From: a virus
DNA: 30,552 nucleotides
Strand: one strand, 5' to 3'
IMG/VR virus record: IMGVR_UViG_3300042345_000078
Span: 1-30,552 of that record
In this document: piece after piece, positions 1 through 30,552 of the stretch
How positions within the stretch are numbered: the first letter of the stretch is position 1
Layout: each line of letters starts with the position of its first letter
Program-made: the position numbers and the translations under genes
The notes under the pieces: generated by a model
Database searches by the model: none
What the model saw: the letters and a program-made list of their open reading frames with translations, nothing else
What the model was told of the DNA's origin: nothing

Positions 1-404
1 TCGGGAATGTAACGTTCAAGAGCGATTTTAAGTAGACCATTAACTAACTCCGCATTTTTTACAACAACAGTGTCAGCAAGTGTGAACTGGCGAGTGAAAG
101 CACGATTGGCGATACCCTGATAGATATAGTCCTTATCATCACCTTCATGCTTACCAGTGATTGTTAGTGTGTCATCCTTCAACTCAATATCAAGGTTTGC
201 TTTACCAAAACCAGCAACAGCCATTTCGATTTCAAAATGTTCTTCGTCAATCTTCTTGATGTTGTAAGGGGGATAAGTAGGGATCTTCGGCATAGCATTT
301 GCAGCTTCACGGATTTGTTCTAGAACGGTATCAAATCCGATTAGTTGCTTGGCAAGGCCAGTAGGAATGCCAAAGTTGTCTGTATTGAACTTATAGTTTG
401 TCAT
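1..404 (-). CDS. hsp20: Small heat shock protein Hsp20 (IbpA-like), 3' end cut by window edge
   Basis: The first 134 residues are present, starting with ATG at 404, and the gene runs off the window. The alpha-crystallin domain begins near residue 44 (YPPYNIKKIDEEHFEIEMAV). It carries the IbpA-type signatures AVAGFGKANLDIE, YIYQGIANRAFTRQF and NGLLKIALERYIPE. Such proteins are ATP-independent chaperones that hold unfolding proteins. Hsp20 genes are known in many T4-like cyanophages, where a role in infection or assembly is suggested but not settled. The gene has its own consensus early promoter (464-493) and a 53-nt leader that folds into two hairpins, the second masking the AGGAGA ribosome site. 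The family call is firm; the role in this phage is inference. Confidence 0.95.
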   Translation of the reverse strand, partial: MTNYKFNTDNFGIPTGLAKQLIGFDTVLEQIREAANAMPKIPTYPPYNIKKIDEEHFEIEMAVAGFGKANLDIELKDDTLTITGKHEGDDKDYIYQGIANRAFTRQFTLADTVVVKNAELVNGLLKIALERYIP

Positions 405-457
405 GTGTTTCTCCTATTAAGCGAGATATGAACCGATGATACCTTTCGGCTACCATC
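404..457 (-). promoter_or_regulatory. hsp20 leader: candidate ROSE-like RNA thermometer
   Basis: In minus-strand RNA the predicted transcript starts near 457. Hairpin 1 (457-434) pairs GAUGGUA(G)CC with GGUAUCAUC around a GAAA tetraloop: nine pairs and one bulged G. Hairpin 2 (426-410) pairs UCUC(G)CU with AGGAGA around a UAAU loop and hides the ribosome site six bases before ATG. The strand opposite the ribosome site contains UCGCU, matching the UYGCU signature of ROSE thermometers, which control small heat shock genes in rhizobia and ibpA in enterobacteria. The pairing is seen; thermal control is inference. Confidence 0.6.
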
Positions 458-463
458 TGTATC

Positions 464-493
464 ATTATATAGTAAACTATGTGTGTTTGTCAA
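464..493 (-). promoter_or_regulatory. Early-type promoter of hsp20
   Basis: The minus strand reads TTGACA (493-488), an 18-bp spacer, then TATAAT (469-464). Both hexamers match the sigma-70 consensus exactly. The -35 box overlaps the stop codon of the upstream PAAR gene, so hsp20 can be transcribed separately from it. Confidence 0.85.
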
Positions 494-1053
494 GAGGAAT
501 AATAGTTAGAGAACGTGAAGTTATAACCTGTATTGGCGCTTGTAATAGATGTTCCTGATGATATACTTCCTTGAACTGATGGTGGCATGTTATTCATTAC
601 CACAACACCTTGACCACTTCCTTGATTAGCAACTCTAGAAACTTGTCCGATGACTTGAGTTCCTATTTTCATGATCTCACCAACATTAGGAATACCAAAT
701 AGACCTCCGCCTAATGCTTGAAATGCACCCAGTCCTCCACCGAATGTTCCTAGACCACCATATGCGGTTACTTTTTGAGAACCACCAGCAGGTGTTGGCA
801 GTCCCTCAACATGAGGTACGATACCCATAACGTCGGGAGAACCTTGATCCATCAGAGAGACAATCATAGGAATGCCTTGAACCAACACCTTGCCTGGTGA
901 TAGAGAGATAAGAGCCCCTAGCATGTTATGTGTATCAAGATCACCAACGACCGCAGCGAGTTGATTCTCAACCATAACTTTTGTGTTAAGTCCTGTACCT
1001 GATGTTACAGCACCACACAGTCTAGGATCTCCTACTCTATGGACTTTAGGCAC
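490..1053 (-). CDS. PAAR-motif spike tip protein (T4 gp5.4-like) with long C-terminal extension
   Basis: Read from the GTG at 1053 this gives 187 residues starting MPKVHRVGDPRLCGA, the usual opening of a PAAR protein. The first ~85 residues have the repeated VGD, VMVE, GKVLVQGIPM and DQGSPD pattern of the PAAR fold, which sharpens the tip of the gp5 spike and binds metal. The remaining ~100 residues are Gly- and Ser-rich (LGTFGGGLGAFQALGGGLFG) and have no counterpart in the 97-residue T4 gp5.4. An upstream in-frame ATG at 1107 would add 18 residues lying entirely within dut and unlike the family. The GTG sits inside the last two codons of dut, and AGGGAGA upstream is a weak ribosome site. The role of the C-terminal part is unknown. 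Confidence 0.72.
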   Translation of the reverse strand: MPKVHRVGDPRLCGAVTSGTGLNTKVMVENQLAAVVGDLDTHNMLGALISLSPGKVLVQGIPMIVSLMDQGSPDVMGIVPHVEGLPTPAGGSQKVTAYGGLGTFGGGLGAFQALGGGLFGIPNVGEIMKIGTQVIGQVSRVANQGSGQGVVVMNNMPPSVQGSISSGTSITSANTGYNFTFSNYYSS

Positions 1054-1660
1054 TTTTCTTTGGTCTCCCTCGACCTCTCTTGACTGGAGGCTCTGCTTTC
1101 TTAACAAAATCTGGTATCTTAGGTTCTGGTATATTTAGAGTGATAGAGTTGCCGTTATCGGTCACTCCCGTCGATCCCATACCACCTGTGCGATTAGTCT
1201 TTAGCATAGGACGAATAGCAGTTTCTACAATATCATACTCTGCATCTTTCACGAGTTCAGCCTGTGCGATACGGTCGCCAGTTGTAATAGTAATAGCATT
1301 ACCTGAAATGTTATAAACGAGAACCATTACCTCTTGAACATAATCAGCATCGATTACACCTTCTGCATTGGCTAGAACAAGACCCTGCTTTAGTGAAGCA
1401 CCAGAACGAGCATGTAGGCGAACAGAATAACCAGCAGGAATGTCCATGATCAAGCCAGTTGGTACCATTACACGGTCGCCTGGTTGGATGACAATCTGAT
1501 TATTCATTGTTCGTTTGAAGTTCTTATTACTATTGCTATAGCCTTCGTATGTCGCTTTACCATATCCTTGAAAGGCCAAGTCAAAACATGCAGACTGATC
1601 GGTCTGTTTCTTAGGAAGTTTTACTTGAGGATTAGTTCTATAGACTTTCAATGTTTCCAT
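1046..1660 (-). CDS. dut: dUTPase (dUTP diphosphatase) with C-terminal AT-hook-like tail
   Basis: A 204-residue trimeric-type dUTPase, which converts dUTP to dUMP and pyrophosphate, keeping uracil out of phage DNA and feeding dTMP synthesis. The five family motifs are visible in order: SACFDLAF (23-30, Cys replacing the usual Gly), ARSGASLKQGL (84-93), GVIDADYVQEVMVLVYN (101-117), GDRIAQAEL (128-136) and RTGGMGSTG (157-165, with Met where the family usually has Phe). A ~25-residue insert follows motif 1. After motif 5 come ~40 extra residues ending KRGRGRPKKSA, an AT-hook core (RGRP at 197-200) unusual for this enzyme. The ATG at 1660 has GAG six bases upstream. It lies 15 bases after regA and its 3' end overlaps the PAAR start. 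Confidence 0.93.
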   Translation of the reverse strand: METLKVYRTNPQVKLPKKQTDQSACFDLAFQGYGKATYEGYSNSNKNFKRTMNNQIVIQPGDRVMVPTGLIMDIPAGYSVRLHARSGASLKQGLVLANAEGVIDADYVQEVMVLVYNISGNAITITTGDRIAQAELVKDAEYDIVETAIRPMLKTNRTGGMGSTGVTDNGNSITLNIPEPKIPDFVKKAEPPVKRGRGRPKKSA

Positions 1661-1675
1661 AACAAACTCACTTTC

Positions 1676-2086
1676 TTATTCTTCTGTGTAGCGTTTCTTA
1701 CCGAGAGAATACTTGGCTACAAGATTCCATTCTGGCTTTTCACCATATGATATGATCTTTATTCTATTGAGCGGTGTCAGAGGTTCAGCACTCTTTTTAG
1801 GATCAACTAGAGTTACGAGTCCCCACTCAGCCAGTAGATTGGCAATAGTGTTACGACGGCCATGATCTTCTTCGGAGAAGTCAGTTGGCTTACCATCTAG
1901 CATAAACATTTCTTTGAAATGGACAAGATAGTAACGACCTTGCTTATGTAGAATATGGCAAGATTGATACAACGTCTTATCTTTCTTAGACGCCACACCA
2001 ATACGGGTTAGCGTCTCCTTCACTTTCAAGAAGGCTTGTGGATCAGGTAACTTTACCTCCACGAAGTCGTCTAGGTTTACTGTCAT
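1676..2086 (-). CDS. regA: RegA translational repressor
   Basis: A 136-residue homologue of T4 RegA, the RNA-binding protein that blocks translation initiation on many early mRNAs, including those of replication genes and its own. Diagnostic stretches are FLKVKETLTRIGVASKKDK, LYQSCHILHKQGRYYLVHFKEM and the closing EWNLVAKYSLGKKRYTEE. I chose the ATG at 2086, because AGGTGG lies five bases upstream and the first residues (MTVNLDD) suit the family; a GTG at 2095 would place the ribosome site inside the gene. It overlaps gp62 by 44 bases, as in the T4 order 45-44-62-regA, so it is probably translated from the same clamp-loader mRNA. In T4 gene 43 follows regA; here dut follows. Confidence 0.95.
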   Translation of the reverse strand: MTVNLDDFVEVKLPDPQAFLKVKETLTRIGVASKKDKTLYQSCHILHKQGRYYLVHFKEMFMLDGKPTDFSEEDHGRRNTIANLLAEWGLVTLVDPKKSAEPLTPLNRIKIISYGEKPEWNLVAKYSLGKKRYTEE

Positions 2087-2456
2087 TTGCGCCACCTTTG
2101 TCGAGTTCTTTTCTTATTTCTTCAAGTTGGGTAGCGTCTAACAGAACCAATGCTTCTTTAGCCTTCTCGTTAGAGTAGTTGAAATACTCTTTGACGGCAT
2201 CTAAGTTTTCAATGGTCTCTCGCTTCTCCCATTTTCTAAAAGGGCGTTTATACCCTCGGATACTATTTAGCAAATATTGGTATTGCATGTTATTGGGAAG
2301 ACTAGGATATTGATTCATCTGATTGGCTTGTAGAACACAATCATAATGAAACGATATAGCCTTATTCACAACAAAGGCAGGGTAGTCCTTTTCATTCTCA
2401 AGGACATTCTTCTTGGTCTGTAGAATGGATGGAATCAAATCACGAAACACATCCAT
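2043..2456 (-). CDS. 62: Clamp loader small subunit gp62
   Basis: 137 residues with the gp62 pattern DYPAFVVNKAISFHYDCVLQANQMN, IRGYKRPFRKW and VKEYFNYSNEKAKEAL. In T4 one gp62 joins four gp44 subunits to form the ATP-driven loader that places the gp45 clamp at primer-template junctions. It starts on the ATG overlapping the gp44 stop by one base (TAATG), so the two loader subunits are probably coupled in translation. The C terminus is short and basic (KPRRLRGGKVT). Family assignment rests on the conserved segments and on position between gp44 and regA. Confidence 0.94.
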   Translation of the reverse strand: MDVFRDLIPSILQTKKNVLENEKDYPAFVVNKAISFHYDCVLQANQMNQYPSLPNNMQYQYLLNSIRGYKRPFRKWEKRETIENLDAVKEYFNYSNEKAKEALVLLDATQLEEIRKELDKGGANDSKPRRLRGGKVT

Positions 2457-3391
2457 TACTTTATCTCCGCTTCAATCATGATCTCTGTTAGACATGCGAC
2501 AAGGTTCAACTCTTGATCGGCAACAAATGCAGATTGATACTGATACTTGGCAAGAGTAACGACAGCAACAGGGATAGTTTCTGGCTTTAGATACTCATAT
2601 AGATTATCATAGACAGAACGATAGATACGAGAAGGATCAATGTCAGAGTTCATTACAACCCACTTACGCATGGTTGTAAAGTCTTTCTGCTTTAGAGCAT
2701 TGATCAGTTCTTGTAGGCTGCGAACGCTATCAAGTTGAGAAACAATACCAGCGTCAATGACTCCAGAAACAGAATGCCGTTGTAACTCGTTAAGAGTCCT
2801 GCGATAGTCTGGGAAATACTTTTCAACGACCTTGATAACAACTTGCTTGTCATATTCTACACCTTCTTGTGACAGAATGTTTGTAATGCGCTTAAACATC
2901 TGGGCAGCCATCTTAGGCTTTTCGTCACCCTTCAATGCAAAGTCTACCACAGCACAACGGCTATGAATAGCATCCATGATCTTTGCTTTGAAGTTACAGG
3001 TGAAGATAAAAGAACAGTTGCTACCAAACTCCTCAATCGTACCACGAAAGGCAGCCTGGGCTTCTGGTGTAAGATAGTCAGCCTCGTCCATGATAATGAC
3101 TTTACGACCACCTGTCAAGGATACTGTAGAAGCATAGCCTTTGACCTTGTTACGCAAAGTATCGACACCTCTTTCATCGGATGCATTGATGAACAGATGA
3201 TTTAGTCCTAGTTCCTCACACAATGCTTTTGCAACAGTTGTCTTGCCGCAACCAGCAGGACCTGTCAAAAGCAAATGCTGAAACTCTCCTTGATTCACAT
3301 ACTCCTGAAAGACTTTCTTTAGTCTGTCAGGAAGAATACAGTCCTCAATCTTATGAGGACGGTACTTCTCAACATATAGGTATTCACTCAT
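2456..3391 (-). CDS. 44: Clamp loader large subunit gp44 (AAA+ ATPase)
   Basis: A 311-residue AAA+ protein of the RFC/clamp-loader clade, close to the T4 gp44 length of 319. It shows the N-terminal VEKYRPHKIEDCI box, Walker A GPAGCGKTT (44-52), Walker B IIMDEAD (99-105), sensor-1 TCNF (131-134) and the SRC arginine-finger motif (144-146). It hydrolyses ATP to open and load gp45. The ATG at 3391 overlaps the stop of the small membrane ORF upstream as ATGA. It belongs to the operon gp45 - small ORF - dsbA-like - small ORF - gp44 - gp62 - regA. Confidence 0.97.
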   Translation of the reverse strand: MSEYLYVEKYRPHKIEDCILPDRLKKVFQEYVNQGEFQHLLLTGPAGCGKTTVAKALCEELGLNHLFINASDERGVDTLRNKVKGYASTVSLTGGRKVIIMDEADYLTPEAQAAFRGTIEEFGSNCSFIFTCNFKAKIMDAIHSRCAVVDFALKGDEKPKMAAQMFKRITNILSQEGVEYDKQVVIKVVEKYFPDYRRTLNELQRHSVSGVIDAGIVSQLDSVRSLQELINALKQKDFTTMRKWVVMNSDIDPSRIYRSVYDNLYEYLKPETIPVAVVTLAKYQYQSAFVADQELNLVACLTEIMIEAEIK

Positions 3392-3549
3392 TCATCATCC
3401 TTACTATAGCGAAATGCATTGATATACATCATAGCAGAACATAATAGGAAAAACAACCAGTTCATGATGTCATTCCTATCCATAATCCAATAATAGGCAG
3501 CGGTGATAAAGTTCACCGCCCCTAAGATTTCAAATACCAGTTCTATCAT
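3388..3549 (-). CDS. Small predicted membrane protein (53 aa)
   Basis: A short ORF with MIELVFEILGAVNFITAAYY, a polar middle (WIMDRNDIMN) and a second hydrophobic stretch WLFFLLCSAMMYINAF, ending RYSKDDE. Two membrane helices are likely. Both ends overlap neighbours in ATGA fashion: its start with the dsbA-like stop and its stop with the gp44 start. No separate ribosome site is seen, so coupled translation is probable. I do not recognise the family. The tight packing and lack of internal stops are the main support for it being real. Confidence 0.7.
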   Translation of the reverse strand: MIELVFEILGAVNFITAAYYWIMDRNDIMNWLFFLLCSAMMYINAFRYSKDDE

Positions 3550-3842
3550 GGTGCAGTCTTTTCAATGACTGTGGAATAAAACTCCTCAAAGTCCGTGTTC
3601 TCCTGAACCTCGTCACGGAAGTTCGCACGGAAGTAGGCACGTGCCATACGACGAAAGAGTTTCTTATCCACACCCAACTTGTCACAAGTCTCGGTGATGA
3701 TCTCTTTCTGTAACTCACGCTCTGCACCAACACGGGTCATTGAGTCATTCATTTCAAGAATAGCCTTCTTGAACGCCTTACGATCTTCATCTGTTAGTCC
3801 CTGCACCGAACGCTGCTGCTGGTTATGTCCAATCATACTCAT
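3546..3842 (-). CDS. dsbA: DsbA-like double-stranded DNA-binding / late transcription accessory protein
   Basis: 98 residues whose second half, CDKLGVDKKLFRRMARAYFRANFRDEVQENTDFEEFYSTVIEK, matches the pattern of T4 DsbA (ELGVDGKMFNRLL, then an acidic stretch ending ELYDTVFSK). T4 DsbA (89 aa) binds double-stranded DNA and helps late transcription. In T4 it lies next to genes 33 and rnh; here it sits in the clamp operon between two tiny membrane ORFs. ATG 3842 is preceded by AGGTG six bases away; a second ATG two codons later is possible. The T4 comparison is from memory, hence the moderate confidence. Confidence 0.68.
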   Translation of the reverse strand: MSMIGHNQQQRSVQGLTDEDRKAFKKAILEMNDSMTRVGAERELQKEIITETCDKLGVDKKLFRRMARAYFRANFRDEVQENTDFEEFYSTVIEKTAP

Positions 3843-4003
3843 TAGTTCACCTCGATAACTGCTGAAGGATTAATACAGACTGCGGTTGTTACATAAACAC
3901 CGCCAGCGTCTTTACATTTATTTTCGTTACTTATTGTAACATATATGTCTGCTGCTATTGTAGCAATCCACAATACAAACACTACAAAAATAATTTTTTC
4001 CAT
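3842..4003 (-). CDS. Small secreted or membrane-anchored protein with Cys pair (53 aa)
   Basis: The ORF begins MEKIIFVVFVLWIATIAADI, a single hydrophobic helix like a signal anchor, followed by YVTISNENKCKDAGGVYVTTAVCINPSAVIEVN. The two cysteines (30 and 43) could form a disulfide if the tail faces the periplasm. It overlaps the gp45 stop by one base at its start and the dsbA-like ATG by one base at its end. GGAG lies eight bases before its ATG. Small proteins of this plan (hydrophobic N terminus, Cys-Lys, Ala-Gly-Gly, Cys) are common in T4-like phages, but I know no proven function. Confidence 0.75.
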   Translation of the reverse strand: MEKIIFVVFVLWIATIAADIYVTISNENKCKDAGGVYVTTAVCINPSAVIEVN

Positions 4004-4656
4004 TACTTGGTCTCCAAGGCGATGAAGTATGTTAGAGTGTTATTGTGGTTGGTGAACTTGGCGAAAGCACCAGCCTGAACCTCAACGTTGTAGTCATCGG
4101 GAAGCAACTTTAGGTTTTCAGTCTTGAATGATGCCACAAAGTCCTTGCCAGCATAATCACCAATCTTCTGAACACCATCGTTAGATGTATCGTTTGCCTT
4201 CTCATGGATCTTGAGAAGCAAAGCACCGTCCTTACCAATAACTGATAGGTTAGGTAGATTGATCATCGTAGCAACCTTGATTAGTTTCTGTGAGGTTGCA
4301 TTAGCAAGAGAAAACTTGGTTGTGATATCCTTGAGAACAAGTTCCTTATCTGGAGGGGTGATGATTAGATTAGCAGAACATCCACGATAGGTAACCGATA
4401 GTTCGCCATCGTTTAGTGTAACAACATCTTTACCGAATGTTAGTTCAGGATTCTTTAGAGTTGTAACGATACCTAGAAACTGATTCAGGTCATAGATACC
4501 AAACTCTGCTGGAATATCATCCTCAAGAGTAGCCTCAACGAGGATGGACTTTTCGGGGGAGATTGTCTTTTGTGTCTTACCTGCTTTCAGGACGACACCG
4601 CTATTGATTGAGGCAAAGTTCTTTAGAATGGATAGCGTATTATCACTTAGTTTCAT
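4003..4656 (-). CDS. 45: Sliding clamp gp45
   Basis: 217 residues, close to T4 gp45 (228). The start MKLSDNTLSILKNFASINSG and the end TLTYFIALETK match T4 gp45, as does YDLNQFLGIV. The trimeric ring tethers the DNA polymerase and also activates late transcription through gp33 and gp55, so it links replication to the late genes encoded to the right. I chose ATG 4656 because AGGAG is six bases upstream; a TTG at 4674 would include the ribosome site. It follows the dNMP kinase with an overlap only if the TTG were used, otherwise 14 bases separate them. Confidence 0.95.
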   Translation of the reverse strand: MKLSDNTLSILKNFASINSGVVLKAGKTQKTISPEKSILVEATLEDDIPAEFGIYDLNQFLGIVTTLKNPELTFGKDVVTLNDGELSVTYRGCSANLIITPPDKELVLKDITTKFSLANATSQKLIKVATMINLPNLSVIGKDGALLLKIHEKANDTSNDGVQKIGDYAGKDFVASFKTENLKLLPDDYNVEVQAGAFAKFTNHNNTLTYFIALETK

Positions 4657-4670
4657 TATATACTCCTGTT

Positions 4671-5264
4671 TCAAAGTGTATGTGTCATTTTATATTGTTT
4701 TTCAAGGTCTGTCAAGGTGAAGCGCACATTATCTTTCAGGTTATCTAATGTGCTATCATTGACTAGGGTATAATCTACTGGCAGACCTTTCCAAGCCGTT
4801 TCAGAAATATGCATCTTGGAAAGTTCTTCATCGGTAGGATCTTCACCACGACGGACACGAATGATCACTCCGCCGACACTCCGAACAAAATCGATTTCGT
4901 TAGGAAAGCGAACGTCAGATATAACCACATCTTGATATCCCTGCATCCTTTTTTCAAGGGCAGCGATCCAGATGTTATCTGCAATACCGTTACGGCAAGC
5001 CTCTGTACCAAACTTTTGTAGAATAAGGCGAGGGGTGACCTCATAACCCAACTTGTTAGACCACCACGGATCTACTCTCTCACGGAACGCCCGTGAGGCA
5101 TTACTATCACCTTCTAAGAGACCCCGAGGCCACATGAACATTGTGGCGACGGCATCTTTAAGAGCATCAGCAAAAGCAAACTTGGTGTATTGATGATCTC
5201 TCACCAGTATGTCACCAACGGTGCCCTTGCCGGATCCAATGTACCCTACTAATCCTATGATCAT
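4671..5264 (-). CDS. 1: Deoxynucleoside monophosphate kinase (T4 gp1-like)
   Basis: A 197-residue P-loop kinase. Walker A is GYIGSGKGT (7-15), followed by KFAFADALKDAVATMF, an acceptor-binding RLILQKFGTEACR segment, VVISDVRFPNEIDFVRSVGG and RVRRGEDP. These match T4 gp1, which phosphorylates dTMP, dGMP and hydroxymethyl-dCMP to diphosphates for phage DNA synthesis. AGGAG lies seven bases before ATG 5264. Its start overlaps the stop of the zinc-finger gene as ATGA. The exact dNMP specificity cannot be read from the sequence. Confidence 0.9.
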   Translation of the reverse strand: MIIGLVGYIGSGKGTVGDILVRDHQYTKFAFADALKDAVATMFMWPRGLLEGDSNASRAFRERVDPWWSNKLGYEVTPRLILQKFGTEACRNGIADNIWIAALEKRMQGYQDVVISDVRFPNEIDFVRSVGGVIIRVRRGEDPTDEELSKMHISETAWKGLPVDYTLVNDSTLDNLKDNVRFTLTDLEKQYKMTHTL

Positions 5265-5716
5265 TTGCGGCTCCTACAGTTGTCAAAGTGCCACATTTTC
5301 ATAGCAGCACCTTTGCCGACTTTACCACAATGAGGACAGGTGTGTATTCTACATGATGAATGAGTGCCATTCTGAATACCTTTCATTGTATTGTTTCTTT
5401 GGTTTTCACTATCAAGAAAGTTATGAGTACCTTTCTTTATTCTATCAGAGGCAATCTTACGAAAACTAGGCTGCAAGGAATGATGTTTACCACTTTCAAT
5501 GGCTTTCTCATATCCTATCTTACCATTTTTACTCTGAAGGTCTCTATCAAGAAAACGATGGCGACCTTCTTCTATAAGTTTCTTTTGGACGTGACTACTC
5601 TGAATAGATTTCAGGTTTGCTTGTTCTACACATTCCCAATCTGGTTCAGGAATGTCTAAAATGGAAATGTTTGTAGGTATGCCGAGAGCCTCGGCTAGGG
5701 GACAATAAATAGACAT
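5261..5716 (-). CDS. Homing-endonuclease-associated DNA-binding protein with repeats and C-terminal zinc finger; no nuclease domain seen
   Basis: 151 residues from ATG 5716, which has GAGGAG eight bases upstream. Four imperfect repeats of the form (E/K)xGxHxFL follow one another: EGRHRFLDRDLQ (50-61), ESGKHHSLQPSFR (74-86), KKGTHNFLDSENQR (95-108) and QNGTHSSCRIH (115-125). The end is CPHCGKVGKGAAMKMWHFDNC, with C127, C130, H143 and C147 as likely zinc ligands. This tail and these repeats are typical of DNA-binding regions in phage HNH or GIY-YIG homing endonucleases. No HNH, GIY-YIG or LAGLIDADG core is present, so this is either a degraded mobile element or a stand-alone binding protein. 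A late-type box and a hairpin precede it. Confidence 0.65.
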   Translation of the reverse strand: MSIYCPLAEALGIPTNISILDIPEPDWECVEQANLKSIQSSHVQKKLIEEGRHRFLDRDLQSKNGKIGYEKAIESGKHHSLQPSFRKIASDRIKKGTHNFLDSENQRNNTMKGIQNGTHSSCRIHTCPHCGKVGKGAAMKMWHFDNCRSRK

Positions 5717-5741
5717 GCTGGCGCTCCTCAATAGCGTTAGG

Positions 5742-5784
5742 GCTGGTGGGGACGGCAATCCCGTGACCAGCACATCTATTTAGT
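5742..5784 (-). promoter_or_regulatory. Late-type box plus nested hairpin before the zinc-finger gene
   Basis: The minus strand has ACTAAATA (5784-5777), a variant of the late box, then GCTGGT...ACCAGC (5771-5766 with 5747-5742) enclosing GGGA...TCCC (5762-5759 with 5752-5749). T4 homing endonuclease genes often pair a late promoter with a hairpin that prevents early translation. The parallel is suggestive only. Confidence 0.4.
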
Positions 5785-5791
5785 ATTTCCC

Positions 5792-6598
5792 TTACCTCAA
5801 GTTCCCTGATAGGCTGGCTACCGCTGGCAAATCTCCCTGAAACCCATAAGTTCCAACGTGAGTTGTTTTCATCCATGGACATAGCCATACTTTGAAACCG
5901 ATTTCACGAGAATACTGACAGAACATATAATCCTCTGAAAGATAACGGTGAGACTTAGGATCGATAACGGTATCAAAGAACGCATGAATGTATCTTGAAC
6001 CGTCAAAGTTAGCCTGACCAATGTGATCTGGCTTATAGTGAAGATGAGGAAACTCCTCGGCAAACTTTTCGAATACTTCACGCTTCACCATCATGAAGCC
6101 AGTACCGATTTCCATAACCTCTACAGGTTCAGTAATCTTAAAAGACTTAGTACCTGGGACTGGGTTGAACACAAAGTCACCAGTCACTCCGTCAAGATCA
6201 CCTGGATTAAACTTTTCATTATCGACATTGCGCTTGACTGCATTGACAATGTTTGCCCAGTTGATTGACTTCTTAGGATATGGTCCACCGATGATATCAC
6301 GATCAAGGGCTAGCAATGCTAGAATGTCTTGTGGATTATACTGAATGTCGGCGTCGATGAATAGTAGATGAGTGCAACCAGAGCGGAGAAATTCATCGAC
6401 TAGATAGTTTCTGGCTCTTGTAATTAGGGATTCATTGAAGATGAAAGAAAAGCGGCATTCGATACCATACTGGATACATGTTGCTTGTAGGTCGAGGCAG
6501 GCTTTCGCATATAGACCGAAGCATTGACCACCATAGCAAGGCGTAGCAATAAACAGTTTCTTTTGACGTAGTTCCTCAGAACTGATTTTTATTTCCAT
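5792..6598 (-). CDS. GT-A type glycosyltransferase
   Basis: 268 residues from ATG 6598, with GGAG seven bases upstream; an earlier ATG at 6610 overlaps that ribosome site. The N terminus LFIATPCYGGQCFGLYAKAC and the metal-binding DxD in HLLFIDADIQYNP (D82, D84) are GT-A features. Further marks are IIGGPYPKK, IGTGFMMVKREVF, LSEDYMFC and HVGTYGFQGDLPA. Such enzymes occur in T4-like phages including cyanophages. The acceptor (phage DNA bases, a virion protein or host surface glycans) cannot be read from the sequence. It follows the winged-helix gene, separated by a GC-rich hairpin. Confidence 0.85.
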   Translation of the reverse strand: MEIKISSEELRQKKLFIATPCYGGQCFGLYAKACLDLQATCIQYGIECRFSFIFNESLITRARNYLVDEFLRSGCTHLLFIDADIQYNPQDILALLALDRDIIGGPYPKKSINWANIVNAVKRNVDNEKFNPGDLDGVTGDFVFNPVPGTKSFKITEPVEVMEIGTGFMMVKREVFEKFAEEFPHLHYKPDHIGQANFDGSRYIHAFFDTVIDPKSHRYLSEDYMFCQYSREIGFKVWLCPWMKTTHVGTYGFQGDLPAVASLSGNLR

Positions 6599-6615
6599 AA
6601 TATTCTCCATACACG

Positions 6616-6649
6616 AATAGCGCAGGGGCGATTAAGCCCCCACGCTATT
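6616..6649 (-). promoter_or_regulatory. GC-rich hairpin in the glycosyltransferase leader, next to a TATAAT box
   Basis: Arms 6616-6629 and 6636-6649 pair over 12 of 14 positions (five GC pairs, two mismatches, seven pairs) around a six-base loop. On the minus strand a TATAAT (6652-6647) overlaps the outer arm; an extended -10 reading (TGCTATATA) is possible, but no good -35 is seen. No T run follows, so it looks more like a 5' mRNA hairpin or processing signal than a classical terminator. Confidence 0.45.
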
Positions 6650-6660
6650 ATATAGCACAC

Positions 6661-6675
6661 TTCTAAAGATTAGAA
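6661..6675. repeat. Perfect short inverted repeat at the end of the winged-helix gene
   Basis: TTCTAA-AGA-TTAGAA spans the stop codon region (stop at 6672-6670). Flanking CACAC (6656-6660 on the plus strand) and GTGTG (6679-6683) extend it imperfectly. It could stall transcription or be an operator. No U tract follows in the minus direction. Confidence 0.35.
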
Positions 6676-6897
6676 AGCGTGTGATAGGCGATAGAAAGCG
6701 GTGCGCTTTCCATTAACGTCACGATAGTTTGTATAAATCTGGTAGTATTCACGTAGATCATAAACTCGCTTACCAACGTTCTCACGTGGAACCTTGGCCA
6801 TGCGGGCAATGCTATCAGCAGTAACACCAGCGCCGGTGTTGTAGCGTAGCAGGACGTTTTCAATCTTCTCAATCTGAGTCTTACGTGGGGTAGCCAT
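6670..6897 (-). CDS. Small winged-helix-like DNA-binding protein (75 aa)
   Basis: MATPRKTQIEKIENVLLRYN is followed by a helix-turn-helix pattern, TADSIARMAKVPRENVGKRVYDLRE, and a wing-like end, YYQIYTNYRDVNGKRTAFYRL. The whole protein is one small basic DNA-binding domain. A transcriptional or replication role is inference from the fold pattern. It has a fully consensus promoter, a leader with a 12-bp perfect hairpin, and GGAG seven bases before its ATG, so it is probably made early and strongly. The interlocked inverted repeats at its promoter could be its own operator. Confidence 0.7.
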   Translation of the reverse strand: MATPRKTQIEKIENVLLRYNTGAGVTADSIARMAKVPRENVGKRVYDLREYYQIYTNYRDVNGKRTAFYRLSHAF

Positions 6898-6923
6898 TAT
6901 ACATTCTCCATTTCAAAGTTATC

Positions 6924-6990
6924 GGTGTTGGTGGTCGTGAAAGGAAAGGACCCGTGTATAACCACCAACACCATTTTATTATACACGGGT
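6924..6990 (-). repeat. Two interlocked 12-bp inverted repeats over the winged-helix promoter and leader
   Basis: Repeat A: ACCCGTGTATAA (6990-6979 on the minus strand, overlapping the -10 box) and TTATACACGGGT (6961-6950). Repeat B: GGTGTTGGTGGT (6972-6961) and ACCACCAACACC (6935-6924). Both are perfect. They interleave as A, B, A', B', sharing base 6961, so one strand can form only one hairpin at a time without a pseudoknot. RNA started at this promoter would contain B complete but only half of A. Confidence 0.85.
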
Positions 6991-7006
6991 GTTCTTGTTA
7001 TGTCAA
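6978..7006 (-). promoter_or_regulatory. Consensus early promoter of the winged-helix gene
   Basis: TTGACA (7006-7001), a 17-bp spacer and TATAAT (6983-6978) match the sigma-70 consensus at all 12 positions. The -10 lies inside inverted repeat A. The -35 overlaps the second in-frame stop after cobS. Confidence 0.9.
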
Positions 7007-7050
7007 GTGAACCACTCTGGAGTTTCCCAGAGCGATTCATCAACATCATT
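7003..7050 (-). other. In-frame 15-codon extension after the cobS TGA, ending at a second TGA
   Basis: Directly after the cobS stop (7053-7051) the same frame continues for 15 codons reading NDVDESLWETPEWFT, then TGA at 7005-7003. The composition is acidic like the preceding tail. It contains an 8-bp hairpin with CTCTGG (7020-7015 region) paired to CCAGAG around GAAACT. It could be read through, be the remnant of a longer gene, or be chance. Confidence 0.35.
7013..7034 (-). terminator. Hairpin just downstream of cobS; weak terminator candidate
   Basis: Minus-strand CGCTCTGG and CCAGAGTG pair around GAAACT (eight pairs, one G-U). No T run follows before the next promoter. It may slow transcription between cobS and the next promoter. 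Confidence 0.35.
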
Positions 7051-8247
7051 TCAAAACGCTACTTCCGCAGTTTCGTTAAACTCGGGAGTCGCCTGTTCAA
7101 CCACAGGAGCCGGATCAATCGTTTCATCGACTTTCTTATACAGTTCGAGGAAGGCATTCTTTGTATCCACATCAAAACGGTTCAGACAAAGTTCAATTGC
7201 TTTCACTTTATTCTGACCAAAGATACCATAAGCCTCGCAGATATGCACGAGACGGCGAGTTGAGATAATCTCGGACAAAGCACCTTCATAGAAGGACTTA
7301 CGAATAACGTCTGCCCAAGTCACTAGCTTATCAACAAATTCTGTGGCTTCAATACCAGAAGCACCGAGAACATTGTTGAGGATCTTAGTTTCAATCTTAG
7401 CAGACGGATATTCTTGTTCCATTGTAATGCTGAAACGCTCAAGGAACGCTTCATTCATAACATTGGTACCGATGAAACGACCATCATCAGAGCCTTTGCC
7501 TTTAGTGTTAGCAGTAGCAATGACATTGAAGCCAGCGGCAGGATGAACCACTCGATTAGTCTTTTTAAGATAGACAGCCTTGCCTTCAAGAACAGGCTGG
7601 AGACACATCATCTTATTAGAACCAAGATCAACTTCGTCTAATAGAAGAACGGCACCACGGCTCATGGCAGTGATAACAGGACCATCTTGCCAGACAGTCT
7701 CACCATTAACAAGACGGAAGCCACCGATCAAGTCATCTTCATCAGTCTCAATAGTGATATTGACACGGACACATTCACGCTTTTCATTAGCGCAAACTTG
7801 CTCAACCATCATGGTCTTGCCGTTGCCAGAAAGACCGGTAATGTAAGCGGGATAAAACTTGCGAGACTTGATAATAGCACGAACATCAGGGAAGTTGCCA
7901 AACGGGACATAACCAGTCGCCTTTTCGGGAACAAGAGAGAGTTCAGCATTATGAGAAAGAACAGACGGAGCAACCATCGCAACGGCTACAGTAGGCTCAA
8001 CAGGGGCCGCAACAACCTTAGCCACTTTTTCTTTCACAACCTTAGCAACGGTAGAAGCGCCGTTAGCTTTGATTGCATAAAGACCACGACCTAAACGAAC
8101 AGACGGGTCGTTGAACAACCAATGCGGACGAGCAATATCATACTTAGCAGCGATTTCATCTGCCTGCTTGCGAGTGATCTGGCGAACACCGCCGAGTTCA
8201 AAGCGGACCTTATCGATGAAAACCTGACGAGCATCAACCTTAGACAT
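7051..8247 (-). CDS. cobS: CobS-like / MoxR-clade AAA+ ATPase
   Basis: 398 residues. Residues 1-60 form a basic helical N-terminal region ending in RGLYAIK, then a low-complexity Ala/Val/Lys linker. The AAA+ core has Walker A GLSGNGKT (138-145), an IETDEDDLIGGFRLV loop, Walker B LLLDEVD (201-207), sensor-1 ATANTKGKG (244-252) and the arginine finger region AFLERF (267-272). In bacteria CobS with CobT drives cobalt insertion by CobN. Cyanophages carry cobS without the rest of that pathway. Here the neighbouring upstream gene is a CobT-like VWA protein, so the two probably form an ATPase and substrate-binding partner pair; the substrate is unknown. It has its own promoter (8282-8310) and AAAGGA before ATG 8247. 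Confidence 0.88.
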   Translation of the reverse strand: MSKVDARQVFIDKVRFELGGVRQITRKQADEIAAKYDIARPHWLFNDPSVRLGRGLYAIKANGASTVAKVVKEKVAKVVAAPVEPTVAVAMVAPSVLSHNAELSLVPEKATGYVPFGNFPDVRAIIKSRKFYPAYITGLSGNGKTMMVEQVCANEKRECVRVNITIETDEDDLIGGFRLVNGETVWQDGPVITAMSRGAVLLLDEVDLGSNKMMCLQPVLEGKAVYLKKTNRVVHPAAGFNVIATANTKGKGSDDGRFIGTNVMNEAFLERFSITMEQEYPSAKIETKILNNVLGASGIEATEFVDKLVTWADVIRKSFYEGALSEIISTRRLVHICEAYGIFGQNKVKAIELCLNRFDVDTKNAFLELYKKVDETIDPAPVVEQATPEFNETAEVAF

Positions 8248-8281
8248 ATAGAGTTCCTTTCACAAATCTCATTATATACAT

Positions 8282-8310
8282 AGTATATCATAGGGAAGGG
8301 CTATTGTCAA
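8282..8310 (-). promoter_or_regulatory. Early-type promoter of cobS
   Basis: TTGACA (8310-8305), a 17-bp spacer, then TATACT (8287-8282) on the minus strand. The -35 lies in the loop of the inverted repeat 8293-8319, linking it to the structure at the end of the upstream gene. Confidence 0.85.
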
Positions 8311-8319
8311 GCCCCTCCC
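8293..8319 (-). terminator. Inverted repeat after the cobT-like gene with the cobS -35 box in its loop
   Basis: Minus-strand GGGAGGGGCT (8319-8310) and AGCCCTTCCC (8302-8293) pair at nine of ten positions around a seven-base loop. The stem is GC-rich but lacks a following T run. It may end the cobT-like transcript partially. As DNA, the same repeat frames the -35 box. Confidence 0.45.
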
Positions 8320-8331
8320 AAGTCATTGATT

Positions 8332-10518
8332 TTACGCTACTTTCTTGCTATGGCCAGCAATGCGTTCCACAAACTGACGCAAAAGCACACGGTTGACAGT
8401 CTTTTTCTGGGCAAACTTGGAAAAGGCGGAAGCCATCTTTTTGACGGTCATTTTCTTTTCACCAGTATTGTCAATATCAAGATTGTTAGCCGTATCTTTC
8501 ATGGCAGATGAATTGATAATGTAGTATTCATCATACCCAGCACTCCGAACAGGATAGTATTTGTTATCACTCCAGTATTTACGGGCTTTCAAGAAAGCCT
8601 CGGGGTTACCGTTAGAGATATTATACTCACCGTCAATACGCTTGAAGTTGTTATATTCATACAAGAAGAAACCGACAAGATTACAGCCAGTGCTATCTTT
8701 CAGAATACGCAACAACGTATTAGTGTTTTCACGGGTTTGGGACCAGTGGTGGGGATACCAATCATAAGTCTTATTAGTCTGCGGATCAACGTAGAAATAA
8801 CGAGACTTATAATCTCTACCGTGATAACGAGGTTCGGTAGAATGTTCAATTCCATTCGAACCGTTGGAGTCACCATCAGTCAGCCAAATGACGTTAGTGA
8901 TTTCAAGTTTATTGCGGGTCGTAAAGTCCCGAACAACCTTGGGAGCAATCATAATAGCGTCATTCAACGGGGTGCCACCCATGCTATCAGAAGCAAGATA
9001 GTTACCCTGGCCAGCACACCAAAGATAAGACATTGCAAAATTCAATTCTTCTGTATTCATACGAGAAGAAAGGAAGTTACGCAACACCAAACGGGCACCT
9101 TTAATCACATTCTGCTTACCGATATAGGAGAAGGGATTATCAGCACCAGCATCTTTGAAGCCATACACTTCGAAGGGAACACCAATTTGCTTGCAGAACA
9201 ACGCAAGCGAAAAGAGTTGCTTCAAAGTTTCCATCAGATTGTAATGCATTGAACCAGACCAGTCAATGAACATCACAAAGCCGTGGTTCTTGCCTTTCGG
9301 GATAACAGTCAAGCGACGGAACACATCGTCATTATACTTGTAAGAATGTAGCTTGTTGGTATCGATAACACCAGTCTTGGCAACATTCAAACGAGCATAA
9401 AGTTCGGCAGCCTTACGCTGTTCAAACTCTTTGACCATGAATGAAATGGATTCTTTTTCTTTTACTTTCCACTTCATCATTTCACCACGAGCAAAGTCAA
9501 ACACATTCTTGGGAAGGTTAGATGAATAGTAGGTGGTCTTGCGAACACCAGCGATTTCATCACGCCAGTCTTTCAGAACAACTTTATAATCATTGACAGC
9601 CTTATCCCAATTGACAGTCGGCATGGTCAAATAGATAAAGTTGGTGCTATCGTTTTTAACGATTTCTTCGGACCTCTTTTGCCACGTTTCATCAGTTTCA
9701 GAACGAGGAGCATTAGAAGGACGTTCGGATGCACCAGCACCTTTGCCGTAGCCAGACTGACCGCTTATATCACCTTCACCCGGCCGGGCACCTTGACTTT
9801 TGCCGTTTTCATCGGCGTCACCGTCGCCGTCAAAATCTTCATAGTCATCACCATCAGAATCAAGGTCACCATCATCTTCTCCAGCGATTAGATCGATTTC
9901 CATTTCATTTTGATTTTCGAGTTTCTTCTTACAATAAGCATAGATTTCTTCTGTAAGAGCAACTACCTCAGCCCAAGTTTCAGCGTTCTCAACTTTCTTG
10001 AGCATAACTTTTTCTTCGGGAGAGAAAGTCAGGTTCATATGAACATTACCACCCTTGAAATACAAGTTCAAGCGGTCGATAAAGTTCATGCTATTGATAT
10101 CACGATTAGCAGTACCGAAGAAGTCACGTTCGACTAGTTCTTTATAGCCAACGAGATAGTTACGACGACAACCGGGATAACGGCGCTTTTGGCGCTTATC
10201 AATACGGGCATCTTCAATAACATTCAAGAAGCCAGAAACGGTACGAGCGAGTGCATCGCTGATTTTCTCATTAGGGAAAATCTTAGCAGCAATATCTTCG
10301 GCAGTCTTTTTGTAGATTTCAGCAGAAGGAGTATCAAGCGCATGACCAGTTTCATGAACAAGAAGCAAATCATCAAGGTCATTAGAGATACCCTGCCACA
10401 CGGGCAGCATCAATACACGGTTCTTTAGGTCAAACATAGCCGTCTTTAGTGACGGGTTACGCTGAACCGTAATATTTTCAGTAGCAAGGAGTTTTGCAAG
10501 AAGCGACTTATCAGACAT
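8332..10518 (-). CDS. CobT-like protein: N-terminal HExxH zincin domain plus C-terminal VWA domain
   Basis: 728 residues from ATG 10518, with AAAGGA seven bases upstream; a TTG two codons earlier is less likely. The N-terminal part holds LLLVHETGHALDTP, a zinc-protease HExxH (H55, E56, H59), and 43 residues on NVIEDARIDKR, where E102 is the probable third ligand. Residues 205-265 are an Asp/Glu- and Gly-rich linker. The C-terminal VWA domain has the MIDAS motif DWSGSM (D419, S421, S423), GGTPLNDA and LTDGDSNG, preceded by KTGVIDTNKL, as in CobT-type proteins. VWA proteins work with MoxR/CobS AAA+ ATPases, and the cobS-like gene follows directly. The full zinc motif suggests a peptidase that could be controlled by the ATPase; activity is unproven. 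Confidence 0.82.
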   Translation of the reverse strand: MSDKSLLAKLLATENITVQRNPSLKTAMFDLKNRVLMLPVWQGISNDLDDLLLVHETGHALDTPSAEIYKKTAEDIAAKIFPNEKISDALARTVSGFLNVIEDARIDKRQKRRYPGCRRNYLVGYKELVERDFFGTANRDINSMNFIDRLNLYFKGGNVHMNLTFSPEEKVMLKKVENAETWAEVVALTEEIYAYCKKKLENQNEMEIDLIAGEDDGDLDSDGDDYEDFDGDGDADENGKSQGARPGEGDISGQSGYGKGAGASERPSNAPRSETDETWQKRSEEIVKNDSTNFIYLTMPTVNWDKAVNDYKVVLKDWRDEIAGVRKTTYYSSNLPKNVFDFARGEMMKWKVKEKESISFMVKEFEQRKAAELYARLNVAKTGVIDTNKLHSYKYNDDVFRRLTVIPKGKNHGFVMFIDWSGSMHYNLMETLKQLFSLALFCKQIGVPFEVYGFKDAGADNPFSYIGKQNVIKGARLVLRNFLSSRMNTEELNFAMSYLWCAGQGNYLASDSMGGTPLNDAIMIAPKVVRDFTTRNKLEITNVIWLTDGDSNGSNGIEHSTEPRYHGRDYKSRYFYVDPQTNKTYDWYPHHWSQTRENTNTLLRILKDSTGCNLVGFFLYEYNNFKRIDGEYNISNGNPEAFLKARKYWSDNKYYPVRSAGYDEYYIINSSAMKDTANNLDIDNTGEKKMTVKKMASAFSKFAQKKTVNRVLLRQFVERIAGHSKKVA

Positions 10519-10544
10519 AAACAAATCCTTTCACGATTTTCATA

Positions 10545-10573
10545 AGTATAGCAAATCTGGACGGTTTTGTCAA
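10545..10573 (-). promoter_or_regulatory. Early-type promoter of the cobT-like gene
   Basis: TTGACA (10573-10568), a 17-bp spacer, TATACT (10550-10545). The layout matches the cobS promoter, and both leaders share GTGAAAGGA at the ribosome site, suggesting joint regulation. Confidence 0.88.
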
Positions 10574-10585
10574 GTCCCAATGGAA

Positions 10586-10729
10586 TCAACGTTTTGCAGG
10601 GAACTTACTCACAATCCATGCTACGGAATAGATCAGAATGTAAACACCAGCCACAAGCAGGAATACTTCCCCGATCTCGGCATGGTGCTTTAGCGTATCA
10701 AAGTCAAAGTAAGTAGGAGTATATTTCAT
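10586..10729 (-). CDS. Small single-helix membrane protein (47 aa)
   Basis: MKYTPTYFDFDTLKHHAEIG leads into one hydrophobic helix (VFLLVAGVYILIYSVAWIV) and a short basic tail, SKFPAKR. Its ATG overlaps the methylase stop by one base (TGATG), implying coupled translation. It ends just upstream of the cobT-like promoter. I do not recognise a family. Confidence 0.68.
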   Translation of the reverse strand: MKYTPTYFDFDTLKHHAEIGEVFLLVAGVYILIYSVAWIVSKFPAKR

Positions 10730-12348
10730 CACTTCACCTTTCGGAATACAAAGATAGGTTCATACTTTAGCATAATCTTTTTGCCGTTGCTATCGATCTG
10801 ACAAAAGTTTTTCATCTTACCTTCTAGGATGGCTTCTCGTTCTTCTTCACCCGTGATAGGATTGACTGTTACCGTTTCACCAGTCTCAACCATTCTATTC
10901 CCACCGGGCATCTGTGCTAGAGCCATCTTGAGAGTTCCGACATATTCCATTCCTAACTCTTTTAGAATATTACACGAATCTTCTTCCAATGTCAAGAGTT
11001 TTCCATCAAAAGCGGCATCTGCAATATTCCACAATAGATATCGATTAGGACGCAGGTATTCTACCGCAGTCTCTAATGTAGGACGCAGAAAACCATCGAC
11101 CCAATCTTGATACTGGGAAAACTTATGACATGACTGCTCAGGATCATCCGAATAAACCTCTTTAGCAAAGTAAGGAGGTGAGGTGAATACCATATCAAGT
11201 TTGCCTTTATACTTTTGAAAGCCAGGCTGAAACTGTGCTACCTCAGACCCACACTGGAAAATCTCATATGTGTGTGATTTAGGGAATAGGCTGCCTGATT
11301 CTCGGACGTTCTCATTGAAGAAATCAGCCACCTCGTGATACTTGGTTCTACCAGGTCCAGTGTTATGATCAGTGTTAGGGTCAGTACCAATGTAATGAAT
11401 AGTTCTTTTGTCATCTACCGCCATTGCTCCTGTGATACGACCAGCCCAACCAGATGACGGGTCCCAAATGTTGATTACATCTTGATCTTTGATATGATCA
11501 GTGAAACGCTCATAAAGATAACGAGCGGTGAGTGGTGGGAAATTCACCGCATACTGACAGAAGGACACTCTGAAAGACTTTAGCCCAAGAGGGAACACCT
11601 TCTGTCCTAGTTTGAATAGGCGAATGGTATAGGCATTAGTCTTGTTACGATCCACATTGGTGCGGCAGCGATCTGGCACCTTATCAGCATAATCAGCATC
11701 TACAATGACATTCTGTCTCTTACCTAGAGTAGCAGAATATCCAGTATAAACCTTATCTTCTTTGATAGGACAAAGCCAGTAGTCCCAACCTTCTTTGTCT
11801 TTCATAAACTCGACAAACTGGTCAGCGGACTCTATCTGATAAGGTACGTTGTTTATTTTACCAAAATCACCAATAGAAATAGGATTAGAATAATGATAAA
11901 AGGAGTCCCGCTTGAAGTGTCTGCTGGCGTAGGTAACAAAGGTGTCAAGATACCCATCATCTGCAAAATAGTCATAGATTGACTTAGCCTTTCCTTTTGT
12001 AGTATAGGAGATACCAGTTTTCATCATCGTGGGGAACCACTGATTGACAGCATTACCTACAATAGAGGTGTTACGAATAACATCTTTCTCACCAGTGCGA
12101 AGGTCTAAAGTTTCAAACTCATGAACAGGAAATGAAACCATCTTCTGGAAGTTATCAATGATACCTTCTTCTGTGAAACCTACACGAGGAGGAATGCCTT
12201 CATCATCCCACAGGCGCACGACCTCTTTACGCATATCGATGACCCACTGCCTAAACTCAGCATCGGTCATCCATAGCAGTTCCTCAAAAGTCTTATTGAC
12301 TGTAGAGTTTAGCAGTTCATCGTTACGTTCATAAAACCATTGTTTCAT
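10729..12348 (-). CDS. DNA methyltransferase, N4/N6 (amino) type, with large N-terminal region
   Basis: 539 residues. The SAM-binding motif I is IWDPSSGWAGRI (294-305) and the catalytic motif IV is FTSPPYF (388-394), a TSPPY typical of amino-methylating enzymes, most often N4-cytosine. Later pieces, LRPNRYLLWNIAD and the final PIFVFRK, also fit. The ~280 residues before motif I have no motif I know and may recognise the DNA target. No restriction enzyme gene lies nearby, so it probably modifies phage DNA against host restriction or has a regulatory role. The start overlaps the previous gene by 20 bases, and the ribosome site (GTGAGA) is weak. Confidence 0.83.
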   Translation of the reverse strand: MKQWFYERNDELLNSTVNKTFEELLWMTDAEFRQWVIDMRKEVVRLWDDEGIPPRVGFTEEGIIDNFQKMVSFPVHEFETLDLRTGEKDVIRNTSIVGNAVNQWFPTMMKTGISYTTKGKAKSIYDYFADDGYLDTFVTYASRHFKRDSFYHYSNPISIGDFGKINNVPYQIESADQFVEFMKDKEGWDYWLCPIKEDKVYTGYSATLGKRQNVIVDADYADKVPDRCRTNVDRNKTNAYTIRLFKLGQKVFPLGLKSFRVSFCQYAVNFPPLTARYLYERFTDHIKDQDVINIWDPSSGWAGRITGAMAVDDKRTIHYIGTDPNTDHNTGPGRTKYHEVADFFNENVRESGSLFPKSHTYEIFQCGSEVAQFQPGFQKYKGKLDMVFTSPPYFAKEVYSDDPEQSCHKFSQYQDWVDGFLRPTLETAVEYLRPNRYLLWNIADAAFDGKLLTLEEDSCNILKELGMEYVGTLKMALAQMPGGNRMVETGETVTVNPITGEEEREAILEGKMKNFCQIDSNGKKIMLKYEPIFVFRKVK

Positions 12349-12553
12349 TATTTCTCACTATCTCAAAAGCATCATCTGGAAATGTTTTGTTGTAAGGCAG
12401 ACCTTTTAGTGTAACAACACCAGCGTCGGCTATCATCTTCTCTATAATATATATTTCACCATCTAGTAGGACTCTATTGACATAAGGAAAGCCTGGCTTC
12501 ACTCTAACAATGTCACCAGGCTTGAATGTTTCAAAGTTCTTTCTTATTTCCAT
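12329..12553 (-). CDS. Small hypothetical protein, SH3/KOW-like pattern (74 aa)
   Basis: MEIRKNFETFKPGDIVRVKPGFPYVNR is followed by GEIYIIEKMIADAGVVTLKGLP. The alternation of short beta strands with a GDIVRVK opening is like small SH3/KOW-type barrels, but I cannot name a family. The ATG overlaps the stop of the gene before it by ten bases, and its own stop lies 20 bases inside the methylase. No clear ribosome site is visible, so it may depend on coupling. Confidence 0.68.
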   Translation of the reverse strand: MEIRKNFETFKPGDIVRVKPGFPYVNRVLLDGEIYIIEKMIADAGVVTLKGLPYNKTFPDDAFEIVRNNETMVL

Positions 12554-12720
12554 GTTTCAGTGATTTCTTTAACACGTTCCTTCATAAACTGTTCAAGTAT
12601 CTCACGGACATTATCATACTTGGGATTCTTGATATGATATAGTTCCTGTGTATAAGCAAACTTGATAAGTTGCTCGTGTGAGTAATTGTGAGTCATATGC
12701 GGATCGGTTTTTTCAATCAT
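12544..12720 (-). CDS. Small hypothetical protein (58 aa)
   Basis: The protein starts MIEKTDPHMTHNYSHEQLIK and continues with a helical charged region (KYDNVREILEQFMKERVKEI). AGGAG lies eight bases before ATG 12720, and that ATG overlaps the upstream stop as ATGA, which decides the start over an in-frame codon at 12795. It is soluble and probably helical. No family recognised. Confidence 0.7.
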   Translation of the reverse strand: MIEKTDPHMTHNYSHEQLIKFAYTQELYHIKNPKYDNVREILEQFMKERVKEITETWK

Positions 12721-12950
12721 AGAAAGGCTCCTGTTTTGACTAGACCAGATACATAGATCAATGTAATCACCAACTGGATTATGATTAGCGACCACCTACG
12801 CCATGATAGAGCAACAACAAGCCATCCTAGATTGCCTGCCATTGATAGATAGACGTTAAGAGGGTATATGTTTACTGACGTTAGATAGGCACCGCACAAT
12901 AGAATTGCGGTCGATCCCCACTCCAATACAAACTCTAACTTAGATGCCAT
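12717..12950 (-). CDS. Small multi-pass membrane protein (77 aa)
   Basis: From ATG 12950, with AGGAAG seven bases upstream, the protein has three hydrophobic segments: WGSTAILLCGAYLTSVNIYP, LSMAGNLGWLVVALSW and WSLIIIQLVITLIYVSGLV. The central WRRWS is a conserved-looking turn. Proteins with this WGST...NIYP...GNLGW layout occur as uncharacterised phage membrane proteins; the function is unknown. Earlier in-frame starts at 12983 or 12968 would include the ribosome site or overlap the methyltransferase. Confidence 0.75.
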   Translation of the reverse strand: MASKLEFVLEWGSTAILLCGAYLTSVNIYPLNVYLSMAGNLGWLVVALSWRRWSLIIIQLVITLIYVSGLVKTGAFL

Positions 12951-12964
12951 TGTATTACTTCCTG

Positions 12965-13606
12965 TCATCTTAACACCAACCAAAATCTTCTGTAGTGATT
13001 AACTTGATTGTTATCACCAACTGCCGACCAGCTATACAAATTGTTTATACTGGTTTGATTAGTAACCCACCTGCCATAGGAATCTAGTTCTGGTATGTCG
13101 AAACGAATAAACTTGCAACCTAGTTTTGTAAGTTCTTCTTCAATACCTTCTTGCGTTAATGTAGGATTCTCACAACTATAAGGTCCGTATAATGGATGTT
13201 TCATGTCTTTAGGAGTAGGATGAACAGCGGACTCTAATATCATTGTGTTTGTATGTTGTAAAGCACATTCCAAATCCTGCTGCCAGTTTTCGATATGATA
13301 CAATACACCCAAGTGTAGAATAAGATCAAAACGGCTATTGAAAAAGTAAGGTACGTTTTGATCGATACATACTGTCTTAGGACTGTAGCCGTATTGCATC
13401 AACTGGTCAGAGATACCATCTAGGTGAGACTGTCTGGCATCAGAGAAAGTAACATCGGCACCAAGTTTTAATAACTCAATACCGATATCACCATGTGCAG
13501 AGCCTAGTTCTAATACAGTCTTACCTTTGAACCACCCTTTACCAAAGATACCAACAATACGTTCAATTCTCTTGTTAGTCCAATCTTCGTAGAACAGGTA
13601 TTTCAT
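12965..13606 (-). CDS. Class I SAM-dependent methyltransferase
   Basis: 213 residues from ATG 13606. Motif I is VLELGSAHGDIGIELLKLGA (31-50), with the acidic end of strand 2 in VTFSDARQSHL and a post-motif LILHLGVLYHIENW. This is the layout of small-molecule, tRNA or protein methyltransferases of the Methyltransf_11/23 type. It lacks the NPPY or SPPY motif of DNA methylases. The ATG overlaps the stop of a 29-codon ORF as ATGA; an ATG at 13636 has no ribosome site. The substrate is unknown. Confidence 0.82.
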   Translation of the reverse strand: MKYLFYEDWTNKRIERIVGIFGKGWFKGKTVLELGSAHGDIGIELLKLGADVTFSDARQSHLDGISDQLMQYGYSPKTVCIDQNVPYFFNSRFDLILHLGVLYHIENWQQDLECALQHTNTMILESAVHPTPKDMKHPLYGPYSCENPTLTQEGIEEELTKLGCKFIRFDIPELDSYGRWVTNQTSINNLYSWSAVGDNNQVNHYRRFWLVLR

Positions 13607-13692
13607 TCCCAGCCCATTTGAGATAGACCAGTCCATAGATTGTCGATGCTATAGGTATAATAACCGTAAGGCGTATTGATGATAGTGACCAT
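13603..13692 (-). CDS. Tiny ORF (29 aa) coupled to the methyltransferase
   Basis: The ORF reads MVTIINTPYGYYTYSIDNLW and then TGLSQMGWE. It has AGGAA six bases before its ATG, directly at the end of the previous gene, and its TGA overlaps the methyltransferase ATG as ATGA. It is either a short real protein or a leader that delivers ribosomes to the methyltransferase. Aromatic-rich; no family recognised. Confidence 0.5.
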   Translation of the reverse strand: MVTIINTPYGYYTYSIDNLWTGLSQMGWE

Positions 13693-13694
13693 AA

Positions 13695-14015
13695 CTATTC
13701 CTTTCCTGGCTGACGAGGATCAGTCTGATCACTATAAATGAAAATATCTTCAAAGTCAATATCTAAGGCTTTTGCTATTCTAATCAAGACCTTAACGTTC
13801 TCTTCCTTTTCGCAATTATGCTGATTGGTAGCAACGTCATATGCCTTAGCGGATTTCAGTAGTTCTTTCAGTTCTAACATTTCCTTACGGAGTTGTTCAA
13901 ACTCTGCTCTTGATACTGGATTGTAATTCAAACCTCCAATACCTTGTGCAATACCATTATACTTATTCCGGTCATTCTGGTTCCAATAATCAGTCACCAT
14001 AGAAACGGTACACAT
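13695..14015 (-). CDS. Conserved phage hypothetical protein (106 aa)
   Basis: The protein begins MCTVSMVTDYWNQNDRNKYN and contains a coiled-coil-like stretch, FEQLRKEMLELKELLKSAKAYD, then NQHNCEKEENVKVLIRIAKALD and an acidic end. The MCTVSMVTDY opening with a later (K/E)LLKxAKxYD and a Cys-containing segment is a recurring phage hypothetical pattern, from memory. AAGGAG lies eight bases before ATG 14015. It starts two bases after gp46 ends, so it belongs to the gp47-ftsH-gp46 transcript. Confidence 0.75.
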   Translation of the reverse strand: MCTVSMVTDYWNQNDRNKYNGIAQGIGGLNYNPVSRAEFEQLRKEMLELKELLKSAKAYDVATNQHNCEKEENVKVLIRIAKALDIDFEDIFIYSDQTDPRQPGKE

Positions 14016-14017
14016 TA

Positions 14018-15739
14018 TCATTGCTCCTTAGTTAAAGTAGAAAAGTTCTTTACCTTCTCAAACTTGATGGTTCTCTGGAATCTATCGATCATTGTATCCT
14101 TATGAGAAATGACAAAGATATTTGTTCCTTTGTCACCCATTTCCCACATGATCTTGATAAACTCGTCCGTACCTGCACCATCCATAGCACGATCTAAGAT
14201 TTCATCGAACACAAGTATATTGACATTGACACTATTCTTTAGTTTGGCAATCTGTCTCCATGTTAGAAGAATAGCCAAGTCAATTCTTAGTTTCTCACCC
14301 TCTGAGAAATTGTGATAGGAGAACTCGTCTCTGTATCTTGACTTGATGGATTCTTCGAAGGATTCGTTAATATTGAAGTTGACAAAGAAACCCAGTTTTG
14401 CCAAGTATTTGTTGATGTGCTTGTTGATGATAGGAAGATATTGTTTAATAATCTTCGTCTTGATTCCACCATCTTTGAGTAGGGTAGTGGCAAGATCAAT
14501 GTATTGTCTTTCATCTAAAAGGGTCTCCTTCTCCTTTTGGAGGGCGGAAATATCATGTTCCACTCTTTCGAGTTGTCGTTCGCTATCTTGCGTTGTTTTA
14601 TCTGATGATGTGAAGGATTCAATCTGCTCCACAACTTGACGCAGATTATTAGCAATATGGTTATAGGAAGACTTAGCAGATGAAAGACCCATTTTAAGTT
14701 CGTTGATCTTTGTGAGAACTTCATCAATTTTCTCTATGTCTGATAGAACCAAGTCTATCTGGTCGGTAACTTTATTTAGTCCTTCGTCGAGTTCATCAAT
14801 CTTGGTTTCATTCTCGGTCATTGCCTTGACCTTGAAATCATTTTGGATGTTTTGTTTACAGGTCGGACAGGTATCGTTATCACGGAAAAAGAAATTCTCC
14901 TTGACTACCCGTTCACGGTTGCCTTCCATCTTGGCTTTGAAGCCAATGAGTTTAGAGTGTTTAGTCTTTAGTGGTGTTAGATCGATATCCTTTTCTAAGG
15001 CTCTCTCAAGTAGGGCATTATGATTGATAACACCAACTTCTTGAACCTTTAGATCAAGTTCTAAGTTCTCTTTCTTTGCTTTAAGTTCTTTTAACTTCTC
15101 CTCACTGTTAGCACGTAAGGATTCTAATGTCTGTTCAATGTAAGTCTTGTTCTCTTCCTTGCTTGTCAATGTAATACGGTTCTTCTCAAGACCTTCTCTA
15201 TTGATCTGGAGACGGTTCTTAACCACATTAGACATAGCCGTGAAGATTTGAATGTCTAGCAAATCCTCAATGACTGCACGGCGATCATTAGATGATAGCT
15301 GCATGAAAGGAACAAACGATGCGGAGCCTAGAATAACGACCTGCGTGAATGACTTGTAATTCATTCGCAGAATGTTCTTCTCTAGATGTTCTTGATAGTC
15401 TTTTGCGGCGGCATCTTGATTGACCTTATTACCTTCACAATAGATTTCAAACAAGTTGGGCTTGGCACCACGGATAACTTTGTATCGCTTGTTAGATGAG
15501 GTAAACTCAATCTGAACCTCACAGTTCTTATTGTTGATAGAGTTGACCACGTTGCCCTTATTAACCTTACGGAAAGGCTTCCCGAATAGCACAAAAGTCA
15601 ATGCGTCGAGGAAGGTTGACTTCCCCGACCCATTGTGTCCCATGATTAGAGTATTCTTGTGCGTATCTAGTTCAATCTCTGTCCATACATTACCTGCGGA
15701 CAGAAAGTTTTTCCACTTAACATAATGAAAAGTTATCAT
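14018..15739 (-). CDS. 46: Recombination nuclease subunit gp46 (Rad50/SbcC-like)
   Basis: 573 residues, near the T4 length of 560. The N-terminal half-ATPase has MGHNGSGKSTFLDAL (Walker A 34-41) and a Q-loop region, FTQVVILGSASFVPFMQLS. Long coiled coils flank a zinc hook, CPTCKQN, near residue 290. The C-terminal half has the signature NFSEGEKLRIDLAI, Walker B NILVFDEILD and the switch histidine in VISHKD. With gp47 it resects DNA ends for recombination-dependent replication and host DNA breakdown. Its ATG overlaps the FtsH stop by one base (TGATG), so it is coupled to ftsH, not directly to gp47. Confidence 0.97.
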   Translation of the reverse strand: MITFHYVKWKNFLSAGNVWTEIELDTHKNTLIMGHNGSGKSTFLDALTFVLFGKPFRKVNKGNVVNSINNKNCEVQIEFTSSNKRYKVIRGAKPNLFEIYCEGNKVNQDAAAKDYQEHLEKNILRMNYKSFTQVVILGSASFVPFMQLSSNDRRAVIEDLLDIQIFTAMSNVVKNRLQINREGLEKNRITLTSKEENKTYIEQTLESLRANSEEKLKELKAKKENLELDLKVQEVGVINHNALLERALEKDIDLTPLKTKHSKLIGFKAKMEGNRERVVKENFFFRDNDTCPTCKQNIQNDFKVKAMTENETKIDELDEGLNKVTDQIDLVLSDIEKIDEVLTKINELKMGLSSAKSSYNHIANNLRQVVEQIESFTSSDKTTQDSERQLERVEHDISALQKEKETLLDERQYIDLATTLLKDGGIKTKIIKQYLPIINKHINKYLAKLGFFVNFNINESFEESIKSRYRDEFSYHNFSEGEKLRIDLAILLTWRQIAKLKNSVNVNILVFDEILDRAMDGAGTDEFIKIMWEMGDKGTNIFVISHKDTMIDRFQRTIKFEKVKNFSTLTKEQ

Positions 15740-17523
15740 CAAAAATCTCTGGTTGGAATCTTACCCTCTAGTAGATCGGTGATTTCTTCACCGGATAGAG
15801 TTTCATATTCTAGCAGACCATTAGCTAGTTTGTCAAGGTCTTTTCTTTTCTTAGTAAGAATTTTATAAGCAGTTTCATATCCTTCTTCCACTAAGCGTAG
15901 GATTTCTTCATCAACTGCCTTCTGTGTTTCTTCTGCAACTTTAGGAGCATGGAACACATCAGCATTAGGTGTTGAGTATGCCATTCTACCTAGTCTCGGA
16001 GAGAAACCATATTCGGTAACCATTGAACGAGCAAGTTGAGTTGCCATCTGAATGTCACCAGATGCACCAGAAGATACTTTCATATCACCGAAGATCATTT
16101 CTTCTGCTACACGACCACCCATAGCCATTGCTAGATTGGCAATCATTTCATCATAGTGCATGGAGATTTTATCACGCTCTGGTAGAGACTGAACCATACC
16201 CAAAGCACGACCACGTGGGATGATTGTTGCTTTGTGAATAGGAACAGAACCTGGCATGTTGATTGATACTAGAGCATGACCGGCTTCGTGATATGCAGTC
16301 ATCTTCTTTTCTTCATCGCTCATGATCAAAGTGCGGCGTTCAGGACCCATAAGGATCTTATCACGAGCATCTTCAAACTCCATACCAGTAACAATACGCT
16401 TTGAACGTCTTGCTGCTAGTAGAGCGGCTTCATTGACTAGATTAGCAAGGTCAGCACCAGAGAAGCCCGGCGTGCCTTTTGCTACTCGCTTTAGATCAAC
16501 ATCAGGACCAACTGGCACCTTGCGAGTATGTACCTTCAGGATCTTTTCACGACCAACGAAGTCAGGATTAGGAACTTGAATCTGTCTATCAAAACGACCT
16601 GGACGCAATAGAGCCTTATCTAGAACGTCAGCACGGTTAGTTGCTGCGATGATAATGATACCTTGATTATCATTGAAGCCATCCATTTCAACTAGCATAG
16701 CGTTTAATGTCTGGTCACGTTCATCGTTACCTGAGATACCATTTGCTCTTGAACGACCAACAGCATCGATTTCGTCAATGAAGATAATGCATGGTGCGTT
16801 CTTCTTAGCCTGTTCAAACATATCACGGACACGGGAAGCACCCACACCCACGAACATTTCAACAAAGTCAGAACCAGAGATAGAGAAGAAGGGAACACCC
16901 GCTTCACCAGCAACGGCACGAGCAAGTAGTGTCTTACCTGTACCTGGAGGACCAACGAGTAGAACACCCTTAGGGATTTTACCACCTAGGCGTTCAAACT
17001 TATGTGGGTCTTGTAGAAACTCTACAACCTCTTGTAAATCTTCTTTAGCTTCATCAACACCTGCAACATCTTCAAATGTCTTACGACCATGTTCCTCAGT
17101 GAGTAGTTTAGCCTTAGACTTACCCAAGCCCATGACACCACCACCTGCACCTGAACGGCGAGATAGCATAAGCCAAAGACCAAAGAACAAGAAAACAGGA
17201 AGTAGATTGATCAACAGACCAACCCAAAACCCATTTGCACCTTCTTCTTTGACTGTGATATTTACTTTATGTGTTTCTAGGCGGGGAAGCAGATTACCGA
17301 GACCGGTAACTGTAGTCGAAAACTGTCGATTGTCCATAAAGTGGCCAACCACATTTTCACCGATGATCGTAACGTCATGAACTCTGCCTGCATCGACTTG
17401 TGCAATAAAGTCAGAGTAGCCAATCTCGGAAACGACCTTCTGTTTTGGTCCTTCAAAAATGAATGACACTAATACAAGTGACATCAAGATCAATAGAACC
17501 CAAGGTAAATGTTTCTTTATCAT
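15739..17523 (-). CDS. ftsH: Full-length FtsH membrane AAA+ zinc protease
   Basis: 594 residues with the whole FtsH plan. Membrane helix 1 is ~8-23, a small extracytoplasmic domain follows, and helix 2 is ~99-120. The AAA+ domain has Walker A GPPGTGKT (191-198), pore loop [14 protein letters not shown] (223-236), Walker B FIDEID (248-253) and the second region of homology, [20 protein letters not shown] (294-313). The protease has HEAGH (412-416) and the third zinc ligand D490 in SSGASGD. All catalytic residues are intact, so it should degrade membrane and unstable soluble proteins. Bacterial FtsH is usually ~610-650 residues; the C terminus here is short. It lies between gp47 and gp46, one base overlapping gp46, and has a T4-type late box (17557-17550). 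AGAGG precedes ATG 17523. Confidence 0.97.
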
Positions 17524-17549
17524 ATCGAACCTCTATTGTGTTATCAAAC

Positions 17550-17557
17550 TATTTATA
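17550..17557 (-). promoter_or_regulatory. T4-type late promoter before ftsH
   Basis: The minus strand reads TATAAATA exactly, the T4 late consensus recognised by gp55. The stop codon TAA of gp47 (17555-17553) lies inside it. The predicted start near 17544 leaves a leader of about 20 bases including AGAGG. Confidence 0.7.
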
Positions 17558-18629
17558 CAGTCTCAACCTGTAAGGCTTCGTTGTATATGTCCATCATAAA
17601 CGATTTTGTTCTGCCGCTATCTAAGGGTAGCGTTAGCGTGTCGATATACTTACGGAGAATCGTAGGTGTATCTTCTGCCTCGTTAATCTCGTCAGCATCT
17701 TCATTCTCTAAGAGTACCGACGGATCCTCAACAACCGTAATGTCGAGGGGTCCTGCTTTATAGATACTATCGAAAAGTAGATCGAAAGCATAAGGGTTAG
17801 ACTTATTAACAACAACCAACTTAACGTAACTATCTTTATACTTTGAGAAGTCAGTTCTTTGAATCTTCTCCACAATTTCTGGGTTAGCAACATCATCATA
17901 CTTAGCAATCCTAAACATTCGGTGGGGATTCTGTATAAACTCTAGAACAGATGTTTCCGTGTCAAGCACCGAAAAACCTCTGGGATCGTTGTAATCATGC
18001 CAAGTATATTCGCCAAAAGCGCCAATATAGGATATGTTACCAACAGTGCTACGGTGATGATAGTGACCTGAAAAAACCTTATCGAACTTATCAAATGCGT
18101 TACGATCCATGCCATGATCTGAGATCAATCCTCTGTGCATAGTAAAGCCGTTCAACTCAAGGTGTCCCATGAGGATAGTTGCTTTGGGGTTATTGATAGC
18201 GTCTAGTGCCTCTTGACGATTACTATCTGTAATCCAAGGCATCAACTGTATGTCTAGACCGTCAATGTTGATAACTTGTGGGGTAGAATGAATATGGACA
18301 TTAGAATAACGACCACGGACAACTTCCTCTAGGGCGTTGACCTCGTGTGTATCTTTATAATACATGTCATGATTGCCGACAATAATATGCGTTTCAATGT
18401 CACGTTCCGCTAGAGGCTCAAAGAAGTCCTCACGGAGACGTTTAGCGGACATGAAATTCACATACTTGCGTCGGTCGTATATATCACCTAGATGAATGAC
18501 ATGCTTGATTTGTTTTTCGTCAATGTAGTCAAAGAACCACTGCCAGCAACGTTTCTGGTATTGCTGAAATGCCGGGTTGTCATTTCTGACCCCGGCATGT
18601 GTATCGGTAGGCATAGCAATCAGCGCCAT
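17553..18629 (-). CDS. 47: Recombination nuclease subunit gp47 (Mre11/SbcD-like)
   Basis: 358 residues, near the T4 length of 339. The calcineurin-like phosphoesterase motifs appear in order: DTHAGVRND (9-17), HLGDIYDRRKY, VGNHDMYYKD, MGHLELNGF and SGHYHHRSTVGN. These bind the two metals for nuclease action. The C-terminal region, with an acidic stretch (ENEDADEINEAED), would contact gp46. It has its own early promoter (18668-18696) and AGGA before ATG 18629. The subunit partner gp46 is separated from it by ftsH. Confidence 0.96.
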   Translation of the reverse strand: MALIAMPTDTHAGVRNDNPAFQQYQKRCWQWFFDYIDEKQIKHVIHLGDIYDRRKYVNFMSAKRLREDFFEPLAERDIETHIIVGNHDMYYKDTHEVNALEEVVRGRYSNVHIHSTPQVINIDGLDIQLMPWITDSNRQEALDAINNPKATILMGHLELNGFTMHRGLISDHGMDRNAFDKFDKVFSGHYHHRSTVGNISYIGAFGEYTWHDYNDPRGFSVLDTETSVLEFIQNPHRMFRIAKYDDVANPEIVEKIQRTDFSKYKDSYVKLVVVNKSNPYAFDLLFDSIYKAGPLDITVVEDPSVLLENEDADEINEAEDTPTILRKYIDTLTLPLDSGRTKSFMMDIYNEALQVETV

Positions 18630-18667
18630 ATTCTATCCTTTAAGTCTAATAGCAAGTTCAAAGATAC

Positions 18668-18696
18668 AGTATATATCATAAAAATGATTTCGTCAA
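18668..18696 (-). promoter_or_regulatory. Early-type promoter of gp47
   Basis: TTGACG (18696-18691), a 17-bp spacer, TATACT (18673-18668). One mismatch in each hexamer. It overlaps the stop of the 60-residue gene upstream. Confidence 0.8.
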
Positions 18697-18875
18697 TCTT
18701 CTTTGGTAATCTCTTGATAGGTTTCAAACTCTGACTCCCGAAGCCATCCGAGATTGATCATCCGACGCATGATCTTTTCTTTGCTCTGCTTATCGATGGG
18801 AACAGGTTCAACAATCCGATTACAGAACCATTCTATATTCTGATCAACCTCTTTGACAAAATCATCCATATCCAT
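18693..18875 (-). CDS. Small hypothetical protein (60 aa)
   Basis: MDMDDFVKEVDQNIEWFCNR followed by a helical, charged stretch (DKQSKEKIMRRMINLGWLRESEFE). It is soluble and probably all-helical. The ATG overlaps the previous stop by one base (TAATG), with AGGGG upstream. It lies between gp55 and gp47. No family recognised. Confidence 0.75.
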   Translation of the reverse strand: MDMDDFVKEVDQNIEWFCNRIVEPVPIDKQSKEKIMRRMINLGWLRESEFETYQEITKED

Positions 18876-19081
18876 TATCTCTGCCCCTTCTTAAATCGTA
18901 GAGGCTGAACGGTGCCCATTTCGGTATCATAGTCAAAGATCGCCTTATCAATAGAACGTCGAATAGCGTCTAAACGCTGACGATAGTTACCACGAACGTG
19001 GACACGTTCATTCTTATCTTTGAGTGTGGTGATCAATGTCTGCACCTGAAAAGGTACCTCAAACTGATTCTCTTCCTTCAT
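18875..19081 (-). CDS. Small hypothetical protein (68 aa)
   Basis: The protein begins MKEENQFEVPFQVQTLITTL and has a basic middle (RVHVRGNYRQRLDAIRRSIDKAIFDYD). AGGAG lies six bases before ATG 19081; an ATG one codon earlier would be only three bases from it. The start lies inside the 3' end of gp55, in another frame. No family recognised. Confidence 0.75.
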   Translation of the reverse strand: MKEENQFEVPFQVQTLITTLKDKNERVHVRGNYRQRLDAIRRSIDKAIFDYDTEMGTVQPLRFKKGQR

Positions 19082-19631
19082 CATCCTCTCCTACAAACTT
19101 TTCAAGTCCCTCTTTAGCTAGTTTGCGCTTCTTCTTCTTTTCTGCTTCTCTTGCTTCAAAATTTCCTATAAACTGGTTTAGGTTATCATACATCATAGGG
19201 GTGATAACGTTATTGCCATCACCATCTAATAGCTGATCGACACTACCTGTCTGAATGAAACTCTCTTGGAACTTCTTATACATTATATAGCGGTTCTTTT
19301 CTTCTTTGTTAATACGGCGATGAAAAGCATAGTAAATGATCTGTGTGAAGTATGCGAATGGATTGCTATACTTGTCGGAATCAAAGTTGTCAAAATACAT
19401 TAGGCAGTTCTCAATAGCATCTGACTTCATTTCATCGATGAACGAATAGTTCATAAAACGAGGCTTATGTGCAAAGTTCTCTGCGATAAGATAGATACAC
19501 TGACCAATATACTCTGAAAGCCGAGGCTTTTCTTTACCCTCGGCTTCTGCAATCTTACATTGTTTCTTGTATTCTTTAATCTCTTGCAGAAACTTTTCAT
19601 TATCTACATAGTGTTTCTTCTTCTTAGCCAT
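19059..19631 (-). CDS. 55: Late-transcription sigma factor gp55
   Basis: 190 residues, close to T4 gp55 (185). Identifying stretches are YVDNEKFLQEIKEYK, YIGQCIYLIAENFAHKPRF, YSFIDEMKSDAIENCLMYFDNFD and the very conserved NPFAYFTQIIYYAFHRRINKEEKNRY, which corresponds to sigma region 2. gp55 joins host RNA polymerase core, recognises TATAAATA boxes and, with gp33, is driven by the gp45 clamp. Boxes of this type occur in this window. GGAG lies six bases before ATG 19631, which is eight bases inside the previous gene. Confidence 0.95.
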   Translation of the reverse strand: MAKKKKHYVDNEKFLQEIKEYKKQCKIAEAEGKEKPRLSEYIGQCIYLIAENFAHKPRFMNYSFIDEMKSDAIENCLMYFDNFDSDKYSNPFAYFTQIIYYAFHRRINKEEKNRYIMYKKFQESFIQTGSVDQLLDGDGNNVITPMMYDNLNQFIGNFEAREAEKKKKRKLAKEGLEKFVGEDDEGRESV

Positions 19632-20388
19632 CTGTATCTCCAGAATGAAAGGGGCATGTTCCCCTCTCTTTGTTTCTTTCTCTCAATTGCAATGCCCTTC
19701 GCCATCCGTAAAAGGAAACACCAAATGAGTTCATTCTATGTTTGTTATACTCTTGCTCCGTGACTAGATGATTGTTGATCTTCAATCTCTTATCAGACAA
19801 AGGAACAAGTTGCCCTAAAGGCAATCCGACAGGAAGAACAAACTCATCATCATGCATAGGGAACATGATATTCACATTCATTGCTGTTACTATATCAAAA
19901 CTAAGTATTCCTGGCAAGACCTTAATATCATAGTTATGTAACGACCACTCTGCGCCTAACCACATAAATTTGACTCCAGTTCTTTCTCTCATAACCCAAG
20001 GACTAACCAACTTGATATGATGATAGCCTGGGAATGAGTTACCCAACTGTTTCCTATCATGCGTTTCAGGTTTAGGTCCTGATGAATACCAATAGTTGTA
20101 TTCACCGTTCGCTGTTCTAAAAGAGATATCACACCAGTTTTCTAGTATAGCACCAACTTTATATAATTCTATAATAGCATAACAATCCCGTGCTGTCAAC
20201 TCATTTGAGTTTAGATGATAAGGATTTTCACCTTCTTGATAGAACTTTGCTTTATAAGGCTCTAGTTCTCTCCACCATTCTGGAATTGCTTTACCTGATT
20301 TGATGATAGGGGTGTTGGCATAGAAACTCTGATCGCTTGTATAGCAATCTAGAACAATCTCTGGTGTGCGGTGAAAAAAGTGAAACAT
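19624..20388 (-). CDS. Conserved phage hypothetical protein (254 aa)
   Basis: A soluble protein with FYANTPIIKSGKAIPEWWREL, an Asn/Ser-rich ARDCYAIIELYKVGAILENW, several aromatic beta-like stretches (MWLGAEWSLHNYDIKVLPGI) and a C-terminal CPFH. The IPEWW opening and the Pro-rich middle resemble uncharacterised proteins of T4-like marine phages, from memory. No catalytic motif seen. The leader is 143 bases with no gene on the minus strand and a promoter pointing the other way. GAGG is 11 bases before the ATG, a long spacing. Confidence 0.8.
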   Translation of the reverse strand: MFHFFHRTPEIVLDCYTSDQSFYANTPIIKSGKAIPEWWRELEPYKAKFYQEGENPYHLNSNELTARDCYAIIELYKVGAILENWCDISFRTANGEYNYWYSSGPKPETHDRKQLGNSFPGYHHIKLVSPWVMRERTGVKFMWLGAEWSLHNYDIKVLPGILSFDIVTAMNVNIMFPMHDDEFVLPVGLPLGQLVPLSDKRLKINNHLVTEQEYNKHRMNSFGVSFYGWRRALQLRERNKERGTCPFHSGDTDG

Positions 20389-20413
20389 TTTATAGAAAAC
20401 CTCAAATTAGGGC

Positions 20414-20442
20414 TTGACACATTTTTAGAACTGGGTTATAAT
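20414..20442 (+). promoter_or_regulatory. Isolated consensus sigma-70 promoter on the plus strand
   Basis: TTGACA (20414-20419), a 17-bp spacer, TATAAT (20437-20442): 12 of 12 consensus bases. It points away from every protein gene in the window. I found no other fully consensus promoter on this strand. Confidence 0.8.
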
Positions 20443-20444
20443 GT

Positions 20445-20534
20445 GCTTCGCAGCCAACCAACCAATAACCTCCTGCCAAGAGGCAGCCATGAGCGAAGCG
20501 AATGATTTGCGAAGCAAATCTAGTTAGCTGCCTA
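20445..20534 (+). ncRNA. Candidate small structured RNA from the plus-strand promoter
   Basis: The predicted start is near 20449. The RNA contains AACCAACCAAUAACC, an anti-Shine-Dalgarno ACCUCCU (20468-20474), hairpin CUGCC-AAGA-GGCAG (20473-20486) and hairpin GAUUUGC-GAA-GCAAAUC (20504-20520). GGCAGC (20482-20487) can instead pair with GCUGCC (20527-20532), so two folds compete. GCGAAGC occurs twice and its complement once. A 12-codon ORF (20489-20527, MSEANDLRSKSS) has AGAGG five bases upstream. No poly-U terminator is seen, so the 3' end is unknown and it may run antisense into the gene at 20532. Confidence 0.45.
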
Positions 20535-20825
20535 CTTGAATCCTGGTTCCGTTAGCATCGTGAGTTTATCAATCTGCTTTTTAAGCACAGGACCACGATC
20601 CGGCCATTTGATAATGGGCTGATCGGAGTTTTTAGCGAGGTTCTGTAATAGGGGTAGGTATATCTTACGAATGGCCTCTAGCCTCTTTTTAAGGTCTGTA
20701 ATCTCATCCGACGCTGGTGCTACCGCCTCGGCTACAATATCATCTTCGTTGCTAAAAGAAAACCCAAAGTCGTCTGTTAGTTCTTTGTCGTCGAATGACA
20801 GATACGGATTACTTTCAGTAGCCAT
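20532..20825 (-). CDS. Conserved phage hypothetical protein (97 aa)
   Basis: An acidic N-terminal half (YLSFDDKELTDDFGFSFSNE) leads into a helix (EITDLKKRLEAIRKIYLPLLQNLAK) and IKWPDRGPVLKKQIDKL. The LPLLxNLxKN...IKWPxR pattern is recurrent in T4-like phages, from memory, without assigned function. The ATG overlaps the previous stop by one base (TAATG). It is the last gene before the 143-base non-coding gap. Confidence 0.78.
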   Translation of the reverse strand: MATESNPYLSFDDKELTDDFGFSFSNEDDIVAEAVAPASDEITDLKKRLEAIRKIYLPLLQNLAKNSDQPIIKWPDRGPVLKKQIDKLTMLTEPGFK

Positions 20826-21229
20826 TAGTGATATGTCCTTTTGTTTGCCATTTCTCTAAGCACATCTAAGATATTACTTTCTTCTTCCTGAGGTTGTTCT
20901 ACAGGAGGTCTAGTCTCTTGTGGTGAGCATAGAGATTGCACATTGTCCCAATAGTATATATTCATCTTCTCGGTGACATCTGAAATGAGTAGAACATCTT
21001 CGGCATGTAGCATGAACTCTTGATGATCTACCATCTTTGGGAACACCCATGGCATAAACGATACAGAAAGATATCCTTCGTGAGTGTGTGAATAGACCAC
21101 ATTCATAGGATTCATTACCATATACATTATACCATTTTCATCTTCATACTCTACCGTTTCAGCTACAATATCATCACCATTCTGTAGTCTAAGGAACTTT
21201 GCTACAGGGTTATCACTGACATCATTCAT
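20825..21229 (-). CDS. Conserved phage hypothetical protein, Lsm-like pattern (134 aa)
   Basis: Its core is FLRLQNGDDIVAETVEYEDE, then MVMNPMNVVYSH, YLSVSFMPWVFPKMVDHQEF and VLLISDVTEKMNIYYWD. A strand-rich opening with NGDDIVAE and a later NPMNV resembles small Sm-like barrels, but no RNA-binding role is shown. The tail is Pro/Glu-rich and ends in a basic helix. AGGTG is five bases before the ATG. It directly follows uvsW. Confidence 0.78.
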   Translation of the reverse strand: MNDVSDNPVAKFLRLQNGDDIVAETVEYEDENGIMYMVMNPMNVVYSHTHEGYLSVSFMPWVFPKMVDHQEFMLHAEDVLLISDVTEKMNIYYWDNVQSLCSPQETRPPVEQPQEEESNILDVLREMANKRTYH

Positions 21230-21236
21230 AGATCAC

Positions 21237-22709
21237 CTACGTTTCTTTGACCTTAATTTTGTAGATTTTGAAATGGAACTTTTCTTCACCGTAGGTTTTG
21301 AGGCGTTCGAAGAAGTGTTTAAGAGTATAGTTATCATGGGCTTTCCACTTAAAGTCGTCGGCAATGTCAAAGAGCGTGGCGGATTCCTTAGTGCTGTTGA
21401 CACGGAGACCACGCCCGATGGACTGAAGGTTTCTAACCTTGGACTTGGAAGGGGATGCAAATATGACATTATTGAGGGCCACGATGTTAGTACCAGTGCT
21501 GAGAACGCCAACGGACCCAACAATAATAGCATTACGTTCCGTCTCGACGATCCTTCGTATTTGTTCTCGGTCATCTACGTCTGTTCCTCCATGAATAAAA
21601 AATACTTTACGATCTTTTGCTTTCTTATTTAGCATGTCGTATAGCACCTGTCCATGCTTCTCAACAAAGTTGAAAAACACAAGTGTATTACCTTCTAGAG
21701 ACAATGCAAGGTTCACAATGAACTTGTTACGTTCCTTGTGTGACACAATGTAATCAATCTCGGTCTTATAGTCCGCAGATTTCATATAATGACATTCTTC
21801 ATCAGGGTACTTTAGAACAAGGCACTTAATAGTCAAGGCTGCTAATTGCTTATTGTCCATAAGTTCTTTTGATGTAGTAGCCTTATAGATTTGACCAAAC
21901 AATCCTACAAGTTGCCATTCATGAGCCTTAGCACCGGTAAGAGTACCAGTAACACCTAAACGATATTCTGCCTTGGTGCATTTACCTACAATGTCGGTAA
22001 GAGACTTTGCTTGTGCCTGATGTACCTCGTCACAGATAACATAGTCAAACTGCTGAAAGTATTCTTTAGGCATCTTATATAATGACTGCCAAGTAGAGAT
22101 ACAAACAGGCTTATCTGTTACCTTATCTTTACCAGAATAGACACGGTGACAATACTTAGACATGTCTTTACCATTCTTTACAGAATAGTCCTCAAAGTCT
22201 GAATACAACTGTTCTACAAGGGCCGACCTAGGAACGATGATAAGACCTCTCTTCCCTTTGGTAAGCAGATACATAGAGACCATGTAAAGAAGCAAAGACT
22301 TGCCTGAACCAGTAGGAGACAACACAATACGACGCTTAGAACGTATTGCATGGACGAAAGAGTTAACCTGATAATCTCTAGGCATATGTTTGGGATTGAG
22401 TTTTTCAATATACTCATTTGCTTCTTCCACTGAAAAGGATGTGTCATAATCTTCGTCCGCATACTCATAGGTATATCCTCTATCGGTTGCCCACTTTATT
22501 ACCTGTGGGGCAAGACCACGATAGATTTGTCTATTGAGAGGATTGAATAGTCTTAGATAGCCGTCCCAAAGTTTCTGTCTGTAAGAAGGCACAAACTGAA
22601 ACCCTGGAGGACGGAATGAGAATGCATCCCTAAGTTCCCATGCAACGCTTTCGTCACAATGAACTTTAATATAGGATTCATCCGCATTTGTTATAATCAA
22701 GTGTGTCAT
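21237..22709 (-). CDS. uvsW: UvsW helicase
   Basis: 490 residues (T4 UvsW has 503). The N-terminal ~105 residues contain RPPGFQFVPSYRQKLWDGYLRLF, the small UvsW DNA-binding domain. Superfamily 2 motifs follow: Walker A SPTGSGKS (131-138), Walker B ICDEVH (225-230), VTGTL, HGGTD, VGVLSTGTNI and motif VI QSIGRGLR. UvsW unwinds R-loops and branched DNA, ending origin-dependent initiation and driving fork regression and branch migration. ATG 22709 overlaps the uvsY stop by one base, as the T4 neighbourhood predicts. Confidence 0.95.
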   Translation of the reverse strand: MTHLIITNADESYIKVHCDESVAWELRDAFSFRPPGFQFVPSYRQKLWDGYLRLFNPLNRQIYRGLAPQVIKWATDRGYTYEYADEDYDTSFSVEEANEYIEKLNPKHMPRDYQVNSFVHAIRSKRRIVLSPTGSGKSLLLYMVSMYLLTKGKRGLIIVPRSALVEQLYSDFEDYSVKNGKDMSKYCHRVYSGKDKVTDKPVCISTWQSLYKMPKEYFQQFDYVICDEVHQAQAKSLTDIVGKCTKAEYRLGVTGTLTGAKAHEWQLVGLFGQIYKATTSKELMDNKQLAALTIKCLVLKYPDEECHYMKSADYKTEIDYIVSHKERNKFIVNLALSLEGNTLVFFNFVEKHGQVLYDMLNKKAKDRKVFFIHGGTDVDDREQIRRIVETERNAIIVGSVGVLSTGTNIVALNNVIFASPSKSKVRNLQSIGRGLRVNSTKESATLFDIADDFKWKAHDNYTLKHFFERLKTYGEEKFHFKIYKIKVKET

Positions 22710-23158
22710 TATCTACCGTTTGTCATCTGCAAATACTTTACATAGTTGCCTAGGTCCCAGGTTCTATTGTTTAGAGACTTGAGGACATTCTCACAATAAG
22801 ATACAATCTCCTCATGGGCAACTCGTTTCAGTAACAGTTTATTTAGTTCTTGGTCTGTGTCGAGTTTTCTAGCAATCTGTGGGTTAGATAGAACATGCTG
22901 CATAGGTTCCCAACCACGTTCTACTAGTTCTTCCTGTGTAAGATGACCCTGATAGTAATCCTCTCTTAGACCCTTCATGATTTTATAATCAGTCTCCATC
23001 TTGCGGAGTAGGTGTCTATGAAAGGACATGATGTTTAGGTATTTACCGTGAAGGTGAGATATCTTCAATAGTTCTTTTTCCATTGATGTGGAATCAATAG
23101 AACCATCTTGTGACCATTCCTTCATCAAGTCGTCAATATTCACTGGTGGTTTCAACAT
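22709..23158 (-). CDS. uvsY: UvsY-like recombination mediator
   Basis: 149 residues from ATG 23158, with GGAG five to six bases upstream. The sequence has IDDLMKEWSQDGSIDSTSMEKELLKISHLHGKYL, a basic middle, LREDYYQG, and an alpha-helical second half (QIARKLDTDQELNKLLLKRVAHEEIVSYCENVLKSL). The pattern fits T4 UvsY (137 aa), including IDST...L near the N terminus and LDYYSG-like residues. UvsY loads UvsX recombinase on gp32-coated DNA. Position next to uvsW supports this. An in-frame start at 23182 would include the ribosome site. Confidence 0.88.
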   Translation of the reverse strand: MLKPPVNIDDLMKEWSQDGSIDSTSMEKELLKISHLHGKYLNIMSFHRHLLRKMETDYKIMKGLREDYYQGHLTQEELVERGWEPMQHVLSNPQIARKLDTDQELNKLLLKRVAHEEIVSYCENVLKSLNNRTWDLGNYVKYLQMTNGR

Positions 23159-23184
23159 AATAACTCCATTCCGTAGAAACAACT

Positions 23185-23213
23185 ATTATATCATACTATA
23201 AAGGAAACGTCAA
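23185..23213 (-). promoter_or_regulatory. Early-type promoter of uvsY
   Basis: TTGACG (23213-23208), a 17-bp spacer, TATAAT (23190-23185). It overlaps the end of the tube gene, separating early recombination genes from the late head and tail genes upstream. In T4 the uvsY promoter is part of an origin of replication (oriF). Confidence 0.87.
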
Positions 23214-23728
23214 AGTCTTTCTATCTCAAATAGATCGTATCGGAAAGTAATATCACAGGTAGGAATAGTATCGGCATCAACCTTAGTATCAAAGTTAATA
23301 CCACTTAGTGAGGTAGGATGGCAGTTATGAAACTTAATACGCATGTTAGGATTATTAGAGTTTGTATTGATAGTTAGGTAACCGTCAAAGTATAGAGGTG
23401 CTTTAGGATCTTTTGCTTTGATATACTGTGCATATTCGGCAGGACGAGTCAATCCACGAAGCCACTTATATGACTCCTCCCAAATACGCAAATCTTCGTC
23501 AACCAAAGCAGTAAGGGTTAACCCCTCATAGACCAGCTTATCACCATGTCTATAGGTGGTAGAGAAGGGTGTGGGTATGGCAACCTCTGATGTAGATACT
23601 GTAGGTAGTGCTACAGTCTGACAAAAGTATTTCAAGAATGGCATATCAGGAATGATGAACGTATATTTTGTCGCCTGTAGGAGCGATGTGTTCTCTGGTG
23701 TGTTTTTAGTAAATTCTTCGTATGCCAT
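23210..23728 (-). CDS. gp19-like tail tube protein
   Basis: 172 residues. The pattern KYTFIIPDMPFLKYFCQTVALPTVSTSEV, a GDKLVYEGLTLTALVDEDLRIWEESYKWL core and a closing CDITFRYDLFEI is that of T4 gp19-type tube subunits or their paralogues, such as gp48/gp54. Position after gp23 and not beside gp18 leaves open whether it is the main tube protein or a variant. GGAGG is seven bases before ATG 23728, and a late-type box lies just upstream. Confidence 0.65.
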   Translation of the reverse strand: MAYEEFTKNTPENTSLLQATKYTFIIPDMPFLKYFCQTVALPTVSTSEVAIPTPFSTTYRHGDKLVYEGLTLTALVDEDLRIWEESYKWLRGLTRPAEYAQYIKAKDPKAPLYFDGYLTINTNSNNPNMRIKFHNCHPTSLSGINFDTKVDADTIPTCDITFRYDLFEIERL

Positions 23729-23744
23729 GCTATCCTCCGCTAAC

Positions 23745-23752
23745 TATTTAGC
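23745..23752 (-). promoter_or_regulatory. Late-type promoter before the tube gene
   Basis: The minus strand reads GCTAAATA, a variant of the T4 late box, immediately after the gp23 terminator. A start near 23739 leaves a leader just long enough for GGAGG. Confidence 0.5.
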
Positions 23753-23756
23753 AGAC

Positions 23757-23784
23757 AAAAAAAGAGAGGCCCGAAGGCCTCTCT
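23757..23784 (-). terminator. Strong intrinsic terminator after gp23
   Basis: In minus-strand RNA AGAGAGGCC (23784-23776) pairs with GGCCUCUCU (23771-23763) around a UUCG tetraloop, followed by seven U. This is a textbook Rho-independent terminator. It ends the head-gene transcript and separates it from the tube gene. Confidence 0.95.
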
Positions 23785-23813
23785 CTCAGTTCTTAGATCG
23801 TATCTAACTTCTA

Positions 23814-25199
23814 TTAGGTTAGATTGCGAACACGGAAGATGCGGTAGTAGATGTTGGCCTTGCCAGCAACTTCACGACCAGCAACAACACCGTCGCCAGA
23901 AGCGGTAGCAAATGGATTTGCAACCATGCCGTAGCGGGTCTTGAAGCCAATCTTTGGCTGGAAGGTATCCTGACCGATTGCACGAACCATCTGTAGTGGA
24001 ACGTATGGGCAGTAGAATAGACCAGCATCGAATGGTGAAGTACCACGATAACCAACGGTAACTAGTTCGTCGCCGTTTGCTGAACCACCGAAGTAAGGAT
24101 CGATATAAACCTTAATGCGGCCGTGTAGCATACCAACGAAGGTGTTGCCAGTATCGTCAACAGTTAGATCAGCAGAAAGGGCTGGGGTGTATGAAAGAAC
24201 ACCGGCCATTGCCATAGCTGAAGCAACGTCTGAAGAAACGATAAGGACGTTACCCTTACCACGACGAGTTGCCTTGGCGATAGCGTTAGCTTCTCTTTCG
24301 ATGTGGAAGATTAGGCCCTTGAACTTTTCAACTGACCAACGACCGTTTGAGTCGGTGTCTAGATCGAAAGTACCGGCAGTTGTAACACCATACTGTGCGC
24401 CTACAGTAGCAGAGCGATAGATGGTGCGGATAACTTCACGGTTGATTTCAGCTAGAATTTCAGTTGAAAGGATGTTGGCAAGTTCTGTCTCTGCGTCAAG
24501 ACCGTGGATTGCCTTTAGGTCCTGTGCAAGTTCAGTGGTGTATTCTGCCTTTAGCGCACGGCTACGAGCAGTAACAGTTACCTTGTCGATGTTGAATGCC
24601 ATTTCAGCGAAAGCATTTGCACCGGAATCACCTAGTGCTTCTGCCTGTGAAGTGGTCATACCACGACCAACGCCGAATGCAGTACCGTCGCCGTTTAGAT
24701 CGGCAACTGGGTTGGTGTTAGCTGAATCACCGAATGAGGTGTTTGCCCATTCTGTACCAGCAGCACCACCGGTGTTACCAGCAGCGTTCTTTGATGAGAA
24801 TGCGGTATTTGCTTCGAAGAATAGTGCTTCGTCGGTTGTACCTGCACCCTGTGCCTGCTGTGCCTTATAACGTGAGCGCATAGCGAAGATTAGGCCGGTT
24901 GGACCTGTCATTGGCTGAACGCCGCAGACATCGTATGCGATTAGGTTTGGAAGCGCACGGCGAACTAGTGAGATAAGAATTGGGTCGTATGAACCAATTG
25001 CTGTACCAGCACCGAGACCACCACCAGCGTTAGTTGGGGCAGCTTCGTTAAGAGTGCGTGACTCCTCAGCCATTGCCTTTTCTTGGTTCTCTAGAACGAC
25101 GGCTGTAACAGCACGACGATAAGAGTCCTTAATTGGATTGAGACCATCATGGTCCAGAACTGGGGACCACTTTGACTCTAGGTTTTCTGTAAGATACAT
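23814..25199 (-). CDS. 23: Major capsid protein gp23
   Basis: 461 residues (T4 521). The N terminus MYLTENLESKWSPVLDHDGL, the prohead protease site RTLNE|AAPTNAGGG (cut predicted after E52), and YDPILISLVRRALPNLIAYDVCGVQPMTGPTGLIFAMRSRY are diagnostic. After gp21 cleavage the ~409-residue product would form the hexamers of the capsid. No gp24 vertex gene is in view. AAGGAA lies seven bases before ATG 25199, in a leader identical to the one before the nested start at 30093. A strong terminator follows. Confidence 0.98.
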   Translation of the reverse strand: MYLTENLESKWSPVLDHDGLNPIKDSYRRAVTAVVLENQEKAMAEESRTLNEAAPTNAGGGLGAGTAIGSYDPILISLVRRALPNLIAYDVCGVQPMTGPTGLIFAMRSRYKAQQAQGAGTTDEALFFEANTAFSSKNAAGNTGGAAGTEWANTSFGDSANTNPVADLNGDGTAFGVGRGMTTSQAEALGDSGANAFAEMAFNIDKVTVTARSRALKAEYTTELAQDLKAIHGLDAETELANILSTEILAEINREVIRTIYRSATVGAQYGVTTAGTFDLDTDSNGRWSVEKFKGLIFHIEREANAIAKATRRGKGNVLIVSSDVASAMAMAGVLSYTPALSADLTVDDTGNTFVGMLHGRIKVYIDPYFGGSANGDELVTVGYRGTSPFDAGLFYCPYVPLQMVRAIGQDTFQPKIGFKTRYGMVANPFATASGDGVVAGREVAGKANIYYRIFRVRNLT

Positions 25200-25231
25200 T
25201 TTAGTTTCCTTCTTTCTTAACTAAAGTTAAA

Positions 25232-26650
25232 TTATCTTGGGAGGCTCTTGCCAATAGCTTTAACGTAGTTTGCCATTGGACCGTTTAGGTTACCTTCAGT
25301 TAGGGCCTGTGGGTCTGCTGAAACTTCTACCTTGTCAAGAACTGAATCGTTCTTAACTGCTACTGGGAAATAGTTCTCTCTAAGAGTTTCGATTTTATCG
25401 ATAAATTCTTCATCGCTGGTATAAGCAACGTTTTCTAGTAGAGAAGATAGCTTCTCTGCCTGAACGCCAGTTAGACCTTCGCAAACTGTACCGATTAGTT
25501 CTGCCTTGCGGGCTTCTGCAATAACACCGGTAAGTTCAACGTTACGCTGAATTTCTTCATTAAGTTTTGTTTCTAGTTCCTCAACTGTTGAAGATAGTTC
25601 CTCAACTACATTGACTGAATCTTCTGGAACATCGATATAATGTTCTGCGAATAGGGCACGTAGACCACCAATGAAATCTTCTGTTAGTTCTGAACGGAGT
25701 GCAGACTCAACAGCAACTTCATTTTCTTCAATCCACTGTTCAACAACATAGTTTAGATAGTCATCAACGTTGGAAGCAAGTTCTTCCATGATCTCGTTGA
25801 CTCTCTCCTCTAGAGTTTCGGCATAAGCCTGTTCTAGTAGAGCGACTTCTTCTTCTAGCTTTGCTTTTACAGCGGCTTCAAAGATTGTGGTAGCCTTAGC
25901 ATGAAACTCCTCTGATAGGTTTTCACCTGCTAGGAGGGCATCAACATGCTCTGCCATATCGACTTCATAAGTCTCTAGGGCTTCTGCTACAGTTTCTTCT
26001 TCTGCTTCTTCGGTTACGAACTCAAAGTTCTCGTCGATAGCAGCAAGGATTTCTTCTTCTGAAAGACCAGCTTCAATTGCTTCTGCAATGAAATCTTCTA
26101 GTTCTTCTGAAATAGCAACTTCCTCATCGCACTTTTCGGACTTGCCTTCGTGCTTCTCATCTTCGTCCTTCTCGTCTTCCTTTTCAGACTTATCGTCTTC
26201 CTTGGACTTACGGGCTTCTTTAAGAGCCTTTAGACGTTCTGCAAGAGAAACCTTTTCCTCTTCTGAGAATACTTCACCGTCCTGTTCCATTTCTTCGGCA
26301 GCTAGTTTCTTAGTTGGTTCGGCAGCAACAGAAGCCTTTGCAGACTTTGATGTGTCCTTTGAACCAGAAGCCTTAGCACCTAGATTTTCAGTTGGAAGTG
26401 ATGTTGGGGTCTGGCCGCCTAGGTCTTCCTCTTTACCGAGTGACTTAGGATCGGCAGCGCCTGGGTTCGTATGTCTGCCTTCGACAGACTTAGAACTTGG
26501 CTTTAGTGTCTTAGCATTGCCTGTTGATGCAGTAGATGGGTCAACTGGATTAGGGTTAGAAATCTTACCTGGGGAAACCTCAGGATAAGCACCCTCTTCC
26601 AAAACCTTTCCCTGCAAAACAGCCTTTGCTGTTTCTGTTAGTGATGCCAT
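25232..26650 (-). CDS. 22: Prohead core scaffold gp22
   Basis: 472 residues, well above T4 gp22 (269). Residues ~20-125 are Pro-, Ser- and Lys-rich and look disordered. Residues ~125-340 are extremely acidic and helical (KSEKEDEKDEDEKHEGKSEK, then AEEETVAEALETYEVDMAEH). The end is helical up to GPMANYVKAIGKSLPR, as in gp22. It would form the internal scaffold cut into peptides by gp21; several LxE sites are present. AGGAG lies ten bases before ATG 26650. The extra N-terminal part is unusual relative to T4. Confidence 0.9.
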   Translation of the reverse strand: MASLTETAKAVLQGKVLEEGAYPEVSPGKISNPNPVDPSTASTGNAKTLKPSSKSVEGRHTNPGAADPKSLGKEEDLGGQTPTSLPTENLGAKASGSKDTSKSAKASVAAEPTKKLAAEEMEQDGEVFSEEEKVSLAERLKALKEARKSKEDDKSEKEDEKDEDEKHEGKSEKCDEEVAISEELEDFIAEAIEAGLSEEEILAAIDENFEFVTEEAEEETVAEALETYEVDMAEHVDALLAGENLSEEFHAKATTIFEAAVKAKLEEEVALLEQAYAETLEERVNEIMEELASNVDDYLNYVVEQWIEENEVAVESALRSELTEDFIGGLRALFAEHYIDVPEDSVNVVEELSSTVEELETKLNEEIQRNVELTGVIAEARKAELIGTVCEGLTGVQAEKLSSLLENVAYTSDEEFIDKIETLRENYFPVAVKNDSVLDKVEVSADPQALTEGNLNGPMANYVKAIGKSLPR

Positions 26651-26671
26651 GTTATGGATACTCCTTTTCCT

Positions 26672-26679
26672 TATTTAGC
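26672..26679 (-). promoter_or_regulatory. Late-type promoter before gp22
   Basis: The minus strand reads GCTAAATA, as before the tube gene. A start near 26666 leaves a short leader containing AGGAG. Confidence 0.5.
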
Positions 26680-26683
26680 AATT

Positions 26684-27331
26684 TCAAAGTTTTGAAATAT
26701 AGTTTTCAAAAATCTTCAAGGCAACTTCTTCAATATCATTACGTGATGCTTCACTTATAAGTTTCTTAGCACGATAATACTCTTGCTCTTTCCACTTACC
26801 ATTCTCAAAAATCCACTCTTTACCTTCCATGATGCCTTGCACAAATGCGTCAGGTGCGCTAGGGTCTGCTACAATGTCTGCCGCTGTAGCTAACTTATAG
26901 TCGTCTTGGACTTGCTGATAACCATTGTGCGAACGGAGAGACCCTACGCCTCTTGTTGACACACCAAGACTTGCACCGCCATCTAGTAGACTCTTAACTA
27001 TCTTTCCGTTAGGAGTATCTAAAATCTTTGCTTTACCAATAAAATTTGTCCCGTCAGGATGTAATGATGTAATCATGTGGGATACACGATCTAGGTTGAT
27101 TTGAGGGTTCTCAGGATGACCTAGTTCACCAAACGCTCTGCCTTTTGAAACGTATTCACGGTTATATCTGTCAGCCTCTTTAGAAAGAACTGACATAGGA
27201 TAAACACGACCGTTACGGTTCTGCTTTTCTGCCTGCATGAAGATACCAGTAATGAAGTGGTTCTTACCACCCTTACCGTTATCCTCTACGAGGTAATGAA
27301 TGTCTTGTATATCTTCTCTAATAAGTTTCAT
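26684..27331 (-). CDS. 21: Prohead core protease gp21
   Basis: 215 residues (T4 gp21 has 212). Signatures are QNRNGRVYP, GRAFGELGHPENPQINLDRVSHMI and GGASLGVSTRGVG, then AADIVADPSAPDAFVQGIME. H85 in VSHMI and S125 in LGVSTRG are the likely catalytic pair of this serine protease, which cleaves gp22, gp23 and core proteins after (L/I)xE. AAGGA is 11 bases before ATG 27331. A GATAAATA (27344-27337) lies between them. Confidence 0.95.
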   Translation of the reverse strand: MKLIREDIQDIHYLVEDNGKGGKNHFITGIFMQAEKQNRNGRVYPMSVLSKEADRYNREYVSKGRAFGELGHPENPQINLDRVSHMITSLHPDGTNFIGKAKILDTPNGKIVKSLLDGGASLGVSTRGVGSLRSHNGYQQVQDDYKLATAADIVADPSAPDAFVQGIMEGKEWIFENGKWKEQEYYRAKKLISEASRNDIEEVALKIFENYISKL

Positions 27332-27336
27332 AGACT

Positions 27337-27344
27337 TATTTATC
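27337..27344 (-). promoter_or_regulatory. Possible late-type box before gp21
   Basis: The minus strand reads GATAAATA. Transcription starting about six bases after it would begin almost at the gp21 ATG, giving a leaderless mRNA, so it may be fortuitous. Confidence 0.25.
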
Positions 27345-27360
27345 CTTTTTAATTCCTTGA

Positions 27361-27912
27361 CTATTCGGCCATAGAGCCGTAGCCACTTAACCCTGTTAGA
27401 ACGGCACGAGCAGCTTTACCTACTTTACCACCTCTCTGCATATCTTTTTCATCTTTTGGTGCTACATAACCTGGTTCACGACCTTGTAATGTGTTGATGT
27501 TTCTTCTCAACATGCCTGGTCTTTTATACTCAGGCTTTTTTGGTGTTTCTTTCTTTTTCACTTCATCTGGTTCAATTTTAACCTCTGGAGCGGCACTTGT
27601 TTCTGCTGCCTTAGGTTTAGTTTCGGTCTGTTTTGGTTGATTTGATTTTTTTGATCTTGCTTCGGCTCTTTTCTTAGCAGCTTCCTTTGCTTTATCATAA
27701 GGACTTAAACCAAGAACATCAATGGCTCTACGATAACCTTGGGATCTAAGAGTAGCAGGATCTTTTCCACCCATCACTTCATCCATTTGGGCAGCAACCA
27801 TACGCTTCTTTTCGTATAGCTTCTTTTCCATAATAGAGTTTAGTTTTTCGTTAAGATGACTTTCAGCTACAACGTAGTTTTTGTCTAGGATGCTTTCGAT
27901 AAGATGTGACAT
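27361..27912 (-). CDS. Prohead core protein, gp67/gp68-like N terminus
   Basis: 183 residues. The N-terminal MSHLIESILDKNYVVAESHL and IMEKKLYEKKRMVAAQM resemble short prohead core proteins of T4-like phages (gp67/gp68 type). A DPATLRSQGYRRAIDVLGLS segment follows, then a Lys/Pro/Glu-rich stretch (KPKAAETSAAPEVKIEPDEV), and a basic Gly-rich end. Its position upstream of gp21, as in the T4 order 20-67-68-21-22-23, supports the call. It starts one base into the stop of the 165-residue gene. Confidence 0.65.
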   Translation of the reverse strand: MSHLIESILDKNYVVAESHLNEKLNSIMEKKLYEKKRMVAAQMDEVMGGKDPATLRSQGYRRAIDVLGLSPYDKAKEAAKKRAEARSKKSNQPKQTETKPKAAETSAAPEVKIEPDEVKKKETPKKPEYKRPGMLRRNINTLQGREPGYVAPKDEKDMQRGGKVGKAARAVLTGLSGYGSMAE

Positions 27913-28409
27913 TATGCTAGTCTCTTTGGGTTGAAGGCTGCGGAGTCGGCTGTTTGGCCCTGATCATAATCACGACCGTCTTTCTTTAGTTCAATGAATA
28001 GTGTGAATACATCACCAGCAGCAACACCAGTTGTTGAGTAAACAATATCACCAGTACCGGCGGTGTTAGCAGGAATGGCACCAGTCATACCTTCGGCATC
28101 AAAGTTAAAATCGAATTGACCTGTCCCTACATGACAGATTTCAGTATTTGTACCACCCCATCTAAGTGAAGTATAGCCACCAGATTTATAGTGACCATGT
28201 CCCCAAATTCTTTTGATCTGTGTTCTGTAAAGAGATTTGATATCAGTATTAGATGACATGATCTTACCATTGGTATTCAAAGAATATGCCAATGACGATA
28301 CATCTAGTAGAACAACGTTAGCAGCCGCAGAATCTACAGTTGCAACATACTTGACTAATGCTCTACGATTGTTATCAATCAGTTTGTGTTCGTTAATGCC
28401 GTTTGCCAT
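27912..28409 (-). CDS. Putative virion structural protein (165 aa)
   Basis: A beta-rich protein: MANGINEHKLIDNNRRALVK, VLLDVSSLAYSL, YRTQIKRIWGHGHY, SLRWGG, GQFDFNFDAEG, FTLFIELKKDGRDYDQGQ. The ending DYDQGQTADSAAFNPKRL and the MANGINEHKLID start are shared, from memory, by structural proteins of marine T4-like phages. Its place among the head genes and a perfect late box 135 bases upstream fit a virion component such as a decoration protein. The exact role is not known. Confidence 0.68.
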   Translation of the reverse strand: MANGINEHKLIDNNRRALVKYVATVDSAAANVVLLDVSSLAYSLNTNGKIMSSNTDIKSLYRTQIKRIWGHGHYKSGGYTSLRWGGTNTEICHVGTGQFDFNFDAEGMTGAIPANTAGTGDIVYSTTGVAAGDVFTLFIELKKDGRDYDQGQTADSAAFNPKRLA

Positions 28410-28412
28410 CTA

Positions 28413-29924
28413 TTATGCCTTTATTGAAAAGTTTAGTAGTTTCTTGAAGGATTCAAGGTCCTCGTTTAGCATACTTTCAACAATCTTCTTGTTCTTAGTA
28501 TTGACCGAATCATAAACTTCAAGGATTCTTTTAGCCATACTGGTATTTATATGAACTGGTCTTCCGTTGATTTTCATATCAAGACGGTGAGAACCTTCAT
28601 TTACCATCTGACGAAGGTCGGATATCTTGTTCTCTGAGACTTGCTTTTTGCTTGAAGCCTCTGCATCTTTTCTTAGTAGAGTTTTCTGTCTTGATTTGTC
28701 AATAGCAGAATCACCTCTATCAAATGTTGGTGACTTGGTTGTGATGTGTCTCTTTTGAATGTTATCGGTAGAAATTCTTGTGCCTGTATCTTGACTTGAT
28801 GGTTTGTTATCTCCACCCGTAGCGGCTTTAGCAGCAGCGGCTCCAGCAACTAATCTAGCGGCACCACTTAGTGCGGCTCTTGCTACACCACCAACGCCTG
28901 CAACGGCAGCACCTGTAGCAGCAGCTTTAGCTACACTCTTACCAGCTTCTTTAGCAGCACCCCAAGTATCACCCTTGGACCACTTCTCTTTGGCGGCTTT
29001 AACATTACCATAACCAGGTAGATTATGTCCTAGTTCTTGTGCTGCTTTGAATGTAGCGGAATCTTTTACTTTATCTTGAGCCCACTTTCTACCCTTTTCA
29101 ATGGTATCACCGATAACACCTTCTTCCATACGCTTCTCTGCAAGTTTCAACTTAAAGTCTTCCTCGCAGTTCCAGCGGCGTAGTGCCTTATTGATTGGTG
29201 AATCAGGATCTCTTGCATTCTTAGCAGAGGTCAAACGCTTTTTCATTCCACCCATGCGTGAGCAGAATGACTTACGGCGTGATGCTCTCTTACCTGTAGG
29301 ATTCTTTTCTGTAACAGCAGTCTTTAGTTTCGAACCTGGGTTCTCACGACGATAGACATTGACTGCCTTCTGTGATAGACCGTCTGTTTTATCTTTACGA
29401 TTGACATCCTGCCAATCTTCTTCCATATCTTGTGCTTTATTATATGCTGTCTTGGCACCCTTATAAGCACCGTGGGCTGCACCAACGACTGCACCGATAG
29501 CCATACCAGGCTCGGCTGCAATAGCATTGCCTTTAGCAGCACCTCTTAGTGCTCCATGTGCAGCACCTTTTAGACCACCCTTAACAGCTTCCCACTTTGC
29601 ACCTTCATACAAATCTAGTTCTTCCATAGAATCATATACAGAGGCTTCATTTAGGTTTATATTACCCTTAGGACCAAATGGCACAGAAAGATACTTATCA
29701 ACTGTCTTAGAATAGTATAGAGCGACAGTCTGATTACCAGGATATCTTCTATAAGTAATGCGTCTAAACATTAGCAGATTAGGCATTGCTGTCTGTGAAG
29801 GTACATCTGATAGTGACTTAATCTCACTCTTAGGTTTAGAAACATCCTCAAGCACTAAATCCTCAGGAGATGCCTGAGGTAAAGCAATATCATATTCTTC
29901 TCTTAGTTGCTTGAGTGTTTTCAT
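28413..29924 (-). CDS. Glycine-zipper virion-type protein with a phage SFCxRMGGM module (503 aa)
   Basis: The order is: residues 1-105, with MFRRITYRRYPGNQTVALYY; a Gly/Ala-rich amphipathic stretch 116-157 (KGGLKGAAHGALRGAAKGNA, then AIGAVVGAAHGAYKGAKTAY); a conserved phage module 187-253 (YRRENPGSKLKTAV, RRKSFCSRMGGMKKRL, DSPINKALRRWNC); a second Ala/Gly-rich stretch ~330-375; and a charged end. The module is widespread in phage virion-region proteins with no known function. The two zipper stretches suggest membrane insertion or pore formation, as for ejected internal proteins. AAGGA precedes ATG 29924 by eight bases. It stands among head genes. Confidence 0.72.
   Translation of the reverse strand: MKTLKQLREEYDIALPQASPEDLVLEDVSKPKSEIKSLSDVPSQTAMPNLLMFRRITYRRYPGNQTVALYYSKTVDKYLSVPFGPKGNINLNEASVYDSMEELDLYEGAKWEAVKGGLKGAAHGALRGAAKGNAIAAEPGMAIGAVVGAAHGAYKGAKTAYNKAQDMEEDWQDVNRKDKTDGLSQKAVNVYRRENPGSKLKTAVTEKNPTGKRASRRKSFCSRMGGMKKRLTSAKNARDPDSPINKALRRWNCEEDFKLKLAEKRMEEGVIGDTIEKGRKWAQDKVKDSATFKAAQELGHNLPGYGNVKAAKEKWSKGDTWGAAKEAGKSVAKAAATGAAVAGVGGVARAALSGAARLVAGAAAAKAATGGDNKPSSQDTGTRISTDNIQKRHITTKSPTFDRGDSAIDKSRQKTLLRKDAEASSKKQVSENKISDLRQMVNEGSHRLDMKINGRPVHINTSMAKRILEVYDSVNTKNKKIVESMLNEDLESFKKLLNFSIKA
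28544..28551 (-). promoter_or_regulatory. Perfect T4 late box inside the 503-aa gene
   Basis: The minus strand reads TATAAATA within the codons for VHINTSMAK. A start near 28538 would give a 130-base leader for the 165-residue structural gene. Confidence 0.45.
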
Positions 29925-29934
29925 GATCTAATCC

Positions 29935-30093
29935 TTACTGTGCAAAGTAGTTAGCAGCAATATCCTTCTTCTTCTCCTCAAGTTTTTCCATAGCCTTTTC
30001 TTGGAGAGCGGCAAGAAGATGCTCTTTCATTTCTGAAAGATTGTTCTCAAGGATATTGTCAAGAGCCTCATTAATGTGTTCTTTGGTATCCAT
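29935..30093 (-). CDS. Nested in-frame product: gp67-like core protein (52 aa)
   Basis: An internal ATG at 30093 has AAGGAA seven bases upstream, in a leader (AAGGAAACTAAAATG) identical to that of gp23. The product MDTKEHINEALDNILENNLS plus EMKEHLLAALQEKAMEKLEEKKKDIAANYFAQ is a single charged helix, like short prohead core proteins. It would be made alongside, or instead of, the longer protein from 30522. Confidence 0.6.
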   Translation of the reverse strand: MDTKEHINEALDNILENNLSEMKEHLLAALQEKAMEKLEEKKKDIAANYFAQ

Positions 30094-30522
30094 TTTAGTT
30101 TCCTTTTTTAGGTTTTCATAAACCGTTTGTCCCTTTTTACCACCGGGATCGACAATGATATCTGGCTTGTTTGACTTTTCTTTATTCAAACGAGCAGAAT
30201 GCTTATGATGTGGTGTGAAGTAAGGCATCCAAGCCTCACTCTTAACAGGTTTAACCTTATTTACGTTAGCACCACCCTGCTTTGAATCCTTATAGGTATC
30301 ATCTTTGTCATCGTTCTTTGTGGTAGTTGGCTTAGGCTTCTTACCATAGAACTTTGCTCTACGACTAACATCACCAAAGCGATCATATGGATGACCGATT
30401 GATGCCCAACCTTCCTCAACAGGAACACAGTTAGGAACCATCTTACCGCCTTTTTTCTTTAGACCTTTGGCAGTATAACCTTTCCAGCAGGCGTCTTTAA
30501 GGTCGTTCTTTTCTTCGTTCAT
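29935..30522 (-). CDS. ACWKGY-module protein fused to a core-protein-like C terminus (195 aa)
   Basis: The N terminus has DACWKGYTAKGLKKKGGKMVPNCVP (11-35), a short module common in phage structural proteins. A Lys/Thr/Asp-rich linker follows, then MPYFTPHHKHSARLNKEKS, and the helical end KEHINEALDNILENNLSEMK typical of prohead core proteins. AAAGGA is seven bases before ATG 30522. However, the frame stays open to the window edge (KAYDFVKGKK before this Met), so a start outside the window is also possible. The C-terminal third can be made separately from ATG 30093. Confidence 0.65.
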   Translation of the reverse strand: MNEEKNDLKDACWKGYTAKGLKKKGGKMVPNCVPVEEGWASIGHPYDRFGDVSRRAKFYGKKPKPTTTKNDDKDDTYKDSKQGGANVNKVKPVKSEAWMPYFTPHHKHSARLNKEKSNKPDIIVDPGGKKGQTVYENLKKETKMDTKEHINEALDNILENNLSEMKEHLLAALQEKAMEKLEEKKKDIAANYFAQ

Positions 30523-30552
30523 CTTTTTTCCTTTAACAAAGTCGTATGCTTT

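Follow-up and report, generated by a model that had tools for sequence, protein, structure and literature searches.

Results

The window, a virus record of 30,552 bases, is part of a T4-like phage genome. Its minus strand carries genes for the clamp gp45, the clamp loader gp44, a dUTPase, a dNMP kinase, the gp46/47 nuclease, the late sigma factor gp55, a UvsW-type helicase, the capsid protein gp23 and the scaffold. Two further minus-strand genes are placed between the clamp genes and gp46, away from those for capsid and scaffold, and lie where the original prediction had put them: one encodes a CobS-like, MoxR-class AAA+ ATPase of 398 amino acids (7051..8247), the other a CobT-like VWA-metallopeptidase protein of 728 amino acids (8332..10518, with its ATG at 10518).

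The ATPase matches the profile of phrog_249 over its full length (8e-118) and Pfam AAA_5 above the cut-off; its PDB matches are midasin, CobS, NorQ and CbbQ. Against TIGR01650, the model for aerobic cobaltochelatase CobS, it scores 94.5 bits, the curated cut-off being 558.55. In an alignment with 12 relatives, the Walker A motif GLSGNGKT (residues 138–145; 7813..7836, minus strand) is almost invariant; the same alignment contains the Walker B motif LLLDEVD (residues 201–207; 7627..7647, minus strand). AAA_5, the intact Walker motifs and a complete MIDAS in the neighboring protein place the two among MoxR-class ATPases with a VWA partner, the class of remodeling machines already proposed for them, and structural matches to NorQ/NorD and midasin agree with this.

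The VWA protein matches phrog_459 ("peptidase") over its full length (profile match, 1e-177). Pfam assigned it to no family, and searches at E-values up to 1 returned neither CobT (PF06213) nor CobT_C (PF11775), nor a DUF2201-type VWA metallopeptidase, a relationship that had been considered and for which we find nothing. From the N terminus, the protein comprises a zincin-like domain (residues 1–206; 9901..10518), a D/E-rich, disordered acidic linker (residues 207–270; 9709..9900; pLDDT <50 over residues 215–263) and, following a stalk, a VWA domain with MIDAS (residues about 408–622; 8653..9297), all on the minus strand. The first of these contains HETGH (residues 55–59; 10342..10356, minus strand), a candidate zinc and catalytic site, and downstream of it NVIEDAR (residues 99–105; 10204..10224, minus strand), in which E102 is the candidate third ligand. 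The MIDAS motif is DWSGS (residues 419–423; 9250..9264, minus strand).

Conservation of both metal sites is strict. In 101 relatives, chosen from 132 full-length ones so that mutual identity stays below 90%, H55, E56, H59, N99, E102, D103, R105, D419, S421, S423, T516 and D548 are all invariant (101/101). Identity to the window protein falls to about 30% in some of these relatives, so that chance is not an explanation for the conserved motifs; mean column identity in a 73-row alignment of the family is 31%. The combination of HETGH, NVIEDAR and a MIDAS-bearing VWA domain noted earlier is thus confirmed, and HExxH with a conserved downstream Glu, the sequence criterion for a zincin metallopeptidase, is found in 101 of 101. 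Since the peptide patterns used to fetch the viral relatives lacked HExxH, the motif was not selected for among them. One of the two patterns in the scan of genome contigs did contain it, and rows from that scan therefore provide no independent HExxH count.

The model of the full-length VWA protein (pLDDT 80) displays an N-terminal part with three strands, a helix at residues 46–62 bearing HExxH and a helix at residues 88–113 carrying N99–R105, followed by the disordered acidic linker, a long helical stalk and the VWA domain. The structure nearest to the VWA part in Foldseek searches is the NorD VWA domain in complex with NorQ, along with the midasin MIDAS domain. For the N-terminal domain modeled alone (AF2, pLDDT 93.3), no PDB structure matched at E <0.001. 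The top two matches, selecase (probability 0.66) and ArdC (0.84), are both zincins and share HExxH with the window protein, with weak E-values of 0.4–0.6, whereas neither has a VWA or ATPase partner; the other matches listed have probabilities of at most 0.13. These matches are supportive of a zincin fold, not proof of it. Nor did we take as proof the scattered weak Pfam matches of single relatives to SprT-like and other zincin models. Sequence searches of the PDB with the VWA protein alone or with its profile gave no match, or low-complexity acidic matches only.

Kinship to cellular CobT emerged from profile–profile comparison, in which residues 310–461 match the stalk and VWA domain of alphaproteobacterial CobT (probability 93%, E 2.5e-7). 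The N-terminal domains of the two align weakly around the same motif (NVIEDARID versus EATEQARVE). PHROG 1576 matches cellular CobT at 2e-44, its member from an E. coli phage matches phrog_459 near the HExxH region, and, in a library of viral structures, the window protein is connected with CobT-like proteins from phages of Gordonia and viruses of haloarchaea; viral intermediates bridge the window protein and cellular CobT. What the phage and cellular systems share is the homologous stalk and VWA domain and an E[DQ]xR-type motif in the N-terminal domain, which is partly kept in CobT. They differ in that no HExxH was found in cellular CobT, that CobN is lacking on the phage side, and that the phage CobS scores far under the TIGR01650 cut-off. 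Profile checks had been called for in the original prediction; they bear out the MoxR class and the relationship to CobT, but not membership in the TIGR01650 CobS family or the Pfam CobT families.

Each gene has its own σ70-type promoter, TTGACA-17-TATACT, at 10545..10573 for the VWA gene and at 8282..8310 for the CobS-like gene, as well as a ribosome site GAAAGGA (10526..10532 and 8255..8261, respectively), all on the minus strand, which bears out the earlier remark on matching signals. The promoters are nearly identical, with 11 of 12 matches and TG ahead of the −10 element, and are separated from the start codons by 27 nt (VWA gene) and 35 nt (CobS-like gene). Sites with at least 11 of 12 matches and a spacer of 17 occur seven times on the coding strand of the window, versus 0.18 times in shuffled sequences. 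A late-type TATAAATA box is absent ahead of either gene of the pair.

The pair itself is already known, as PHROG 459 ("peptidase") and PHROG 249 ("porphyrin biosynthesis", the cyanophage CobS), from about 460 phage records. Both families are equally frequent in records named Synechococcus (365), Cyanophage (61) and Prochlorococcus (24), and T4-like cyanophages have cobS among their core genes (PMC3037559). T4-like phages show the gene order of the window and its replication-gene surroundings, whereas the VWA proteins of cultured cyanophages are only about 30–35% identical to that of the window. The CobS gene lies downstream of the VWA gene in most loci; in part of the family the two genes are not adjacent, and for Microbacterium phage Pumpernickel and Acinetobacter phage AM24 no VWA partner was found among the neighbors. 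Apparent close cellular members of the family were set aside: most genome-contig matches come from metagenome bins and single cells, and the two assemblies examined also carry a T4-like capsid gene.

Very distant viral homologues retain an intact HExxH: those of E. coli phages PhiR41_1 (HEVAH, residues 74–78) and CMS-2020a, Klebsiella phage p4727, Rhizobium phages V1VFA-S and RHEph10, Gordonia phage Charianelly, Vibrio phage ICP2 and the archaeal virus HVTV-2, which has a haloarchaeal host. It is absent or broken in Pseudomonas phages nickie and ZY21 and Stenotrophomonas phage ANB28, which rules out that it is universal in viral CobT-like proteins. These three retain the pair and its context, so cleavage would be dispensable in some lineages.

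The genomic setting recurs. In T4-like phages, the pair sits between the clamp genes (gp45/44) and gp46/47/55; in DLP6, DNA polymerase, UvsX and primase-helicase precede it; the phages of Escherichia, Rhizobium, Pseudomonas and Stenotrophomonas have it upstream of DNA polymerase III alpha, by three genes at most; and in ICP2, it lies upstream of primase, helicase and polymerase. The pair is thus part of DNA-replication modules in several unrelated lineages.

A CobN-like subunit had been reported missing from the window, and we likewise find no match in this 30.5-kb fragment. The search of the rest of the genome suggested at the time was carried out on relatives, and CobN is absent from 5 complete phage genomes and 5 large related contigs (137–174 kb). 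On the host side, E. coli served as a control genome and gave no CobN match; PhiR41_1, with its HExxH-bearing pair, was recorded from K-12 MG1655. In a Nonlabens xiamenensis assembly, the VWA gene is present on the contig of a T4-like phage, and CobN is absent. Cyanobacterial hosts do have CobN-type proteins. An adenosylcobalamin-dependent (class II) ribonucleotide reductase, scoring slightly below the curated value, is encoded by close relatives of the window of 174, 164 and 172 kb, and no class I small subunit was found in them. Class I reductase is present in cyanophages, the pelagiphage HTVC008M, which infects SAR11 and also carries the pair, DLP6, and the Rhizobium and Pseudomonas relatives. 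Because the pair is common to both reductase groups, B12 demand does not explain it. The opposite position, that B12 demand plays no role in any carrier, is weakened by the class II reductase of the close relatives, and for the lineage of the window we therefore retain a B12 link as a rival.

Discussion

Two published readings of such genes conflict. One study of CobST in archaeal and bacterial tailed viruses counted the cyanophage "peptidase" as CobT, "mistakenly annotated as a peptidase", and inferred cobalt chelation together with host CobN (PMC8651126); HVTV-2 CobT, from that set, has HExxH like the window protein. Another, on group 2.2 jumbo phages, described a MoxR protein alongside a vWA protein whose N-terminal part is a metallopeptidase, and assigned the two to virion assembly (PMC7824862), by its description the same two-gene architecture, although in a different phage group. 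Our data suggest that both names fit, the protein being CobT-like with an intact zincin site. As it is CobT-like and bears a peptidase site, the remark on a mistaken peptidase (PMC8651126) is half right. The window pair is an additional member of a described phage family, and its implied novelty does not hold, as relatives were already annotated as peptidases and the architecture is published (PMC7824862); the intactness of the site does. Our own contribution is to connect the two readings, to count how far the motifs are conserved, to look for CobN in both phages and hosts, and to place the pair in its replication context. On the whole, the interpretation first given to this locus is partly supported.

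NorQ/NorD, CbbQ/CbbO and midasin are AAA+ and VWA/MIDAS remodeling machines like the pair and include its nearest structures. They act on nitric oxide reductase, Rubisco and ribosome precursors, respectively. Our preferred reading, to which we tentatively assign a probability of about 40%, is that the ATPase drives remodeling together with limited proteolysis while the phage replicates its DNA or takes over the host. The pair would then not serve cobalamin synthesis, nor probably the virion. By analogy with CobST, NorQD and midasin, the CobS-like protein would assemble as an AAA+ ring, and the VWA domain would dock through its MIDAS both on this ring and on a substrate. ATP-driven motion of the partner over the acidic linker might then present the substrate to the zincin domain, or unfold it there, and this domain would bind zinc and cut the putative substrate at one or a few sites.

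The main competitor, somewhat less probable, is remodeling without proteolysis, as in NorQD, CbbQO and CobST, by which a target would be reshaped or loaded with metal while the zincin domain grips the substrate or holds a structural metal. It owes this rank to the lineages with a dead site, which show that cleavage is not needed for the ATPase–VWA part to be able to work: the machine persists with a broken HExxH in cellular CobT and in two or more phage lineages. NorQ–NorD and midasin, moreover, are the nearest structures. However, in the T4-like clade not only the metal-binding histidines but also the catalytic E56 is invariant (101/101), which is hard to square with a purely structural site. 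Cobalt insertion by phage CobST with host CobN, so that more cobalamin is available, for instance to a B12-dependent ribonucleotide reductase (PMC8651126), would make sense of the true kinship of the pair to CobS and CobT, the CobN-type proteins of cyanobacterial hosts and the adenosylcobalamin-dependent reductase, without a class I small subunit, in the close relatives of the window. It leaves the conserved HExxH unexplained, though, and we consider it improbable, given pairs in phages of hosts without CobN (E. coli K-12 and the Nonlabens assembly), the class I reductases of cyanophages, HTVC008M, DLP6 and the Rhizobium and Pseudomonas relatives, and a pair in a pelagiphage although SAR11 is reported to be B12-auxotrophic (PMC9296465).

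Marginally more improbable still is a part in building the virion and processing its structural proteins, the role suggested for the group 2.2 jumbo phages, which have the same architecture; the archaeal virus ATV is also said to need a MoxR–vWA pair for its tail (PMC7824862). The virion had been named as a possible target in the original prediction, but gene position and promoters disfavor it: the pair lies within replication modules in several lineages, its promoters are of σ70 type with no late TATAAATA box before either gene, and the capsid and scaffold genes of the window are elsewhere. The recurrent replication setting and the promoters together argue for a role in replication or takeover. 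The same promoters, and the weak resemblance of the N-terminal domain model to the antirestriction zincin ArdC, could accommodate a protease that inactivates a host defense or takeover-blocking complex early in infection. We regard this as very unlikely, since cobS is core rather than patchy in T4-like cyanophages (PMC3037559), a PADLOC-DB search gave no match, and the position among replication genes is fixed.

We infer that HExxH was lost in CobT rather than gained in phages. A more far-reaching and rather speculative proposal, which we think unlikely as a whole, is that the phage pair is a replication-linked, ATPase-driven metalloprotease whose VWA-zincin subunit preserves the ancestral form of CobT, that bacterial CobT is a reused protease minus its active site, and that cellular CobST lacking a CobN would share this function outside cobalamin synthesis. 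cobS usually passes for an auxiliary B12 gene, an ecological inference that would fall if the pair were a protease-coupled remodeling machine; the CobT N-terminal domain would in that case be recast as a dead zincin, and the conserved phage function would be testable in E. coli K-12, from which a phage with the same HExxH-bearing pair is recorded.

Cobaltochelatase subunit CobN and the CobST pair (CobS plus CobT) may not always occur together in cells. Among the alphaproteobacterial genomes sampled (L155-L188), 23 of those with a match to CobT were also searched for CobN, and in 15 of these, for which genome completeness is not stated, a CobN match was absent. One of the control genomes, that of Caulobacter vibrioides, likewise has CobT and no CobN. 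In most of the alphaproteobacterial loci that we read in this sample, CobT is adjoined by CobS. Cellular CobST may have a role outside cobalamin synthesis.

Among relatives of the window VWA protein, the genes for CobS and the VWA protein are non-adjacent in part of the family (contig L107 and further ones, with identities of 32-36%), with many kilobases separating them in one contig; in 5 of 10 records, no CobS gene was detected on the fragment searched.

In three close relatives of the window phage (L199, L200, and L201), the ribonucleotide reductase is an adenosylcobalamin-dependent, single-subunit enzyme about 630 residues long, and no class I small subunit was found in any of them. The cyanophages tested differ from these three in their ribonucleotide reductase makeup.

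Immediately upstream of the VWA gene, 10729-12348(-) encodes a 539-residue protein, whose likeness to a phage DNA methyltransferase family is limited to the short stretch of residues 381-470. Just downstream of the CobS-like gene lies a sigma70-type promoter with 12/12 matches (6978-7006(-)), followed by a 75-residue ORF that has no PHROG match. In addition to the CobS-like ATPase, the window encodes a 594-residue AAA+ protein (phrog_30773; 15739-17523(-)), with the gp46 and gp47 genes on either side, and an intron-like or homing-endonuclease-like ORF (5261-5773(-)) adjoins the dNMP kinase gene.
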